Source: Gaiella occulta
GTDB lineage: Bacteria > Actinomycetota > Thermoleophilia > Gaiellales > Gaiellaceae
DNA: 64,000 bases
Assembly (NCBI RefSeq): GCF_003351045.1
Contig: NZ_QQZY01000006.1
Coordinates: forward strand, 124,001-188,000
Reading direction: 5' to 3'
In this document: positions 1 to 64,000 of the stretch, one piece after another
Layout: each line of letters opens with the position of its first letter
Position numbering within the stretch: the stretch's first letter is position 1
Made by a program: the position numbers and the translations under genes
The notes under the pieces: model-generated
Databases searched by the model: none
Told to the model about the DNA's origin: nothing
What the model saw: only the letters and a program-made list of their open reading frames with translations

Positions 1-2
1 AT

Positions 3-362
3 GCGGCGCGGCTGGCGCCGGCGTACGACATCGTCGCGACGAACGTCTATCCGGGCCTGAGCCGCAAGCTCGCGATGGCGATCGGGGGCGCCCGCGACCC
101 CGACGCCGTCGACGCCGGCGCCTGGCGGCGCCTGGCGCGCGAGGCGGGCCTCGGAGGCGGCATCGTGGGGATCGTGCGCGAGCACGCGCAGCGGGTGGTG
201 GACGCCGCGCGCACGGCCCGCGGGGTCGCGCGGGACGAAGGCTGGCATCACGCGGTGATCGACGACATCGTCCGGGTTGCCGAGCAGCGCGCGCTGCGCC
301 TCGGCCACGGTCAGGCCTTCCCCATCCCGCGCTTCCGCAAGAGCCGGAATGGGACGCGATGA
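3..362 (+). CDS. HipA-type toxin kinase, C-terminal fragment (cut by window edge)
   Basis: The frame is open from the window edge. It starts AARLAPAYDIVATNVYP and continues KLAMAIGG, the pattern near the C-terminus of HipA-family Ser/Thr kinases (toxin of type II HipBA modules), where a P-A-Y-D segment precedes a KLA-igg strand. About 119 residues remain, rich in helical Ala/Arg segments, ending RFRKSRNGTR and TGA. The kinase catalytic loop and any HipB antitoxin would lie upstream, outside the window. Activity as a toxin therefore cannot be judged here. The family call rests on the short conserved motif and is fairly but not fully secure. Confidence 0.7.
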   Translation, partial: AARLAPAYDIVATNVYPGLSRKLAMAIGGARDPDAVDAGAWRRLAREAGLGGGIVGIVREHAQRVVDAARTARGVARDEGWHHAVIDDIVRVAEQRALRLGHGQAFPIPRFRKSRNGTR

Positions 363-666
363 GCGAGACTCGCAGGAACCGGCAGGAGGATCGATCGACG
401 GCGCTCACCGCGACTTCGCGCTTCTCTCGCGGACGATCGCGCCCCGGCTCGAAGCGGTGCGGATCGGAACGATGCCCGAACGGGTCGCAGCGGACCTTCC
501 GATCACACGCCCGTGGTAGCCCGCCTCGGCCGTCGGAAATCGAGGCTGACCCCGATTCTGCCTGCGCTATCCGCGACGCGCGGCCGAAGGTTCGCGAGGC
601 CGAGAACCGCGTTCAGCCGCGGCCACTCCGGCCATCTTGCGCTTTCGCCCGACTCAGGGCACCCTG
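363..666. other. Stretch without a confident gene
   Basis: No convincing gene is seen between the HipA fragment and the small coupled ORFs. A 56-codon frame starting ATG at 349 and ending TAG at 517-519 has a protein-like tail (ALLSRTIAPRLEAVRIG, then a TRPW end), but it has no clear ribosome binding site and no family I recognise. It could be a remnant of a gene that once followed hipA. Confidence 0.4.
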
Positions 667-789
667 ATGAGGCGGAGGAGGAGCGGGGGCATCTACCGTA
701 GCGAAGTAATCGCAACGATGGGAGCGCCGGCCGACATCGACGTGAACGTGCGCCGGATCCCGGCGGCCGTCGCTGGAAGAGGACGATGA
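667..789 (+). CDS. Possible 40-residue peptide coupled to the next small ORF
   Basis: ATG at 667 opens a basic 40-residue frame (MRRRRSGGIYRSEVIA start) whose TGA at 787-789 overlaps the ATG of the following 49-codon ORF in the classical ATGA arrangement. No family is recognised and the upstream ribosome binding site is weak. The overlap geometry is the only argument for reality, and in such GC-rich DNA it could be chance. Confidence 0.25.
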   Translation: MRRRRSGGIYRSEVIATMGAPADIDVNVRRIPAAVAGRGR

Positions 790-935
790 TGAAGAAGAGG
801 AAGATCTTCCGGACGCCTGAGGAGCGGGCCGCCTGGGTGGCGCGGGGCGAGGAGCTCCAGCGCGAGTTGCAGTACTGGATCGAGCGCGGCAAGGCCGAGC
901 TCGCAGCCCGGCAGGAGCCGGCTTCGTCCCCGTAG
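786..935 (+). CDS. Small hypothetical protein, 49 residues
   Basis: ATG at 786 (a second ATG follows at 789) is preceded by a purine-rich GGAAGAGG about 5 bases upstream, a good ribosome binding site. The product starts MMKKRKIFRTPEERAAW and continues as a charged amphipathic helix (ARGEELQRELQYWIERGKAE), which looks like a genuine small soluble protein and not random translation. It lies downstream of the HipA fragment and is coupled to the 40-residue frame before it. Function unknown. Confidence 0.45.
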   Translation: MMKKRKIFRTPEERAAWVARGEELQRELQYWIERGKAELAARQEPASSP

Positions 936-1140
936 TGCGGCCGGGCTCGGCTCTTCCACGCCCCGCGCCCCGCGCCTCGCGCGGCGCGCAACGGTCGCCG
1001 GGTTGCAGTCCGTCCCGGCGGCGGCTGGCCTTCGCGGTCACGGACGCGACGGCGGACGGTGGTCGCGCAGGGCGGATCGGTCTCGCCGGTCAAACGCTCA
1101 CGCCCTGAGCACCCGCCCGAGGAAAGGCTACGTTCTCCGC

Positions 1141-1875
1141 ATGACGGCCCAGGCGTCGCTCCCGTCGCTCGTCGACCCGGGTCGGCTCACGCTCGGCTGC
1201 GTCGATCTCGACGCCCCGCCGCTGTTCTCCCGCGCGGATGCCCGTGGACGCAGGGACGGCTACGAGCCGGCCGCGGCCGCCGCCGTCGCCGCGCGGCTGG
1301 GCCTCGAGGTCGCGTGGAGCTTCCTCGCGTGGAGCGACTTCTACCCGGCGCTCGAGAACGGCCGCGTCGACGCGATCTGGTGCGGCCAGGGGATGAGCGA
1401 CGAGCGCCGCGCCCGCGCCGACTTCACACGGCCCTACGCGGTCTTCGACGAGTCGGTCGTCGTCCGGGCGGACGACCCGGCCTCGACGCCGGCTGACCTC
1501 CGCGGCAGGCGCATCGGCGCCATCGCCGGCAGCACCAACATGCGCCTCGCGGAGACGTTCCCCGACGTCGAGCTCGTCTCGTTCGCCGGCACGGCCGACG
1601 TCTTCGCAGACATGATCCGCGCGCTGCGCGCCGGCGAGGTCGACGGCTTCGTCGACGACGACGTCGTGATGGTGCCGCTCGACGCCGAGCCGGACATGCG
1701 CCTCGCCTTCACGCTGCCGACACGGAACCGCTGGGGCGTGGCGGTGAGGAAGGGCGACGATCCGCTGCGAGAGGCACTCGACGAGGCGCTCGCCGGGGCG
1801 ATCGACGACGGCGCGCTCGAGGCGGCCTGGTCGCGCTGGATGCCGTGGCTCGCGTTTCCGCTGCCGGCGGCCTGA
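1141..1875 (+). CDS. Family 3 solute-binding-like protein without a signal peptide
   Basis: This 244-residue protein has the fold signature of amino-acid ABC transporter periplasmic binding proteins (SBP_bac_3). It shows GCVDLDAPPLF near residue 20, the F-x-P-A-L-x-x-G-x-V-D-A core near residue 70, a DFTRPYAVFDESVVV hinge segment, GSTNM in lobe 2 and a WGVAVRKGD C-terminal segment. The chosen ATG has GAGGAAAGG about 15 bases upstream. The odd feature is the N-terminus (MTAQASLPSLVDPGRL), which has neither signal peptide nor lipobox. The longer in-frame start at 1003 adds only an Arg-rich stretch. No permease or ATPase gene is adjacent, so it may act as a cytosolic sensor or binding protein. 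That role is inference. Confidence 0.75.
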   Translation: MTAQASLPSLVDPGRLTLGCVDLDAPPLFSRADARGRRDGYEPAAAAAVAARLGLEVAWSFLAWSDFYPALENGRVDAIWCGQGMSDERRARADFTRPYAVFDESVVVRADDPASTPADLRGRRIGAIAGSTNMRLAETFPDVELVSFAGTADVFADMIRALRAGEVDGFVDDDVVMVPLDAEPDMRLAFTLPTRNRWGVAVRKGDDPLREALDEALAGAIDDGALEAAWSRWMPWLAFPLPAA

Positions 1876-1922
1876 CGCGGCGGCGCGAGGCACGCCTCGA
1901 GGACAGTCCGTAGGATTGACCC

Positions 1923-2375
1923 GTGCGCGTGCTCGCGGTCGAAGCAGTCATCGTCCCCTACTCGTCTTTGACGCCTGCGCCCACGACCAGGGTGAGCAGG
2001 ACGATCGCGATCCGCGACGACCAGACGCTCGAGCAGTTGCACGAGGCGTTGCGGCTCGCCTTCGGCTGGTTCGACCCGCACCTCTACTCGTTCTGGGTCG
2101 GCGGCAACTTCTGGGACCGGAACGTCCCCCACTACACGGCGCCGTTCGAGATCGAGGAGATGGGCAAGGACGCGCTCAGCGCACGCACACCGATCCGCGA
2201 GGTCGGCCTGAAGAAGGGGTCGACGTTGGCGTACGTGTTCGACTTCGGCGACGAGTGGCGGCTCGCGCTGAAGGTAGTCGACACCTGGCCGGCGACAGCC
2301 GCGGCGTACCCGATGCTCGTCGACGCGGAGGGGATCCCACCGCCGCAGTACCCCGACCTCGACGAGGACGACTGA
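1923..2375 (+). CDS. Plasmid pRiA4b ORF-3-like family protein
   Basis: The 150-residue product matches the pRiA4b ORF-3 family: an aromatic segment LRLAFGWFDPHLYSFWVGG, then KKGSTLAYVFDFGDEWRLALKV, the hallmark Y-x-Y/F-D-F-G-D-x-W strand, and an acidic C-terminus DLDEDD. The start is GTG at 1923. This family is common in actinobacteria, often near mobile DNA, and its biochemical role is unknown. Here it directly precedes a RAYT-type transposase element on the opposite strand. Confidence 0.8.
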   Translation: MRVLAVEAVIVPYSSLTPAPTTRVSRTIAIRDDQTLEQLHEALRLAFGWFDPHLYSFWVGGNFWDRNVPHYTAPFEIEEMGKDALSARTPIREVGLKKGSTLAYVFDFGDEWRLALKVVDTWPATAAAYPMLVDAEGIPPPQYPDLDEDD

Positions 2376-2405
2376 CGACCACACGAAGCCGGCGCAAGCT
2401 GAGGG

Positions 2406-2430
2406 CGGGGTCAGGTCTTCTTCGTTCCAC
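2406..2430 (+). repeat. Left terminal inverted repeat of the RAYT element
   Basis: Exact inverse of 3362-3386. It starts CGGGGTCAGG at the outer edge and overlaps the transposase stop codon (2411-2413). Confidence 0.85.
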
Positions 2431-3274
2431 CCGCGGCCGGCGCCGCCGAGCTCCGCCCCCCGTCGCCGCCGGCGTGGACACGCCGGTGGACGGTCGTGAC
2501 CGAGCAGCCGATGTGGGTCGCAATCTCGCGCAAGCTGTAGCCGTGCTCGATGTGCGCGATCACGATCCCCTCGCTGTCGTCCGCCGCGCCCACAAGATCG
2601 TCGAGTGTCGGTCGCGGCGGTCGCAGCATCGCCCGGGTGAACTCGGGATCCCGCGGCACGCACGCGAGACGCCCGGCGACGAAGACATCGTCGCCGACAA
2701 CGAGCGGATGGCGCGAAGGCGGAGGCTCCTCGAGCGTCTCGACCATCACCCGGTAGCAGCGCAACGCCTCCGCTCGATCGTCGGCGAAGCAGGCAAGCAG
2801 TTCGTCGACGGCAACGATCCCCGCCGCCGCGCTGCCAACCGTGGCGTGGTGGCTCGTCCAACGCCACTGCTGCGGCCGGCTACTGAGCCGAGCGCGGATC
2901 GGATTCCTGACCACGTACCGCACCGTGCGCCGCAAATGCGCGTCCGTCTGTACCGACACCGCCTTGTAGCGACCCTGGAACAGATGCCCCACCCGCCGAT
3001 GACGACGGTTGAACCACTGCGCATACACCCCGTTCAGCTGCCGCATCCCCCGCGCCAGCGTCGGCTCCAACGTCATCACGAGCAGATGGAAGTGATTCCC
3101 CATCAGGCAGTACGCAAGCACCCGCCAGCGATACCGGACAGCCACCTCCCCCAGGATCTCGAGGAACCGCTCCCGATCGCGATCATCCCGAAACACCAGC
3201 GCGCGCTCGTTCCCGCGCACAACGACATGGAAGACACCACCAGCCAGTTCGATCCTCGGAGGACGCACCACCAC
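2411..3274 (-). CDS. REP-associated tyrosine transposase (Y1/HUH) with C-terminal HTH
   Basis: The 287-residue protein is a Y1_Tnp HUH endonuclease of the RAYT type. It starts RPPRIELAGGVFHVVVRGNE, followed by LMGNHFHLLV (the H-x-H metal site) and LNGVYAQWFNRRHRRVGHLFQGRYKA, whose Tyr is the likely nucleophile. A C-terminal segment near residues 240-270 (GYSLREIATHIGCSVTTVHRRV) is a helix-turn-helix, as in RAYT proteins carrying a DnaA/Trp-repressor-like tail. The start is GTG GTG at 3274. RAYTs cut and mobilise REP hairpins in single-stranded DNA. The gene looks intact. Confidence 0.9.
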   Translation of the reverse strand: MVVRPPRIELAGGVFHVVVRGNERALVFRDDRDRERFLEILGEVAVRYRWRVLAYCLMGNHFHLLVMTLEPTLARGMRQLNGVYAQWFNRRHRRVGHLFQGRYKAVSVQTDAHLRRTVRYVVRNPIRARLSSRPQQWRWTSHHATVGSAAAGIVAVDELLACFADDRAEALRCYRVMVETLEEPPPSRHPLVVGDDVFVAGRLACVPRDPEFTRAMLRPPRPTLDDLVGAADDSEGIVIAHIEHGYSLREIATHIGCSVTTVHRRVHAGGDGGRSSAAPAAGGTKKT

Positions 3275-3361
3275 CCGAACCTAGCGCCTAAACAGACAAC
3301 AATCTACGGATGGGGACGGATCGTCACGAACCCGGCACACAGACGCAACGGGAACAGGCGA

Positions 3362-3386
3362 GTGGAACGAAGAAGACCTGACCCCG
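3362..3386 (-). repeat. Right terminal inverted repeat of the RAYT element
   Basis: Reverse complement of 2406-2430, all 25 positions identical. It lies upstream of the transposase and before the response regulator gene. Confidence 0.85.
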
Positions 3387-3476
3387 GACTTTCTCGCGGC
3401 TTCGCTCGCGACGCCGACGGCGTTCCTCGACCCGGCAGGGCGGCCGCCGTCCCCCGCCGCCCGTAGAATCGCCCGC

Positions 3477-4106
3477 GTGAGCGAGACGCGCGAGATCACC
3501 GTCCTCCTTGCGGACGACCACGAGGTCGTGCGCGAGGGGCTGCGGCTCGCGCTGCTGCGCTCGCCGCACATCCGCGTCGTCGGCGAGGCCCCCGACGGGG
3601 AGACGGCGGTCACGCTCGCGGAGCGGCGGCGGCCCGACGTCGTGATCATGGATCTGCGCATGCCCGAGATGGACGGCATCGAGGCGACGGAGGAGATCGT
3701 GCGCCGCGTCCCCGACGCGAAGGTGCTGATCTTCACCGCCTACTCGGAACGGGCGCTCTTGCAGCGCGGCCTCGAATCCGGGGCGCGCGGGTACATCCTC
3801 AAGGAGGCCTCGCACGAGACGCTGCTGCGCGCGATCGAGAAGGTGGCGGCGGGCGAGACGTTTGTCGACCCGGCGCTGATGTCGTCGCTCACCGTGGGCA
3901 AGGACGGCAGCGATGTGCTCACGCATCGGGAGCGCGAGATCCTGCAGCTCCTCGCCGAGGGCATGTCGAACGCCGACGTCGCCACGCAGCTGTTCATCTC
4001 CCCGGAGACGGTGAAGAGCCACGTCCGCCACATCCTCACGAAGCTCGAAGCCGAAACCCGCACGCAGGCGGTGGCGATCGCGCTCCGTGAGGCGATGATC
4101 GATTGA
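3477..4106 (+). CDS. NarL/FixJ-family response regulator
   Basis: A 209-residue two-domain regulator. The receiver domain (residues 7-125) has the acidic pair D13 D14, phosphoacceptor D59 in VIMDLRMPEMDG, T87 in IFTAYS, and K109 in YILKEAS. The LuxR-type HTH (about 147-205) reads LTHREREILQLLAEGMSNADVA, then SPETVKSHVRHILTKL. All phosphorylation residues are present. The start is GTG. Its stop overlaps the TTG start of the downstream kinase-like gene (TTGA, 4103-4106), so the two are a translationally coupled two-component pair. Confidence 0.92.
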   Translation: MSETREITVLLADDHEVVREGLRLALLRSPHIRVVGEAPDGETAVTLAERRRPDVVIMDLRMPEMDGIEATEEIVRRVPDAKVLIFTAYSERALLQRGLESGARGYILKEASHETLLRAIEKVAAGETFVDPALMSSLTVGKDGSDVLTHREREILQLLAEGMSNADVATQLFISPETVKSHVRHILTKLEAETRTQAVAIALREAMID

Positions 4107-4735
4107 GCGACGACGGCGCGGCGGAGCGGCTGCGGGCCGAGCGCGACGAGCGCAGGCGGCTCGGCGAGCTGATCCACGACGGGCCCGTGCAGCAGCTCGC
4201 CGCGCTCGCGCAGATGCTCGACGCCGCCCGGCAGGCGCTCGCCGCCGGAGACGGCGAGGCGGCCGACCGCATCGCCGCGCGCGCGCTCGAGGTGTCGCGC
4301 GAGGCGAGCGTCGACCTGCGGGAGATCGTCTCGAGCATCGAGCCGGAGGCGCTGCGGCGCGAAGGGTTCGCCGCCGCCGTCGGCGAGCTGACGGCGCGGC
4401 TGGCGGCGCGGCGCGGCATCGCGATCGAGCTCGACGTGCAGGCCGGCGACCGGCTCGGCGAAGGAGCGCGGTCGGCGCTCTACCAGATCGTCCGCGAGGC
4501 GCTCGACCAGGCGCTGCGGCGCGGGCCGCCGACGCGGGTGTCGGTGTCGGTGACGGAGACGCCCGCCGGGGTCGAGCTGCGCGTCGGCGACGACGGCGCC
4601 CAGGAGCGCCGGCAGGCGGTGCTCGACGGCCTCGCAGCCCGCGCCGCCGAGCTCAACGGCGCGTTCTCTTCGTCGACGACCGAGACGGGCACGTGGATCG
4701 CCGTGCGGCTACCGCCCACGGCGGCCCGGCGCTGA
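4103..4735 (+). CDS. Cytosolic HisKA_3-type sensor kinase partner, degenerate ATP-binding boxes
   Basis: The 210-residue protein has the NarX/DesK-type dimerisation motif GELIHDGPVQQLAALAQ with H25 as phospho-site and D26 following. There is no membrane segment and no sensor domain. The ATPase domain is degenerate. The N-box reads YQIVREALDQALRRG where family members have E-A-L-x-N-x-x-x-H, so Asn is Gln and His is Arg. The G1 box is DDGAQERR in place of D-D-G-x-G, and the G2 glycines are lost (AARAAELNGAFSS). The TTG start overlaps the regulator stop. It may be a phosphatase or adaptor rather than an autokinase; that is inference. Confidence 0.8.
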   Translation: MSDDGAAERLRAERDERRRLGELIHDGPVQQLAALAQMLDAARQALAAGDGEAADRIAARALEVSREASVDLREIVSSIEPEALRREGFAAAVGELTARLAARRGIAIELDVQAGDRLGEGARSALYQIVREALDQALRRGPPTRVSVSVTETPAGVELRVGDDGAQERRQAVLDGLAARAAELNGAFSSSTTETGTWIAVRLPPTAARR

Positions 4736-4754
4736 CGCGGCGCCCGCCCCGGCC

Positions 4755-5060
4755 CTACTCGGGCGGCTCGTTGTGGACGTCGTGCTCGGTGGCGTACTGC
4801 TCGACGAGCGCGTTGATCACCGCGGCGCCCTCGGGGAACGCGTAGTTGATCTTCACGAAGGGCTGCCACTTGTCCGGAAGCGCGTCCTCCGGGAAGATCG
4901 CCTCGACCGGGCACTCGGGCTCGCAGGCCCCGCAGTCGATGCACTCCTCCGGGTCGATCACGAGCATCCGGTCGAACTCGTGGATGCAGTCGACCGGGCA
5001 GACGTCGATGCAGGACTTGTCCTTGATGTCGATGCAGGGCTCGGAAATGATGTAGGTCAT
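4755..5060 (-). CDS. fdxA: Seven-iron ferredoxin (3Fe-4S/4Fe-4S)
   Basis: This 101-residue ferredoxin carries C9-x7-C17-x3-C21-P for the 3Fe-4S cluster and C40-x2-C43-x2-C46-x3-C50-P for the 4Fe-4S cluster, with the actinobacterial FdxA start MTYIISEPCIDIKD and a C-terminal tail containing W65. It acts as a low-potential cytosolic electron carrier. It is convergent with the preceding two-component genes and followed on the same strand by an orphan receiver-like gene. Length and cysteine pattern are typical. Confidence 0.93.
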   Translation of the reverse strand: MTYIISEPCIDIKDKSCIDVCPVDCIHEFDRMLVIDPEECIDCGACEPECPVEAIFPEDALPDKWQPFVKINYAFPEGAAVINALVEQYATEHDVHNEPPE

Positions 5061-5132
5061 CGTCCCGGCAACTCTACCCGGACGGCTCGGGTGCGCTTCG
5101 AGGGAACCGTTGCGAGCGCCGACCCGCGCCGC

Positions 5133-5441
5133 TCAACGGGCTATCAGCTCGAGCACGAGCTCGGGAGCGCGCTCGACGAGAGCCGACTTGACGATCACCT
5201 GGTCGAAGCCGGCGGCGTGCCCGGCACGAAGCCCGGCCGTGTCGGTGTGGTTCGTGTAGCCGAGGATGGGCACGTCCGGCCACGACTCCGCGACATCGAG
5301 CGGGTCGACGCGCGCGATGTCGCAGATGACCAGGTCGGGCGGATCGGCCGAGTCCTTCGTGACGAGACGATGGGCGGGCAACAGGCCCTCCAGCTTCCCG
5401 CGGAAGAACAGATCGACCCCCACCAGAAGGATCGTCGCCAC
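5133..5441 (-). CDS. Stand-alone receiver-like protein
   Basis: A 102-residue protein shaped like a CheY receiver: VATILLVGVDLFFRGKLEG (strand 1/helix 1), DPPDLVICDIARVDPLDV with D41 at the phosphorylation position, VPILGYTNHTDT with T63 at the switch position, and FDQVIVKSAL with K85. The N-terminal acidic pair (D-D) is reduced to V-D, so metal binding may be weak. The start is GTG at 5441, since further upstream the frame runs into the end of ccdA. It has no output domain and no adjacent kinase. Similar degenerate receivers act as protein-interaction modules; the role here is unknown. Confidence 0.65.
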   Translation of the reverse strand: MATILLVGVDLFFRGKLEGLLPAHRLVTKDSADPPDLVICDIARVDPLDVAESWPDVPILGYTNHTDTAGLRAGHAAGFDQVIVKSALVERAPELVLELIAR

Positions 5442-5488
5442 CCGGATGACGCTAGCAGCAGACGAGGACGGCTCAGCGGCGGGGCCGT

Positions 5489-6211
5489 TCAGAAGACCGG
5501 CTCGAGGCCGAACCGCTCGAGGAAGCGGTTGAGGTAGACACGGAGGACGTAGAAGCGCCCGAAGAACAGCAGCAGCCCGAGCGCGACCATGATCGCGCCG
5601 CTCACGAGCTGGATCGCGACGTAGTGGCTGCGAATCCAGCGGAAGGCGCCCATCGTCCGCGTGAACAGGGCGCCCGCGAGCACGAACGGGATCGCCACCC
5701 CGAGCGAGTAGACGGCGAGCAGCAGGGCGCCCTGCGCCGCGGTGTCGGACGAGCCTGCGAGGACGAGGATCGCCGCGAGCACCGGGCCGATGCACGGCGC
5801 GGCGCAGACGGCGAAGGCGCCGCCGAGGGCAAGCCGCGAGCCCCGGCTGCGCGCCCCCTGCACGAGCCCCGCCCCGACGAGCCGCTCGGGCCACGGCAGC
5901 AGCCCCATGAAGGCGAGACCGAACACGACGAGCACGAACCCGGCGACGCGCTCGAGCAGGAACTGGTCGCGGAAGAGGCCGGCACCGACGAGCTGGGCGC
6001 CGACGCCGAGGGCGACGAAGACGGCGGTGAAGCCGAGCACGAACGGAATGCTCGCCAGCACGACGCGCCTGGCCGAGCCGCGCTCGCCCAGCCGGTCGGC
6101 CTCGACCGCGGAGACGGCGGAGAGGTAGCCGGGCACGAGCGGGAGCACGCACGGGGCGAGGAACGACACGAAGCCGGCGAGCAGCGCGACCGGGAGCTCC
6201 GTCAGGCCCAC
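5489..6211 (-). CDS. ccdA: Cytochrome c biogenesis thiol transporter CcdA
   Basis: The 240-residue polytopic membrane protein has the CcdA/DsbD-core start (VSFLAPCVLPLVPGYLSAVS, with C21) and a second motif GGAFAVCAAPCIGPVLAAI (C136, C140). About six membrane helices are visible. It passes electrons from cytosolic thioredoxin to extracytoplasmic thiol proteins for haem attachment. The start is GTG at 6211, seven bases after the ccmH stop. With ccmH and the TlpA-like gene it forms a system II/III-type cytochrome c maturation segment. Confidence 0.92.
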   Translation of the reverse strand: MGLTELPVALLAGFVSFLAPCVLPLVPGYLSAVSAVEADRLGERGSARRVVLASIPFVLGFTAVFVALGVGAQLVGAGLFRDQFLLERVAGFVLVVFGLAFMGLLPWPERLVGAGLVQGARSRGSRLALGGAFAVCAAPCIGPVLAAILVLAGSSDTAAQGALLLAVYSLGVAIPFVLAGALFTRTMGAFRWIRSHYVAIQLVSGAIMVALGLLLFFGRFYVLRVYLNRFLERFGLEPVF

Positions 6212-6218
6212 GCGAGCG

Positions 6219-6674
6219 TCACCCGTCGAAGCGCGCGAGCTCTTCGTCGAGGCGGCGCTCGAGCTCCGAGTCGAGGGGCGGGCCGCCGCCCGGGTCGTCG
6301 TCTCCTTCGCGCCGCCTGCTCCAGCCCCAGGCGAGCACGCCGACCGTGACCGCCCCGACGGCGACGCCGCCGATCGGGAGCAGCCAGGCGAGCAGGTCGA
6401 ACCCCCGCTTCGGCGGCTCGGCGAGCACGCCGGGACCGAACTGGTCGACGAGCTGCGCCTTGATCTCCGCGGCGCTGTCGCCGGCGGCGATGCGCGCGCG
6501 GATGAAGGCCTTCATGCGGGTGGCGATCGGCGCCGTCGACTGGTCGAGGGTCGTCCTGCACGTCGGGCACACGATCTCGCCCTCGAGGTCGGCCTGGCTC
6601 GGACGCCCGCCTGCGAGCGCCGGCGCGGCGAGCACGGCCGCCAGGGCGAGGAGGAGTGCGACGCGGCCGATCAT
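6219..6674 (-). CDS. ccmH: Cytochrome c-type biogenesis protein CcmH
   Basis: A 151-residue protein with an N-terminal signal/membrane helix, then EIVCPTCRTTLDQSTAPIA holding the CxxC (C36, C39) used to reduce apocytochrome haem-binding cysteines, IRARIAAGDSAAEIKAQLVDQFG, and a second membrane helix near residues 95-117. The C-terminus is acidic and cytosolic. The ATG at 6674 overlaps the TGA of the upstream TlpA-like gene (ATGA). It works with CcdA and the thioredoxin-like protein encoded next to it. Confidence 0.9.
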   Translation of the reverse strand: MIGRVALLLALAAVLAAPALAGGRPSQADLEGEIVCPTCRTTLDQSTAPIATRMKAFIRARIAAGDSAAEIKAQLVDQFGPGVLAEPPKRGFDLLAWLLPIGGVAVGAVTVGVLAWGWSRRREGDDDPGGGPPLDSELERRLDEELARFDG

Positions 6675-7243
6675 CTCGCCGTGCCGAGGGCGAGCGCGAC
6701 GCCCTGCGCGAAGGCGTCCTTGTTGCGATCGGTGTCGATGCCGCCCTGGATGCGCTCGCCGACGAGCCGTCCCTGCCGGTCGACGAAGAACGTCTCCGGG
6801 AACCCCGTCACCCCCCACGCGCCGAGCGTCGAACCCGAGCCGTCGTAGACGACGGGATAGGTGACGCCGTAGCGCTTCATGAACCGGCGAGCGTCCTGGC
6901 GGAAGTCCTGCGCGTCGACGCCGACGATGACGAGACCCTGGTCGCGGTAGCGCACGTACGTCGCCTGCAGCGCCGGCGCCTCGTCCTTGCACGGGATGCA
7001 CCAGGAGGCCCAGAAGTTCACGACCACCGCCTTGCCGCGCAGCGCCGGGAGCGACAACGTGCCTCCGGCGGCGTCGATCCGCGGCAGCGCGAACGGCGGG
7101 GCGACAGGGTTGTCCCCGCGGGCAAGCTGCCCGGCCGCACCGTCGCCGCTCCCGAACGCCACCTTCCAGACGAGCAGCGCGAGCAGCGCAACGACGGCGG
7201 CGAGCGCCGCGGCCTGCCCGGCCATGCGGGCGCGGCCGCTCAT
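6671..7243 (-). CDS. TlpA/ResA-type membrane-anchored thioredoxin
   Basis: This 190-residue protein has an uncleaved N-terminal membrane anchor (residues 8-30) and a thioredoxin fold: PPFALPRIDAAGG, then VVNFWASWCIPCKDEAPAL with redox C82/C85, cis-Pro in GVTGFPETFFVD and a C-terminal helix. It is the extracytoplasmic thiol-disulfide oxidoreductase that receives electrons from CcdA and reduces CcmH or apocytochrome c. The ATG overlaps the upstream stop (ATGA), keeping it in one translationally coupled operon. Confidence 0.9.
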   Translation of the reverse strand: MSGRARMAGQAAALAAVVALLALLVWKVAFGSGDGAAGQLARGDNPVAPPFALPRIDAAGGTLSLPALRGKAVVVNFWASWCIPCKDEAPALQATYVRYRDQGLVIVGVDAQDFRQDARRFMKRYGVTYPVVYDGSGSTLGAWGVTGFPETFFVDRQGRLVGERIQGGIDTDRNKDAFAQGVALALGTAR

Positions 7244-8319
7244 GCGGCGACGACGATCACCGGCGTGCCGATGCTCACCCGGGAGAAGAGCCACTCGGCC
7301 TGCGGGATCAGCATGCGGATGCACCCGTGCGAGGCCGAGTACCCGACGGAGGCGGCGTCGGGCGTGCCGTGGATGCCGACGTACGGGGCAGACAGGCCCA
7401 TCCAGCGTGTGCCGAGCGGGTTGCCGGGCCCGGGCGGGATCGGCTTCGCGTCCTTCGCCCAGTCCGATCCGACCGGCGGATACCACCATGGGTAACGCTG
7501 CTTGTCGATGACCTCGAAGCGGCCGAGCGGCGTCGGGTACTGCGCGAGCCCGGTCGCGACCTTGAAGGCGCGAATCAGCTTCGAGCGGCGCGCGACCTCG
7601 TAGAAGAAGAGCCGGTTGGAGCCGCGCCGGATCACGATCGCCCGGCCGAGGTCGTCGCTCGAGACGGCGGGGGCGATCTGCTCGAACGGCAGCGTCAGCG
7701 GGTCGCGCGCGTGCGTCTTCAGCGCCTTGACGATCTCCCGCGCCGCGATCAGCTCCTTGAGGCGCCGGCCGGGAACGTCCTTCGTCGCGAACGGAACGAG
7801 GTTGCGCAGCTTCAGCTCCGCATCGACGGGGTCGCGGCGGAACCGCGCGCCGAGCCGGGCGACGAACCGCTCCACGCGTGCGCGGTCGACGTCGACCTGA
7901 AGCGGCACGACGAAGCCGGGCCGCTTCACGCGCGCGGCGAGCGCGAGGGCCTCGTCCAGGCGCGCGGAGGCGCCGAGCCGTTGCGGCGCGATCGTGATGC
8001 GGGCCCCCGGGCCCGCGACGAGCGTGAGCGGGCGGGCGAACCGCTGCCGCAGGATCGCGCGTGCCTGCGCGGGCGCGAGGCCGCCGACGAGCGCTCCGCC
8101 CACGGTGACCCCGGCGGCGATCGTCTTCGGCTGGGCGACCGGCGGCGGCGCGGTGGTGGTCGCGCCGGTCGACGGGGCCGTCGTGACGGTGTCGGTCGTC
8201 GTGCCGCCGGTCGTCCCCTCGTCGGCCCCCGCGGCGGGCACGAGCGCGAGCAGCGCTGCGCACAGGAACCCCGCCGCCCCACTGGTCGAGAAGACGGCGA
8301 TCTTCAGCCCGCGGGTCAC
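7240..8319 (-). CDS. L,D-transpeptidase (YkuD) with PG-binding-like domain
   Basis: A 359-residue envelope protein. It has a short basic start, a signal-anchor helix (residues 7-32), a Thr/Pro-rich linker, a peptidoglycan-binding-like region, then the YkuD catalytic domain from about residue 230 (LGRAIVIRRGSNRLFFYE) with YVGIHGTPD and the catalytic ASHGCIRM (H331, C333). It makes 3-3 peptidoglycan cross-links or attaches proteins to peptidoglycan. The GTG start at 8319 is chosen because it overlaps the GDPD stop (GTGA) and gives a proper signal-anchor. Confidence 0.9.
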   Translation of the reverse strand: MTRGLKIAVFSTSGAAGFLCAALLALVPAAGADEGTTGGTTTDTVTTAPSTGATTTAPPPVAQPKTIAAGVTVGGALVGGLAPAQARAILRQRFARPLTLVAGPGARITIAPQRLGASARLDEALALAARVKRPGFVVPLQVDVDRARVERFVARLGARFRRDPVDAELKLRNLVPFATKDVPGRRLKELIAAREIVKALKTHARDPLTLPFEQIAPAVSSDDLGRAIVIRRGSNRLFFYEVARRSKLIRAFKVATGLAQYPTPLGRFEVIDKQRYPWWYPPVGSDWAKDAKPIPPGPGNPLGTRWMGLSAPYVGIHGTPDAASVGYSASHGCIRMLIPQAEWLFSRVSIGTPVIVVAA

Positions 8320-9107
8320 GATCCGAGTGTAGCCGCGAAGATCCGCGGGTCGTTGCTGATCACCCCGTCGACGCCCGCGGCGACGACGCGGAGCAGATCG
8401 GCCGGCTCGTCCACCGTCCACGCGAGCACCGGCAGCCCCGCGGCATGGGCGCGCGTGACCGCCGCAGGGGTCACGAGCCGGTGCTGGAGCATCACTGCCG
8501 CCGCGCCCGCACGCCGCGCGAGCCGCTCGATGCGCAACGGCACGAACGCGCGCATGGTGGTCAGCCCGAGCGACACGACCGGCCACAGGTAGGGCCGATG
8601 CGAGATCGACATGCGATCGTCGGGGTACGTGATCCCGACGCGGACGCCGGCTGCGCGGCGCGCGACGGCGGCGAGGCTGGGCACGTGGACGCCGCTCACG
8701 ACGGTACGCGACGCGAGCCCGTGGCGGATGACGGCGTCGGCGAGCTCGTCGAGCCGCAGCCGCAGCTTGAGGTCGACGTGCAGGCCGACGTCCGGCGCCT
8801 CGTCGGCGAAGAAGGCGAAGGCCTCGTCGAGCGTGGGCAGCTCCGGCGCGACCTCGCGCAGCTCCTCGAGCGTGCGGTCGCGGACGCGGCCCGCGGCCGC
8901 GCCGTGGCTGACCTCGTCGAGGCGGTCGGAGTGGGCGAGCACCAGCGGGCCGCGCGGCAGATCGAGCACGTCGAACTCGATCAGGTCGACCCCCGCCTCG
9001 AGGGCGGCCCGGAACGAGCGCAGCGTGTTCTCGGGCGCGAGCGCCGCCGCGCCACGGTGGCCGATGCGGAGAACCCGCCCGTCCTCGCGCCTGCCAAGCG
9101 CGATCAT
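8316..9107 (-). CDS. Glycerophosphodiester phosphodiesterase
   Basis: The 263-residue protein has the GDPD signature: IGHRGAAALAPENTL (H17, R18, E26), LIEFDV (E44, D46), LAHSD (H59), LHVDLKLR, and a C-terminal LPVLAWTVDEPADLLR then GVDGVISNDP. It hydrolyses deacylated phospholipids to glycerol-3-phosphate and an alcohol. No signal peptide is seen, so it is probably cytosolic. ATG overlaps the stop of the upstream DUF1461 gene. Confidence 0.9.
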   Translation of the reverse strand: MIALGRREDGRVLRIGHRGAAALAPENTLRSFRAALEAGVDLIEFDVLDLPRGPLVLAHSDRLDEVSHGAAAGRVRDRTLEELREVAPELPTLDEAFAFFADEAPDVGLHVDLKLRLRLDELADAVIRHGLASRTVVSGVHVPSLAAVARRAAGVRVGITYPDDRMSISHRPYLWPVVSLGLTTMRAFVPLRIERLARRAGAAAVMLQHRLVTPAAVTRAHAAGLPVLAWTVDEPADLLRVVAAGVDGVISNDPRIFAATLGS

Positions 9108-9832
9108 GCGCGCCGGGCCGAGCGCGGCCGCCGGCGCCGTAGCCGCGCGAGCCACCACCAGGAGACGCCCGCCACGACGAGCGCCTGCCCGACGGTGAGG
9201 GCCGCGGCGAGCTGCGCCGTGTGCTGCCAGAACAGCTCGGGATAGAGCCGCAGCAGCGTGTCGCTGTACGAGAACCGCCACGTGTCGCCCGTGAAGAAGA
9301 TCTCGTGGAAGCGCAGGAAGAAGCCGTCGAAGCCGAGCACGATCACGGGCACGGCGAGGAGCGCCACGAGCAGCGTGGCGAGCGCGCCGGCGAGCAGGCC
9401 ACGCGGCACGACGGCGCGCGCCGTACGCGAGCGGCCGAGAGCGGCCGCCAGCACGACCAGCGCGGCGAGCACGGCGAGCTGCGCCCGCAGCGCCGCCGTG
9501 AACAGCCTGCGCACGTCCGCCATGTGCCGGACCTCCCGCTCGCCGAAGGCGGCGCTGCCGTCGGGGAGCACCGCTCGGCGCAGGAGCTCGACACCCTCCG
9601 ATCGCGGCTGGATCGAACGCAGGCCGGTGAGCGCGAGCGCCGTGCGCTGCTCCGTGTCGAGCCCGTAGCGGTCGGGCGGAAAGCCGCCGCGTCCGTATTC
9701 GAAGCGCACGAACCAGTCGTGCGCGAGCACCCTGAATCCGTTGACGACGAGCACGGGCGGCACCGCGACGGCGATTGCCACCGTGAGGGCGAGGAGCACG
9801 ACGGCCCGCGAGCGCGACGATCGACTCCGCAT
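9104..9832 (-). CDS. DUF1461 (TIGR01906-like) integral membrane protein
   Basis: The 242-residue protein has an N-terminal membrane helix, a large extracytoplasmic loop, three further helices and the family signature FLRFHEIFFTGDTWRFSYSD followed by LLRLYPELFWQ. The function of DUF1461 proteins is unknown. It is first in the coupled series that leads to the GDPD and L,D-transpeptidase genes, suggesting an envelope role. Confidence 0.82.
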   Translation of the reverse strand: MRSRSSRSRAVVLLALTVAIAVAVPPVLVVNGFRVLAHDWFVRFEYGRGGFPPDRYGLDTEQRTALALTGLRSIQPRSEGVELLRRAVLPDGSAAFGEREVRHMADVRRLFTAALRAQLAVLAALVVLAAALGRSRTARAVVPRGLLAGALATLLVALLAVPVIVLGFDGFFLRFHEIFFTGDTWRFSYSDTLLRLYPELFWQHTAQLAAALTVGQALVVAGVSWWWLARLRRRRPRSARRA

Positions 9833-9858
9833 CAGCGCGACGACCGAGAGTCGATCAT

Positions 9859-10092
9859 CTAGAGCCCGAAGAGCTGCTGGACTTCACGCCAGATCGTAAC
9901 CCCCAGGGCGACGCTCAGGGCGAGCAGGACGACGAGAACGAGCCAGAAGCGGATGCCGGCGCGCTTCGAGCGCCGGCGCTGCTCGATGCGCGCCCTGCGG
10001 CGCGCCCGGTGCAGGCGGTAGGCGTCTCGTACCGCGTCGGGGTCGACCGGCGGCGCGTCGTCCCCCGCCGCCCGCTGCGCGTTCCGTGCCAC
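9859..10092 (-). CDS. Small single-span membrane protein
   Basis: The 77-residue product has a basic cytosolic half (HRARRRARIEQRRRSKRAG) followed by one hydrophobic helix (FWLVLVVLLALSVALGVTIW) and a short tail. Start GTG at 10092. It lies 26 bases upstream of the DUF1461 gene on the same strand and is divergent from the next membrane protein. Function unknown. Confidence 0.65.
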   Translation of the reverse strand: MARNAQRAAGDDAPPVDPDAVRDAYRLHRARRRARIEQRRRSKRAGIRFWLVLVVLLALSVALGVTIWREVQQLFGL

Positions 10093-10148
10093 GCGGGAAG
10101 TGTAAGGGCGTGGCTCGTGCCGCCGCGATGCTCCATACTGTGGGCGCG

Positions 10149-10595
10149 ATGGCTCTTCCAGCGAGAGGAACGCCCGACGACGCAGCGCTCGAGCGCGGCC
10201 TGTTCGGCCTGGGCGACCGCCTCGGCCTCCTCGCCGGCATCGTGCTCGCGGTGTCGGCCTTCACCGGCTGGTACAGCGGCAAGGGCGAGGGTGTGACGGT
10301 TTCCGTGATCGGCTGGCACACCGGCACGCTCGGCAAGCTCGTCTTCTTCCTCGGCGTCGCCGTGGTGCTGGCGGTGGCGCTGCGCGAGGTCGGCATCACC
10401 CCGCCGGCCGCGGTGCCGGAGAGCCTGCTCACGATCGCGCTCGGCTCCGTGGCCACCATCTTCGTTCTCGTGCGCGCGGTCTCGATCCCCGACGACTTCT
10501 TCTTCGCCGGACGCGGGATCGGCATCTGGATCAGCCTGGCGGCGGCGATCGGCGTCATCGTCGCGGGCCTGCTGCAGGCGTCCGAAGAGCTGTAG
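10149..10595 (+). CDS. Four-helix integral membrane protein, unknown function
   Basis: The ATG at 10149 (MALPARGTPDDAALERG) gives a 148-residue protein with about four hydrophobic segments (LGLLAGIVLAVSAFTGWY, LVFFLGVAVVLAVAL, a third around TIALGSVATIFVLVRAV, and a C-terminal one). An upstream in-frame start at 10086 adds an unlikely basic leader. No family is recognised. It is convergent with a small membrane gene 2 bases away. Confidence 0.7.
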   Translation: MALPARGTPDDAALERGLFGLGDRLGLLAGIVLAVSAFTGWYSGKGEGVTVSVIGWHTGTLGKLVFFLGVAVVLAVALREVGITPPAAVPESLLTIALGSVATIFVLVRAVSIPDDFFFAGRGIGIWISLAAAIGVIVAGLLQASEEL

Positions 10596-10597
10596 CG

Positions 10598-10813
10598 CTA
10601 CGGACCCGTCGTCGCGGGCTGCTGCGGCAGCGGCTCGAGCGTGCGCACGTAGGTGGCAGTCGTGCCGCGCGGCGGGCCGTCGCCGAGTGCCCGGCCGAGC
10701 GCGACACCGACCGCGAACACGAGCAGCAGGACGGCGGCGAGCGCCAGCCGGGACGGCCAGGGGCTGCGCCGCCGCGAGCGCCGCCGCATACTCGGCTGCT
10801 CGACGCCGCTCAC
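10598..10813 (-). CDS. Small single-span membrane protein
   Basis: A 71-residue protein: an Arg-rich cytosolic start (MRRRSRRRSPWPSRLALA), one membrane helix (AAVLLLVFAVGVALGRALG) and a Thr/Pro extracytoplasmic tail. The GTG start overlaps the stop of the upstream 104-residue gene (GTGA), so it belongs to the DUF501 operon. Function unknown. Confidence 0.6.
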   Translation of the reverse strand: MSGVEQPSMRRRSRRRSPWPSRLALAAVLLLVFAVGVALGRALGDGPPRGTTATYVRTLEPLPQQPATTGP

Positions 10814-11124
10814 GGCGCGTAGTCCACGGCGCCGCGGGCGTAGAGGTGGAAGGCGGCGTCGCCGACCATCGCCAGCGATCGCGCCCAGCCGGGAGTCGCG
10901 GCCTGCTCCTCGATCGCGAGCCGCGCCCAGCGCTCCGACCCGGGGTAGGCGGCGGCGAGCTCGGCGACCGTGAACGTGCCGCCGACCCGGCGGCGCAGCT
11001 CCGCGAGCACGACCTCGAGCTGGCGCTGCAGCCGGTCGGCCGCGACGGGGTCGCGGGCTGCCGCGACGAGTCGGCGGTGGCCGTCCTCCCAGTCGCTGCG
11101 GGCGCTGTCGACGCCGACGCTCAC
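10810..11124 (-). CDS. Conserved-looking hypothetical protein in the DUF501 operon
   Basis: The GTG at 11124 overlaps the DUF501 stop (GTGA) and yields a 104-residue, mostly helical soluble protein (VSVGVDSARSDWEDGHRRLVAAARD, then LQRQLEVVLAELRRRVGGTFTVAELAAAYPG, and SLAMVGDAAFHLYARGA). The longer open frame upstream is only antisense-like low-complexity sequence. Family not recognised. Its position between DUF501 and a small membrane protein is typical of actinobacterial division-gene neighbourhoods. Confidence 0.65.
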   Translation of the reverse strand: MSVGVDSARSDWEDGHRRLVAAARDPVAADRLQRQLEVVLAELRRRVGGTFTVAELAAAYPGSERWARLAIEEQAATPGWARSLAMVGDAAFHLYARGAVDYAP

Positions 11125-11633
11125 GACGCCCGCTGCCCTTCGGCCGTACAGCAGCCGCCGTCCGGCCACCGCCGCGTGATCTCGGCGAGGACGCGCTCGC
11201 CGACGAGGTAGCCGGGGTTGGCGAGGGCGTAGGCGACGTGCGCGTGCAGGCACTTCAGCCGCGCCGGGTTGCGCGAGCCTGCGATGCCGGAGTCGAGGGA
11301 GGCGCCGCCGTCCGAGCCCTCCCTGCCGCGGGCGAGCGCGCGGCGGATCCGCCGCTGCTCGTTCGTGGCGCGCGCGAGGTCGGAGGCGAGCCGGGCGTCC
11401 GCGGCCGCCGCGGCGCTCCAGCGCTCGACGCCGCCGGCAGCCTCGATGCGCGAGACGGCGGCGACCAGGTGCCGGCAGGTGAGGTAGTACGTGGTGGGGA
11501 AGGGAGCGCCCTCGTCGTCGTAGGGCTCCTGCTCGGTGACGGCCGGGAGTCCCCACGGGCAGCGGGCGGCGACGCGCCGGAACGCGCGCGGAGCACGGCC
11601 GAGCTGGCGGGTGACGGCGTCACGGTCGTCCAT
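11121..11633 (-). CDS. DUF501 family protein
   Basis: The 170-residue protein fits DUF501: VTRQLGRAPRAFRRVAARCPWGLPAVTEQEP, then FPTTYYLTCRHLVAAVSRIEAAGG and RLKCLHAHVAYALANPGY, with conserved Cys and His that resemble a metal or redox site. In many actinobacteria DUF501 lies directly after the divIC/ftsB-like gene, as here. Function unknown. ATG at 11633 is chosen because upstream sequence in frame is low-complexity. Confidence 0.88.
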   Translation of the reverse strand: MDDRDAVTRQLGRAPRAFRRVAARCPWGLPAVTEQEPYDDEGAPFPTTYYLTCRHLVAAVSRIEAAGGVERWSAAAAADARLASDLARATNEQRRIRRALARGREGSDGGASLDSGIAGSRNPARLKCLHAHVAYALANPGYLVGERVLAEITRRWPDGGCCTAEGQRAS

Positions 11634-11671
11634 CGCCGACACGCTATCGACGCGGCGCCGCCCGAAGGAAA

Positions 11672-12037
11672 TCAGGGGTTCGCGGCGGCGTGCTGCTTGC
11701 GCCAGGCATCGATTCCCTTGACGATGAACAGCTGCTCGCCGGGCCTGACGTAGCCCATGCTGCGCGCGTCCCGCGCGAGCGCCTCGCCGCTCGTGGTGCG
11801 GGCAAGTCGCCGCTCGAGACGCGCCTTCTGGGCGCGCAGCGCCGCCACCTCGGCCTGCCGCTGCGCGAGCCGGCCGCGGGTCTCGAAGTAGGTGGCGAGC
11901 GGGCGGAAGTAGAGGAACCCCATCAGGACGAGCAGTGCGAGCGGCAGCAGCAGCCGGACGCGGCGCCGGCGGCGCGCCACGGCAGCAGCTCTGCTCGCGC
12001 TCCTGCGCGATCTCTCCCCCGTGCGGGTGCGTGCCAC
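11672..12037 (-). CDS. Septum formation initiator (DivIC/FtsB family)
   Basis: A 121-residue bitopic division protein with a basic cytosolic N-terminus (residues 1-28), one membrane helix (LLLPLALLVLMGFLYF), an extracytoplasmic coiled coil (RGRLAQRQAEVAALRAQKAR) and the family tail GEALARDARSMGYVRPGEQLFIV. It stabilises the FtsQ-FtsL-FtsB complex at the septum. It lies between DUF501 and the tandem repeat region downstream of pyk. Confidence 0.9.
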   Translation of the reverse strand: MARTRTGERSRRSASRAAAVARRRRRVRLLLPLALLVLMGFLYFRPLATYFETRGRLAQRQAEVAALRAQKARLERRLARTTSGEALARDARSMGYVRPGEQLFIVKGIDAWRKQHAAANP

Positions 12038-12080
12038 CGTGCCAGCTTCGCCGCGCGGGCCGTCTGCCCTCCCACGTGCC

Positions 12081-12444
12081 CGGCGCGAGCGGCCCCGGAG
12101 GCCGGCTCCGCCGGCCGGGAGGGGCCGCGCTCGGCGGGGTCAGGTTCCTGACGTCTCCGACGCGTCGCTGCGGCTGCGTCGGGAGGGGGAACAGTGCGAA
12201 AGCACGGGCCCCCGACCAGAGCGGCCGCAGCGGCGCGAGCGCCCCCGGAGGCCGGCTCCGCCGGCCGGGAGGGGCCGCGCTCGGCGGGGTCAGGTTCCTG
12301 ACGTCTCCGACGCGTCGCTGCGGCTGCGTCGGGAGGGGGAACAGTGCGAAAGCACGGGCCCCCGACCAGAGCGGCCGCAGCGGCGCGAGCGGCCCCGGAG
12401 GCCGGCTCCGCCGGCCGGGAGGGGCCGCGCTCGGCGGCGTCAGG
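12081..12444. repeat. 150-bp direct tandem repeat, about 2.4 copies, between pyk and divIC
   Basis: Units start at 12081, 12231 and 12381 (the third is partial and ends over the pyk stop codon). Units 1 and 2 differ at one position (12092 versus 12242). Each full unit holds a GC hairpin (GGCCGGC-TCC-GCCGGCC inside GGCCCC/GGGGCC), the palindrome GTCAGG-TT-CCTGAC and a CCGACGC/GCGTCGG pair. The 13-mer GGCGGGGTCAGGT in the unit (12133-12145) also occurs at the left edge of the RAYT element (2404-2416), so the repeats may be REP-like DNA. The 402-bp stretch around it has no gene. Confidence 0.9.
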
Positions 12445-13861
12445 CGATGTCGACCTTGATGACGTTCGTAGACCCGGGGATGTTGACCGCGGTGCCGGCG
12501 GTGATGACGACGCGGTCGCCGGCCGCGACGATGCCGCTCGTGCGGGCGGCGTCGAGCGAGCGCGTCCACAGGTCCTCGACGTCGTTGGTGACGGGGATCT
12601 CGAGTGGCGTCACACCCCACTCGAGCGCCATGTGGCGAAGGGAGTGGACGTGGTGGGTGATGGCGACGATGGGGCGGCGCGGGCGCAGGCGGGCGACGGC
12701 GGACGCCGTCTTGCCCGAGAACGTCGGGACGAGGATGGCAGTGGCGGCGAGTGCCTCGGCGATGTCGCAGGCGGCGTTGGACATGGCCTGGCCGATCGTC
12801 GGCTCGTCGTCGGCGTGCGGGATCTCGTGGCGGTAGCCGAGGCTCGGCTCGACGGCGCACGCGATCTGGCTCATCACCTGCACCGCCTCGGTCGGGAACT
12901 CGCCGACGGCGGTCTCGCCCGAGAGCATGACGGCGGAGGTGCCGTCGAGGACGGCGTTCGCGACATCGGACGCTTCGGCGCGCGTCGGCTCGGGCTGGTG
13001 GATCATCGACTCGAGCATCTGCGTGGCGGTGATGACGGGCTTCCCGCGCTCGAGCGCCCGCGCGATGATGCGCTTCTGCAGCAGCGGCACCTCGGCGGCG
13101 CCGATCTCGACGCCGAGGTCGCCGCGGGCGACCATGACGGCGTGGGACTCGGCGAGGATGTCGTCGAGGGAGGCGATCGCCTCGGCCTTCTCGATCTTGG
13201 CGATCACGTACGCGGAGGAGCCGCGCGCCTCGATCAGCGTCCGCAGCGCCTTCACGTCGGACGCGGAGCGCACGAAGGAGAGGGCGACGAAGTCGACGCC
13301 GAGCTCGAGGGCGAACTCGAGGTCGTCGAGGTCCTTGCGCGTGAGCGACGGGATGGGAAGCGGCACGCCCGGCAGGTTGACTCCCTTGTGGGAGGAGACG
13401 ACGCCGCCCGCCGTCACCTCGCAGCGGGCGCGGGCGCGCTCGACTCTCTGGACGCGCAGCTTCACGTGGCCGTCGTCGATGAGCACGTCGTTTCCGACCT
13501 GGAGCACGGATCCGAGCACGGCGGGGCTGACCGGCAGGTCGCCCTCGCGTGCGGCGTCCTCGCCGGCGATGACGACGGTGTCGCCACGCTCGAGCGTCAC
13601 CGGCTGCTCGAGGTCGCCGACGCGCAGCTTCGGGCCCTGCAGGTCGGCGATGAGCGCGATGGGGCGGCCCGAGGCGATCTCGGCGTCGCGGACGAGCTTC
13701 GCGCTGCGCGCGTGGTCGTCGTGGGAGCCGTGCGACATGTTGAGGCGGGCGCCGTCCATGCCGGCGGCGATGAGCGCGGCGATCATCTCCGGGCTCGAGG
13801 AGGCCGGGCCGATCGTCGCCACGATCTTCGTCCTGCGAATGTGCCCGGTCACGAGCGCCAC
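12440..13861 (-). CDS. pyk: Pyruvate kinase
   Basis: The 473-residue protein is a complete type II pyruvate kinase: RRTKIVATIGPASSS, ARLNMSHGSH, IADLQGPKLRVG, the K-active-site segment YVIAKIEKAEA, MVARGDLGVE, ITATQMLESM, SDVANAVLDG and SGETAVGEFP, then a C-terminal allosteric domain. It makes pyruvate and ATP from phosphoenolpyruvate. The GTG start at 13861 is 1 base from the enolase stop, so eno-pyk encode consecutive glycolytic steps in one operon. The stop codon lies in the partial third copy of the tandem repeat. Confidence 0.97.
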   Translation of the reverse strand: MALVTGHIRRTKIVATIGPASSSPEMIAALIAAGMDGARLNMSHGSHDDHARSAKLVRDAEIASGRPIALIADLQGPKLRVGDLEQPVTLERGDTVVIAGEDAAREGDLPVSPAVLGSVLQVGNDVLIDDGHVKLRVQRVERARARCEVTAGGVVSSHKGVNLPGVPLPIPSLTRKDLDDLEFALELGVDFVALSFVRSASDVKALRTLIEARGSSAYVIAKIEKAEAIASLDDILAESHAVMVARGDLGVEIGAAEVPLLQKRIIARALERGKPVITATQMLESMIHQPEPTRAEASDVANAVLDGTSAVMLSGETAVGEFPTEAVQVMSQIACAVEPSLGYRHEIPHADDEPTIGQAMSNAACDIAEALAATAILVPTFSGKTASAVARLRPRRPIVAITHHVHSLRHMALEWGVTPLEIPVTNDVEDLWTRSLDAARTSGIVAAGDRVVITAGTAVNIPGSTNVIKVDIA

Positions 13862-13862
13862 G

Positions 13863-15149
<1,287 letters not shown>

Positions 15150-15243
15150 TGTAAGGGCGAGGCCGAGGTCGACCCGGCCGCAGGCGGCCGGTGGGGCGCG
15201 CCGAGGTGGCGGGGAGCGCGTGCCGGTCCGTCTCGTCCTGCCG

Positions 15244-15903
15244 TCAGGGCAGGCGCCAGAAGGGGCCGCCGAGGCCGAGCCGGTCGAGGATCGCCTGGTT
15301 CTGCTCGCGCGTATGCGGCCGCCACTCGGGAGGGAGTCGGTCGCTCCACCAGCCGTGCGCGAGCGCGCTCAGCGTCGTCACCGGGATCGTCGCTCCGGGC
15401 TCGCGCCCGTCGAGCCAACGTGCGATGTGCTCCTCCGACCGGAAGAGGTTCATCGTGCTTCACGTGAAGACGATGTCGTCCCACCAGCGAGCGGCGGGGA
15501 CGAGGACGTGGAAGAGCAGCGTCTCGTCGTGCGGACGCTGGTTGCGCACCTCCACGGTCACCGGCTCGCCGCAGTCGGGGCATGCCGTCTCGATGCGGCC
15601 GTCGACGTGGAGCGCTGCGCAGATCCCGAACGCGTCCCAGGCGCAGTTCGCAAACCACGAGCGGCCGTCCGCCTCGACGCGAAAGGCCGTCGGGACGGCC
15701 GAGAACGGATTGGCCATCAGGATCTCCGACGAGGCGGCGTCGAGGACGAGCGCGTGCTGGTCGTGCAGGCGCCGCCAGCCGGACAGGATCTCGTCGACCG
15801 AGACGCCGGCCTCCTGCGCGACGTCGGCGGCCGCCGGCGCGCGACCGCGCTCGACGAATAGACGGTAGGTCAGCGACCGCAGCTCGACGTCTCGCTCGTC
15901 CAC
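15244..15903 (-). CDS. MerB-like organomercurial lyase family protein, probable selenoprotein (in-frame TGA at codon 148)
   Basis: Read through the TGA at 15462-15460, this is one 219-residue protein. It has an N-terminal HTH-like region (residues 8-45), [26 protein letters not shown] with C87 and D90, TACPDCGEP, then [22 protein letters not shown] and a C-terminal domain ending [13 protein letters not shown]. MerB proteins cleave carbon-mercury bonds with a Cys-x-x-Asp plus a second Cys. C87/D90 match the first pair (C96/D99 in the plasmid R831b enzyme). The TGA replaces the Cys of the FTCSTM-type motif, 61 residues on (63 in MerB). Both sides of the TGA are family-like and in one frame. A SECIS-like hairpin follows. 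The start is GTG at 15903, with a weak ribosome binding site. Alternative: a nonsense-mutated pseudogene. Confidence 0.8.
15423..15455 (-). promoter_or_regulatory. SECIS-like stem-loop directly downstream of the in-frame TGA
   Basis: Read on the minus strand from four bases after the TGA: CGATG, internal loop AAC, CTCTTCC, loop GGTC, GGAGGAG, internal loop CA, CATCG. The upper stem has 7 pairs (one G-U) and the lower stem has 5 Watson-Crick pairs. The loop GGU falls 20-22 bases after the TGA, close to the GGU of the E. coli fdhF element (19-21). Bacterial SelB recognises such a hairpin, with a loop G-U, within the coding region. Confidence 0.72.
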
Positions 15904-16294
15904 GGCGACGACACTCTCACGGGACGCGCCCGGCGTCCAGGTCGCCGGGCGCTCGCCGGCGCGGGGCCGGACGGTGATGCCCGCTCTCCGGTCACGACGC
16001 CGTGCGGCTGACGGCGAGATGCCCGGCAGACGACGCTATCTCGACCCGACGCTGCGCTCGCCGCCGCGAATGGCCTGGCGCAGGCGTTCTTCTTCCCAGC
16101 CGCGCAGGGCATCGTCCCGCAGCTCATCGCGAAGCCCCGCCTCCAGGAGGCCAATGCGCTTCTCCGGCGACCGGCGCCCCGAGCGTCCGCTTCTTGCCGG
16201 CATGCTCGCCGCGGCCACCCGCCGGCCTCTCCAACGCCGGAAGCGCACGCGGCGCGACCGCTCGAGCCGGGAGACCGGGTACAGGCCGTCGGTG
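15904..16294. other. Stretch with only one weak small ORF
   Basis: Between the MerB-like gene and the ABM-like gene I see only one candidate, a 55-codon minus-strand frame at 16036-16203. The other long frames here are Arg/Pro/Ser-rich shadows. No hairpin with a T-tract or recognisable promoter was found. Confidence 0.4.
16036..16203 (-). CDS. Possible small helical protein, 55 residues
   Basis: ATG at 16203 opens a frame whose second half reads KRIGLLEAGLRDELRDDALRG, then EEERLRQAIRGGE, a balanced charged amphipathic helix unlike shadow translations. There is no clear Shine-Dalgarno and no recognised family. It could be a genuine small protein or the end of an eroded gene, since the frame is open further upstream. 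Confidence 0.3.
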   Translation of the reverse strand: MPARSGRSGRRSPEKRIGLLEAGLRDELRDDALRGWEEERLRQAIRGGERSVGSR

Positions 16295-16561
16295 TCAGCG
16301 AAGGATCGTGTTTCGGATCTCGACGACGGTCGGCGGAGGCAGAGTTGCGGGCAGGCTCGGCTTGACGTGTGTCTCGAAGAACCGGCTCCAGTCTCCCTCC
16401 GCCTCCCAGAGCTCGGTGACGGTGACGCCGTCGGCGTCGGCGGTTGCCGCATGGGCGATGAAGCCGTCGGCGCCGCGGAGGGGGCCGGCCAGGTGGGCGG
16501 CGGTCTCGTCGTAGGCTTCGCCTGGCAAGCCGGGGATGCGGGACGTCACGATCACGGGCAT
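16295..16561 (-). CDS. Small ABM/dimeric alpha-beta barrel-like protein
   Basis: The 88-residue protein (MPVIVTSRIPGLPGEAYDE, GADGFIAHAATADADGVTVTELWEAEGDW) has the length and strand pattern of antibiotic-biosynthesis-monooxygenase-like dimeric barrels. The ATG has AGAAAGGA 7 bases upstream, a good ribosome binding site. It follows the cupin gene on the same strand after 28 bases, so both are likely controlled by the divergent MarR-type repressor. The substrate is unknown. Confidence 0.7.
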   Translation of the reverse strand: MPVIVTSRIPGLPGEAYDETAAHLAGPLRGADGFIAHAATADADGVTVTELWEAEGDWSRFFETHVKPSLPATLPPPTVVEIRNTILR

Positions 16562-16589
16562 GGGTCGTCCTTTCTCGGAGGGGTAGCTG

Positions 16590-17036
16590 TCAGGGCACAG
16601 CGGTGAGGCCGTGGCGCCGCATGACGACGGCGATATCGGTGGGATCGGGAGGGCCGCCGGCCGCGGCGTGCACGACCGCGGCGACATCCCGGAAGTAGCC
16701 CGGACCGAGGACACCGGGGCTGACGATCGCAAGCACGGTGGCGTCGCCGTCGCCGTTGTTGTCGAAGCGGTGGACAGCGCCGCGGCGGATGCAGACGACC
16801 TCGCCGGGCCCGACATCGACGGGCGCGCCCTCGATCGTCCAGGTAAGCACGCCGTGGAGGCCGTAGATCGTCTCCTCGTAGCCGTCGTGGCTGTGGGCGA
16901 CCGGCACCTTCGCGCCAGCCGGAACGTCGCACTCGAAGACCGCCACGGTCCCTCCCGAGGCATCGCCCTCGACGAGGAACCTGATCGCGACCGGCCCGAT
17001 CCTGATCTCTTCACGCGTTGTCGGCGACATCTGCAT
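16590..17036 (-). CDS. Cupin domain protein
   Basis: A 148-residue single-domain cupin: VAVFECDVPAGAKVPVAHSHDGYEETIYGLHG carries the H-x-H...E metal-ligand motif and GEVVCIRRGAVHRFDNNGD the second cupin motif with its His. A C-terminal helical tail follows. It probably binds a metal and either converts or senses a small molecule. It is transcribed divergently from a MarR-family gene across a near-perfect inverted repeat that overlaps its promoter. Confidence 0.88.
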   Translation of the reverse strand: MQMSPTTREEIRIGPVAIRFLVEGDASGGTVAVFECDVPAGAKVPVAHSHDGYEETIYGLHGVLTWTIEGAPVDVGPGEVVCIRRGAVHRFDNNGDGDATVLAIVSPGVLGPGYFRDVAAVVHAAAGGPPDPTDIAVVMRRHGLTAVP

Positions 17037-17053
17037 CCGTCCCGTTCGTCAAG

Positions 17054-17111
17054 GTGGTAAAGTAACTTGACGTTATATGACGGGCCAGAGATCGTCAAGT
17101 TCTTTTACCAC
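17054..17111. promoter_or_regulatory. Operator-like inverted repeat between cupin and marR-type genes
   Basis: Left arm 17054-17072 and right arm 17093-17111 are inverse copies matching at 17 of 19 positions (core GTGGTAAAG and AACTTGACG). On the minus strand TTGACG (17098-17093) and TATAAC (17077-17072) could form a cupin promoter, although their 15-base spacer is short. The right arm lies inside the first codons of the MarR gene. This suggests that the repressor controls both its own gene and the cupin-ABM pair. Confidence 0.65.
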
Positions 17112-17550
17112 GTCGGTCGGGGCGGCGTCGCCCGGCCCACCGCTCATCGGCGCGCTCCTACGGATTCCCTGGGAGACGGTGCGGCGGCGGATGCTCGAAC
17201 GCCTCCACGAGCGCGGCTTCGACGACCTCGACGCTGCGCACCTGAACGTCCTCCAGTATCCGGGACCCCAAGGCATGCGGCCTTCCGACCTGGCCGCGCG
17301 GCTGCGCATCAGCAAGCAGGCGCTGAACTACCTGCTGAGGGACCTCGAGCGCCGCGGGTATACCGAACGGCGCCCCGATCCGGAGGACATGCGATCGAGA
17401 CGAATCGTCCTGACGCGACGCGGCCACTCGGCGGTGAGAGTGATCCGCGAGGCCGTTGGCGATACCGAGCGCGAGTGGGCCCAGGAGATCGGCCCGAAGC
17501 GGTTCGCCCAGTTGCGCGCCCTGCTGCTCGAGCTCAACGAGCTCTCCTGA
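17077..17550 (+). CDS. MarR-family transcriptional regulator
   Basis: The 157-residue protein has a winged-helix MarR fold: PLIGALLRIPWETVRRRMLE (helix 1), MRPSDLAARLRISKQALNYL and LRDLERRGYTERRPDPEDMR (recognition helix and wing, with the D-x-R motif), RRIVLTRRG, and a C-terminal dimerisation helix. ATG 17077 is the only plausible in-frame start before helix 1. It probably represses the divergent cupin-ABM operon and itself. The ligand is unknown. Confidence 0.88.
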   Translation: MTGQRSSSSFTTSVGAASPGPPLIGALLRIPWETVRRRMLERLHERGFDDLDAAHLNVLQYPGPQGMRPSDLAARLRISKQALNYLLRDLERRGYTERRPDPEDMRSRRIVLTRRGHSAVRVIREAVGDTEREWAQEIGPKRFAQLRALLLELNELS

Positions 17551-17596
17551 CGTCCACGGATGCGCGCGGACGGCGGCACCGCGAGAGCGAACGGTC

Positions 17597-17624
17597 GCCG
17601 CCGCGAGCGTGCTCTCGCGGCGGC
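17597..17624. terminator. Strong GC hairpin between convergent marR-type and mazG genes
   Basis: An 11-bp perfect stem, GCCGCCGCGAG (17597-17607) with CTCGCGGCGGC (17614-17624), closes a 6-base loop. It lies 47 bases after the MarR stop and 40 bases beyond the mazG stop on the other strand, so it can serve both. No T-tract follows, as is common in GC-rich actinobacteria. Confidence 0.6.
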
Positions 17625-17663
17625 GGGCGGTCCGTCCGGGAGCGGGCGCGTTGCCCCCGGCCC

Positions 17664-18464
17664 CTACGGGTGCAGGAGCCGCTCCTTGGCGCGTATGTAC
17701 CAGGCCTCCTGGGCGTCGAGGGCGAGCTCGCTCCACGTCTCCCCCGCCTCGGCGGCGAGGCGCTCGGCCAGCTCGACGCGCTCGACGAAGCGCCGGTTCG
17801 TGCCGCGGAGCGCGAGCTCGGGGTCGACGTTCACGAGGCGGGCGAGGTTGACGGCGGCGAAGAGCAGGTCGCCGATCTCCGCGAACACGGCGGCGTCGGG
17901 CTCGGTCTCGGCGGCCGGGCGGCCGCTGCGGTCGAGCTCCAGCTCGAGCTCCGCGAGCTCCTCGCGCACCTTCGCGAGCGGCCCGTCGAGGTCGGGCCAG
18001 TCGAAGCCGACCGCAGCGGCGCGGCGCTGCAGCTTGCGCGCGCGCAGCAGGGCGGGGAGCGCCTCCGGGACGTCGTGGAAGACGCCCTCGCGGCCCTCCT
18101 GCTCGGTCTTGATCTCCTCCCAGCGCTCGCGCACCCGCCCGGCGCTGGCGGCCTCGGCGTCGCCGAACACGTGAGGATGCCTGCGCACGAGCTTGGCGTG
18201 CACGGCGCGGGCGACCTGCTCGAGGTCGCCGTCGCCCTGCTCCTCGAGCAGCAGCGCCAGGAAGTAGGTCTGGAAGAGCAGGTCGCCGAGCTCGTCGCGC
18301 AGCTTGGCGGGATCGCCGTCGTTGGCCGCGTCGGCGACCTCGTACGCCTCCTCGACGGTGTGTGGCACGATCGTGCGCGCCGTCTGCTCGCGGTCCCACG
18401 GGCACTCACGACGGAGGCGCCGCGTCAGCTCCTGCAGCTCGATCAGCGCCTCGGCGAGCGCCAT
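17664..18464 (-). CDS. mazG: Nucleoside triphosphate pyrophosphohydrolase MazG
   Basis: The 266-residue protein has two MazG halves: CPWDREQTARTIVPHTVEEAYEVADA with LRDELGDLLFQTYFLA (first E-x-x-E and E-x-x-D metal motifs), RRHPHVFGD, and a second set (LAKVREELAEL, FAEIGDLLFAAVNLARL). It hydrolyses NTPs to NMPs and PPi, cleansing damaged nucleotides and affecting (p)ppGpp stress signalling. It lies 3 bases after the PrsA-like gene on the same strand. Confidence 0.95.
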   Translation of the reverse strand: MALAEALIELQELTRRLRRECPWDREQTARTIVPHTVEEAYEVADAANDGDPAKLRDELGDLLFQTYFLALLLEEQGDGDLEQVARAVHAKLVRRHPHVFGDAEAASAGRVRERWEEIKTEQEGREGVFHDVPEALPALLRARKLQRRAAAVGFDWPDLDGPLAKVREELAELELELDRSGRPAAETEPDAAVFAEIGDLLFAAVNLARLVNVDPELALRGTNRRFVERVELAERLAAEAGETWSELALDAQEAWYIRAKERLLHP

Positions 18465-18468
18465 GCGG

Positions 18469-19473
18469 CTAGCCGGTCGTCGTCGTGTCGGTCGCGGCCG
18501 CGGGCGGGGCGAAGCCCGTCGCGTACGCGACCTTCGAGTCGTACGCCTTCTTCGTGTCGGCCGCCCACTTCTGGATCGACTCGCTCTTCTTCGTCTGCTC
18601 GAGCTGGCTCCTGATCTGCGCCCTGACGTCCTTCAACGGCGTCGTCGTGCCGGGCTTGACGTCGGAGATCGGCTGGATCACGTGGTAGCCGAACTGGGTC
18701 TTGACCGGGCGCGAGATCTGGTTCTTCGAGAGCAGGAACGCGGTCGAGTCGAACGGAGCCACGGTCTGGCCGCGCGAGATCGTGAGCCTGCCGCCCTGGC
18801 TCTTCGAGCCGGGGTCGAGCGAGTACTTCCTGGCGAGCGCGGCGAAGTCGCCGCCGGCCCTGAGCTGGTTGTAGATCCTGTCGGCTTCGGCTTTCGTCTT
18901 CACGAGGATGTGGCGCACCTCGCGGCTCTCCGGCACCGCGTACTGCCGCTTGTTCTCGTTGTAGTACTTGACGATGTCGGCGTCGCTGACGACCGCGTCC
19001 TTCGTGACCTCGTCGTAGAGCTTCTCGGAGATGAGCTGGGCGTCGATGTCGTCGCGGAACGCCTGGAACGTGTAGCCCTGCTCGGCGAGCTGCTTGTCGA
19101 GCTTCTTCTGATCGCCCCCGAAGTACTGCTTGCGCACCTGGTCGATCCGCGCCTCGATCTCCTTGTCGGTGACCGCGAGCTTCATCTTGGCGGCCTCCTT
19201 CTGGTACTCGGCGCGCTGAACCAGGAACGCGACGGCCTGGGTCTGCAGCGACTGGTACTCGGCCGTGCCGGCCTTCGGGAAGGCCCGCTTCTGGGAGGTG
19301 TACGACTTCTTCGCACGGCCGATCAGCGCTTCCAGGTCAGCCTTGCTGATGACGGTGCCGTCGACGACCGCGACGGCGTCCTTCGGGACCTTGTTGTCGC
19401 TGCCGCCACAGCCTGCGGCGACGAGCACGGCGGCGGCGACGAGGAGCGGAAGGGCGATGCGAATCGGCTTCAT
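18469..19473 (-). CDS. PrsA/SurA-type peptidyl-prolyl isomerase lipoprotein
   Basis: The ATG at 19473 (MKPIRIALPLLVAAAVLVAAGC) gives a 334-residue lipoprotein with lipobox VAAGC (C22). A SurA_N-like helical region (ISKADLEALIGRAKKSYTSQ to about residue 160) precedes a parvulin PPIC domain (VRHILVKTKAEADRI, DFAALARKYSLDPGS, GGRLTISRGQTVAPFD, TQFGYHVIQPISDV). It folds exported proteins at the outer face of the membrane. The longer start at 19515 would place extra residues before the signal peptide and is less likely. Confidence 0.92.
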   Translation of the reverse strand: MKPIRIALPLLVAAAVLVAAGCGGSDNKVPKDAVAVVDGTVISKADLEALIGRAKKSYTSQKRAFPKAGTAEYQSLQTQAVAFLVQRAEYQKEAAKMKLAVTDKEIEARIDQVRKQYFGGDQKKLDKQLAEQGYTFQAFRDDIDAQLISEKLYDEVTKDAVVSDADIVKYYNENKRQYAVPESREVRHILVKTKAEADRIYNQLRAGGDFAALARKYSLDPGSKSQGGRLTISRGQTVAPFDSTAFLLSKNQISRPVKTQFGYHVIQPISDVKPGTTTPLKDVRAQIRSQLEQTKKSESIQKWAADTKKAYDSKVAYATGFAPPAAATDTTTTG

Positions 19474-19594
19474 GGAGAGTGGCTTTCCTGTGCGCGGGAC
19501 GGGAGGCGGACTCACGATGTATAGATGAGCACGCGTTAATTCGCTGTTGTGGTCTGTTCGGATCCTGCGCGCGCGTCCGCGGAAGACGCCACGT

Positions 19595-22500
19595 TCATGC
19601 GGCCGAACGGGCCGCGACTATAGCATCGGCGAGCCCGAGCGCCCCCTCGAGGTTGTCGGTGCGGAGGGCGATCTCGCGCTTGTGGCCCGTGTAGACGACG
19701 GTGTCGGCGAGCTCGCGCAGCGCCCGCAGCTCCTGCGAGCCGAGCACGAGCGGGCCGACCGTCGCACGGCCGCCGCGATAGACGAGGTAGTCGGCGCCGA
19801 TGCGCGCGAGCTTCAGCTTCGCCTCCTGGATCGCGAACAGGTTCTCGACGGGCTCGGGCAGCGGCCCGTAGCGATCCTCGGTCGCGGCCCGCAGCTCACG
19901 CAGCTCGTCGTCGTGCTCGACGAGCGCGAGGCGGCGGTGCAGGTCGATCTTGAGCGCCTCGGAGGCGACGTAGGCGGCGGGGATGAACGCGTCCACGCGC
20001 GCGTCGACGCGAACCGGGCGGACGGCGAGGCGCCTCTGCCCGGACAGCTCCGCGACCGCCTCGTTGAGCATCTCGACGTAGAGCTCGAACCCGAGCGCCG
20101 CCACGTGCCCGGACTGCTCGGCTCCGAGCAGGTCGCCGGCGCCGCGGATCTCGAGGTCGCGCATCGCGATCTGGAAGCCTGCTCCGAGCTCGGTGTGGTC
20201 GGCGAGCGTGGCGAGCCGGGCCCGCGCCTCGGGCGTGAGCTCCGACGCATCGGGGTAGAGGAGGTAGGCGTGCGCGGTCACATCGGAGCGGCCGACGCGT
20301 CCACGGATCTGGTAGAGCTGGCTGAGACCGAGCGTGTCCGCACGATCGACGACGAGCGTGTTCGCCTGCGGGATGTCGATGCCCGACTCGATGATCGTGG
20401 TCGAGACGAGCACGTCCGCGTCGCCGGCGAGGAACGCGTGCATCCGCTCCTCGAGCTCTCGCTCTCCCATCTGGCCGTGGGCGACGAGGAAGCGCAGGTC
20501 GGGGCACAGCTGCTGCAGCTTCGCCTGCACCTCGTCGATCGACTCGACGCGGTTGTGCAGGTAGAAGGACTGGCCGCCGCGGGCGTGCTCGCGCTCGAGC
20601 GCGCTCCGGATCAGATCCTCGTCGTACTCGCCGACGGTGGTGCGGATCGGGCGCCTGCCCTCGGGCGGGGTCTCGATGATGGAGATGTCGCGCAGGCCGG
20701 ACAGCGACATGTGCAGGGTGCGCGGGATCGGCGTGGCCGAGAGGGCGAGCACGTCGACCTCGAGGCGCAGCGACCGCATGAGCTCCTTCTGGGCGACGCC
20801 GAAGCGCTGCTCCTCGTCGAGGATCACGAGCCCGAGCTCCTTCGGGATGACGTCGCGCGAGAGCACGCGGTGGGTGCCGACGAGCACGTCGACCTTGCCC
20901 GCCGCGAAGTCCGCGAGCACCTTCCTCGTCTCCGCCGGCTTGCGGAAGCGCGAGACCATCTCGACGTTGACGGGAAAGTCGCGGTAGCGCTCGCGGAACG
21001 TGTTCCAGTGCTGCTCGGCGAGGATGGTGGTGGGGCACAGCACGAGCACCTGCTTGCCGTTCACGGCGACGGCGAACGCGGCTCGAACGGCAACCTCGGT
21101 CTTGCCGTACCCGACATCGCCGCAGACGAGGCGGTCCATCGGCCGGCCGGACTCGAGGTCCTCCTTGACCGCCTCGATCGCGCGCGCCTGGTCGTCGGTC
21201 TCGCGGTACGGGAAGGACGCCTCGAGCCGCTCGAGCCACTCGTTGGAGAGGTCGAACGTGACGCCCTCGGCGCGCTGGCGCTGCGCGTACAGCGAGAGCA
21301 GCTCGCCGGCGAGCTCGCGCACCGACTCGCGCGCGCGTGACTTGAGGTTCTGCCAGGCCTTGCCGCCGAGCTTCGAGAGGGACGGCGCCCCGGCGTCTGC
21401 GCCGATGTAGCGGGAGAGCTTGCCGAGCTGCTCGTGGGGCACGTAGAGGCGGTCCTCGCCGCGGAACGCGAGGAAGAGGTAGTCGCGCGTGACACCTGCG
21501 ACCTCCTTCGTCTCGAAGCCGAGCAGCTTGCCGACGCCGTGATCCTCGTGCACGACGTGGTCGCCGACGCGCAGGTCGGCGAACGTGGCGAGGGCACGTC
21601 CGAGCCTGACGTCGGCGCGCGGGGGCTTCTTGCGGAAGACCTGCGTGTCGGGCAGCAGCACGAGGCCGAGCTCGCGCCACACGAAGCCGCGCCTGGCCGT
21701 CGAGACGGCGAAGCGCACGCCCGCCTCGCGCGGCAGCGCCTCGCCGTCGGCGAGCATGCCGGTCGTGACCTTGCGCAGCAACGCGTCCTGTCGCAGCGCC
21801 TCGCCCCTGTGCGGGAACGCGACGACGACACGGTTACCGGAGCGCACGAAGCCGGCAAGCTCGTTCTCTGCCTCGGCGAGGCCGCGAGCGGCGATCGCCG
21901 GCCGCTGCGCCTCGAACTGGAACGCCTGACCGCGCGGGAACGGGTCGAGCTCCGCGGCACCGTCGAGCGACGGCGGCGGCAGCCCCTCCTCCTCCCAGAC
22001 GGCGCGCACGTCGTCCGGCTGCCAGACGACGTCGGGCGGGCGGTCGACCGGCGCGACGAGGTCGTCGGGCGCCGGGGCGGCGTGCACGTCGCCCCGGGAG
22101 TCGGGCGGTAGCGCGGCCTCGACGAGGTCGCGCCGGCGCTCTGCGGCGGGATACACGTCCACGTCCGCGACCGGATGCAGAGCCCGCTGCGTGAACGGCG
22201 AGAACGCCCGCACCTGCTCGATCTCGTCGCCGAACAGCTCGACGCGCAGGGGCTCGCGGCCGGTCGCCGGGAACACGTCGACGATGCCCCCGCGGACGGC
22301 GAACTGGCCGCGTTCCTCGACCCGGTCGACGCGCTCGTAGCCGCCGAGCACGAGCGCCTGCGAGAGGCCGTCGATGCCGGGCTCGTCCCCGACCCGGAGG
22401 CGGACGGGCCGAGGGCGCTGCGCCGCGGGCGGCATCCCCTCGGCGAGGGCGGCGGCGGACGCGCACACGAGCCCCCCGGCCGCGAGCACCGCGAGCGCGC

Positions 22501-22810
22501 GGGCGCGCTCGCCGACGAGGTGCGGGGGCGGCTCGAGGCCCGACGCGAGCGAGACGCCGCGGCTCGGCAGCAGCGCGACCGCGTCGGCGCCGAGATACCA
22601 AGAGACGGCGTCCGCCGCGTCGCGGGCGTCGGCGTCCTCGGCGAGCAGCACGAGAATGCCGCGCCCGAGCTCTTCGTGCAGCGTCGCGAGCAACAGCGGC
22701 AGAGCGGGCTCGGAGACGCGCGCGCGGGCAGGCCATGCCTTCACGAACGCCTGGAAGCGCTCGTTGGCGGCAAGCTCGGCGATGAAGGCGTGAAGCGGAG
22801 TGCGGTCCAT
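19595..22810 (-). CDS. mfd: Transcription-repair coupling factor Mfd
   Basis: The 1071-residue protein shows the whole Mfd order: UvrB-like N-terminal part (GGIVDVFPATGREPLRVELFGDEIEQ), the RNA polymerase-interacting domain (GDHVVHEDHGVGKLLGFETKEV, DYLFLAFRGEDRLYVP), the RecG-like SF2 motor (CGDVGYGKTEVAVRAAF Walker A, LVILDEEQRFGV Walker B, LSATPIPRTLHM, IIESGIDIPQANTLV, QIRGRVGRSD) and the TRCF C-terminal domain. It removes stalled RNA polymerase and recruits UvrA. ATG 22810 is preferred, with 22843 an alternative 11 residues longer. The N-terminal domain is diverged, which is usual. Confidence 0.96.
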   Translation of the reverse strand: MDRTPLHAFIAELAANERFQAFVKAWPARARVSEPALPLLLATLHEELGRGILVLLAEDADARDAADAVSWYLGADAVALLPSRGVSLASGLEPPPHLVGERARALAVLAAGGLVCASAAALAEGMPPAAQRPRPVRLRVGDEPGIDGLSQALVLGGYERVDRVEERGQFAVRGGIVDVFPATGREPLRVELFGDEIEQVRAFSPFTQRALHPVADVDVYPAAERRRDLVEAALPPDSRGDVHAAPAPDDLVAPVDRPPDVVWQPDDVRAVWEEEGLPPPSLDGAAELDPFPRGQAFQFEAQRPAIAARGLAEAENELAGFVRSGNRVVVAFPHRGEALRQDALLRKVTTGMLADGEALPREAGVRFAVSTARRGFVWRELGLVLLPDTQVFRKKPPRADVRLGRALATFADLRVGDHVVHEDHGVGKLLGFETKEVAGVTRDYLFLAFRGEDRLYVPHEQLGKLSRYIGADAGAPSLSKLGGKAWQNLKSRARESVRELAGELLSLYAQRQRAEGVTFDLSNEWLERLEASFPYRETDDQARAIEAVKEDLESGRPMDRLVCGDVGYGKTEVAVRAAFAVAVNGKQVLVLCPTTILAEQHWNTFRERYRDFPVNVEMVSRFRKPAETRKVLADFAAGKVDVLVGTHRVLSRDVIPKELGLVILDEEQRFGVAQKELMRSLRLEVDVLALSATPIPRTLHMSLSGLRDISIIETPPEGRRPIRTTVGEYDEDLIRSALEREHARGGQSFYLHNRVESIDEVQAKLQQLCPDLRFLVAHGQMGERELEERMHAFLAGDADVLVSTTIIESGIDIPQANTLVVDRADTLGLSQLYQIRGRVGRSDVTAHAYLLYPDASELTPEARARLATLADHTELGAGFQIAMRDLEIRGAGDLLGAEQSGHVAALGFELYVEMLNEAVAELSGQRRLAVRPVRVDARVDAFIPAAYVASEALKIDLHRRLALVEHDDELRELRAATEDRYGPLPEPVENLFAIQEAKLKLARIGADYLVYRGGRATVGPLVLGSQELRALRELADTVVYTGHKREIALRTDNLEGALGLADAIVAARSAA

Positions 22811-22890
22811 GCAGATGGCGGGACACGGGCCCCGCCGGGCCATCGTAGCCGCGTGCGGCGGCCCCGATCGCTCCCGCGCTGCGGCAGCGA

Positions 22891-23484
22891 TCAGTTGTAG
22901 CGCTTCTGCGTGGCCTCGAGGCCGTCGTGGACGATCGACTCGACCGCGTCGGCCGACCGCGCCACGAGCGCGTCCGCGTCGTCTGCGGGCGCAAACGGCG
23001 AGAGCACGTAGTCCGCGACGGGACGGGGGTCGCCGCGCTGCGGCCGGCCGACGCCGACGCGCAGCCGCAGGAACTCCTGCGTCCCGAGCGCCCGCGCGAT
23101 CGACCGCAGGCCGTTGTGCCCGGCGAGGCCGCCGCCCGCCCGCGCCTGCAGCCTGCCGGTGGCGAGGTCGACGTCGTCGTGCACGACGAGGATCCGCTCG
23201 GGCGCCACCTTGAAGAAGCGTGCGGCGGCGGCGAGCGAGCGGCCGGAGTCGTTCATGTACGTCTCCGGCTGCAGCAGCGCCACGCGCGCGTCCCCGAGGC
23301 GCACCTGCGCGAGCCTGCCGCTGTGCTTGCCCTTGAACGCGCCCGCGTGCCGCCGTGCCAGCTCGTCGACGACCATGAAGCCGACGTTGTGGCGGTCGTG
23401 CGCATGCTCGCGGCCCGGGTTGCCGAGGCCGACGACGAGTAGGTCCAGCGTCGAGGCCCCCTCGGCCCGACGGCGGAGCGGCAA
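22891..23484 (-). CDS. pth: Peptidyl-tRNA hydrolase
   Basis: The 197-residue protein carries LLVVGLGNPGREHAHDRHNVGFMVVDELAR with N22 and catalytic H32, LLQPETYMNDSGRSL, ILVVHDDVDL with the catalytic Asp, and GGGLAGHNGLRSI. It recycles peptidyl-tRNA. It lies 3 bases after the L25 gene, the common rplY/ctc-pth pairing, with mfd following. Start at 23484; an internal start at residue 13-14 is possible because the first residues are basic and atypical. Confidence 0.95.
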   Translation of the reverse strand: MPLRRRAEGASTLDLLVVGLGNPGREHAHDRHNVGFMVVDELARRHAGAFKGKHSGRLAQVRLGDARVALLQPETYMNDSGRSLAAAARFFKVAPERILVVHDDVDLATGRLQARAGGGLAGHNGLRSIARALGTQEFLRLRVGVGRPQRGDPRPVADYVLSPFAPADDADALVARSADAVESIVHDGLEATQKRYN

Positions 23485-23487
23485 GGA

Positions 23488-24165
23488 CTACTCCCCGGCT
23501 TGGGGCTCGTCGGCGGCAGCCTCTTCCGAGGCGCCCTCCACGGATGCCGCGGGCGTCTCGCCGCCTACCTCGCCCTCGGCTTCCGCGCCCTCTTCGAGGC
23601 CGCGCGGGGACGTGCAGTTCGCGAGCACCGTCTCGGGGTCGTCGAGGAACGTGACGCCCTCGAGCGCCGGGAGGTCGCTGAGCCGCAACAGCTCGCCGAG
23701 CTGCAGCGCGGAGAGGTCGACCTCGATGAACTCCGGGACGTCCGCGGGCAGCGCCTCGACGGAGAGCTCGCGCGCGACCTGCTGGACGACGCCGCCCATC
23801 TTGGAGCCGGGAGACTCGCCCGCCAGGTGCACGTTCACCGTCGCCTGGATCGGCTTGTCGAGACGGACCTCGTGGAAGTCGACATGGGTGATCGTGCCCT
23901 TCACCGGGTGCCGCTGGTAGTCCTTCAGCACCGCGTGGTGCGGGGTCTTCTGGCCGTCGATCACGACGTCGACGATGCCGTGCAGGCCCGAGGGCCCCGT
24001 GAGCGCGACACGCAGCTCGCGCTCGCCGACGACGAAGGGCTTGTTGACCTTGCCGTAGAGCACGCCCGGGATCATCCCCTGCCTGCGCAGGCGCTTGGTG
24101 TTGCGGCTGCCGATCTGGTCGGCACCCCGCTGCTTGACCTCGAGTGTGATCCTGTCCTCGGACAC
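23488..24165 (-). CDS. ctc: 50S ribosomal protein L25/general stress protein Ctc
   Basis: A 225-residue two-domain L25/TL5/CTC protein: the N-terminal 5S rRNA-binding domain (GSRNTKRLRRQGMIPGVLYGKV) and the beta-rich TL5 C-terminal domain (FIEVDLSALQLGELLRLSDL), ending in a long acidic Ala/Glu tail (about residues 190-225). It binds 5S rRNA in the large subunit. Transcribed with pth. Confidence 0.95.
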   Translation of the reverse strand: MSEDRITLEVKQRGADQIGSRNTKRLRRQGMIPGVLYGKVNKPFVVGERELRVALTGPSGLHGIVDVVIDGQKTPHHAVLKDYQRHPVKGTITHVDFHEVRLDKPIQATVNVHLAGESPGSKMGGVVQQVARELSVEALPADVPEFIEVDLSALQLGELLRLSDLPALEGVTFLDDPETVLANCTSPRGLEEGAEAEGEVGGETPAASVEGASEEAAADEPQAGE

Positions 24166-24282
24166 GGCGGCGAAGTGTAGCGAATGCCTACGGCCGCTCT
24201 CGCGGCACTGCGACGGCGCCGGTTAGAGTCCGCTCGTGCTTCGCCCGCACCCGCCCCGGCGCACCCGCCCGACCGCGGCGCC

Positions 24283-25164
24283 GTGTTGACCGCGCCGACG
24301 CTCGTGCGCACTCCCGACGGGCGCACGGTCGCCGCGCGGGCGGCGGGGCCGCGCTCGAGCCGGGCGCTGTACGTGGTCGACGGCACGCCGTCGGGCGGAG
24401 TGCTCAACCCCATGTTCGTCGAGGCGGCGACCGCGCTCGACCTCGCGTGCGTCACGCACGCGCGCCCGGGCTACGGCGACTCGACGCGGCAGCCGGGGCG
24501 TGCGGTGGCGGATGTCGCCGCGGACGTCGCTGCCGTGGCGGCCGCGTTCGATCTCGACACGCTGCACGTCGTCGGCTGGTCGGGCGGCGGACCGCACGCG
24601 CTCGCCTGCGCCGCGCTGCTGCCGGGACTCGTGCGCTCGGCCGCGACGCTTGCGGGCGTCGCGCCCTGGCAGGCGGAAGGGCTCGACTGGCTGGACGGCA
24701 TGGCGGCCGAGAACGTCGCCGAGTTCGGCGCCGCGCTCGAGGGAGAGGAGGCGCTGTTCGCCGCGCTCGACGCGCAGCGCGACGCCCTCGCGAACGTGAC
24801 GGCCGCCGACGTCGCGGCCGCGCTCGGCGGCCTCGTCGCGGGCGTCGATCTGCCCGCGCTCGAAGGCCGCCTGGGCGAGTGGCTCGCGGCCACGTTCCGC
24901 GAGGCGGTGCGCACCGGCGTGCGGGGGTGGGTCGACGACGACCTCGCGTTCATCCGCGACTGGGGCTTCGATCTCGCCGGCATCCGGGTGCCTGTGTCGG
25001 TCTGGCAGGGCGACCAGGATCTGATGGTGCCGCTCGCCCATGGCGCCTGGCTCGCCGGCGCGATCCCCGGCGCGAGATCGCGACTGATCGAGGGCGAGGG
25101 GCACCTCTCGCTCGCCCTCCTCTGCCGGGCGATCGTCGCCGAGGTCGTCGGCGCCGCCCCGTAG
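24283..25164 (+). CDS. Alpha/beta hydrolase
   Basis: A 293-residue alpha/beta-hydrolase with the nucleophile elbow VVGWSGGGPHALA (S100), an oxyanion region near DGTPSG, catalytic Asp in VWQGDQDLMVP and His in EGEGHLSLAL. A short cap region lies between residues 120 and 210. The start is uncertain: GTG 24283 or TTG 24286 give a compact N-terminus (TLVRTPDGRTVAA), while starts at 24184 or 24235 add a Pro/Ala leader. The substrate cannot be told from sequence. It is divergent from ctc. Confidence 0.85.
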   Translation: MLTAPTLVRTPDGRTVAARAAGPRSSRALYVVDGTPSGGVLNPMFVEAATALDLACVTHARPGYGDSTRQPGRAVADVAADVAAVAAAFDLDTLHVVGWSGGGPHALACAALLPGLVRSAATLAGVAPWQAEGLDWLDGMAAENVAEFGAALEGEEALFAALDAQRDALANVTAADVAAALGGLVAGVDLPALEGRLGEWLAATFREAVRTGVRGWVDDDLAFIRDWGFDLAGIRVPVSVWQGDQDLMVPLAHGAWLAGAIPGARSRLIEGEGHLSLALLCRAIVAEVVGAAP

Positions 25165-25260
25165 AGGCAGGTACTCCCAGGGGATCCCCGTCTGCAACAC
25201 GAACAGGTTTCCGCTCACGACCGTGCGGTCGTCGAGCCGCAGGCAGCTGGGCACCGGCGC
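25158..25260 (-). pseudogene. Remnant of an IS5-family (DUF4096) transposase N-terminus
   Basis: On the minus strand the frame reads RLDDRTVVSGNLFVLQTGIPWEYLP, the conserved N-terminal motif of IS5-type transposases (D-D-R-x-V-x-x-G-x-x-F-V-L-x-T-G-I-P-W-x-x-L-P). Only about 35 codons survive. The frame becomes low-complexity upstream, with a TGA about 60 bases further, and it runs into the end of the hydrolase gene downstream. No catalytic DDE residues remain. Confidence 0.6.
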
Positions 25261-25472
25261 GTGTCGCCGAAGCGCTCGCCGTCGCCACGCCAGACGCCCA
25301 CCCGAGCAGCCACCTCACCCCGTCAAAGATCGTGCGATGCAGCCCGGACCCTTGACACGACCGCCTCCATATCAGTTCTTTCCGAACAGCGAATGGGGGA
25401 CCTCACGAGGATCCGGAGCCGTATCGTTTTCGTGGACCTCGCGGACGATCACGGTCGTAGAGTCGATCGAGG
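25261..25472. other. Upstream region of the sigma factor operon
   Basis: The 308-bp gap between the hydrolase and sigma genes holds the transposase remnant and then about 210 bp without a gene. A TTGACA at 25352-25357 has no good partner at the usual spacing. An autoregulated ECF promoter would be expected here, but I cannot assign it. Confidence 0.3.
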
Positions 25473-25985
25473 ATGTATGGCGTCCGGGACGAGCGCGCGC
25501 TCGTGCGCGGCGCGCAGCAGGGTTCCGTCTCGGATCTCGAGGCGCTGTTCCGCCTGCACTGGCGGCGCGCCTTCCGCGCCGCCTACCTGGTGGTTCACGA
25601 CGCGGCGGCGGCGGAGGACATCGCGCAGGAGGGGTTCCTGGCGGCCGTGCGTGCGCTCGATCGCTTCGACGGCCGGCGTCCGTTCGGGCCGTGGCTGCAC
25701 AGGATCGTCGTGAACCGGGCGATCGACCACGCACGCGTCCGTGCGCACCGCGCCGAGTTGGATCTTCCGGAGTCGGTGGCCGCGGCTGAGGCGCCGCCGG
25801 CGCCGGACGGGTCGCTGCTGGCCGCGATCGCGGCGCTGCCGCCGGAGCAGCGGGCGGTCGTCGTGCTCCGCCACCTGCTCGAGTACACGCCGGGGGAGAT
25901 CGCGGAGCTGCTCGAGCTGCCGCGCGGGACCGTCAACTCGCGGCTGCGGCGGGGGTTGGACGCGTTGGGGGAGCGGGTGTCGTGA
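25473..25985 (+). CDS. ECF-type RNA polymerase sigma factor
   Basis: The 170-residue protein has sigma region 2 (DLEALFRLHWRRAFRAAYLV, DAAAAEDIAQEGFLAAVRALDRF, PFGPWLHRIVVNRAID) and region 4 (LPPEQRAVVVLRHLLEYTPGEIAELL, PRGTVNSRLRRGLDALG), with region 3 lacking. The ATG has GAGG six bases upstream. Its stop overlaps the GTG start of the membrane propeller gene (GTGA), the arrangement expected for a sigma factor and its membrane partner. Confidence 0.92.
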   Translation: MYGVRDERALVRGAQQGSVSDLEALFRLHWRRAFRAAYLVVHDAAAAEDIAQEGFLAAVRALDRFDGRRPFGPWLHRIVVNRAIDHARVRAHRAELDLPESVAAAEAPPAPDGSLLAAIAALPPEQRAVVVLRHLLEYTPGEIAELLELPRGTVNSRLRRGLDALGERVS

Positions 25986-27112
25986 GGCGCGAGCTGGAGC
26001 GGGTCGAGATCCCGGGCGAGCACGAGGCGCGCGAGCGGACGCTCGCCGTCGTCCGGGCGGCGTTCGCCGAGCGCGAGCCGCTGCCGCGGCGGCGCAGGCG
26101 GCTGCGGCCGGTGCTCGCGCTGGCGCTCGCCGGCGCGGCGCTCGCCGGCGCGGCAAGCGCGCCGGGTCGTTCGGTTCTCGGAGGCGTGCGGGACGCGCTG
26201 CTGCCGGTGCGGGTCGAGCGGGCGCAGCCTGCGCTGTTTACGCTGCCGGCGTCCGGCCGGCTGCTCGCCTCGTCGTCTGCCGGCGTTTGGGTCGTCGAGG
26301 CGGACGGGTCGAAGCGGCTGCTCGCCGGCTACCGGGAGGGTTCGTGGTCGCCGTTCGGCCGCTACGTCGTCGCGGCGCGGCGGAACGAGCTCGCCGCGCT
26401 GGAGCCCGACGGCACGGTGCGCTGGACGCTCGCGCGCCCGCGCGTCCGCTTTCCGCGCTGGACGGGCACGCCCACCGACACGCGGATCGCCTACCTGTCG
26501 GGGAGCCGGCTGCACGTCGTCGCCGGCGACGGAACGGACGACGTCGACGCGGGTGGGTTGCCCGCGGCGGCACCGGTCGCTCCGGCCTGGCGATCGCGGC
26601 CGCCGGGTGCGCGCACGCTTGCGTACGTCGACACGCGCGGGCGGGTGAGCTCGTACGAGCCGGTCGGCGGCGCCGAAGTGTTCCGAACGCCGCGCCTGCC
26701 CGACCCGCGAGCGCTGGCCTGGTCGCCGAACGGGACGCTCGCGATCGCGACCCGTGCCGGTGTCGTCGTCTACGCGGGCGGTAGGCGGATCGCAGAGCGG
26801 CGCGTGACCGGCGTCGTCGCGGTCGCGTTCGCGCCCGACGGGAGCCGCCTGGCCGTGCTGCGCCGGAACGAGCTGCTGCTCTACCGCCCGCGCCTGCGCA
26901 CGCCGCGGCGCCTGTTCGCCGGTGGCGGCCGGCTGGCCGGCCTCGCCTGGTCGCCCGACGGGCGCTGGCTGCTCGCCGGCTGGCCGACCGCCGACCAGTT
27001 GCTGTTCGTCCGCGCCGCCGGACGGCAGCGGATCGTGGCCGTCTCCAACGTGGCCGCGCAGTTCCGCTCGTCGTCGTTCCCCCGGATCGAGGGCTGGTGC
27101 TGCGCGCCCTGA
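25982..27112 (+). CDS. Membrane-anchored beta-propeller protein, candidate anti-sigma/sensor
   Basis: The 376-residue product has a cytosolic N-terminal helix-rich segment (MRRELERVEIPGEHEARERTLAVVRAAFA), a basic stop, one membrane helix (residues 43-62, VLALALAGAALAGAASAPG) and an extracytoplasmic WD40/PD40-like propeller with repeated W-S-P-x-G-x-x-L units (SWSPFGRYVV, LAWSPNGTLAI, VAFAPDGSRLAV, LAWSPDGRWLL). It is coupled to the sigma gene by a GTGA overlap. The short N-terminal part could bind the sigma factor, but no zinc-type anti-sigma motif (H-x3-C-x2-C) is present, so this function is inference. Confidence 0.78.
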   Translation: MRRELERVEIPGEHEARERTLAVVRAAFAEREPLPRRRRRLRPVLALALAGAALAGAASAPGRSVLGGVRDALLPVRVERAQPALFTLPASGRLLASSSAGVWVVEADGSKRLLAGYREGSWSPFGRYVVAARRNELAALEPDGTVRWTLARPRVRFPRWTGTPTDTRIAYLSGSRLHVVAGDGTDDVDAGGLPAAAPVAPAWRSRPPGARTLAYVDTRGRVSSYEPVGGAEVFRTPRLPDPRALAWSPNGTLAIATRAGVVVYAGGRRIAERRVTGVVAVAFAPDGSRLAVLRRNELLLYRPRLRTPRRLFAGGGRLAGLAWSPDGRWLLAGWPTADQLLFVRAAGRQRIVAVSNVAAQFRSSSFPRIEGWCCAP

Positions 27113-28068
27113 TCCTTGTCGCGCTCGCGCTGCTCGCCGCCGGCGGAAGCGCGGCGGCGCCGGCGAGCGGGCTGCGGCAGCTGGCCGTCGTGACGCTCGA
27201 GGGCGAGGATCGGGTGGCGTTCGTCGATCTCGCCCGTGGGCGGGTGCTGCGCAGGCTCGCGGTCGCGCCCGGCCCGCACAACCTCGACGCGACCGGCGAC
27301 GGGAGGATCGTCGCGCTGACAAGTCCGCCGTCCGGCCGGGTGACGATCCTCGACGGCCGCCGCCTGCGCGTGCTGCGCGTCGTCTCGGGCTTCGGCTCGC
27401 CGCACGACGTCAAGCTCTCGCCCGACGGGCGCACCGCCTACGTGCTCGAGGAGGCGCGCGGGACGCTGGCCGTGCTCGACACCGGGACGGGCCGTGTGCT
27501 GCGGCGCTTGCCAGTCGGTATGGGCGCGCACGACGTCGCGGTCGGCGACCTCGCCTGGGTAACGCACGGGGCGCGCGACGTGCCGCTGACGCTGCTCTCC
27601 CTCTCTCCGCGCCCGCGCCGGCCAGCGCCGAACGGGACGCTGGCAGCGGGAGGGGCGGCGCACGACATCGACCGCGCCCCGGACACCGCCGACGTGTTCG
27701 TCACCTTCTGGGAGTCCGGCGTCGTCACGCGGATACGCACCGGCGGACGGATCGGCCGGGTGCTCTGGCGCAGGCGGGTCGGGACGCTGACGCACCACCT
27801 CGCCTTCGACCCCTACTCCGGACGCCGCCTGTGGGTCACCGACCGTGCCGGGCGCGTGCTGCTGCTCTCCGCGGACACCGGACGCACGCTGCGCTCGTTC
27901 ACCGGCTGCCCCGGCCCGCACCACGTCGCGGTGCTCTCCAGCCGCGCCGCGGTCGTCGCCTGCAACGCGAGCGGCACGCTCGCCGTCTTCGACGCGGCAA
28001 GAGGTCGCGTGCGCTCGCTGCCCGTCGGCCAGGGGCCGCACGACCTCGCGGTGGTACAGGTGCCGTGA
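27097..28068 (+). CDS. Secreted YVTN-type beta-propeller protein
   Basis: The 323-residue protein has a signal peptide (MLRALILVALALLAAGGSAAAP) followed by YVTN/lactonase-like repeats: PGPHNLDATGDGRIVAL, GSPHDVKLSPDGRTAYVLEE, MGAHDVAVGDLAWVTH, GPHHVAVLSSRAAVVA, GQGPHDLAVVQV. The repeated P-H-D/N-x-x-V units each contribute one blade. GTG 27097 starts 16 bases inside the preceding gene. Its stop overlaps the next start (GTGA). It probably binds a ligand or surface partner outside the cell. Confidence 0.82.
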   Translation: MLRALILVALALLAAGGSAAAPASGLRQLAVVTLEGEDRVAFVDLARGRVLRRLAVAPGPHNLDATGDGRIVALTSPPSGRVTILDGRRLRVLRVVSGFGSPHDVKLSPDGRTAYVLEEARGTLAVLDTGTGRVLRRLPVGMGAHDVAVGDLAWVTHGARDVPLTLLSLSPRPRRPAPNGTLAAGGAAHDIDRAPDTADVFVTFWESGVVTRIRTGGRIGRVLWRRRVGTLTHHLAFDPYSGRRLWVTDRAGRVLLLSADTGRTLRSFTGCPGPHHVAVLSSRAAVVACNASGTLAVFDAARGRVRSLPVGQGPHDLAVVQVP

Positions 28069-29168
28069 AGCTCTTGGTCGCCGCGCTCGCGGTCGCGCTC
28101 GCCGGGGCGGGCGGGGGCGACGGGCGCACGTTCGTGAACGGCGTCTACGGCCACACGCTGCGACTGCCCGCGGGCTGGCAGGCGCGGCTCCAGCCCGGCA
28201 CCGGACTCACGAACGCCTCCACCTACCGCGTTTCCGATCTCGGTGCGTTCTACGAGCGGCCGCCGGCCGGCCAGGTGCGGATCGTCCTCTACGACGACGG
28301 TCGCGGGCGCTGCCCGCGCGGCTCGTTCCGGCGCGGAGAGCGAATCCGGCTCGGCCCGCGCTCCCGGTTCGAGGGCTACGGCGTCGGCTACAACGTGCTC
28401 CTCTGCCTGCGCGACCACAGCCTGCAAGCCTTCGTCAAGGCCGGCCGCGACGTACGGCCGGCACGGCTCGCGCAGGCGCGGGACGTGCTCGCGAGCGTGC
28501 GCCTGACCCGCCGCGCCGACGAGGTCGCGAACATCCACTCGGCGCGCATGCTCGGGCGCTCGCAGCTCGGCCGGCCGATCCGGATCTGGCGGATCGGCAA
28601 CCCGCGGGCGCGTCGGCGGGTGCTCGTCGTCGGCTGCATCCACGGCAACGAGTGCGCCGGGAAGGCGGTGACCGCGCGCCTGCTCGCGCTGACGCGGCCG
28701 CTCGCGCTCGACCTGTGGGTGCTGCCCAACCTCAACCCGGACGGCGCCGCGCTCGCCGTGCGCCAGAACGGCCGCGGCGTCGACCTCAACCGCAACTTCG
28801 GCGCCATGTGGAAGCCGATCGGCCGGCACGGCAGCCCCCAGTACGCCGGCCCGCGCCCGTGGTCGGAGCGGGAGACCCGGATCGCCCGCCGGCTGCTCGG
28901 GTCGCTGCGGCCGGACGTGACGATCTGGTTCCACCAGCCGCAGGCGCTCGTGCGCGCCTGGGGGCCGAGCGTGGCCGCCGCCCGTCGCTTCGCCCGTCGC
29001 GCCGGCCTGCCCTACCGCTCGCTGCCATGGCCGAACGGGACGGCGGCGAACTGGCAGAACCACCGCTTCCCCGGCGCGGCCGCATTCGTCGTCGAGCTGT
29101 CGCCCGGCCCACTCGCGCCCGGCGCCACTGCCACTGGTCGCTATGTGGCCGCGATCCTCGCCTCCTAG
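28065..29168 (+). CDS. Secreted M14-family zinc carboxypeptidase
   Basis: The 367-residue product has a signal peptide (KLLVAALAVALAGAGGG), an N-terminal beta-rich domain (TFVNGVYGHTLRLPAGWQA, to about residue 148) and an M14 peptidase domain: zinc ligands H193 and E196 in VVGCIHGNECAGK, NPDG, GVDLNRNF (N242, R243), H290 in IWFHQPQ, and catalytic E344 in FVVELSPG. All zinc and catalytic positions are present. It may trim peptides or the peptidoglycan stem. GTG overlaps the propeller stop (GTGA), so it is in the sigma-propeller operon. Confidence 0.9.
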   Translation: MKLLVAALAVALAGAGGGDGRTFVNGVYGHTLRLPAGWQARLQPGTGLTNASTYRVSDLGAFYERPPAGQVRIVLYDDGRGRCPRGSFRRGERIRLGPRSRFEGYGVGYNVLLCLRDHSLQAFVKAGRDVRPARLAQARDVLASVRLTRRADEVANIHSARMLGRSQLGRPIRIWRIGNPRARRRVLVVGCIHGNECAGKAVTARLLALTRPLALDLWVLPNLNPDGAALAVRQNGRGVDLNRNFGAMWKPIGRHGSPQYAGPRPWSERETRIARRLLGSLRPDVTIWFHQPQALVRAWGPSVAAARRFARRAGLPYRSLPWPNGTAANWQNHRFPGAAAFVVELSPGPLAPGATATGRYVAAILAS

Positions 29169-29213
29169 CTTCGCGTTCGCATTCCCCTACCGACGGCATG
29201 TCAGACTCCGAAC

Positions 29214-29792
29214 GTGCGCTGGCAGATCCGTCCGCAGGCGTTCGTTCCGGTGGCGCTGCTGCTCGCGCTCGGTTTCGTTGCGGCCGGGTGCTCGCGCGCG
29301 GTCCCCCGCTCGCACCCGGACATAGGGGGGGCGAGGGAGTTCAAGGCGTTCCCGCTGTACTGGCTGGGCGAACGGTTCGAGAAGTGGAACCTGACCGCGA
29401 TCGAAGGCATCGACCGCCCGGCGCAGTTCGTGACGCTGATCTACGGGACATGCACGCCGCACGGCGGAGAGCAGCCGAGCTGCACGCCGCCGCTCGAGAT
29501 CCAGGTCTCCCCGCTCTGCTGGCACCTCGAGGCCGTCGCGCGTGCGCCGATCTGGAAGCATCGGCGGATCCGCGGTGCCCCGGTCGGGACGATCCACAGC
29601 GCGCCGGTGCTGTTCACCAGCGGCGCGAAGGTCAAGGTCTACCGGGGAGAGGGATCGGATCCGGGCCTGCCGCTGCGAGCGCTGCACGTGCTTCGTTCGC
29701 TCAACCGCGTTGCGCCGCTGATCGCTCCGGCGGCACCGATCCCAGCCCCGGCCGCGGGGGTCCTCGACGGAACCCGTCCATGTACCCGGTGA
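29214..29792 (+). CDS. Lipoprotein of unknown function
   Basis: The GTG start gives 192 residues with a lipoprotein signal (FVPVALLLALGFVAAGC, lipobox VAAGC at C26). The mature part has W/C-containing segments (AFPLYWLGERFEKWNLTAIEG, YGTCTPHGGEQPSCTPPLEI, SPLCWHLEAVAR) and a Pro/Ala tail. Family not recognised. It follows the carboxypeptidase gene after 45 bases on the same strand and could be part of that export operon. Confidence 0.75.
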   Translation: MRWQIRPQAFVPVALLLALGFVAAGCSRAVPRSHPDIGGAREFKAFPLYWLGERFEKWNLTAIEGIDRPAQFVTLIYGTCTPHGGEQPSCTPPLEIQVSPLCWHLEAVARAPIWKHRRIRGAPVGTIHSAPVLFTSGAKVKVYRGEGSDPGLPLRALHVLRSLNRVAPLIAPAAPIPAPAAGVLDGTRPCTR

Positions 29793-29837
29793 GCGCCGGC
29801 CGCGCGTCACCGTATCCACCTCGCTCCCGTTTGCGCG

Positions 29838-30257
29838 CTAGCGGACGACGATCGTCCGCACGACGGGCGGCGGGATCATGAATCCCTGCGGCGCGCCGTT
29901 CGGGATGATCAGCCGCCACTTCCCCGCCCGCGGGAACGTCACGACGGCGCGCCAGCTGTCCGGAGCAACACGCGCGACCGGCACTCCGAAGCCGTCGCGC
30001 GGAATCCTTGCCTTGGCGCGGCTCGAGTCGCCCGTGACGACTCCGACGACGTCGTACCAGGACTTGCCCGGGGCGACAGCGATCAGCTTCAAGTCGTAGG
30101 CGAGTTCGCGCTCCGCGCGGAGCGTGACCGTCACCGGCTGGCCGACGCGGGGCTTGCCGTCCCCGACGGTGAGCCACATCCTGAGCTTGGCGCTGGCCGC
30201 CGGTGCGACAGAGAGCGCGACGAGCAGCGCGACCGCGACAAGTATCTTCGCCTTCAC
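29838..30257 (-). CDS. Small secreted protein with Ig-like fold, unknown function
   Basis: GTG at 30257 gives a signal peptide (VKAKILVAVALLVALSVAPAASA) and a mature domain of about 115 residues with alternating strands (LRMWLTVGDGKPRVGQPVTVTLRAE, SWRAVVTFPRAGKWRLIIPNG), resembling Ig-like exported domains of the kind seen in copper or YtkA-like proteins, but without metal-ligand clusters. No family is certain. It is convergent with the lipoprotein gene. Confidence 0.65.
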   Translation of the reverse strand: MKAKILVAVALLVALSVAPAASAKLRMWLTVGDGKPRVGQPVTVTLRAERELAYDLKLIAVAPGKSWYDVVGVVTGDSSRAKARIPRDGFGVPVARVAPDSWRAVVTFPRAGKWRLIIPNGAPQGFMIPPPVVRTIVVR

Positions 30258-30301
30258 GCTCGATCTACACCGCCCGCGCACGGCCGGTTCTTTCCCGCGC
30301 G

Positions 30302-31551
30302 TCAAGGTGCGTGACCACGTGACGATCCTGCCCTTGGATGCAGCGCGGCCTCGAGCTCGGCCCTGTCGTCGAACGGGTGCTTGACGCCGGCGATCTCGTG
30401 CGTCGTTTCGTGGCCCTTGCCGGTGACGAGGATGACGTCGGCGGAGCGGGCGAGGGTGGCGGCGAGCTCGATCGCGCGGCGCCGGTCGAGCTCGACGTGC
30501 ACCACGCGGCGCCGGGCCGGGGGGACGCCGGCGAGCATCGCTGCGACGATCGCGAGGGGTCTTCGGAGCGGGGGTTGTCGGAGGTGAAGATCGGCAGGTC
30601 GGCGGTGGCGATCTGCGCGCCCATCGCCGGCCGTTTCTGTCTGTCCTTGTCGCCGCCGCAGCCGCCGACGACGATCAGCTTGCCGCCCGGCCGCAGCCTC
30701 CGCGCGGTCGCGAGGGCGGCGCCGAGCGCGGCCGGGGTGTGGGCGTAGTCGACGAGGCCGAGCACCGGGCCGGAGGCGACGCGCTGCATGCGGCCGGGTG
30801 CGCCACGCAAGAGCGGGACAGCCTCGATCACCCGTTCGATGTTCTCGCCGAGCAGCGTCGCGGCCGTCACGGCGGCGGCGAGGCTGCCGGCGGTGTGCTC
30901 GCCGAGCAGCCTGGTGCGCACGCGGTGAGGTCCGATCCGCATCGCCATGCCGTGTTCGTCGCAGCGGCGCAGCGACCACGGCAGCAGGGCGTCGGCGCCG
31001 GTGCCGTAGAAGGCGACGCTCGCCCCGGTTGCCGCGACCATCGAGCGCCCGCGGGCGCTGTCGGCGTTGCCGAGGGCGAAGGCGGAGGCGGGGAGGTCGG
31101 CGTGGAAGCGCCGCTCGACCGCGGCGTAGCTCTCGAGCGTGCGGTGGTAGTCGAGGTGGTCGTGGTCGAGGGTGGTGAAGACGCCGCCGTCGAAGTCGAC
31201 CGCGGCGGTCCGGCGCTGGTCGATCGCGTGTGAGGTGGCCTTCATGAAGCAGTAGCGGCAGCCGGCGGCGACCGTCTGCGCCAGCAGGCGCTGCAGCTCG
31301 ACGGGCACGTAGGGGACGCCTCGCTCGCGCAGCAGGGCGGCCACCTGCCGCGGCAGCTCGTCGGCGCCGACGACCGCGGAGCAGCCGTCGCGGGCCGCGT
31401 CGGCGACGAACGCGTGGCCGTCGACGGTCGTTCCCTTGCGGGCGACGAAGAGCGCGCCCGGCCCGGCGGCGCGCGCGTCGCCGACGGCATGTGCGATCCG
31501 CACGTCGCGGTCCGCCGCCGGAACCGTCTCGATCAGCTCGGACAGGCGCAT
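30302..31551 (-). pseudogene. Decayed MurE-type Mur ligase paralogue (P-loop deleted, frameshifted)
   Basis: From ATG 31551 (MRLSELIETVPAADRD) the MurE N-domain is clear (GDARAAGPGALFVARKG). The frame then jumps from GVPYVPVE straight to LQRLLAQTVAAGCRYCFM, missing roughly 95 residues that hold the G-T-N-G-K-T P-loop and the nucleotide-sugar contacts. The Mg-ligand motif M-E-V-S-S-H is MKATSH. The C-domain is present (LVDYAHTPAALGAAL, VGGCGGDKDRQKRP, FTSDNPRSEDP), but then a one-base loss in a C run (30556-30559) shifts the frame. LAIVAAMLAGV and VILVTGKGHET continue in another frame to TGA at 30302. A functional ligase is excluded as written. The genome must have another murE. Confidence 0.8.
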
Positions 31552-31623
31552 CCCCGGAGATACGGGTGGGCCAGCTCGCCGGGTCCGCGGGACTCGGAGC
31601 GGCACGGTGGACGTATTCGGATC

Positions 31624-33150
31624 GTGCGCGTTCCTGCGATCGTGGGTGACCCGCGTCCTCCGGCTGCGTCCGGCGGGCTGCTCGCAGCGGCGCTCGCCGA
31701 CCTACGCGTCGACTTCGACCAGCTTCTTTCTCTCTGTCGCAGCGCCGAGGCCGACCTGGAAGCAGCCGAGGTCGAACTCGGTGCGGTCGCCCTGCACGAG
31801 GCGACCCGGGAGCTGCTGGCACGGCAGCGTCTGTCCTCCCGCCGGCGCTACCGTGCCGCCGGGGAGCGTCTGCAGTCACTCCGCGCGCTCGCCGCCGAGG
31901 GGGCGCCGTCGCCGTCGCTCGTCGGCGAGCTCGCCACGGAGAAGCGGTCGCTCGCCGACCTGCTGCGGGCGGAGCAGGCGCTGCTGGCGGCGCTGGTCGG
32001 CGCCGCCGACTGGCAGTCGCCGTCGTTCCTGCACTCGACCCTGCCGGCGGCGGGCAGGCAGTGCGGCCGGATCAGGCCGCACTGGAACGACTACAAGCGC
32101 GACCGGCACCTGGACGCCGACGCCTACGAGCGCCGCTACCTGCGGGCGATGGTCGACGGGCCAGCCGGGCTGCGCGCGCTGCTGACGAGCTGCGGGATGG
32201 CCGCCTTCACCACTGTGCTCTCGTTCCTGCAGCTGGAGAGGAGGCTCGAACGGCCGGTGCTCGCCGGCGCAGGGCTCTACCACGAGAGCAGGCTGCTGCT
32301 CGAGAAGGCGCTGCCCGGTCGCGTCCAGCTCGTCGACGAAGGAGACAACGGCGCGCTCCTGCGGTCAATCGACGAGCTCCGCCCGAGCGCCGTCTTCCTC
32401 GACTCGCTCTCGAACACGAAGTGGATGCCCGTGCCTGACCTCGCCGCCGTGCTCGAGCGCCTGCGCGGCAGCGACACGTACCTGGTCGTCGACAACACCG
32501 GGCTGTCGGTTGCCTGCCAGCCGTTCGCGCTCGCCGGCGGGCCGGTCAGGTTGATCGTGTTCGAGAGCCTGCTCAAGTACGCGCAGCTCGGGCTCGACCG
32601 CGCGAACGCGGGCGTGATCGTCGCACGGCGCGGCGACGCCGAGCTGCTGGCGGGCTACCGCGAGCACCTCGGCACGAACGTCGCCGACGTCGCCGTGCAC
32701 GCGCTGCCGCGACCAGACCGGCCGGTGCTCATGCGGCGGCTCGCGCGTCTGCAGCGGAACGCGCTGATCCTCGCCGAGCGGCTGGGCGAGCAAGCCCAGG
32801 GGTCGGTCGAAATCGTCTACCCCGGCCTTCCGGGGCATCCGTGCGCTCGTGCTTCGCGGCGGCTCTCCTTCCGCGGCGGCTGCCTGTCGATCGTCTTCCG
32901 CGGCACGGACGCGTCGTTGCGGCGGGAGCGCGCGCTCGTCGAGGCGGCGGTGGCCGAGGCGGCGCGCCGTGGCATCGCGCTGCTCGCTGGCTCGAGCTTC
33001 GGCTTCGACACGACCCGGATCTACCTGACCGCGGCACGCGCCGAGTGCGGCGAGCCGTTCGTCCGCGTCGCCGCCGGCAGCGAGCACCGCCTCGAGCTCG
33101 AGACGCTCGCAGCCGCGCTCGCGGCCGCAGTCCAGAGGGTCGGAGAATGA
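31624..33150 (+). CDS. Fold-type I PLP-dependent enzyme with long helical N-terminal domain
   Basis: The 508-residue protein (GTG 31624; GTG 31642 possible) has a helical first part (residues 12-130, RSAEADLEAAEVELGAVALH) and then a Cys/Met-metabolism-like aminotransferase-fold domain: SCGMAAFTTVLSFLQLE, LVVDNTGLSV with D290 for the pyridine nitrogen, and IVFESLLKYAQLGLDRANAGVIV with K318 as the PLP lysine. It is not a standard cystathionine synthase and the N-domain is unfamiliar. Its stop overlaps the next start (ATGA). It is first in the operon with mini-MurF, SbnA-like and SbnB-like genes. Confidence 0.8.
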   Translation: MRVPAIVGDPRPPAASGGLLAAALADLRVDFDQLLSLCRSAEADLEAAEVELGAVALHEATRELLARQRLSSRRRYRAAGERLQSLRALAAEGAPSPSLVGELATEKRSLADLLRAEQALLAALVGAADWQSPSFLHSTLPAAGRQCGRIRPHWNDYKRDRHLDADAYERRYLRAMVDGPAGLRALLTSCGMAAFTTVLSFLQLERRLERPVLAGAGLYHESRLLLEKALPGRVQLVDEGDNGALLRSIDELRPSAVFLDSLSNTKWMPVPDLAAVLERLRGSDTYLVVDNTGLSVACQPFALAGGPVRLIVFESLLKYAQLGLDRANAGVIVARRGDAELLAGYREHLGTNVADVAVHALPRPDRPVLMRRLARLQRNALILAERLGEQAQGSVEIVYPGLPGHPCARASRRLSFRGGCLSIVFRGTDASLRRERALVEAAVAEAARRGIALLAGSSFGFDTTRIYLTAARAECGEPFVRVAAGSEHRLELETLAAALAAAVQRVGE

Positions 33151-33527
33151 TCCCGCTCCGGCTCGGCGAGATCGGCACGGCGACCCTCGTGCTTGGCGAT
33201 CCCGAGCCCACGATCACGAGCGTCGCCGCCGACTCGCGGCTCGCCCGGCCGGGGACGGTCTTCGTCTGCCTGCGCGGCTCGCGCCGCGACGGGCACGGCT
33301 ACGCACTCGACGCGGCCGCGCTGGGCATCGTCCTCCTCGTCGCCGTCGGCCCGGGGGCGCGCGCCTACCTCGACGGCGGCGCCGGTCGCATCCGCTGCTG
33401 CTGGCTTCCCGACCTGGCCGCCGCCCGGTGGGAGCTGCCGGCGCTGCTGCAGCCCGGCGAAGCCGTCCTGCTGAAAGGCTCGCGCTCGGCGCGGCTCGAG
33501 CTGCTCGCGGAGGAGCTCGCACGGTGA
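33147..33527 (+). CDS. Mini-MurF: Mur ligase N-domain joined directly to the C-terminal motif, no ATPase core
   Basis: The 126-residue product starts like MurF/MurE N-domains (ITSVAADSRLARPGTVFVCLRGSRRDGHGYALDAAALG) and ends like MurF C-termini (LPALLQPGEAVLLKGSRSARLELLAEELA). The roughly 300 residues of ATP-binding central domain normally between them are absent. The gene is intact, coupled at both ends (ATGA at 33147, GTGA at 33524), and has normal codon use, so it does not look like simple decay. It may be a substrate-binding or carrier-like protein for a small-molecule pathway. Confidence 0.72.
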   Translation: MIPLRLGEIGTATLVLGDPEPTITSVAADSRLARPGTVFVCLRGSRRDGHGYALDAAALGIVLLVAVGPGARAYLDGGAGRIRCCWLPDLAAARWELPALLQPGEAVLLKGSRSARLELLAEELAR

Positions 33528-34519
33528 GGCAGCCGGGCAAGACCCCCGTTGTTCCCGTCGAGCTCACCGTTCGCGGTCGCGGACGGACCGTGTACCTGAA
33601 GCTCGAGGGCGCCAATCCGTACGGATCGCTCAAGGACCGCACGGCGGCGAGCCTGGTCGACGGGCTCGAGCGGCGCGGCGCGCTCGAGCCGGGCTCGGTC
33701 CTCGTCGAGTCGACCTCGGGCAACCTCGGCGTCGCGCTCGCCGCGATCGCCCGGCGGCGCGGCTACCGCTTCGTCGCCGTCGTCGACCCGAAGACCACAC
33801 CCGAGAACCTCGCGCAGCTACGGCGCCTCGGCGCCCGCATCGACTGCGTCGAGACGCCGGACGAGGCGGGCGGCTATCTGCTCGCGCGGCTCGAGCGGGT
33901 GCGCGAGCTCTGCGCCTCCGGCGCGTTCGTCTGGCCCGACCAGTACTCGAATCCCGCCAACCCGCGCGCGCACGAGCAGGGCACGGCGCCCGAGCTGCTC
34001 GACCAGCTGCACGGCGACCTCGACGCCGTCTTCGTGCCCGTCTCGACCGGTGGGACGCTCGCCGGGCTCGCCCGCTGCTTCCGTCGCGACAGTCCGGCGA
34101 CCCGCATCGTCGCGGTCGACGCTCGCGGCTCGGTCGCGCTCGGCGGCCGTCCCGGCACGCGGCTGCTCACAGGCATCGGCGCCAGCCGCCGCTCCTCCTT
34201 CCTCACCGCCGACCTCTACGACCAATCCGTTCTCGTCGGGGACGCCGAGGCGTTCGCCTTCTGCCGCGCCCTTGCCGCCGGGACAGGGATCAGCGTCGGC
34301 GGCTCGAGCGGCGCCGCGCTCGCCGCCTGCGCACGCCTGCTCGCCCGCGACCCAGACCTGGTGCGCGTCGCCTGTCTCTGCCCCGATCGCGGCGACCGCT
34401 ACGCCAGCACGATCTACGACGACGGCTGGCTCAGCCGCAACGGCATCGACCCCGGCTCGCTCGAGCGCGGCCCGGTCGAGGCGATCGGCCGCGAGCGCGC
34501 GCCGCTCGCCGCCGTCTGA
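33524..34519 (+). CDS. SbnA-like PLP synthase (L-2,3-diaminopropionate pathway)
   Basis: The 331-residue cysteine-synthase-fold enzyme has NPYGSLKDRTAASLV with PLP lysine K37, ESTSGNLGVALAAIARRRG (phosphate/substrate loop), VSTGGTLAGLARCF, and GGSSGAALAACARL. The K-D-R-T and S-T-S-G-N-L pattern is that of SbnA, which joins O-phosphoserine and glutamate, rather than of housekeeping CysK. The GTG start overlaps the mini-MurF stop. The immediately following SbnB-like gene supports L-Dap synthesis. Confidence 0.85.
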   Translation: MRQPGKTPVVPVELTVRGRGRTVYLKLEGANPYGSLKDRTAASLVDGLERRGALEPGSVLVESTSGNLGVALAAIARRRGYRFVAVVDPKTTPENLAQLRRLGARIDCVETPDEAGGYLLARLERVRELCASGAFVWPDQYSNPANPRAHEQGTAPELLDQLHGDLDAVFVPVSTGGTLAGLARCFRRDSPATRIVAVDARGSVALGGRPGTRLLTGIGASRRSSFLTADLYDQSVLVGDAEAFAFCRALAAGTGISVGGSSGAALAACARLLARDPDLVRVACLCPDRGDRYASTIYDDGWLSRNGIDPGSLERGPVEAIGRERAPLAAV

Positions 34520-34520
34520 C

Positions 34521-35528
34521 GTGGCCGCCGATTCGATCCTCTACCTCAGCGGCCGCGAGGTGGCGCGCGCACTGGAGACGATCGACATCGTCGAGGCGGT
34601 CGCCGCGGCGCTCGCCGCGCACGCCCGCGGCCAGTCGGTCTTGCCGGCCGAGGCGTACCTCGCCTGGAGCCACGCCGGCGAGACGCTGCGCAGCCTGAGC
34701 ATGCCCGGCATGGTCGACGGCCGCGCCGGCGTCAAGATCATCAACGCGAACCCGGCCAACCCCGGCCGCGGCCTCCCGCGCGCGAGCGGCCTCACCCTGC
34801 TCTTCGACAACGAGACGGGCAGACCGCTCTGCATCATGGAAGCCGCGCGCATCTCCTGCCTCCGCACCGCCGCCGTCACCGCGCTCGCCGCCGACCTCCT
34901 CGGCGCAGCCCCGATCGAACGGCTCGCGATCCTCGGCGCCGGAGCCCTCGCACGCTGCCACCTCGAGCTGCTGCCGAACCGGCTGCCCGACCTGCGCGAG
35001 ATCCGCCTCCACGACCTCGACCGCGCGCGGGCCGCCGCGCTCGCCGCGGCTGCCGCCACAGCCCTCGTCTGCGACTCGGCCGAGCAGGCGATCCGCGGCG
35101 CCCAGCTCGTCGTGCCGCTGACCACGGCCACCTCCGGCTACATCCACTACGACTGGCTCGATCCCGGCGCGCTCCTCGTCAACGTCTCGCTCGACGACCC
35201 CCTCCCGGAGGTGGTGCTGCGCGCCGGCAAGCTGTTCGTCGACGACTGGCCGCTCGTCGCCGCCGACGAGCGGCGCCTGCTCGGGCGCCCGCACCGCGCC
35301 GGCCAGATCCGCGGCCCCGACGCACGCGACGCCGCGACGGCAACCGGGTCCCGGCTGATCGACGGCGAGCTCGGCGAGCTCCTGATCGGCACGCGCCAAG
35401 GCCGATCCCGGCCGGACGAGGTTATCGTCGTCAACCCGTTCGGGCTCGCGATCGAAGACGTCGCGGTCGCCGACCGCGTCTACCGGGAGGCGCGCAGGCT
35501 CGGGCTCGGCACGGCCCTTGACCGCTGA
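34521..35528 (+). CDS. SbnB-like (ornithine cyclodeaminase family) dehydrogenase
   Basis: The 335-residue ornithine cyclodeaminase/mu-crystallin family protein has YLSGREVARALETIDIVEAV, GVKIINANPANPGRGLPRASG, an NAD-binding LAILGAGALARCHLELL, VPLTTATSGYI and LLVNVSLDDPLPEV. SbnB oxidises the SbnA product to L-2,3-diaminopropionate and 2-oxoglutarate. GTG starts one base after the SbnA-like stop, so these two belong together. The end product would then be used by the PLP/mini-Mur proteins; that link is inference. Confidence 0.83.
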   Translation: MAADSILYLSGREVARALETIDIVEAVAAALAAHARGQSVLPAEAYLAWSHAGETLRSLSMPGMVDGRAGVKIINANPANPGRGLPRASGLTLLFDNETGRPLCIMEAARISCLRTAAVTALAADLLGAAPIERLAILGAGALARCHLELLPNRLPDLREIRLHDLDRARAAALAAAAATALVCDSAEQAIRGAQLVVPLTTATSGYIHYDWLDPGALLVNVSLDDPLPEVVLRAGKLFVDDWPLVAADERRLLGRPHRAGQIRGPDARDAATATGSRLIDGELGELLIGTRQGRSRPDEVIVVNPFGLAIEDVAVADRVYREARRLGLGTALDR

Positions 35529-35678
35529 GGCAGCTCACCGCGTCGGCCAAGATCAACTGTGACATTGTCAGCCGGGTCTTGCGCCAAAGCTCTCCGGCGA
35601 GGGCTCGACGATCCGGAGCGTCGCGTTCACGTTCAGGGCAGTGGAACCTCGGCGGCGCCAGCGTGGTAAGAGTGTGTG

Positions 35679-35810
35679 ATGAGGCGGCTGGTCGTTGCTC
35701 CTCTTGCCACAGCCGCGATTCTCGCTGCGACCGCGGGTGTCGCCGAGGCGGCCGCTCCACGGATCGTCATCTTCAGCGGCACGCCGCTCGCGCAGCAAGT
35801 CGCGGAATGA
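35679..35810 (+). pseudogene. Truncated secreted protein remnant
   Basis: ATG 35679 opens a signal peptide (MRRLVVAPLATAAILAATAG) and the beginning of a mature domain (AAPRIVIFSGTPLAQQVAE), then TGA after 43 residues. The P-R-I-V-I-x-S-G-x-P-L start suggests the first strand of a longer secreted domain. A 14-bp-spaced duplication (aatgagtagcag at 35806 and 35820) straddles the stop and may mark the break. The TGA is not followed by a SECIS-like hairpin. Confidence 0.5.
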
Positions 35811-35831
35811 GTAGCAGGTAATGAGTAGCAG

Positions 35832-35860
35832 AACGGCTCAGACGCCCTGCCTGAGCCGTT
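35832..35860. terminator. Hairpin terminator after prs
   Basis: Perfect 10-bp stem AACGGCTCAG (35832-35841) with CTGAGCCGTT (35851-35860) around a 9-base loop. It lies 4 bases beyond the prs stop codon and also after the truncated plus-strand gene. No T-run. Confidence 0.75.
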
Positions 35861-35864
35861 CGCG

Positions 35865-36917
35865 CTAGAAGAGCTGGTTCTCGCCCGCGAAGATGGCCGA
35901 GACGGAGTCGTCGGAGAAGACGTTGTGGATCGTCTCGGCGAGGATGCCGGCGACCGACAGCACCTCGACGTTGTCGGGCTTGGCGAGCAGATCGATCGGC
36001 ACCGTGTCGGTGACGACGAGCTTGTCGATCTGGCTCGCGGCGATGCGCTCGAGCGCCGGCCCGTTGAAGAGCCCGTGCGTGGCGCACGCGTACACCCGCA
36101 CGGCGCCGGCCTCCTTGAGGGCGGTCGCTCCCGCCACGAGCGTGCCGGCGGTGTCGACGACGTCGTCGGTCATGACGGCGACCTTGCCCTCGACGTCGCC
36201 GATCACGGTCGTGACCTTGGCCTCGTTGTGGGCGGGGCGCACCTTGTTGAGGATGACGAGGTCGCCGCCGATCATCTCGGCGAACTTGCTCGCGAGCTTC
36301 GCACGGCCGGTGTCGGGCGAGACGGCCGCGAGACCCTCGCCGAGGTTGAGGTCGCGGATGTACTGGGCGAACATCGGTACCGCCGTCATGTGGTCGACGG
36401 GAATCTCGAAGAAGCCCTGCACCTGTCCGGCGTGCAGGTCCATCGTGAGCACGCGGTCGGCGCCGGCGGTCTGCAGCAGGTCGGCGACGAGCTTCGCCGT
36501 GATCGGCTCGCGCGGCCGCGACTTCTTGTCCTGGCGCACGTAGAAGTACCAGGGGATGACGGCGGTGATCCGCTTCGCGGAGGCGAGCTTGGCGGCGTTG
36601 ATCATGATCAGCAGCTCCATCAGGTGCTGGTCGACCGGGATCGAAGCGGTCTGCACGATGAACATGTCGGCGCCGCGGATCGACTCCTCGTAGCGGCAGT
36701 ATGTCTCGCCGTTGGCGAACGTCTTGATGGTCACCTGCCCGAGCTCGCAGCCGAGGAGCTTCGCGATGTCGCGGGCGAGGTCGGGGTTCGAGCGCCCGGA
36801 GACGAGCGTCAGCCGCTTGTTCGGGGTCACCCCGATCGCGCGGCCGACGGTCGCGGGGCCGGGACCGGCGTGCCCGCCCAACCCCGGCAGCGTCTGCTCA
36901 ATCGTCCCGCTTTCCAC
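35865..36917 (-). CDS. prs: Ribose-phosphate pyrophosphokinase
   Basis: PRPP synthetase with LVSGRSNPDLARDIAKLL, TFANGETYCRYEESIRG, IPWYFYVRQDKKSRPREPITAKL (flexible catalytic loop), TMDLHAGQVQGFF, AVSPDTGRAKLASKF, and the PRPP-binding VAVMTDDVVDTAGTLV. It makes PRPP for nucleotide, His and Trp synthesis. GTG 36917 is chosen because AAGGAGG stands 6 bases upstream. It gives 350 residues, about 30 more than usual. GTG 36830 would give the usual length but has no ribosome binding site. The start lies inside the last codons of glmU (20-base overlap). Confidence 0.95.
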   Translation of the reverse strand: MESGTIEQTLPGLGGHAGPGPATVGRAIGVTPNKRLTLVSGRSNPDLARDIAKLLGCELGQVTIKTFANGETYCRYEESIRGADMFIVQTASIPVDQHLMELLIMINAAKLASAKRITAVIPWYFYVRQDKKSRPREPITAKLVADLLQTAGADRVLTMDLHAGQVQGFFEIPVDHMTAVPMFAQYIRDLNLGEGLAAVSPDTGRAKLASKFAEMIGGDLVILNKVRPAHNEAKVTTVIGDVEGKVAVMTDDVVDTAGTLVAGATALKEAGAVRVYACATHGLFNGPALERIAASQIDKLVVTDTVPIDLLAKPDNVEVLSVAGILAETIHNVFSDDSVSAIFAGENQLF

Positions 36918-38229
36918 CTCGACCCTCCTTGATCGTCTGTCTCGGCGGGAATCCGACGAGTGCGTTGTCGGGGACGTCGTCGGTGACGACCGATCCGGCC
37001 GCCGTCCACGCGTCGTCGCCGATCGTGACGGGAGCGACGAAGATCGTGCCGACGCCGACCTTGACGTCTCGCCCGATCTTCGTTCTCTGCTTCTTCGACC
37101 CCTTCTTGTGCGGCAGGTTGACGGTGATCGATCCTGCACCGACGTTCGTGCGCTCGTCGATCTCGGCGTCGCCCATGTAGGAGAGGTGCGGCACCTTCGC
37201 GCCCTCTGCCAGGCGGGAGTTCTTCAGCTCGACGAACGTTCCCGCCTTGGAGTTCGGCCCCAGCACTGTCCCGGGGCGAAGGTAACAGAACGGCCCCACG
37301 AGCGCACCTTCGCCGACGACGGCGTCGACGACGACCGCGTGTGGGCCGATGCGCGCGCCCGGCGCGACGCGCGTCGCGCCTTCGAGGACGGTGAACGGCC
37401 GCACGACCACGTCGGCCGCGATCTCGACGGCGGGCTCGATCCAGGTGCTGGCGGGATCCTCGATCGTGACGCCGGCGAGCATGTGGCGCTCGTTGATGCG
37501 GTCGCGCAGGACGGCTGCCGCGGCTGCGAGCTCCGCGCGCGTGTTGATCCCTTCCGTCTCGGCTGGGTCGGGAGCGACATGGACGGCGACGCGGTGCCCT
37601 GCCTGGACGAGGTCGCGGACGGCGTCGGTGAGGTACAGCTCGCCCTGTGCGTTGACCGGCGTGAGGCGTTCGAGCGCAGGCCACAACAGGTCGGCTCGGA
37701 AGACGTAGATGGACGAGTTCGCCTCGGGAATCGCCAGTTGCTCGGGGGTCGCGTCGGCGGCCTCGACGATCGCCTGCAGGTCGCCGTCGCGGTCGCGCAC
37801 GATGCGCCCGTAGCTGCGGATGTCGGCCGGGAGGAACGAGAGCACCGTGGCGGCGGCAGCCCTGGAGCGGTGCGCTTCGACGAGATCGGCGAGCAGCCCG
37901 GTGGTGAGAAGCGGCGTGTCGCCGGAGAGCACGAGCACCTCGTCGGCGCCGGCGAGCGCCGCGCGCGCGCTCCGCACCGCGTCGCCGGTGCCGAGAGGCC
38001 GCTCCTGCACGGCAACGGCGAGGCCGTCGAAGCGGTCGGCGGTCTCCGGCGACGCGACGACGACGAGCGGGTCGGCGGCGAGCGGGCGCGCCGCCTCGAC
38101 GATCCAGTCCACGATGCGGCGCCCGAGGATCGGATGGAGGTGCTTGGGCGTCGCGGAGCGCATGCGCGTGCCCAGGCCGCCGGCCATCACGACTGCTGCG
38201 AGCTTGCGGGATTCGGACATGGTGGGCAC
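36898..38229 (-). CDS. glmU: Bifunctional GlcNAc-1-P uridyltransferase/GlcN-1-P acetyltransferase
   Basis: The 443-residue enzyme has the pyrophosphorylase domain (AAVVMAGGLGTRMRSATPKHLHPI, QERPLGTGDAV, VLVLSGDTPLL, GELYLTDAV) and a left-handed beta-helix acetyltransferase domain (GPFCYLRPGTVLG, GTFVELKNSRLAEGAKVPHLSYMGDAEI, NVGAGSITVNLP with the catalytic His/Asn region). It supplies UDP-GlcNAc for peptidoglycan. The C-terminus is short compared with the E. coli enzyme. The start may be GTG 38229 or ATG 38220. Confidence 0.95.
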   Translation of the reverse strand: MPTMSESRKLAAVVMAGGLGTRMRSATPKHLHPILGRRIVDWIVEAARPLAADPLVVVASPETADRFDGLAVAVQERPLGTGDAVRSARAALAGADEVLVLSGDTPLLTTGLLADLVEAHRSRAAAATVLSFLPADIRSYGRIVRDRDGDLQAIVEAADATPEQLAIPEANSSIYVFRADLLWPALERLTPVNAQGELYLTDAVRDLVQAGHRVAVHVAPDPAETEGINTRAELAAAAAVLRDRINERHMLAGVTIEDPASTWIEPAVEIAADVVVRPFTVLEGATRVAPGARIGPHAVVVDAVVGEGALVGPFCYLRPGTVLGPNSKAGTFVELKNSRLAEGAKVPHLSYMGDAEIDERTNVGAGSITVNLPHKKGSKKQRTKIGRDVKVGVGTIFVAPVTIGDDAWTAAGSVVTDDVPDNALVGFPPRQTIKEGRGGKRDD

Positions 38230-38232
38230 GTT

Positions 38233-38306
38233 TGGCTGGGGCGCCAGGATTCGAACCTGGGATCACGGGACCAAAACCCGTTGCCTTACCGCTTGGCCAC
38301 GCCCCA
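38233..38306 (-). tRNA. tRNA-Gln(UUG)
   Basis: The minus strand folds as a complete 74-nt tRNA with encoded CCA: acceptor TGGGGCG, D-arm GGCC-AAGCGGTAA-GGC, anticodon loop with TTG inside ACGGG/CCCGT pairing, T-arm CCAGG-TTCGAAT-CCTGG and a CGCCCCA acceptor strand. The acceptor pairs are U-A and G-C as usual for tRNA-Gln. It lies between the histidine kinase and glmU genes. Confidence 0.95.
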
Positions 38307-38374
38307 GTGAATCGGGACAAGAGTGTAACGGGCGGCCGTGACCTCACACGCCGTGCGCGCGCCGCAGGAGGACG

Positions 38375-40600
38375 TCAGGCGCCCCCGGCGGTTGGGATGT
38401 CGGCCGCGGCGCCGGCGTCGGCGAGCGCCGGCAGGTAGACGGTGAACGTGGCGCCCTCGCCCGGCTCGCTGCGGACGGCGACGCACCCGCCTCCCTGTTT
38501 GACGATGCCGTGCACCGTCGCCAGCCCGAGCCCCGTGCCCGACCCGGCCGGCTTCGTCGTGAAGAACGGCTCGAACAGGTGCTGCATCGTCTCCGCGTCC
38601 ATGCCGACGCCGGTGTCCGAGACGGCGAGCGACACGTACCGCCGCGGCGCGGGCTCGCCCCTGTTCCCGGCCGCCGCGCCGGTCTCGGTCCCGGCTTGGG
38701 GCTCGCCGAGAGCGGCGCCCGAGACGTCGATCGTCAGCACGCCCCCGCCGGGCATGGCGTCGCGCGCGTTGAGGACGAGGTTGACGATCACCTGCGAGAG
38801 CTGGCTGGCGTCGGCGCAGACGAGGGCGGGGCCGGAGTCCGTGCGGATGCGCAGCTCGATGTCCCCTCCGATCAGCCGGCGCAGCATGTTCTCGAGCTCG
38901 GTGACGGCCTGCGCGACGTCGATCGGGGCAGGCCGGATCACCTGCCTGCGGCTGAAGGTGAGCAGCTGTTGCGTGAGCGCCGCGGCCCGCTCGGAGGCGC
39001 GCACGATCTCGCCCACGTCGGCGGCACGGGGATCGCCCGGCGCGTAGGTGGAGAGCACGAGCGCGGCATAGCCGCCGACGGCGGTGAGGATGTTGTTGAA
39101 GTCGTGCGCGATGCCGCCGGCGAGCTGGCCCAGGGCGTCGAGCTTCTGCGACTGCGCCAGCCGCTGCTCCACCTCGAGCCGCTCGCGGATGTCGCTGAAC
39201 GCGGCGCAGGCGAACGCGATACGGCCGGAGGCATCGTAGACCGGGGCCGCCAGCATCTCGAGCGGCACGATGCCGTCCGGCCCCTCGAGCTCGAGATCGT
39301 CGGCGCGCGACTTCTCACCCGCGAGCGCGCGGGCGAGAGGGAGCTCGTGCGCCGGGTACGGCTCGCCCGATCCGGCGCGGCGGACATCGAGGAGAGGGAG
39401 GGACTGCTCGACCGCCGCGCCCGGCGCGGTCACCGGCCCGAGCATCTCGACGCCGGCGGCGTTGACGAACGTCGGCGCACCGGCGGGATCGATCACCAGC
39501 ACGCCGACCGGCAGCGCATCGAGGATCTGCGAGAGCCTGCTCTCGCTCTCGCGCAGCGCTCGCTGCGTCGCATCCTGCTCGATCGCGATCCCGGCGAGTT
39601 GCGTCGCCGTCTCGATCAGCGACAGCTGCTCGTCGTCCGGTAGGGCGGGTCGCGTGTGGTAGACGGCGAAGGTGCCGACCACCCTCCCCTCCGAGTCGGC
39701 GATCGGCGTCGACCAGCAGGCGGCGAGACCGGCCGCCAGCCCGGCCTCGCGGTAGTCGTCCCAGCGCGGGTCGACGGAGATGTCCTCGACGACGACCGGC
39801 TCGCCGCGGAACGCGGCCGCTCCGCAGGAGCCGGCGCCCGGCCCGATGGGGATGCCGTCGATCGCCTCCACGTAGCTCCGCGGCAGGCTGGGAGCAGCGC
39901 CGTGCCGCAGGCGCCCCTCGCCGTCGGCGAGCAGGATGGAGCAGAGGGCGCCGCGCGCCTCCTCCTCGACGAGCAGGGTGAGGGAGGCGAGGATGTGCGC
40001 GAGCGGCTCGCGCCGGGCGATCTGCTGCAGAACGAGGCCGTGGCCCAGGGCGCGACGCTCCGCCTTGCGGCGCTCGGCGATCTCCCCTTCGAGGCGCTCG
40101 ATCACCCGTGCCTCTTCGATCGCCACGGCCGCGTAGGGAGCGAGGTGCTCGACGAGCCTCAGATGCTCCTCCGTGAAGAAGCGGGCCTCCGCCTTGTCCA
40201 CCGAGTAGACGCCGATCACGCGGCCCTCGATGACGAGCGGCACGCCGATCCAGCTCAGCACGTGCTCGGCGCCGCGCACTCTCTCCCACCGCGGGTCGGC
40301 GTGCGCATCCGGCACGAGCAGGCCCGCCCGCTCCGTCACGATCGTGCGCAGAAGCGGGTTGCGCGCCTGGTCGATGGCGATGGCACGGACGGATCGCTCG
40401 TCCGTGAAGCGCTCGTAGCCGCGCGCGGCGTGAATCCTGAACACGCCGTCGTCGTCCACGAGCATGACCGTCGCCGAGTCGTACGGCACCAGGCGGGCGA
40501 CGCAGTCGAGCAGGGCGCCGAGCATCTCCGTCTGGCCGGGCGCCCGCAGGAGCTGCACGACCGCGGACTGCAGGACGTCGACGATGCGCCGGTCGATCAT
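38375..40600 (-). CDS. Soluble GAF-GAF-PAS sensor histidine kinase
   Basis: The 741-residue kinase has no membrane helix. The order is GAF 1 (about 20-165, YDSATVMLVDDDGVFRIH), GAF 2 (about 195-345, GPGAGSCGAAAFRGEPVVVEDI, a P-G-A-G-S-C-G-x-A type loop), PAS (about 352-470, LSQILDALPVGVLVIDPAG), HisKA (LGQLAGGIAHDFNNILTAVGGY, phospho-His in AHDF) and HATPase_c (NLVLNARDAMPGGG, DTGVGMDAETMQHLFEPFFTTK, GTGLGLATVHGIV). All ATP boxes are intact. No response regulator is adjacent, so it is an orphan. Confidence 0.93.
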   Translation of the reverse strand: MIDRRIVDVLQSAVVQLLRAPGQTEMLGALLDCVARLVPYDSATVMLVDDDGVFRIHAARGYERFTDERSVRAIAIDQARNPLLRTIVTERAGLLVPDAHADPRWERVRGAEHVLSWIGVPLVIEGRVIGVYSVDKAEARFFTEEHLRLVEHLAPYAAVAIEEARVIERLEGEIAERRKAERRALGHGLVLQQIARREPLAHILASLTLLVEEEARGALCSILLADGEGRLRHGAAPSLPRSYVEAIDGIPIGPGAGSCGAAAFRGEPVVVEDISVDPRWDDYREAGLAAGLAACWSTPIADSEGRVVGTFAVYHTRPALPDDEQLSLIETATQLAGIAIEQDATQRALRESESRLSQILDALPVGVLVIDPAGAPTFVNAAGVEMLGPVTAPGAAVEQSLPLLDVRRAGSGEPYPAHELPLARALAGEKSRADDLELEGPDGIVPLEMLAAPVYDASGRIAFACAAFSDIRERLEVEQRLAQSQKLDALGQLAGGIAHDFNNILTAVGGYAALVLSTYAPGDPRAADVGEIVRASERAAALTQQLLTFSRRQVIRPAPIDVAQAVTELENMLRRLIGGDIELRIRTDSGPALVCADASQLSQVIVNLVLNARDAMPGGGVLTIDVSGAALGEPQAGTETGAAAGNRGEPAPRRYVSLAVSDTGVGMDAETMQHLFEPFFTTKPAGSGTGLGLATVHGIVKQGGGCVAVRSEPGEGATFTVYLPALADAGAAADIPTAGGA

Positions 40601-40622
40601 GGTCGGGGAAGCGGAGGAACGT

Positions 40623-40643
40623 TGGGGGCGGCTCCCACCCCCA
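40623..40643 (-). terminator. Possible ispE terminator hairpin
   Basis: TGGGGG (40623-40628) pairs with CCCCCA (40638-40643) over a 9-base loop, located in the 118-bp gap between the ispE stop and the kinase start. Short stem and no T-run, so only a candidate. Confidence 0.35.
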
Positions 40644-40718
40644 GCCCGACATTCGAATGCAGCGTGGGGACGAGAGCGAGCGCGTCGATGGACTGCAATG
40701 TAGCCGACGAGAAGGGGC

Positions 40719-41537
40719 TCAGCCGTCCCGGAAGGGGGCGGTCACCCAGGTTCTGCCTACTGTTCTCAGCGTGCGCGCGGCCGCCTCCGCCCGGCGCTGC
40801 TCGAGGAAGAGGCCGTAGACGCTCGGGCCGGCGCCGCTCACGTCGGCGCGGAAGGCGCCATGCTCGAGCAGGGCGCCCGCGAGCGGCGAGGAGGCGAGGT
40901 CGTTGCCGGGCAACGTGGCGAGGTCGCGTGCGCGCCGCGCGGCGGCGAGCGCGTCGACGAGCGCGGCGCGCCGCTCCTCGAAGCCGCGCATCCCGTCGCG
41001 CTCGTCGAAGCGCCGGTAGACGTCGGCGGTCGATGCCTTGACGGCACCGTCGGGGAGGACGAGCACGACCCAGTAGTCCTGCGGCAGGTCGAGCGGCGCG
41101 AGCACGGTGCCGTCCGCTGTGCCGAGCTGGGGCCCTGGGCGCAGGAAGAACGGGACATCGGCTCCGATCTCGGCGGCCACGGCGGCGAGATCGTCGACGG
41201 CCAGCGGCTCGGGCAGCATGTCGTTCGCGAGTCGCAGCGCGGTGGCGGCGTCGGAGCTGCCGCCGCCGAGGCCTGCGGCGACGGGGATCGCTTTCGCGAT
41301 GCGCGCGAGCCAGCGCGGCTCGACGCCCGCCCTGCGTGCGAGCGCCGCGAGCGCCGCGCGCACGATCGTGTCGCCGTCGAAGCCGACGACGTCGAGGACG
41401 GGCGCGGCGGAGAGCGAAACGCAGTCTCCGAGGTCGACGCGCTGGAGCACGGTCGCGACCTCGTGCTTGCCGTCGTCGCGGAGGGGCCCGACGACGAGCG
41501 AGAGGTTGATCTTGGCCGGAGCAGGCGCCCGTCTCAT
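40719..41537 (-). CDS. ispE: 4-diphosphocytidyl-2-C-methyl-D-erythritol kinase
   Basis: The 272-residue GHMP kinase starts RRAPAPAKINLSLVVGP and has the ATP loop IPVAAGLGGGSSDAATALR and ADVPFFLRPGPQLGTADGTVL, with the third motif VSGAGPSVYGLF. It phosphorylates CDP-methylerythritol in the MEP isoprenoid pathway. The ATG overlaps the ksgA stop (ATGA), giving the usual actinobacterial order metG-tatD-ksgA-ispE. Confidence 0.95.
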   Translation of the reverse strand: MRRAPAPAKINLSLVVGPLRDDGKHEVATVLQRVDLGDCVSLSAAPVLDVVGFDGDTIVRAALAALARRAGVEPRWLARIAKAIPVAAGLGGGSSDAATALRLANDMLPEPLAVDDLAAVAAEIGADVPFFLRPGPQLGTADGTVLAPLDLPQDYWVVLVLPDGAVKASTADVYRRFDERDGMRGFEERRAALVDALAAARRARDLATLPGNDLASSPLAGALLEHGAFRADVSGAGPSVYGLFLEQRRAEAAARTLRTVGRTWVTAPFRDG

Positions 41538-42310
41538 CGCAGCGCCAGCTCGAGAGCGACGAACTCGGCGGGCTGGAGCGCCTCCGCACGGACGGCCGGA
41601 TCGTGGCCGATCGCCTCGAGTGCCTGTACCGCCCGCTCGCGCGTCGCGACGCCGCTCAGCGAGAGCGCGTTCGCGAGCGTCTTGCGCCGGTGGCCGAAGG
41701 CGCCCTCGACGACGCGGCGCACGTCGTCGAAGCGCTCGGGCAGGCCGACGCGGCGGAACGCGACGAGCGCCGAGTCGACGTTCGGCTGCGGCCGGAACAC
41801 GGACCGGGAGACCGGGTGGAAACCGGTGCGTCGCGCGGCGAGCTGCACGAGCACCGACACGGCGCCGTAGGCCTTCGTCGACGGGAGCGCGAAGAAGCGG
41901 TCGGCGACCTCGCGCTGCACCATCACGCACCAGAGCTCGAGCGACGGCAGCCCGCCGAGGCTCTCGGCCACGATCGGCGTCGCGACGTTGTAGGGGAGGT
42001 TCGCGACGAGCTTGCCGGCTGCCGGGCTGAGCGCGGCGAGGTCGAGGCGCAACGCGTCGCCCCACACGAGGCTCACGTTCGGCCGCGCCGCGAGCCCTGC
42101 CAGGTGCGGTTCGAGCGAGCGGTCGAGCTCGACCGCGTGGACGTGCGCGACGCGGTCCGCGAGCCGCCGCGTGAGCGCACCGAGGCCCGGCCCGACCTCG
42201 AGCACGACGTCGGCCGCATCGAGCTCGGCGAGCCGCTCGATGACGCCGAGGATGTTGTCGTCGGCGAGGAAGTGCTGGCCGAGCGATTTCCTGGCGGCGA
42301 TGCGGCTCAC
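41534..42310 (-). CDS. ksgA: 16S rRNA dimethyladenosine transferase
   Basis: The 258-residue enzyme begins ARKSLGQHFLADDNILGVI and has LEVGPGLGALTRRLAD (SAM motif I), VHAVELDRSL, GDALRLDL and the catalytic KLVANLPYNVATPIV (N-L-P-Y), then a C-terminal helical domain. It dimethylates A1518/A1519 of 16S rRNA. GTG start at 42310 overlaps the tatD stop. Confidence 0.96.
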   Translation of the reverse strand: MSRIAARKSLGQHFLADDNILGVIERLAELDAADVVLEVGPGLGALTRRLADRVAHVHAVELDRSLEPHLAGLAARPNVSLVWGDALRLDLAALSPAAGKLVANLPYNVATPIVAESLGGLPSLELWCVMVQREVADRFFALPSTKAYGAVSVLVQLAARRTGFHPVSRSVFRPQPNVDSALVAFRRVGLPERFDDVRRVVEGAFGHRRKTLANALSLSGVATRERAVQALEAIGHDPAVRAEALQPAEFVALELALR

Positions 42311-43056
42311 GGGGCGGGCAGGGCGAAGGCCGCGGTCGCGTTGGCGTCGATCTGCCGCCCGAGCGCGGCCGCGTCGGCGCCGCGCACGGCGGCGAGCGCG
42401 GTCAGGGTGTGGACGACGTGCGCCGGCTCGTTGCGCGTGCCGCGCACGGGCTGCGGGGCGAGGTAGGGGCTGTCCGTCTCGGCGAGGATGCGGTCGTCGG
42501 GGACGTGCGTGGCGGCTTCGCGCAGCTCGCCGGCCCGGGGGAAGGTGACGTTGCCGGCGAACGACACGTAGTAGCCGCGGTCGATCGCCGTGTCGAGAAG
42601 CCCGGGCGCCGAGAAGCAGTGCAGCACGACCGTGCCCGGGAAGCCCGCGAGCATGGCCGCGGTGTCGTCGTCGGCGTCGCGCGTGTGGATCACGACCGGC
42701 TTGCCGACTGCGGCGGCGAGCTCGAGCTGGCGCTCGAACAGGCGCCGCTGGGAAGAACGTGGCGCGAGATCGTGGAAGTAGTCGAGCCCCGTCTCACCGA
42801 CGGCGACCGCCTGTGGGTGCTCGAGCAGCGCTGCGAGCTCGCCGATCTGGCCGGCGGCCGCCCCGGCCTGGTGCGGGTCGATGCCCAAGGCGGCGCAGAC
42901 ACCGGCGTTCGCCTCGGCGATGGCAAGGGCGGCGTGGCACGAGTCGATACCCGTGCCCACGGTCACGATCCGTGTGACGCCGGCCGCGCGCGCGCGCTCG
43001 ACGAGGAGCGCCGCAGGCTCCTCGCAGGCGTCGAGGTGCGCGTGCGTGTCGATCAC
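42307..43056 (-). CDS. tatD: TatD-family metal-dependent hydrolase
   Basis: The 249-residue TIM-barrel protein has VIDTHAHLDA (metal His pair H5/H7), VAVGETGLDYFHD with E88, KPVVIHTRDADDD, VVLHCFSA and ILAETDSPYLAP with the final Asp ligand. TatD enzymes are 3'-5' DNA exonucleases or deoxyribonucleases. The GTG start overlaps the metG stop (GTGA), and the end overlaps ksgA. Confidence 0.94.
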   Translation of the reverse strand: MIDTHAHLDACEEPAALLVERARAAGVTRIVTVGTGIDSCHAALAIAEANAGVCAALGIDPHQAGAAAGQIGELAALLEHPQAVAVGETGLDYFHDLAPRSSQRRLFERQLELAAAVGKPVVIHTRDADDDTAAMLAGFPGTVVLHCFSAPGLLDTAIDRGYYVSFAGNVTFPRAGELREAATHVPDDRILAETDSPYLAPQPVRGTRNEPAHVVHTLTALAAVRGADAAALGRQIDANATAAFALPAP

Positions 43057-44576
43057 GCGGCAGGCGCCGGCGCGTCGAGTCGCGGGAACAGCGGCGGTGC
43101 CGCCTCGATTCCCTCGACGTCGCCGGTGCGGCCGTAGGCGACCTCGGCCCATGCGAGCTCGAGCGGCTGATGGAGCGCCTCGAGCACCCGCTCCGCCGTC
43201 TCCGGCACGTAGGCGGAGAGGGCGACCGCGACCGCACGGATGCCGTCGACCAGGTCGTAGAGCACGTGGTCGAGCGCGTCGGCCTGCGCCTCGTCCTTGG
43301 CGAGCTGCCACGGCGCGGTGGCCTCGACGTAGCGGTTGAGCGCGCGCACCACCTCCCAGATGCGCTCGAGCGCCCCGGTAACGTCGAATGCGTCGAGCCG
43401 GGCGGCGACGTCGGCGCCGAGCGGCGCGAGCGCCGCTGCGATGTCGGAGTCGCGCGTGGGCGCCTTCCTGACCGTGCCGTTGCGGTAGCGGGCGACCATC
43501 GCCGTCGTGCGTGAGAGGAGGTTGCCGAGATCGTTGCCGAGCTCCCGCTCGTAGCGCTCGTGCAGCCCCTCGAGCGAGGCTGCTCCGTCCTGGCCGAACG
43601 AGACCGCCCGCGCGCACCAGAAGCGCACCGGGTCGGCGCCGTAGATCTCGATCAGGTCGAGCGGGTCGACGACGTTCCCGAGCGACTTGGAGATCTTCCG
43701 ATCGTCGAGGAGAAGATACCCGTGCACGAACAGCTGCCTCGGCGGCTCGTAGCCGGCAGCAAGCAGCATCGCAGGCCAGTAGACACAGTGGAAGCGCAGG
43801 ATGTCCTTGGCGAGCAGGTGGTGCACGGCGGGCCAGAACCGCTCCACGAGGTTCTCGCCCGGGCGCGCGTAGGTGAGCGCGCTGAGGTAGTTGACGAGGG
43901 CGTCGGCCCACACGTACGCGACCGAATCCGTGTCCCACGGGATGGGAATCCCCCACGTCTGGCCGGCCCGGCTGATCGAGAAGTCCTGCAGGCCGCCCTC
44001 GACGAAGCTCCGCGCCTCGTTCGCGCGAAAAGCAGGCAAGACGAAGTCGGGGCGCTCGTAGAGCGCGAGCAACTGCTCCTGGAACGACGACAGACGGAAG
44101 AACCAGTTGCGCTCCTCGATCCACTCCGGCTCCCGGTCATGCTCTGCGCACTTGCCGTCGACCAGCTCGCCCTCCGTCTTGAACGCCTCGCAGCCGACGC
44201 AGTAGAGGCCCGCGTAGACGTCCTGGTAGACGTGTCCGTTGTCGTACAGCTTCTGCAGGAATCCCTGCACGAACCGTTTGTGTTCCTCGTCGCTCGTGCG
44301 GATGAAGAAGTCGTTCGAGGCGTTGATGCGTCGGGGCAGCTCGCGCCATGCGACCGCGATGCGGTCGGCGTACTCCTGCGGAGAGAGCCCCTGCTCGGCT
44401 GCCACCCGCGCGACCTTCGCCGCATGCTCGTCCACGCCCGTGAGGAAGAACGTGTCGCGCCCGCGCTGGCGCTGGTGACGCACCAGGATGTCCGCCGCGA
44501 TCGTCGTGTACGCGTGCCCGATGTGGGGTGTCGAGTTGACGTAGTAGATCGGCGTGGTGACGTAGTAGCGCTCCAT
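43053..44576 (-). CDS. metG: Methionyl-tRNA synthetase
   Basis: A 507-residue class I synthetase: YYVTTPIYYVNSTPHIGHAYTTI (HIGH motif as HIGH), FLTGVDEHAAKVA, GLYCVGCEAFKTEGEL with a reduced zinc knuckle, DDRKISKSLGNVVDP (KMSKS as KISKS) and a C-terminal anticodon domain (VTGALERIWEVVRALNRYVEATAPW). The ATG at 44576 is clear. There is no C-terminal tRNA-binding EMAP domain, as in the shorter bacterial form. Confidence 0.97.
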   Translation of the reverse strand: MERYYVTTPIYYVNSTPHIGHAYTTIAADILVRHQRQRGRDTFFLTGVDEHAAKVARVAAEQGLSPQEYADRIAVAWRELPRRINASNDFFIRTSDEEHKRFVQGFLQKLYDNGHVYQDVYAGLYCVGCEAFKTEGELVDGKCAEHDREPEWIEERNWFFRLSSFQEQLLALYERPDFVLPAFRANEARSFVEGGLQDFSISRAGQTWGIPIPWDTDSVAYVWADALVNYLSALTYARPGENLVERFWPAVHHLLAKDILRFHCVYWPAMLLAAGYEPPRQLFVHGYLLLDDRKISKSLGNVVDPLDLIEIYGADPVRFWCARAVSFGQDGAASLEGLHERYERELGNDLGNLLSRTTAMVARYRNGTVRKAPTRDSDIAAALAPLGADVAARLDAFDVTGALERIWEVVRALNRYVEATAPWQLAKDEAQADALDHVLYDLVDGIRAVAVALSAYVPETAERVLEALHQPLELAWAEVAYGRTGDVEGIEAAPPLFPRLDAPAPAA

Positions 44577-45804
44577 CTCCGTCGATTCTACGGCGGCGCG
44601 CCACCAGGGCCCCGAGTGCGAGGGCTGCGATGACCGGCAGCGGCGGCCAGAGGGAGAACCGGCGGTCACCGCGGGACGCTGCGGCCCGCTGATGCTCTGT
44701 GGAGAGCGCGCCTCCCGTGACCGCCCACGTCTGGTGGTGGCGACGCACCCGCCGCTGCCGCGCCGGTCGTGGATCACCGGGGTCGCTACGACCTTCCGCC
44801 GCGGGGGCAGCGGTAGGTGCGCCGCTCTCGCCCTTCGGGCGCCGACGTTGGGCGCGCATCGCTGCCGGCGCCGCCGGCTCCACCCTCGGACCGCCCGCCG
44901 GGCCCGCAGGTGCCGGCGATGGGCGCCCGGGAGCACGCGACGACTCGAGCAGCGCCCCCTGCGGGCGGGGCGCCGCGGGCACCGCAGCGCCCGCCGCCGC
45001 GGCACGCCGGGAAGCGCCGCTCACAAGGACCGGCGCTGGCGCGCTCCCGTCTGCTTCCAGCGCCCGCGCGGCCGGTGTGGATGCCCGAGCTGACAGGTCG
45101 TCAGCTCCCGCTTCTCGAGCGCGCAGCGCAGCGTCCCAGGCCGCCGGCGCAGCGCTGTCGGCGCTCGCAGGAGCGACGGCAGCCGCAGCGCCGGGGGACG
45201 CCGCAGCCGGAGGACCCGCAGCGACGGGCTCACCCGGAGGCAGCACGGCGGGGGCAGTCGAGACCGGCGTGGCAGCGGCCGCAGGATCCGAGGCGGGGAC
45301 GGAGACAACGTCCGGAGACGGGCTCACGGTGGGCGGCGGCTTCAGCGCGCGACCCGGCAGGAGCGTCATCGGGTCGACGTAGTCGCCGGCGCCCGACCCC
45401 GCGCGGATGCCGAGATGCACATACGGGGTCGGCCATTCCGTCTCGCCGCTCGCGCCCGCGCTGCCGAGCGGCGCACCCTCCGCGACCTCATCTCCCTTTA
45501 CGACGCCGACCTCACCCAGGTGCGTGAGCGAGACCGCGAGCCCGTCAGGCGTGTGGATCGTGACGGTGCGCCCATGGGTCGGCACCGTGCCCGCAAACGT
45601 CACCTCCCCCGCCGCCGGCGCGCGCACCGGCTCGCCGCCCGCTCCCTGGACGTCGACCCCGCGGTGCTGCCCGGCCGCATAGGCATCCGTGCCCAGGGAG
45701 AAGGGGCGCAGCACCGGACCTGCCAGCGGCCACGTCCACGCGGAGGCCGCAGGAGCCCACGCGAGCGCTGCCACGAGAAAGAGCCCGAGGGCGAAGCGGC
45801 GCAT
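44137..45804 (-). CDS. Secreted M23/LytM-like protein, Ala/Pro-rich, frame overrunning metG
   Basis: The protein starts with a signal peptide (MRRFALGLFLVAALAWAPAASA) and a LytM domain (residues 23-150): GQHRGVDVQG carries the H-x-x-x-D ligands, but the second motif is PYVHLGIRAG, with Gly replacing the last His of H-x-H, so hydrolysis is doubtful. An Ala/Pro-rich region (160-330) and a C-terminal membrane helix (LWPPLPVIAALALGALVARRRR) follow. The biologically sensible end is after this helix (about 44580), but no stop occurs there. The frame continues 440 bases over metG to TGA at 44137. A single-base shift would place TAG exactly after the Arg run, so a frameshift is likely. SD AGGAGGT at 45811-45817. 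Confidence 0.8.
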   Translation of the reverse strand: MRRFALGLFLVAALAWAPAASAWTWPLAGPVLRPFSLGTDAYAAGQHRGVDVQGAGGEPVRAPAAGEVTFAGTVPTHGRTVTIHTPDGLAVSLTHLGEVGVVKGDEVAEGAPLGSAGASGETEWPTPYVHLGIRAGSGAGDYVDPMTLLPGRALKPPPTVSPSPDVVSVPASDPAAAATPVSTAPAVLPPGEPVAAGPPAAASPGAAAAVAPASADSAAPAAWDAALRAREAGADDLSARASTPAARALEADGSAPAPVLVSGASRRAAAAGAAVPAAPRPQGALLESSRAPGRPSPAPAGPAGGPRVEPAAPAAMRAQRRRPKGESGAPTAAPAAEGRSDPGDPRPARQRRVRRHHQTWAVTGGALSTEHQRAAASRGDRRFSLWPPLPVIAALALGALVARRRRIDGDGALLRHHADLLRQLDTPHRARVHDDRGGHPGASPAPARARHVLPHGRGRACGEGRAGGSRAGALSAGVRRPHRGRMARAAPTHQRLERLLHPHERRGTQTVRAGIPAEAVRQRTRLPGRLRGPLLRRLRGVQDGGRAGRRQVRRA

Positions 45805-45845
45805 GGATACACCTCCTGTTCTCTATTGAGACAACATCGAAGGCG

Positions 45846-45874
45846 AGCCTAGCGCACGTGCCGGACATTGTCAA
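45846..45874 (-). promoter_or_regulatory. Sigma-70-type promoter of the M23-like gene
   Basis: On the minus strand TTGACA (45874-45869), a 17-base spacer and TAGGCT (45851-45846) lie about 45-70 bases before the ATG at 45804. A perfect AGGAGGT ribosome binding site (45817-45811) follows. The -35 box begins directly after the rsmI stop codon. Confidence 0.7.
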
Positions 45875-45880
45875 TCTTGC

Positions 45881-46684
45881 TTACAACGAAGAGCGGTAGA
45901 GCTCGTTGCGCGGCGAGCCGGTGAGTCGCGCGACGACGTCGACGGCGACCCGCCTGGGCGTCCCGGCGGCGACGAGCTCGGCGACGGCGGCGGCGTCCCG
46001 GGTGTCCGGCCTGCCCGTGTCCGGCGCCGGGCCGATCACGAGCGTGATCTCGCCCTTCGGCGCCTCGCGATACCGCTCCGCGAGCGCCGCGGCGGTGCCG
46101 CGCACGACCTCTTCGAACGCCTTCGTCAGCTCGCGGCAGACGGCGACCACGCGACCCGGGTCGACGACCGCCAGGCTCGCGAGCGAGGCTCCGAGTCGCC
46201 GCGGCGACTCGAAGGCCACCACGGGGTGCGGCCAGCCTGCGAGCTCGCTCCACAGCGCCGCGAGCTCGGCCGCACGCCGCGGCAGGTACCCGACGAACCG
46301 GTACTGCTCGCCCGCGAGCCCGCTCGCGACGAGCGCCGTCTCGACCGCGGACGCCCCCGGCAGCACGGTCACCCGCACCCCGGCTTCGAGCGCCGCCACG
46401 ACGATCCGGATGCCCGGGTCGTTGATGCCGGGCAGGCCCGCGTCGGAGACGAGAGCCATCCGCTCTCCGGCGGACAGGCGGGGCAGCAGCTCCGCCACAC
46501 GGGCGGCCTCGTTGTGCTGCCGGTAGGAGACGAGCCGCGCGACGATGCCGTGGCGGCCGAGCAGGATGCGCGTCCTGCGCGTGTCCTCACACAGGACGAC
46601 GTCGGCCGCGGCGAGCTCCGCGAGCACCCGAAGCGTCACGTCCTCGAGATTCCCGATCGGCGTGGCGCAGACCGCGAGCGGCAT
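45881..46684 (-). CDS. rsmI: 16S rRNA (cytidine(1402)-2'-O)-methyltransferase
   Basis: The 267-residue enzyme of the tetrapyrrole-methylase-like family has VCATPIGNLEDVTLRVLAELAAADVVLCEDTRRTRILL, MALVSDAGLPGINDPG, VTVLPGASAVETALVASGL and the C-terminal AFESPRRLGASL, ELTKAFEEVVRG. It 2'-O-methylates C1402. ATG at 46684 shares one base with the ROK kinase stop, so both are cotranscribed. Confidence 0.95.
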   Translation of the reverse strand: MPLAVCATPIGNLEDVTLRVLAELAAADVVLCEDTRRTRILLGRHGIVARLVSYRQHNEAARVAELLPRLSAGERMALVSDAGLPGINDPGIRIVVAALEAGVRVTVLPGASAVETALVASGLAGEQYRFVGYLPRRAAELAALWSELAGWPHPVVAFESPRRLGASLASLAVVDPGRVVAVCRELTKAFEEVVRGTAAALAERYREAPKGEITLVIGPAPDTGRPDTRDAAAVAELVAAGTPRRVAVDVVARLTGSPRNELYRSSL

Positions 46685-47589
46685 CAGCGCTCCCCGTCGA
46701 GCGCCTCGAATCCCACGAGCCCGGCACCGATCAGCCCTGCGTCCTCGCCCAGCCGTGCCTCGACGATGCGGAGCGTCTCGTCCGCGGGCTGGATCGCCTC
46801 GCGCCGCGCCGCCTCCCGCGCGGGTCCGAGCACGAGCTCGCCCGCGGCCGCGCCGAACCCCCCGCCGATCACGACGACATCCGGATCGAACACGTTGACG
46901 AGCGACCCGATCGCGACGCCGAGGAGATGTCCGATGCGGCCGAGCGCCTCGATCGCCGCAGCTTCCCCCGCATGCGCGCGCCGTACGAGCTCCGGCGCCG
47001 CGGCGCCCGGCCCGTACAGCGCCGCGGCGGCACGGTCCGCCGCGAGGCCCGACGCGACCGCCTCGAGGTGGCCGCGCCCGTGGCACGAGCCCTGGCAGGG
47101 CTCCCCGTCGGCAACCACGACGATGTGCCCGAGCTCGGCCCAGCCGCGGTAGAGCCGGCCGTCGAGCACGAGCCCGCCGCCGACGCCGGTGCCGAGGGTC
47201 AGCATGACGAGATCCGACACGCCGCGCCCGGCTCCGAGCCGCCATTCGGCGAGCGCCGCCGCGTTGGCGTCGTTCTCGACGCCCGCCGGCAGGCCGTAGC
47301 GCTCGCGCGCCCGGTTCGGGAAGTGCACGTCGTGCAGCGGCAGGTTCGTCGCGCGCAGCGCGATGCCCGTGCGCCGATCGATGTTGAGCGGCACGCCGTA
47401 GCCGATCGCCGCCGCGCCGTCGGCGAGGAGATCCTCGACGGTGGCATCGATCGCGGCGAGCACCTCCTGCTGTGGCCCGTCCGGCGTCGGGATCTCGATC
47501 GTGCGGCCGATCGAGCCGTCGCGGCCGACGAGGCCGGCGAGGATCTTCGTTCCGCCGAGGTCGACACCGATGACGTGGTCTTCGTGCAC
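46684..47589 (-). CDS. ROK-family sugar kinase (glucokinase-like)
   Basis: The 301-residue kinase has IGVDLGGTKILAGLV (phosphate loop), NIDRRTGIALRATNLPLHD, VENDANAAALAEWRLGAGRG with the catalytic Asp, LTLGTGVGGGLVLDG, and the zinc motif GHIVVVADGEPCQGSCHGRGHLEAVASG. The last Cys of C-x-C-x4-C is His here. Glucose is the likely substrate; a related hexose is possible. The GTG start at 47589 is divergent from the LCP gene 24 bases away. Confidence 0.88.
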   Translation of the reverse strand: MHEDHVIGVDLGGTKILAGLVGRDGSIGRTIEIPTPDGPQQEVLAAIDATVEDLLADGAAAIGYGVPLNIDRRTGIALRATNLPLHDVHFPNRARERYGLPAGVENDANAAALAEWRLGAGRGVSDLVMLTLGTGVGGGLVLDGRLYRGWAELGHIVVVADGEPCQGSCHGRGHLEAVASGLAADRAAAALYGPGAAAPELVRRAHAGEAAAIEALGRIGHLLGVAIGSLVNVFDPDVVVIGGGFGAAAGELVLGPAREAARREAIQPADETLRIVEARLGEDAGLIGAGLVGFEALDGER

Positions 47590-47613
47590 GGCGCGGCTAC
47601 GATATCCGCCCGG

Positions 47614-48777
47614 ATGCCCGAACAAGAGAAGCCCTACCGCGTCTACCGCGGCGGACGGGCCAAGGGCAGGGTCCCCCTCCAGCGCCACGCGCCTGCGAAG
47701 CGGCAGCAGGAAGCCGGGGCGGCCGGCAGCCCCGAGCGCGGGCCGAAGGAGCGGCACTGGGGTCGCAGGATCACCCTCGCCCTCGCCGCGCTGCTCCTCC
47801 TCGCCGGCGTCTGGCTCGCGACGAGCTACCTCTCCTTTGCCCGCGGAATCCGCGACGCAAACGCGCGCGTGCCACGGTCGGTCGCCGCCGAGCTGTCGCA
47901 CCGGGGCGGCCTGTTGACCGCGACGCCGGCCACCATCCTCGTGCTCGGCACCGACGGCGGCACCCAGGTGGGGCGGGCCGGCGCCAACCGCTCGGACTCG
48001 ATCATGCTGATCCGCACGGATCCGCGCACGCACCGCCTCGCCTATCTGTCGATCCCACGCGACCTCCGCGTCGAGATCCCCGGCTACGGCTCCGCGAAGA
48101 TCAACTCCGCGTTCCAGCGCGGTGGGCCGGCGCTCACGCTGAGGACCGTGAAGGCCCTCACGGGCCTCGAGATCGACCACGTCGCGTTCGTCGACTTCGA
48201 CCGCTTCCGCGAGCTCATCGACGCCGTCGGCGGCATCGACGTGAACGTCTCCCGGCCGATCCGGTCGAACCGCTTCGACTGCCCCTATGCGACCTCACAG
48301 CGCTGCGCGTCCTGGCAGGGCTGGCGCTTCGAGAAGGGCCGGCAGCACATGAGCGGGCAGCGTGCGCTCGTCTACGCGCGCATCCGCGAGAACCTGCTCG
48401 ACCGCTCCGAGACCGACTTCGACCGCGCCCGCCGCCAGCAGCAGGTGATCCAGGCGACCGCTGACCGGGTGACCTCCCTCGGCACCGCCGTGAAGCTGCC
48501 GTTCGTCGGGGGCACGATCGTGAAGCCGCTCGCCACCGATCTCAGCGCCGGCCAGGTGCTGCAGCTCGGATGGGCGTACTTCCGGGCAGACAGCGCCGGT
48601 GCGTTGCACTGCCGCCTCGGCGGCGAGCCGGGCACCGCCGACGGGCAGTCCGTCATCTTCGGCTCCGAGGACAACGTCGCCACGGTGGCGATGTTCACCG
48701 GGCGGTCGGCGCCGCTCGCGCCGCCCAGGGGCCTCCCCTACGCCCCCGGCTGCGTGGTCGGCGACCGGCCGCTGTGA
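47614..48777 (+). CDS. LytR-CpsA-Psr (LCP) family cell wall ligase
   Basis: A 387-residue membrane protein with a basic cytosolic start, one helix (residues 52-72) and the LCP domain: ILVLGTDGGTQ, RSDSIMLIRTDPRTHRLAYLSIPRDLRVEIPGYG (the S-I-P-R-D-L and R-x-D-S signature), KINSAFQRGG, VDFDRFRELIDAVGGIDVNV, ALVYARIRENLLDRSETDFDRARRQQQVI. It transfers glycopolymers to peptidoglycan. ATG 47614 is the start. Divergent from the ROK gene. Confidence 0.93.
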   Translation: MPEQEKPYRVYRGGRAKGRVPLQRHAPAKRQQEAGAAGSPERGPKERHWGRRITLALAALLLLAGVWLATSYLSFARGIRDANARVPRSVAAELSHRGGLLTATPATILVLGTDGGTQVGRAGANRSDSIMLIRTDPRTHRLAYLSIPRDLRVEIPGYGSAKINSAFQRGGPALTLRTVKALTGLEIDHVAFVDFDRFRELIDAVGGIDVNVSRPIRSNRFDCPYATSQRCASWQGWRFEKGRQHMSGQRALVYARIRENLLDRSETDFDRARRQQQVIQATADRVTSLGTAVKLPFVGGTIVKPLATDLSAGQVLQLGWAYFRADSAGALHCRLGGEPGTADGQSVIFGSEDNVATVAMFTGRSAPLAPPRGLPYAPGCVVGDRPL

Positions 48778-48799
48778 GCGCCGGCCGCGCCCACGCACT

Positions 48800-49114
48800 T
48801 CAGTCCGCCGAGGCGGGCTTCTTGTCGCTCGAGCCGGAGCCCGCGGCACCGTCCTTCGCCGGCTCCTTCTTCTCGCTCTTCTCGCTCTTCTCGCCCGAGC
48901 CGCTTCCGTCCGCGTCCTTCACGGCCTTCTTGCCGCCGCGCCCGTAGTCGGTCGAGTAGAAGCCCGACCCCTTGTAGTGAACAGCGACCGGGAACAGGAT
49001 CTTCTCCACGGGGCCGCGCCCGCAGGTCTGGCAGACCTCGGCCGGCGGATCGCTCATCCGCTGGAAGATCTCGAAGGTGTGCCCGTTCGGGCACCGGTAC
49101 TCGTAGATCGGCAT
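48800..49114 (-). CDS. FmdB-family zinc ribbon protein
   Basis: The 104-residue protein begins MPIYEYRCPNGHTFEIFQRMSDPPAEVCQTCGRGPVEKI with a four-cysteine-type zinc ribbon in which one Cys position is substituted (C8, C28, C31, and N-G-H after C8), then FYSTDYGRGGKK and a low-complexity charged tail (KSEKSEKKEPAKD). Such small proteins are widespread and of unknown function, possibly regulatory. Convergent with the LCP gene. Confidence 0.85.
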   Translation of the reverse strand: MPIYEYRCPNGHTFEIFQRMSDPPAEVCQTCGRGPVEKILFPVAVHYKGSGFYSTDYGRGGKKAVKDADGSGSGEKSEKSEKKEPAKDGAAGSGSSDKKPASAD

Positions 49115-49155
49115 ACGAGCGCCAATCTACCAGCGACGATGCGGCGGGAAACGCG

Positions 49156-50796
49156 ATGACGCAGAGCGTCGAGGCACGGACGGACGGACGGCCGTGGACG
49201 CCGGCGGCGCGCTCGTTCGCCTCCGCGCACGGGGTCGTAGCCGGCGTCTCGGTGATCGTCGCCGTCGCGGCCGCGTTCCTCCTGCACCAGCTGATGGCGT
49301 GGCCGCCGCACGAGGACGAGACGCTCGCGCTGTTCGTCGGACGGGACTCGCTCGGAGGCGTGATCGACCATGTCACCCGCGATCGGGGCGGAGCGCCGCT
49401 TCACTTCCTGTTCGCCTGGGGTGTCGCCCACGCAGGCTTCGGGCTCGGTGGCTCGCGGCTCGTGTCGGCGGCGTTCGCGGTCGCGAGCCTCCCGCTCGTC
49501 GCCCTCCTCGCAGCACGGTTGACGGAACGGCGTACCGCGCTCGTCGCGACCGCGCTCGTCGCCTGCAGCTGGGCGTTCCTCTTCCACGGCGTCTACGCGC
49601 GCATGTACAGCATGTTCCTGTTCCTCTCGTTGCTGTCGTTCCTGGGGCTGCTGCGTGCGCTCGACCGTGGTGGGCGCGCGTGGCTTCCGTGGGCGGCGGC
49701 GATCCTCCTCGCCGTCGCCGCGCACCCGTACGGCGCTCTCGTGCTCGCCGCGCAGGGCGTCTACGTCCTGCTCGCCCGCCGCGACCGCCTGCGCCCGGCC
49801 GTCGCGGCGTTCGCGGCCGTCGCGGTGGCCGGGATCCCCTTCTGGCTGACCGACCTCGTGCTCGCAGGGCGCTTCGACGTCGGCGTGGGTGGCCGCGGCG
49901 ACAAGCTCGGCGGCCCGACGGCGATCGTCACCTACCTGTGGCAGACGGCGGGCGACTTCAGCGCCGGGTGGTGGCCGGTGCTGGCCGTGGTGCTGCTGCT
50001 CGCCCTCGCGGGGCTCGCAACGGTCGACCCCGACGCACGGAAGCTCGCACTCTGCACCACGCTCGTACCGGTGGTCGCGTTCCTCGCCGCGCGGCTGGGC
50101 GGGTCTGCTTCCCCCGAGTCGCGGCACCTGATCTTCGTGCTGCCGCTCTTCGCCGTGCTCGTCGCTGCGGGCGTGACGCGGCTCGCGCGCCGGCTGCCCC
50201 TGGCCGCCGCCGGCATCGTCGTCGCGCTCCTCGCCGCCGAGGTGGCTTGGGCATGGCAGCGAACACCTCCCCTGTTCGAATGGGAGCCCGCGCAGCGCCA
50301 GGCAGCCCGTGCCCAGGCGGAGGCCTACCTCGCCGCCACGAGCAGGCCCGACGACCTGCTCTTCGGCTACGAGCCGCTCTTCCTGGGCGCGTGGGAGCGC
50401 AATCGCGCGTTCGCCGACACGGTGCTGCCGCGCGCCGACGCCCGCCTCACGCTCCGCGTGCTGCGGCGCCAGCCGCGACCGCTCGGCCGCGGCATCTGGA
50501 TCCTCGACGCGAGCGAGCGCAACAACCTGAAGCCGCGTCTCGAGATCGAGAACCGCGATCCGGGGCCGCCGGGGATGTTCGTGACGCACGCGTTCGGACC
50601 GTTTCTCGTCATCGAGACCGAAGCGCCGGTCGGGACGCCCGACCGCTACCTCGCCGCCGCGGCGCGCGCGATGCTGGCGGGACGGGCGCTCGGCATCGGC
50701 GATGCCGACGTGAACCTGCAGACGATCGAGCGCGCCGACCGCGCGTCACGCGGCTACGGGCCGTCGCTGCGCTCGCGCTCGAGCAACTCGCGGTAG
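49156..50796 (+). CDS. Polytopic glycosyltransferase (GT39/ArnT-like)
   Basis: A 546-residue membrane enzyme with about 10 hydrophobic helices. The first loop carries PPHEDETLALFVGRDS, the acidic D-E motif of GT-C glycosyltransferases that use polyprenyl-phosphate sugars, followed by RGGAPLHFLFAW and FHGVYARMYSMFLFL. The extracytoplasmic C-terminal part (from about residue 375) has no helix. It may mannosylate or decorate envelope polymers. The end overlaps a convergent small gene by 43 bases. Confidence 0.82.
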   Translation: MTQSVEARTDGRPWTPAARSFASAHGVVAGVSVIVAVAAAFLLHQLMAWPPHEDETLALFVGRDSLGGVIDHVTRDRGGAPLHFLFAWGVAHAGFGLGGSRLVSAAFAVASLPLVALLAARLTERRTALVATALVACSWAFLFHGVYARMYSMFLFLSLLSFLGLLRALDRGGRAWLPWAAAILLAVAAHPYGALVLAAQGVYVLLARRDRLRPAVAAFAAVAVAGIPFWLTDLVLAGRFDVGVGGRGDKLGGPTAIVTYLWQTAGDFSAGWWPVLAVVLLLALAGLATVDPDARKLALCTTLVPVVAFLAARLGGSASPESRHLIFVLPLFAVLVAAGVTRLARRLPLAAAGIVVALLAAEVAWAWQRTPPLFEWEPAQRQAARAQAEAYLAATSRPDDLLFGYEPLFLGAWERNRAFADTVLPRADARLTLRVLRRQPRPLGRGIWILDASERNNLKPRLEIENRDPGPPGMFVTHAFGPFLVIETEAPVGTPDRYLAAAARAMLAGRALGIGDADVNLQTIERADRASRGYGPSLRSRSSNSR

Positions 50797-50951
50797 CAGG
50801 GGGCGCTCTCGAACGCCCCGAGCCCGGTCGCGGCCTGCCGGCGCGAGCGCCGGGGCCGCATCCGCCGCGCGGCCGCGACGGCCGCCGACGCGCCGAGCAC
50901 GCCGCCGATGAGATACGAGCGCAGTCGCCTCTGCCGCTTCTTCCCGTCCAT
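50754..50951 (-). CDS. Small membrane protein, 65 residues
   Basis: ATG 50951 opens MDGKKRQRRLRSYLIGGVLGASAAVAAARRMRPRRSRR, a basic start and a short hydrophobic segment, then FESAPCYRELLERERSDGP. The protein-like tail and the start just before the divergent psuK-type gene support it. Its last 43 bases overlap the glycosyltransferase end antisense. Function unknown. Confidence 0.5.
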   Translation of the reverse strand: MDGKKRQRRLRSYLIGGVLGASAAVAAARRMRPRRSRRQAATGLGAFESAPCYRELLERERSDGP

Positions 50952-50967
50952 GCGAGGATCGTAGGCG

Positions 50968-51783
50968 ATGCTGACGTGCTGCTTCGGCGACCTCGTGCTG
51001 GACGTGATCGTGCGGTTGCAGCAGCCGCTCGCCCGGGGCGCGGACGCAACCTCGCGGGTCGTGCTGCGACCCGGCGGCCAGGCGGCAAACGTCGCCGCCT
51101 GGGTGTCCGCGCTCGGCGGCGCCGCACGGTTCATCGGCAAGCGGGGAGCCGACGACGCGGGCCGGCTCGCGGGAGAGCGCGTAGCGGCGTACGGCGTCGA
51201 CCTCGCAGGTCCCGTGGAGCCGGAGGGAAGCGGTGTCATCGTCTCTCTCGTCGACCCGGACGGCGACCGGTCGATGTGCTCCGACCGCGGCGTCGCGCCC
51301 TCGTTCCGGCCCGACGAGCTCGACCCCGCGTGGCTCGACGGCTGCGAGCACCTGCACGTATCGGGGTACGCGCTGCTGCGCGACCCGGTGCGGCTCGCCG
51401 CGCTGCGCGCCGTCGAGCTCGCACGCGCCCGCGGAGCGCGGGTGAGCGTCGACCTGTCGTCGTGGAGCGCGATCCGCGATGCCGGGGCGCCGGCGTTCCG
51501 CCGCCTCGTGGAGGAGATCGCGCCCGAGATCGTGTTCGCCAACGAGGACGAGGACGCGATCGTCGGCGGACCGATCCCCGGCAGCGCCTGGATCCTGAAG
51601 CGCGGGGCGCGAGGCTGCTCGTTCGACGGCGACGAGCGGCCCGCGCTGCCGGTACGGCGCGTCGTCGACTCGACCGGCGCCGGCGACGCGCTCGCGGCCG
51701 GGTTCATCGTCGGCGGGCCCGAGCTCGCGCTTGCGGCGGCGGCCCGCTGCGTGCAGCAGGCAGGCTCGATGCCCGCGTCCTGA
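50968..51783 (+). CDS. psuK: PfkB-family kinase, likely pseudouridine kinase
   Basis: A 271-residue ribokinase-fold protein: CCFGDLVLDVIVRLQQPL, LRPGGQAANVAAWVSALGGAARFIGKRGAD, VDLSSWSAI and the anion-hole/catalytic VDSTGAGDALAAGF (D of G-A-G-D). Short for the family. The PsuG gene 493 bases downstream on the same strand makes pseudouridine the best substrate guess; other nucleosides or sugars remain possible. Confidence 0.8.
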   Translation: MLTCCFGDLVLDVIVRLQQPLARGADATSRVVLRPGGQAANVAAWVSALGGAARFIGKRGADDAGRLAGERVAAYGVDLAGPVEPEGSGVIVSLVDPDGDRSMCSDRGVAPSFRPDELDPAWLDGCEHLHVSGYALLRDPVRLAALRAVELARARGARVSVDLSSWSAIRDAGAPAFRRLVEEIAPEIVFANEDEDAIVGGPIPGSAWILKRGARGCSFDGDERPALPVRRVVDSTGAGDALAAGFIVGGPELALAAAARCVQQAGSMPAS

Positions 51784-52081
51784 CCCGGAGGACCGGCCGG
51801 GAGGGCGCGCTGCCGCGACGCGGGGCGGGACGGGCGGGACGCAACGAGAGGAGCGGGGCGCGACGGGGACGCGCGCCGGGACGGGAACGCGGGGCGCGAA
51901 GAACGGGCGGGCCACCCACCCCGGAGCACACGCCATGCCGGGAGTGCAGCCCGCCCGGTGCGGAGCCTGTCAGGTGCGGGACGCCCGGCGGCGTCCTTCC
52001 GGCACGCCCGCGCGCGCAGGACACGAAGACGACACAGAGGCGGCGCGGTCCCGGCACCGGATCACCGCTAGCGTGTCGTCA

Positions 52082-52100
52082 GGGGCACCGGGGGTGCCCC
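52082..52100 (+). terminator. Perfect GC hairpin downstream of the PfkB kinase
   Basis: GGGGCACC (52082-52089), loop GGG, GGTGCCCC (52093-52100): 8-bp perfect stem. It could end the upstream transcript, or act as an attenuator before psuG. Confidence 0.5.
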
Positions 52101-52135
52101 TGGGGGTGGTTGGGCCGGCGGAAGCCGCCAAGAGA

Positions 52136-52189
52136 GCGTCCAAGAGAGGCGAAGTGCCAGCAGCGTCCAAGAGAGGCGAAGTGCCAGCA
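52136..52189. repeat. 27-bp tandem duplication upstream of psuG
   Basis: Two exact copies of a 27-mer starting GCGTCCAAGAGAGGCG (52136-52162 and 52163-52189). A partial CCAAGAGAG also occurs just before (52128-52136), suggesting slippage-type growth. Confidence 0.9.
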
Positions 52190-52276
52190 GCCGCAGGAGA
52201 GGCGGCCCCGAGCAGCCCCCCCCCCCTGCGCCTGCCAAGCAGTCGCGCGTTTCCTGGAACGACTAGTCTCGCTGGC

Positions 52277-53179
52277 ATGCTCGACCTGATCCACGTCAGC
52301 GACGAGGTGGCGTCCGCGCTCGAGGACGGGCGCGCCGTCGTCGCGCTCGAGACCACGCTCGTGGCGCACGGCTTTCCGGCGCCGGACGGCGTCCAGGTCG
52401 GTCTCGGCAGCGAGGCAGCCGTCCGTGCCGCCGGCGCGATCCCCGCCACCACGGGGGTGCTCGACGGGAAGATCCGGATCGGGCTGACGGAGTCGCAGCT
52501 CGAGCGCTTCACGCCGCAGGCACGCAAGCTCGGCCCGCGCGACCTCGCAGTCTGCGCGGTGCAGGGCGCGGTCGGGGCGACGACGGTCGGGGGGACGCTG
52601 ACGGCGGCGGCGGCCGTCGGCATCCGCTTCATGGGCACCGGGGGGCTCGGCGGAGTTCACCGCGGCTTTCCGACGCCGCCGGACGTCTCCGCCGACCTCG
52701 GCGCGGCCGCCCGTATCCCCACCGTGATCGCGTCGTCCGGCGTTAAGTCGCTGCTCGACGTGGCGGCCACCGTGGAGCTGCTCGAGACGCTCGGCGTTCC
52801 CGTCCTCGGCTACCGCACGGACACGCTGCCGCTCTTCTATCAGGCCGACGGCGGCCCCCCCGTCTCGGCGCGCGTCGAGAGCGCCGCAGAGATCGCGCGC
52901 ATCGCCGACGCGCACTGGCGCCTGGGCGGCAACGCCGTCCTCGTCGGGCGGCCTCCGGACGAGAGCCTGGAGGTCGAGCGGCTGATCGCGGAAGCCGTGG
53001 CAGCCGCCGAGCGGCAGGGCGTCTCGGGCCAGGGCGTGACCCCGTTCGTGCTCGCGTACCTGCACGAGCACTCCGCAGGCGAGACCCGCCGCGTCAACCG
53101 CGACCTCATCGTCGCCAACGCCGGCCTCGCGGGCGAGATCGCCGTCGCGTACGCGGCACTCGAGCAGGCCGCGCTCTGA
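52277..53179 (+). CDS. psuG: Pseudouridine-5'-phosphate glycosidase
   Basis: The 300-residue protein matches PsuG/indigoidine A: VVALETTLVAHGFPAPDGVQ, GAIPATTGVLDGKIRIGL, KLGPRDLAVCAVQGAVGATTVGGTL, FMGTGGLGGVHRGFP, IASSGVKSLLDVAAT with the catalytic Lys, and VTPFVLAYLHEHSAGET. It splits pseudouridine 5'-phosphate to uracil and ribose-5-phosphate. The PfkB kinase upstream supplies the phosphate. ATG 52277. Confidence 0.94.
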   Translation: MLDLIHVSDEVASALEDGRAVVALETTLVAHGFPAPDGVQVGLGSEAAVRAAGAIPATTGVLDGKIRIGLTESQLERFTPQARKLGPRDLAVCAVQGAVGATTVGGTLTAAAAVGIRFMGTGGLGGVHRGFPTPPDVSADLGAAARIPTVIASSGVKSLLDVAATVELLETLGVPVLGYRTDTLPLFYQADGGPPVSARVESAAEIARIADAHWRLGGNAVLVGRPPDESLEVERLIAEAVAAAERQGVSGQGVTPFVLAYLHEHSAGETRRVNRDLIVANAGLAGEIAVAYAALEQAAL

Positions 53180-54225
53180 GCCTGTACGACGCAGTCCGCG
53201 ACCTGCCGCTGACGATCGAGGGCTACGCGCTCGAGGTTCTCGAGCAGAAGATCTCGAGCGACTTCCTGCGCAAGACGACGGTGATCCGGCTGGCCGGCGC
53301 GGGCGAGGAAGGGCTGGGCGAGGACGTCACCTACGACGCCGGCGAGCACGACCGGCAGCAGCAGCGCAGCTGCGTGCTGCCGCTCGCAGGCACGTGGACG
53401 CTCGACTCCTTCTCCGAGCACCTCGGCGGCCAACCGCTCTTCGACCACGAGCCGGCACAGCACGCCTCCCTCGACTACCGCCGCTGGGGCTTCGAGAGCG
53501 CCGCCCTCGACCTCGCTCTCCGTCAGGCCGGGCGCTCCCTCGAGGACGCCGTCGGACGAGCGCCGGCGGCGCTCACGTTCGTCGTCTCGATGCGGCTCGG
53601 CACGCCGGCGACGAGCGAGCGCCTGCACGCCTGGCTTGCCCTCTACCCGGATCTGCGCTTCAAGCTCGACGCGACCGCCGACTGGTCGGCGCAGCTGATC
53701 GCCGAGCTCGCAGCGACAGGGGCCGTCGTCGCGGTCGACTTCAAGGGCCGCTACCGCGGCACGAGCGTCGACACGCAGCCCGACCCGGCGCTGTACCGGC
53801 TCGTCGCCGAGGGGCTGCCCGGCGCGTGGCTCGAGGATCCCGCGCTCACGCCGGAGACGGAGGCGGTGCTCGAGCCGCACCGGGAGCGCGTCACGTGGGA
53901 CGCGATCATCCACTCGGTCGAGGACATCGACGGGCTGCCCTGGCCGCCGCGGACGGTCAACCTGAAGCCGTCGCGGTTCGGCTCGCTGCAGCGTCTGTTC
54001 GCCGCCTACGACCACTGTGCCGCGCGCGGCATCGACGCCTACGGCGGCGGCCAGTTCGAGCTCGGGTGCGGCCGCGGCCAGATCCAGCTGCTGGCGGCGC
54101 TGTTCCACCCAGGCAGCCCGAACGACGTCGCCCCCGGCGCGTTCAACCTCGATCCGCGGCCGGGTCTCCCGACGAGCCCGCTCGCGCTCGACCCCGAGCC
54201 CATCGGCTTCCGGCTGCGCCCTTGA
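53176..54225 (+). CDS. Enolase-superfamily protein, apparent CTG start
   Basis: The C-terminal half is an enolase/muconate-lactonising barrel: YPDLRFKLDATADWS (K-x-D), AVVAVDFKGRYRG, GAWLEDPALTPETEAVL, HSVEDIDG, NLKPSRFGSLQRLFA, GGGQFELGCGRGQIQLL. A capping N-domain is in frame upstream (SLYDAVRDLPLTIEGYALEVLEQ), but the only ATG/GTG/TTG codon is GTG 53281, inside that domain. CTG 53176 overlaps the psuG TGA (CTGA) and would give 349 residues. The substrate is unknown. Adjacency suggests use of a product of pseudouridine breakdown, or simple cotranscription. Confidence 0.78.
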   Translation: MSLYDAVRDLPLTIEGYALEVLEQKISSDFLRKTTVIRLAGAGEEGLGEDVTYDAGEHDRQQQRSCVLPLAGTWTLDSFSEHLGGQPLFDHEPAQHASLDYRRWGFESAALDLALRQAGRSLEDAVGRAPAALTFVVSMRLGTPATSERLHAWLALYPDLRFKLDATADWSAQLIAELAATGAVVAVDFKGRYRGTSVDTQPDPALYRLVAEGLPGAWLEDPALTPETEAVLEPHRERVTWDAIIHSVEDIDGLPWPPRTVNLKPSRFGSLQRLFAAYDHCAARGIDAYGGGQFELGCGRGQIQLLAALFHPGSPNDVAPGAFNLDPRPGLPTSPLALDPEPIGFRLRP

Positions 54226-54261
54226 GCGACGGCCGCCGCGCGCGGATCGGCGGATCCAGGC

Positions 54262-54549
54262 TCAGCCCTCGAGCGACTGCAGGAGCGCGTCCACCTCGAC
54301 GAGCGGCAGCGACTCGATCTTGGCGCTGCCGCGCGCGCCGAGCGCGACCGACACGCGGGCGATCGTGAGGTCGTCCGGCGCCTCGACGACGTTGACGAAG
54401 TCGTAGGCGCCGAGCGAGGCCCACTGGTGCAGCACGTGCGCTCCCAGCTCCTCGACGTCGCGGTTGACCTCGCGCAGCCGGCCCGGGTTGGACTTCAGCG
54501 TCTGCACGCCCTTCCCGGTCAGCGTCGTCAGCATCAGGTAGATCGGCAT
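54262..54549 (-). CDS. GYD domain protein
   Basis: A 95-residue ferredoxin-fold protein: MPIYLMLTTLTGKGVQTLKSNPGRL, HVLHQWASLGAYDFVNVVEAPDD, with the G-x-Y-D family motif near residue 50. ATG has AAGGAGG 6 bases upstream, a strong ribosome binding site. Function unknown in general. Convergent with the enolase-superfamily gene. Confidence 0.88.
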   Translation of the reverse strand: MPIYLMLTTLTGKGVQTLKSNPGRLREVNRDVEELGAHVLHQWASLGAYDFVNVVEAPDDLTIARVSVALGARGSAKIESLPLVEVDALLQSLEG

Positions 54550-54586
54550 CGGCTCCTCCTTGCCGCGGGTGGCCGGCCCGCAGAGC

Positions 54587-55315
54587 CTACTCCGCCGGCG
54601 GAGCGCCATCGCGCGGGGCGAGGCGCGCCGTCCGGCGGCCCGGCCGCGTCGTTCCCACCCGCGCCGCAAGATCGACGAACAGCAGCGCTCCGCCGAGGAA
54701 CAGGATCGGGCCGAGCACGGTGTCGGCCAGGAAGATCGCCACGCGCAGCGTGGTATCCGCCTGGGCGCGCAAGAGGAACCCCATCGCCAGCCGCGTCAGC
54801 CCGAACAGCAGCATCAGCGTGGCGAGCCCCCCGAGCGCGTGCACGAGGTCGGCACGAGCGACCTCGAGCGAGCGGGCAAGCGCCGAGACGGGGCCGCGCT
54901 GCTCGATCACGGCCGCCGGCACGGCGTTGCCGAACAGCGCGAGCAGCACGATCGCCGCGAGCGAGAACCACGGGAGCAGGAAGGCCGCGGGCAGGAACAC
55001 GATCGTTCCGGTGCCGAGCGCGACGAGCCAGGTGCGTCTCGCGGGCCGGGCGCCGCCGGCGAGCACCGCACCCCAGGCGTAGGCCAGGCTGAGGAGCGGC
55101 GCCGCAGCGACGAGCACGGCGATCCGCCCCGCCACGTCGAGGCCGAGCGACACCTGGTCGGCGACCGCGATGACGAGGCCGAGCGGGAGCGCGAGCCAGA
55201 ACCTGTCGCCGTACAGCTTCAGCGTCTCGGCGACGAGCTGGCCGACCGTCCGCGTCTCCGGCGGCAGCGCCGGCGGCAGCGGCCCGCTCGTCCTGGCATA
55301 GCGTGGGCGCGGCAT
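54587..55315 (-). CDS. Polytopic membrane protein, unknown function
   Basis: The product (242 residues from ATG 55315, MPRPRYARTSGPLPP) has a cytosolic Pro-rich start, a segment VGQLVAETLKLYGDRFWLAL typical of membrane proteins related to the DUF7847/GDPD membrane domain, and about five to six helices, ending Arg-rich. GTG 55363 is an alternative start that overlaps the upstream stop (GTGA) and adds 16 residues. Coupled behind the futalosine hydrolase-like gene. Confidence 0.72.
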   Translation of the reverse strand: MPRPRYARTSGPLPPALPPETRTVGQLVAETLKLYGDRFWLALPLGLVIAVADQVSLGLDVAGRIAVLVAAAPLLSLAYAWGAVLAGGARPARRTWLVALGTGTIVFLPAAFLLPWFSLAAIVLLALFGNAVPAAVIEQRGPVSALARSLEVARADLVHALGGLATLMLLFGLTRLAMGFLLRAQADTTLRVAIFLADTVLGPILFLGGALLFVDLAARVGTTRPGRRTARLAPRDGAPPAE

Positions 55316-55359
55316 CGCCACAACCGTAGCGGGCAGGGCGAGCGAGCAGCCCGCCCCTA

Positions 55360-55899
55360 TCACCGAGACGCGACAGCGTCGACGAGCGCGGGGAGCGCGC
55401 GGTCGAGCACCGCGAGCGCGTCGGGAATCCGCCAGGTCGAGCGGTCGGCCTCGCCGACCGCGTTCGAGATCGCTCGCACCTCGACCGCCGGCACGCCGGC
55501 GAGCGCGGCGGCGCGCAGCACGCCGAAGCCCTCCATCGCTTCGACCGGCACCCCGCGCCCGGCGCCGCCGACCGCCGCGCTCGTGCCGATCGCAACGACC
55601 GGCGCGTCGGGAAGGGCGCGGCGCACGGCCTCGACGAGCCCGGGATCGGCGGCGACCCGATCGACGACGCGGATCGCTGCGACGAGATCGCAGTAGACGG
55701 CCTCGGCGCCGATCACGAGCGTCCCGGGCGCGATGCCGCGAGCGCCGGCGACCCCGACGTGGAGGACAGCCTTCCAGTCGCGCAGCGCGAGCGCGCGTGC
55801 GACCGCCGCGGCGGCCTCGACCGGGCCGACACCGCAGACGAGGCCGTCACGGCCGCACAGCTCACGCTCCGTGGCGGCGGCGATCAGGATCTCCGGCAT
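55360..55899 (-). CDS. mqnB: Futalosine hydrolase-like nucleosidase
   Basis: A compact 179-residue PNP/UDP-family nucleosidase: MPEILIAAATERELCG, DGLVCGVGPVEAAAAVARAL, VLHVGVAGARG, VEAMEGFGVLRAAALAGVPAVEVRAISNAVGEADRSTW. The M-E-G-F/A motif and R-x-I-S-N-x-V-G are those of futalosine hydrolase, which releases hypoxanthine in the futalosine route to menaquinone. A nucleosidase of the MTA/SAH type is an alternative. Other mqn genes are not in the window. Confidence 0.8.
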   Translation of the reverse strand: MPEILIAAATERELCGRDGLVCGVGPVEAAAAVARALALRDWKAVLHVGVAGARGIAPGTLVIGAEAVYCDLVAAIRVVDRVAADPGLVEAVRRALPDAPVVAIGTSAAVGGAGRGVPVEAMEGFGVLRAAALAGVPAVEVRAISNAVGEADRSTWRIPDALAVLDRALPALVDAVASR

Positions 55900-55978
55900 G
55901 GCGCTCGCACTCTCCTCGGTCGACCAGGGACGCCGATCCTAGAGGCTCGCTGTGACGGCGGCGTCCGCGCGAGCGGAT

Positions 55979-56008
55979 GCCGGGAGGACGACGGCCGGCC
56001 CTCCCGGC
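55979..56008 (-). terminator. Terminator hairpin after the CHRD gene
   Basis: GCCGGGAGG (55979-55987) pairs perfectly with CCTCCCGGC (56000-56008) around a 12-base loop, starting 11 bases after the CHRD stop on the minus strand. Confidence 0.7.
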
Positions 56009-56019
56009 ATCACGACGTC

Positions 56020-56487
56020 CTAGTAGCGCGAGACGGACGCGGCGGGCTTGACGATCTGCCCGCGGATCTCGCCGGCCGCGTTCTTCGCCGTGTGGACGTT
56101 CACGTAGGCGGTGCCGCGCTCGAGCGCGTCGGCGGTGTCCCTGGCGATCGTCGCGCGGCCCGTGGCACCGGTCTTGCAGGGGGCGCACAGCGCGAGCAGG
56201 ACGCCGCCGGCGACGCCCCGCTTGCCCGCGTGGATGTGCGCCGCGACGGCCTTGCCGCTCAGGTTGCGGAAGGTGAGCGTCCACCGGATCGACCGCAGCG
56301 CGCCCGCGTCGGCCACGGTTGCCGTGAACACCCCGGCAGCCCCGGCCGGGGCGGCGGGCGGCGGCACCTCCTGCCGGGGCGTCATCGTCACGCGGTAGGA
56401 GGTGCCCCGCTTGGCGGTAGCGGCAAGGGAGCCGCCGGCGACCGTGAGCGCGAGCGCGAGAGCGACTGCGGTTGCGAGCGTCTTCAT
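56020..56487 (-). CDS. Secreted CHRD domain protein
   Basis: The 155-residue protein has a signal peptide (MKTLATAVALALALTVAGGSLA) and one CHRD domain: YRVTMTPRQEVPPPAAPAGAAGVFTATVADAG, LTFRNLSGKAVAAHIHAGKRGVAGGVLLALC, GTAYVNVHTAKNAAGEIRGQIV. CHRD folds were defined in chordin; their bacterial role is unknown. Ribosome binding site GGAGGGA is close to ATG. Downstream of clpB on the same strand, with its own terminator. Confidence 0.88.
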   Translation of the reverse strand: MKTLATAVALALALTVAGGSLAATAKRGTSYRVTMTPRQEVPPPAAPAGAAGVFTATVADAGALRSIRWTLTFRNLSGKAVAAHIHAGKRGVAGGVLLALCAPCKTGATGRATIARDTADALERGTAYVNVHTAKNAAGEIRGQIVKPAASVSRY

Positions 56488-56548
56488 CGTCCCTCCTCGT
56501 CGGTGGTCCTTCGCAAGGGCTTACGCACCGGGAACCGCACCGGTTTGC

Positions 56549-59035
56549 CTACACGCCCACCGCGGCCTCCTCGTCGGCCGTCGTGAAGCGGATCGTGCCC
56601 TGGTCCGCGTAGGCGCGCACCGTTTCGCCCTCGGAGAACCGCCCCTCGAGCAGCTCGAGCGCGAGCGGGTTCTCGACGAGACGCTGGATCGCCCGCTTCA
56701 GCGGCCGCGCACCGAACGCCGGATCCCAGCCCGCCTCCGCGATCAGCTCCTTCGCCGACTCGGTCAGCTCGAGCGCGATCTTCCGCTCCGCGAGCCGGCT
56801 GCGCAACCGCTCCAGCTGCAGCTCCACGATCGCTCCGATCTGCTCCCTCGTGAGCGGCTCGAATACGACGATCTCGTCGATGCGGTTGATGAACTCGGGC
56901 CGGAAGTGCTCGAGCAGGTGCTCCTGCGAGCGGATGTTCGAGGTCATGATCACGACGGTGTTGCGGAAGTCGACCGTGCGTCCCTGGCCGTCGGTGAGGC
57001 GACCGTCGTCGAGCAGCTGCAGCAGCACGTTGAACACGTCTGCGTGGGCCTTCTCGATCTCGTCGAGCAGGATGACGCAGTAGGGGCGCCGCCGCACCGC
57101 CTCGGTGAGCTGGCCGCCCTCGTCGTAGCCGACATACCCGGGCGGGGCACCGACGAGCCGGGAGACGGTGTGCTTTTCCATGTACTCGGACATGTCCAGG
57201 CGCACCATGGCGCGCTCGTCGTCGAACATGAACTCGGCGAGGGCGCGGGCCAGCTCGGTCTTGCCGACACCGGTCGGGCCGAGGAAGACGAACGAGCCGA
57301 TCGGGCGGTTCGGGTCCTGCAGGCCGGAGCGCGCACGCCGCAGCGCGTTCGAGACGGCCTCGATCGCGGCGTCCTGGCCGACGACCCGCCGGTGCAGCCG
57401 CTCCTCCATGTGCACGAGCTTCTGCACCTCGCCCTCGAGCAGCCGGTCGACGGGGATCTTCGTCCAGGAGGCGACGACGGCGGCGATGTCGTCCTCGTCG
57501 ACCTCCTCCTTGACCATCGGCTCGGCCGCCTTCACGGCCTCGCCACGCTCGGCGAGCTCCTTCTCGAGCGCGGGCAGGAGCCCGTAGCGGATCTCGGCCA
57601 CGCGCTGCAGGTCGCCGTGACGCTCGGCGCGCTCCGCCTCCATCCGCAGCTCGTCGATCTGCCGCGTGATCTCCTTCACCCGGTCCAGCACCTCCTTCTC
57701 ACCGGCCCAGCGCGCGGCGAGCTCGTCGCGGCGGGCCTTCGCCTCGGCGAGCTCGCGCTCGACGGGCTCGCGCACGGCCGGCGACTCCTTCGCCATCGCG
57801 GCGAGCTCGATCTCGAGCTGGCGGACGCGCCGCTCGGCCTCGTCGAGCTCGACGGGGGAGGAGTCGATCTCCATCCGCAGGCGCGAGGCGGCCTCGTCCA
57901 CGAGGTCGATCGCCTTGTCCGGCAGGAAGCGGTCGGTGATGTAGCGCTCCGACAGCACCGCGGCGGCGGTGAGAGCCGCGTCGCGGATACGGACGCCGTG
58001 GTGGGCTTCGTAGCGCTCCTTGAGCCCGCGCAGGATCGCGATCGTGTCCGCGACCGACGGCTCGCCCACGAACACGGGTTGGAAACGGCGCTCGAGCGCC
58101 GGATCCTTCTCGATGTGCGTGCGATACTCGTCGAGCGTCGTCGCACCGACCGCCCGCAGCTCGCCGCGCGCGAGCATCGGCTTCAACAGGTTGCCCGCCG
58201 ACACGGCGCCCTCGGCGGCGCCGGCGCCGACGATCGTGTGCAGCTCGTCGATGAAGAGCACGATCTCGCCTTCGGCCGCGGTGATCTCGGCGAGCACCGC
58301 CTTGAGGCGCTCCTCGAACTCGCCGCGGTACTTGGCGCCCGCGATGAGCGCGCCGATGTCGAGCGCCCACACGCGCTTGCCCTTCAGCCCCTCGGGCACG
58401 TCGCCCGCGACGATGCGCTGGGCGAGACCCTCGGCGATCGCCGTCTTGCCGACGCCGGGCTCGCCGATGAGCACGGGGTTGTTCTTCGTGCGGCGCGAGA
58501 GCACCTGGATCGTGCGGCGGATCTCCTCGTCGCGGCCGATGACGGGATCGAGCTTGCCCTGCTCGGCGAGCGCGGTCAGGTCACGTCCGTACTTCTCGAG
58601 CGCCTGGTACGAGCCCTCGGGGTCCTGCGAGGTGACGCGCTGCCCTCCGCGCACCTCCTTGAGTGCGGCGAGCAGGGCCTCGCGCGGGACGAGCGCGAGC
58701 GCGAGCAGCAGGTGCTCGACGGAGACGAACTCGTCGTCGAGCTTGCGCGCCTCGTCGGACGCATCGTCGAGCACAGCGCGGAAGCGGGCGCCTGCCTGCG
58801 GCTGGACGTTGCCGCCGGACACGGTCGGGAGCGCGCGCAGGCGCGCCTCCGCCTCGGAGCGGATCGAGTCGGGGCTCGCGCCGGCACGCTGGACGAGCGT
58901 GCGCGGCAGCTCCTGCTCGAGCAGTGCGACGGTGAGGTGGTCGGGTGTGAGCTCCGGGTTGCCGGCCTTGCGGGCGAGCTCCTGCGCGCCCGCAACCGCC
59001 TCCGCAGACTTGATCGTCAGCCTGTTGAAGTCCAT
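56549..59035 (-). CDS. clpB: ATP-dependent disaggregase ClpB
   Basis: The 828-residue Hsp100 has an N-domain ([23 protein letters not shown]), AAA1 ([37 protein letters not shown]), the M-domain coiled coil (about 395-525, [17 protein letters not shown]), AAA2 ([67 protein letters not shown]) and the C-domain. It rescues aggregates with DnaK/DnaJ/GrpE. AAGGAG ribosome binding site. The clpB-hspR-dnaJ-grpE-dnaK block is one heat-shock locus; HspR is expected to repress it. Confidence 0.97.
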
Positions 59036-59078
59036 GTCGTTCTCCTTCCGGCCCTGCGGCGCATCGCCGCACGGGGGT

Positions 59079-59444
59079 TCAGCGCTGGGTTGCCGGCGGC
59101 TTGGGTGGCCGGTAGAGCACCACCTCCCGCCGGTACTGCCTGTGGGTGTCGTGAATCTCCTGGCGCAACTCGGCCTCGAGCCGCTCCATGCGCGCCCGCA
59201 GGCGGCGCAGCTCGTCCTCGAGGCGGAGCACGTGCTCGACGCCGGCGAGGTTGAGGCCGAGCTTCGTCGTCAGCGTCTGGATCAGCCGCAGCCGCTCGAT
59301 GTCGTTCTCGGAATAGAGCCGGGTGCCGCCGGGCGTGCGCGCCGGCCGTACGAGGCCCTTCTCCTCGTAGGCACGCAGCGTCTGCGGGTGCATGCCCGCG
59401 AGCTCCGCGGCGACGCTGATCATGTAGCGAGGGCGGTCGGGCAT
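59079..59444 (-). CDS. hspR: Heat-shock repressor HspR (MerR family)
   Basis: The 121-residue MerR-type regulator begins [52 protein letters not shown], then a helix-rich tail ([25 protein letters not shown]) for dimerisation. HspR uses DnaK as co-repressor and binds HAIR sites. The fourth gene of the dnaK operon, 1 base after dnaJ. Confidence 0.95.
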
Positions 59445-59445
59445 C

Positions 59446-60552
59446 TCAGCTCATCCGCTCGAAGCGCGCCCTCGGAGACTCGCGCAACACCTTCGCGCAG
59501 TTCTCGAGCGCTTCCCTCTCGGCCTTCGTCAGCTTCTGAGGCACCGTCACCTTCACGCGCGCGAGCAGGTCGCCCTTGCCCCCTCCCTTCAGCTTCGGGG
59601 CGCCGCGGCCCTTCACGCGCAGGAGCCTCCCGGTCTCGCTTCCGGCCGGAACCTTGAGCGCCACCGGGCCGTCCGGCGTCGGGATCTCGACCGTGGCGCC
59701 GAGCGCCGCCTCGGGATACGTCACGGGCACCTCGAGCACGAGGTCGGCGCCGCGCCGCTCGTACAGCGGCGACGGTTCCACCGAGACGACGACGAACAGG
59801 TCGCCGGCGGGGCCGCCGTTGCGTCCGGGCTCGCCCTTGCCCTTGAGGCGCACCCGCGTGCCGTCCTTCGCCCCGGCAGGGATCTTGACGGCGTAGCGCT
59901 TCGTCACGCGCTCGCGCCCGCTGCCGCGGCAGGCGCCGCACGGCTGCTCGACGACGACGCCGTTGCCACGGCAACGCGGGCAGGGCTGCGAGAGCGCGAA
60001 CAGGCCGTGGGAGTCCGAGACGGTGCCCGAACCGCCGCACTGGGGGCACGTGACCGGCTTCGTGCCCGGCTCGGCACCGGTGCCGTGGCAGACGTGGCAG
60101 GGCGCGTCCACGTCGACCGGCACGCGCACCTGCGCTCCCCTGAGCGCATCCTCGAACGAGAGGCGCACGCGGGATTCGAGATCGGCCCCGCGCTCGGGCT
60201 GCGGGCGCGCCCGCCTGCCGGAGCCGCGACCGAAGATGCCGCCGAACTGCCCGAGCAGGTCGGACAGGTCGACGTTCTCGTAGCTGAAGCCGCCCTGTCC
60301 GGGGCCGCCGCCTGCTCCCGCCCGAGGCCCGGCCGCCCCGAACGCGTCGTACTGCTTGCGCTTCTCCGGGTCGGAGAGGATGTCGTAGGCCCCCTGCACC
60401 TCCTTGAAGCGCTCCTCGGAGGCGGCGTCGCCCTGGTTCGCATCGGGGTGGAACCGGCGTGCGAGCTTGCGGTAGGCCCGCTTGATCTCGTCGTCGGTCG
60501 CCGTCTTCGGGACGCCGAGGATCTCGTAGGGGGACTTCACGGCTGCGCTCAT
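59446..60552 (-). CDS. dnaJ: Chaperone DnaJ
   Basis: The 368-residue type I J-protein has the J-domain ([36 protein letters not shown] at 35-37), a Gly-rich linker ([25 protein letters not shown]), four C-x-x-C-x-G-x-G zinc repeats ([32 protein letters not shown]) and two beta-barrel client domains ([17 protein letters not shown]). It delivers clients to DnaK. One base follows the grpE stop. Confidence 0.96.
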
Positions 60553-60553
60553 C

Positions 60554-61110
60554 TCACTCGGCCACGACCACCCGCGCGGGGCGCAGCACGGCGTCCCCGA
60601 GGCGGTAGCCCTTCTGCACGACCTGGACGATCGTGCCCGGCTCCGCGCCCTCGGAAGGCTGCGTCATCAGCGCCTCGTGCACGTGCGGGTCGAAGGCGCC
60701 GTCGACGTCGATCTCGGCGAGCCCCTCCGAGGCGAGCGCGGCCGCGAGCGCCGACCTCGTCATCGCGACGCCCTCGATCACCTTCGCCTCCTCGTGATGC
60801 TCGGCCGCGTCCAGCGCCCGCTCGAGATCGTCGAGCACGGGCAGGAGCTTGGCCACGAGCCGCTCCGAGGCGCGGGCCGCGAACGCCTGCTGCTCGCGCA
60901 GCGCCCGCTTGCGGTAGTTGTCGAAGTCGGCGGCGAGCCGTTGCAGGTCGGCGAGGTACTCGTCCCGCTTCGCCTCGGCCTCGGCCAGCTGCCGCTCGAG
61001 CTCGGCGCCCGGGGGCGAGGCGGACGCCTCGCCCCCGTCGTCGGCGCCGGGCGGAACAGCCCGGGACGAGGGTTCCGCCCCGGCCCCGATGTCGACATGC
61101 AGCTCGTCGC

Positions 61111-61114
<4 letters not shown>
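60554..61114 (-). CDS. grpE: Nucleotide exchange factor GrpE
   Basis: A 186-residue protein: acidic disordered N-terminus, a long coiled coil ([37 protein letters not shown]) and the C-terminal beta domain ([46 protein letters not shown]). It exchanges ADP on DnaK. The GTG start overlaps the dnaK stop (GTGA). Confidence 0.95.
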
Positions 61115-63027
<1,913 letters not shown>

Positions 63028-63054
63028 CTGTCTGGATTCCTTCCTTGTCTCGGT

Positions 63055-63085
63055 CTTGAGCCTCTCTGGCTCAGATAAATCTGAG
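63055..63085 (-). promoter_or_regulatory. HAIR-like inverted repeats upstream of dnaK
   Basis: CTTGAG (63055-63060), a 9-base spacer and CTCAGA (63070-63075) resemble the HspR operator CTTGAGT-N7-ACTCAAG with the correct spacing but two mismatches in the right arm. TGAGCC-N5-GGCTCA (63057-63073) and CTCAGAT-AA-ATCTGAG (63070-63085) overlap it. A TATACT on the minus strand (63096-63091) is a candidate -10 box. Only 28-58 bases before ATG. Confidence 0.6.
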
Positions 63086-63159
63086 CGTGAGTATATCAGG
63101 TTTTTCGAAGCGGACGGCCTGCGCGTGTGGGCCGACGCTCGCGCCCCACCCGCCCGGGC

Positions 63160-64000
63160 TCAGCGAAAGACGCCGATCAGCACGCCGCCGGCGACGACGA
63201 GCGCCGCCCCGGCTGCGAGCCTCGGCCCCACGAGCTCGTGGCGGCGCAGGAAGACCGCGGAGAGCCCCACTCCCCACAGGGACTCGGTGGCGACGAGCGG
63301 CGAGACGACGCTGAGCCGGCCGCGGTAGAACGCCTCGAACAGGCACACGTACGAGAGCCCGAACAGCAGCCCCGCCGGCACGTAGGCGGGGATCGCCCGC
63401 AGCGACAGCGGCCGCCGCGCCACGAGCAGCACGACGAGGATCGTGAGCGCGCCGGAGGTCAGCGTCGCGAGCGTGGCGAGCGCCGGCGAGACGCCGGTGT
63501 CGACCGAGAGCCAGCGCACGAACGTGTCGCGCAGAGCGAACACGAGCGCCGCGGCGAGCGCGAGCACGAGGCCGGTCGCCTTCACGTGCGCCGGGCGTCC
63601 GCGCTCGCCCGCAAGCAGGATACCGCCGCTCACGATCAGGACGGCACCGGCGACGATGCCGGCGACGACCGGCTCGCCGAGCAGCACGACGGCGAACAGC
63701 ACCGCGAACAGCGGCGCCATTCCCACCGTGGCAGAGGTACGCGACGGTCCCGCGTCCCGCACCGCGAACGTGAACAGCAGCTGCGAGAGCCCCGGCCCGA
63801 GCACGCCGGCGAGCAGGAACGGCCACGTGCCCGCGATGTCCCAGCGGCCGACGACGATGGCGGCGGCGAGCGCGACGGCGAGCGCCGTGAGCACGGTCAG
63901 CAGCGCGCCGAGCAACGGGTCGTCACCGCGCGCCATCGCCGGGCGCAGCGCGACGGTCATCGAGCCGAACAGCAGCGCGGAGCCGAGTGCGAGCAGGACG
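63160..64000 (-). CDS. EamA/DMT-family transporter (5' end outside the window)
   Basis: The frame is open beyond the window edge: VLLALGSALLFGSMTVALRP continues upstream of the internal ATG 63960, the usual first EamA helix, so the start lies outside. About 280 residues show roughly ten membrane helices in two EamA halves (LLAGVLGPGLSQLLFTFAVRD; second half with PLVATESLWGVGLSAVFLRRHELVGPRLAAGAALVVAG). It probably exports a small metabolite. Divergent orientation from nothing in view; it lies upstream of the dnaK operon on the same strand, separated by the HAIR-like region. Confidence 0.88.
   Translation of the reverse strand, partial: VLLALGSALLFGSMTVALRPAMARGDDPLLGALLTVLTALAVALAAAIVVGRWDIAGTWPFLLAGVLGPGLSQLLFTFAVRDAGPSRTSATVGMAPLFAVLFAVVLLGEPVVAGIVAGAVLIVSGGILLAGERGRPAHVKATGLVLALAAALVFALRDTFVRWLSVDTGVSPALATLATLTSGALTILVVLLVARRPLSLRAIPAYVPAGLLFGLSYVCLFEAFYRGRLSVVSPLVATESLWGVGLSAVFLRRHELVGPRLAAGAALVVAGGVLIGVFR

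What the first reader, a model, noticed from the sequence alone, without database searches (positions are those of the whole stretch)
15244..15903. MerB-like gene with in-frame TGA at a catalytic Cys position and a SECIS-like hairpin: candidate selenoprotein
Sequence: both sides of the TGA (15460-15462) are in one frame and both match the organomercurial lyase family. First part: C87-A-W-D90, then DDIVFT. Second part: [10 protein letters not shown] to PFWRL. The TGA occupies the place of the Cys in the FT-C-ST motif, equivalent to the second catalytic Cys (C159) of MerB. Four bases downstream is a two-tier stem: CGATG/CATCG, then CTCTTCC/GGAGGAG with loop GGTC. The loop G-U is 20-22 bases after the TGA, like the fdhF SECIS. 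A chance nonsense mutation would not be expected to create this structure, and no decay is seen downstream. Sec in place of Cys would raise affinity for Hg or another soft metal. I do not know of a described selenoprotein MerB, but cannot check.
Basis: partly seen in the sequence, partly recalled or inferred. Interest (0 to 1): 0.96.

Follow-up and report, generated by a model that had tools for sequence, protein, structure and literature searches.

The report
Selenocysteine MerB-like protein in soil actinobacteria
A gene that looks broken by a stop codon really encodes a relative of the mercury-detoxifying enzyme MerB in which a catalytic cysteine is replaced by the rare amino acid selenocysteine; the same form occurs across several bacterial phyla and in a few bacteria that spell selenocysteine with a different codon.

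Summary
The window gene (15244-15903, minus) is a MerB-fold protein (Pfam MerB 100.8 bits; closest solved fold MerB2 5c17). Its in-frame TGA (15460-15462) falls on the column of catalytic Cys159 of MerB. C96, D99 and C117 are kept as C87, D90 and C108. The genome encodes SelA, SelB, SelD and tRNA-Sec(UCA), and also a MerA.

In 99 distinct loci from at least four phyla the codon is TGA in 94 and TAG in 5. The five TAG cases are Geodermatophilaceae, and each of those genomes has a tRNA-Sec with anticodon CUA. A GGUC-loop hairpin follows the codon; its Ser, Arg and Leu codons are frozen (TCG 96/96, CGG 94/95, CTC 75/75). Two related Cys forms keep neither the FRSEE motif nor the hairpin.

Most likely function: an organomercury (or other organometal) lyase in which Cys87, Asp90 and Sec148 act together. 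This is inferred; no mer operon surrounds the gene.

Novelty is moderate. MerB-like selenoproteins (SaoL; "MerB2") are already listed, but this protein scores 55 against SaoL's cut-off of 140 and lacks its Cys-Sec motif. A related subfamily, fused to AAA+, carries in-frame TGA at both catalytic Cys columns.

The parts
15244..15903 (-). CDS of the Sec-containing MerB-like protein, 219 residues read through the TGA (GTG start at 15903, stop TGA 15244-15246)
   Evidence: translation; Pfam MerB 100.8 bits across the TGA; AlphaFold pLDDT 96.9 and Foldseek to MerB2/MerB
15460..15462 (-). UGA codon read as selenocysteine, residue 148 (column of catalytic Cys159 of MerB)
   Evidence: alignment to 3f2g/5c17; TGA in 94 and TAG in 5 of 99 loci; TAG matches CUA anticodon
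15430..15447 (-). SECIS apical hairpin CUCUUCC-GGUC-GGAGGAG
   Evidence: fold; five inner pairs kept in 83/83 unique sequences, frozen Leu/Arg/Ser codons
15437..15440 (-). GGUC apical loop, 20-23 nt after the UGA, resembling the loop of E. coli fdhF SECIS
   Evidence: sequence, near-invariant in relatives
15423..15455 (-). full hairpin including the lower CGAUG/CAUCG tier, which is specific to this sequence and not conserved
   Evidence: fold; relatives differ
15643..15645 (-). Cys87, equivalent of MerB Cys96
15634..15636 (-). Asp90, equivalent of MerB Asp99
15571..15582 (-). Cys108 (equivalent of MerB Cys117) and nearby Cys111, CxxC

Best explanation
The gene encodes a selenoprotein of the MerB (organomercurial lyase) fold. 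During translation SelB and Sec-tRNA-Sec(UCA) recode UGA 15460-15462, directed by the GGUC-loop hairpin four codons further on, so that residue 148 is selenocysteine where MerB has catalytic Cys159. Shown by computation: the recoding signal, the machinery, the family and the position. Inferred: the protein cleaves the carbon-metal bond of an organomercurial or similar organometal. Cys87 and the selenolate of Sec148 would grip the metal, Asp90 would protonate the carbon, and the metal ion would pass to thiols or to the MerA encoded elsewhere in the genome. Estimated likelihoods: selenoprotein about 0.97; lyase of Hg or another soft-metal organyl about 0.6-0.65.
For: Sec machinery: SelA 436 bits, SelB 329 bits adjacent to it, tRNA-Sec with anticodon UCA about 3.4 kb beyond selA, SelD 356 bits. 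The TGA is conserved in all 28 family members found in the order, down to 33% protein identity. Codon swap: five Geodermatophilaceae genes have TAG, each genome has a tRNA-Sec (64-67 bits) with anticodon CUA, while Nocardioides zg-1230 and the window genome have TGA with UCA; UAG=Sec in this family is established (PMC5330540). SECIS: frozen codons only at +5, +7 and +8 and 100% pairing of the inner five pairs. Two Cys homologues within the clade lack the FRSEE motif. MerB signature C96/D99/C117/C159 is met as C87/D90/C108/U148 (signature as in PMC8261052). Fold: top 11 Foldseek hits are all MerB/MerB2. MerA with an NmerA-type CxxC and a C-terminal CC pair is present in the genome.
Against: There is no mer operon around the gene, and no conserved neighbour was found across phyla. 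A quarter of the mostly incomplete genomes with the gene show no SelA (7 of 28), among them G071 at 91% completeness. Sec at the position whose thiol can leave first during Hg release (PMC4525700) could slow turnover. No expression or activity data exist. Anticodons were checked in only two genomes whose gene has TGA.
Confidence: 0.85

Rival explanations
1. It is a selenoprotein, but not a lyase: a soft-metal or electrophile binder or sensor, or a redox protein, built on the MerB fold. Sec148 and Cys87 would form a selenosulfide or hold the metal without cleaving a C-metal bond.
For: No mer operon. A related subfamily fuses the module to signalling or ATPase domains: class III nucleotidyl cyclase in L039, AAA+ in L183-L185. 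An extra CxxC at 108-111. Half of MerB-bearing genomes lack MerA, and MerB variants bind other metals (PMC8261052).
Against: The full catalytic set C/D/C/U of MerB is retained, including Asp90, which a pure binder would not need. MerA is present in the same genome. The fusion proteins form a separate long-branched subfamily that lacks Asp90.
Confidence: 0.3
2. UGA is a real stop: the functional product is a truncated 147-residue protein, or the gene is a pseudogene, or a second ORF starts at the ATG three codons after the stop.
For: The standard code gives a 147-aa ORF, and an ATG follows the TGA in most members.
Against: The stop sits at exactly one conserved column in 99 loci from several phyla, with both halves under protein-level constraint. 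It switches to TAG exactly where tRNA-Sec reads UAG. Cys forms are read through. The downstream hairpin is conserved at synonymous sites. The ATG is ATC/ATT in several members.
Confidence: 0.02
3. UGA is read by near-cognate or suppressor decoding (Trp, Cys or Arg) rather than Sec, or the TGA is a sequencing error.
For: None positive; bacteria read UGA through at a low rate (general knowledge).
Against: TAG replaces TGA only in Geodermatophilaceae with tRNA-Sec(CUA). A SECIS is present, the full Sec machinery is present, and the aligned residue in homologues is Cys. An error cannot recur in 99 loci.
Confidence: 0.01

Closest known systems
SaoL, MerB-like organometallic lyase selenoprotein of the SAO system (NCBIfam NF040728; Haft & Gwadz 2023, cited in PMC13188914)
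   Same: MerB homologue that is a listed selenoprotein; soft-metal organyl chemistry proposed
   Different: Window protein scores 55 bits against a cut-off of 140. SaoL motif is listed as Cys-Sec, whereas the residue before Sec here is Thr, Asn, Ser or Ala and never Cys. No SAO operon with other selenoproteins is seen around it. Described in Clostridioides difficile and relatives (from the paper's title), while here it is in soil and sediment Actinomycetota, Chloroflexota, Acidobacteriota and Calditrichota.
MerB / MerB2 organomercurial lyases (1s6l, 3f0o, 5c17)
   Same: Same fold (Foldseek E 3e-11 to 5c17) and the same C96-D99-C117 positions (D99 in MerB; MerB2 has Ser there)
   Different: Cys159 replaced by Sec; about 18-23% identity; extra C-terminal segment ending FWxL; stand-alone gene outside mer operons
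'Organic mercuric lyase MerB2' / 'Alkylmercury lyase MerB-like' in lists of predicted bacterial selenoproteins (PMC7435645, PMC9312934)
   Same: A MerB-family predicted selenoprotein
   Different: In the later list the representative (WP_238493467.1) is named SaoL; I could not read its sequence, so I cannot say whether the earlier prediction included this clade
UAG-encoded selenoproteins of Geodermatophilaceae (PMC5330540 and the study it cites as ref. 56)
   Same: Same bacterial family, same tRNA-Sec(CUA); codon at the Sec site matches the anticodon
   Different: Those reports name formate dehydrogenase, UGSC-motif proteins and AhpC; MerB-like is not among them

Membership tests
Bacterial selenoprotein | In-frame UGA (or the codon matching tRNA-Sec) aligned with Cys of homologues | tested here: met
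Bacterial selenoprotein | SECIS hairpin immediately downstream, with conserved loop G-U | tested here: met
Bacterial selenoprotein | SelA, SelB, SelD and tRNA-Sec in the genome | tested here: met
Bacterial selenoprotein | Sec in the purified protein (75Se or mass spectrometry) | not testable with these tools
   no experiment possible
MerB family (Pfam PF03243) | Domain score over the gathering cut-off | tested here: met
   100.8 against 27 bits
MerB family (Pfam PF03243) | MerB fold | tested here: met
   top 11 PDB matches are MerB/MerB2
Canonical organomercurial lyase MerB (NCBIfam NF009710/NF033555) | Residues C96, D99, C117, C159 | tested here: not met
   C96, D99 and C117 met; C159 is Sec
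Canonical organomercurial lyase MerB (NCBIfam NF009710/NF033555) | Equivalog cut-off (193 / 200 bits) | tested here: not met
   38.9 and 35.9 bits
Canonical organomercurial lyase MerB (NCBIfam NF009710/NF033555) | Gene in a mer operon | tested here: not met
   neighbours are enolase, cupin, MarR; no conserved mer genes in relatives; MerA elsewhere in the genome
Canonical organomercurial lyase MerB (NCBIfam NF009710/NF033555) | Cleavage of the C-Hg bond | not testable with these tools
   needs an assay
SaoL (NF040728) | Equivalog cut-off 140 bits | tested here: not met
   54.9-55.1 bits for the window protein
SaoL (NF040728) | Cys-Sec motif | tested here: not met
   no Cys codon before the Sec codon in the 99 loci
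SaoL (NF040728) | SAO operon with other selenoprotein genes | tested here: inconclusive
   no partner gene conserved in the flanks, but SAO models were not run on the genome

The most novel reading that the evidence does not exclude
A widespread clade of selenocysteine-dependent organometal lyases in soil and sediment bacteria, invisible to standard annotation because gene callers stop at the Sec codon. Its codon has followed changes of the tRNA-Sec anticodon, and a side branch (AAA+ and cyclase fusions) uses one or two Sec residues at the MerB catalytic pair as an organometal or electrophile sensor.
Probability: 0.5. Interest if true: 0.78.

Novelty: new variant of a known kind. Interest (0 to 1): 0.66.

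Why it matters
It places selenium chemistry at the metal-gripping residue of the enzyme family that degrades methylmercury, in common soil and sediment bacteria. Because annotation truncates the gene, surveys that require Cys at position 159 (such as PMC8261052) cannot count it, so the pool of potential organomercury degraders may be underestimated. The TGA-to-TAG switch in Geodermatophilaceae gives a natural test of recoding in cultured strains. The natural Sec and Cys forms let one test directly what Sec buys in C-Hg cleavage.

Tried and rejected
Pseudogene or sequencing error: rejected, same codon in 99 loci and TAG with CUA. Filing it as SaoL: rejected on score and motif. Function from neighbours: clustering of ORFs from 80 loci gave only the gene itself, shadow ORFs and locally shared genes, and a Pfam look at selected neighbours gave nothing consistent. 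SelA co-occurrence across the order was uninformative, because 82 of 129 genomes have SelA anyway and 21 of 28 gene carriers show it. Fold energy alone: z only -2.0 in the window and weaker in others, so not used as proof. Covariation shuffles: paired fraction 0.931 against shuffled mean 0.914, weak because most pairs hardly vary; the codon test was used instead. SECIS for the first TGA of the double-TGA subfamily: inconclusive. The key papers on SaoL and on novel selenoprotein neighbourhoods were not held.

Full report
WHAT IS THERE. On the minus strand the frame 15903-15244 is open except for one TGA at 15460-15462 and ends at TGA 15244-15246. Read through, it is one MerB domain (PF03243, 100.8 bits, residues 67-185). 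It is the only MerB match in the genome. The window lies in a 3.0 Mb assembly, 98% complete.

MACHINERY. The genome has SelA (C1:307217-308257), SelB beside it (C1:308379), a tRNA-Sec with anticodon UCA (C1:311646-311737) and SelD (C1:188930).

CONSERVATION OF THE CODON. A protein search of 129 genomes of the order gave 28 clear members, including the window gene. Each has exactly one in-frame stop, TGA, at the same column, at 33-79% identity. A scan of named genomes gave 338 relatives, of which the best 80 were kept; codon by codon, all that could be read have a stop at this column. That scan used two peptide patterns, one of which includes the FRSEE motif, so it favours loci with the SECIS. 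The profile search over 396 genomes of the phylum, free of that bias, gave about 20 genomes with TGA at the site and two, from one family, with Cys. After removing duplicates, 99 loci from Actinomycetota, Chloroflexota, Acidobacteriota, Calditrichota and unclassified bacteria have 94 TGA and 5 TAG.

THE NATURAL TEST. The five TAG genes are those of Geodermatophilus saharensis, G. pulveris, Blastococcus saxobsidens, B. capsensis and Modestobacter excelsi. Each of these genomes has a tRNA matching the tRNA-Sec model at 64-67 bits with anticodon CUA; ARAGORN labels it tRNA-Pyl because of the anticodon. Nocardioides zg-1230, whose gene has TGA and falls among the TAG genes in the tree, has tRNA-Sec(UCA), as does the window genome. 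UAG as Sec codon in Geodermatophilaceae is published, with FDH, UGSC-motif and AhpC selenoproteins named (PMC5330540). From memory, the original study confirmed it by 75Se labelling or mass spectrometry. A stop codon that follows the anticodon of tRNA-Sec is very hard to explain other than by Sec insertion. Anticodons were read in only seven genomes.

THE SECIS. The sequence after the codon is CUCUUCC-GGUC-GGAGGAG in the window. In 83 unique sequences the five inner pairs are always standard, with changes on both sides in a few (U-A to C-G, C-G to U-A); sliding the partner strand drops pairing to 0.44-0.63. In the codon alignment of 96 non-redundant genes, only three conserved columns have a strong codon freeze: Leu +5 (CTC 75/75), Arg +7 (CGG 94/95) and Ser +8 (TCG 96/96). 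Their codon-entropy deficits are 1.8-2.2 bits; the next column in the gene has 0.57. The two clade members with Cys from the same phylum (L174, L175) have lost the FRSEE motif.

THE ACTIVE SITE AND FOLD. The profile alignment to MerB puts C87, D90, C108 and the Sec on C96, D99, C117 and C159, the signature used to recognise MerB (PMC8261052). AlphaFold gives pLDDT 96.9, and the eleven best Foldseek matches are all MerB or MerB2. In MerB, Cys96, Asp99 and Cys159 bind the Hg ion (PMC4525700). A selenolate at 159 would be deprotonated at neutral pH and a stronger Hg ligand (general chemistry), which should favour capture and C-Hg protonolysis but could slow release. The genome also has a MerA over the curated cut-off, with an N-terminal CxxC domain and a C-terminal CC pair, which could take the Hg(II). 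There is no mer operon around the gene, so the substrate remains open.

EVOLUTION. The Sec clade is supported at 100/97 and holds two separate Cys lineages: L174/L175, and the proteobacterial plasmid genes L193/L194. The genomes of L174/L175 still have SelA, so Cys/Sec exchange happened without loss of the machinery. A long-branched subfamily (L183-L185) has in-frame TGA at both catalytic Cys columns and is fused to an AAA+ domain; its relative L039 keeps the first Cys and is fused to a class III nucleotidyl cyclase.

COMPARISON WITH KNOWN. Lists of prokaryotic selenoproteins already hold a MerB-like family, SaoL, with motif Cys-Sec, and an earlier 'Organic mercuric lyase MerB2'. The window protein fails the SaoL cut-off and motif. 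It works like a MerB/SaoL-type protein by anatomy but is a separate, widespread clade. I therefore call it a new variant of a known kind. I could not read the SaoL papers or sequences, so an earlier sighting of this clade is not excluded.

VERDICT. Selenoprotein: about 0.97. MerB-type organometal lyase: about 0.6-0.65. Sensor, binder or redox protein: about 0.3.

Noticed in passing
L183 (minus), L184:1477-2650, L185: MerB-like proteins with in-frame TGA at both catalytic Cys columns (GL-U-GMEALAVRW and [14 protein letters not shown]), fused to an AAA+ ATPase domain; SelA present in all three genomes. The second TGA has the GGUC hairpin; the hairpin after the first TGA is unclear.
   Followed up: partly
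L039:1501-2700: MerB-like domain with Cys at the first and TGA at the second catalytic position, followed by a class III nucleotidyl cyclase domain (PF00211, 40.6 bits); possible organometal sensor in a genome of the window's own family.
   Followed up: partly
L134-L138: tRNA-Sec with anticodon CUA in five Geodermatophilaceae genomes is called tRNA-Pyl by ARAGORN, a likely mis-annotation trap.
   Followed up: yes
L179 (minus strand): Member with TGA at the site but an in-frame insertion after it (TMLQKSSIFCSEEH); the usual GGUC hairpin is replaced by an 8-bp hairpin GCAGAAGA/TCTTCTGC. May be an assembly artefact or a different SECIS.
   Followed up: no
L193:4001-4648 and L194:4001-4645: Cys forms on plasmids of Paraburkholderia and Sphingomonas have C-x-W-C where the family has C-x-W-D, so the catalytic Asp is replaced by Cys.
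   Followed up: no
L116:7442-7837: A MerR-family regulator (PF09278, 66 bits) with Cys residues near the C-terminus lies about 800 bases downstream of the Sec MerB gene in an Acidobacteria genome, together with small membrane proteins; possible metal-responsive cluster.
   Followed up: partly
window 13863-15149 and 12440-13861, minus: Apparent enolase and pyruvate kinase genes (judged from sequence) follow the MerB-like gene on the same strand.
   Followed up: no
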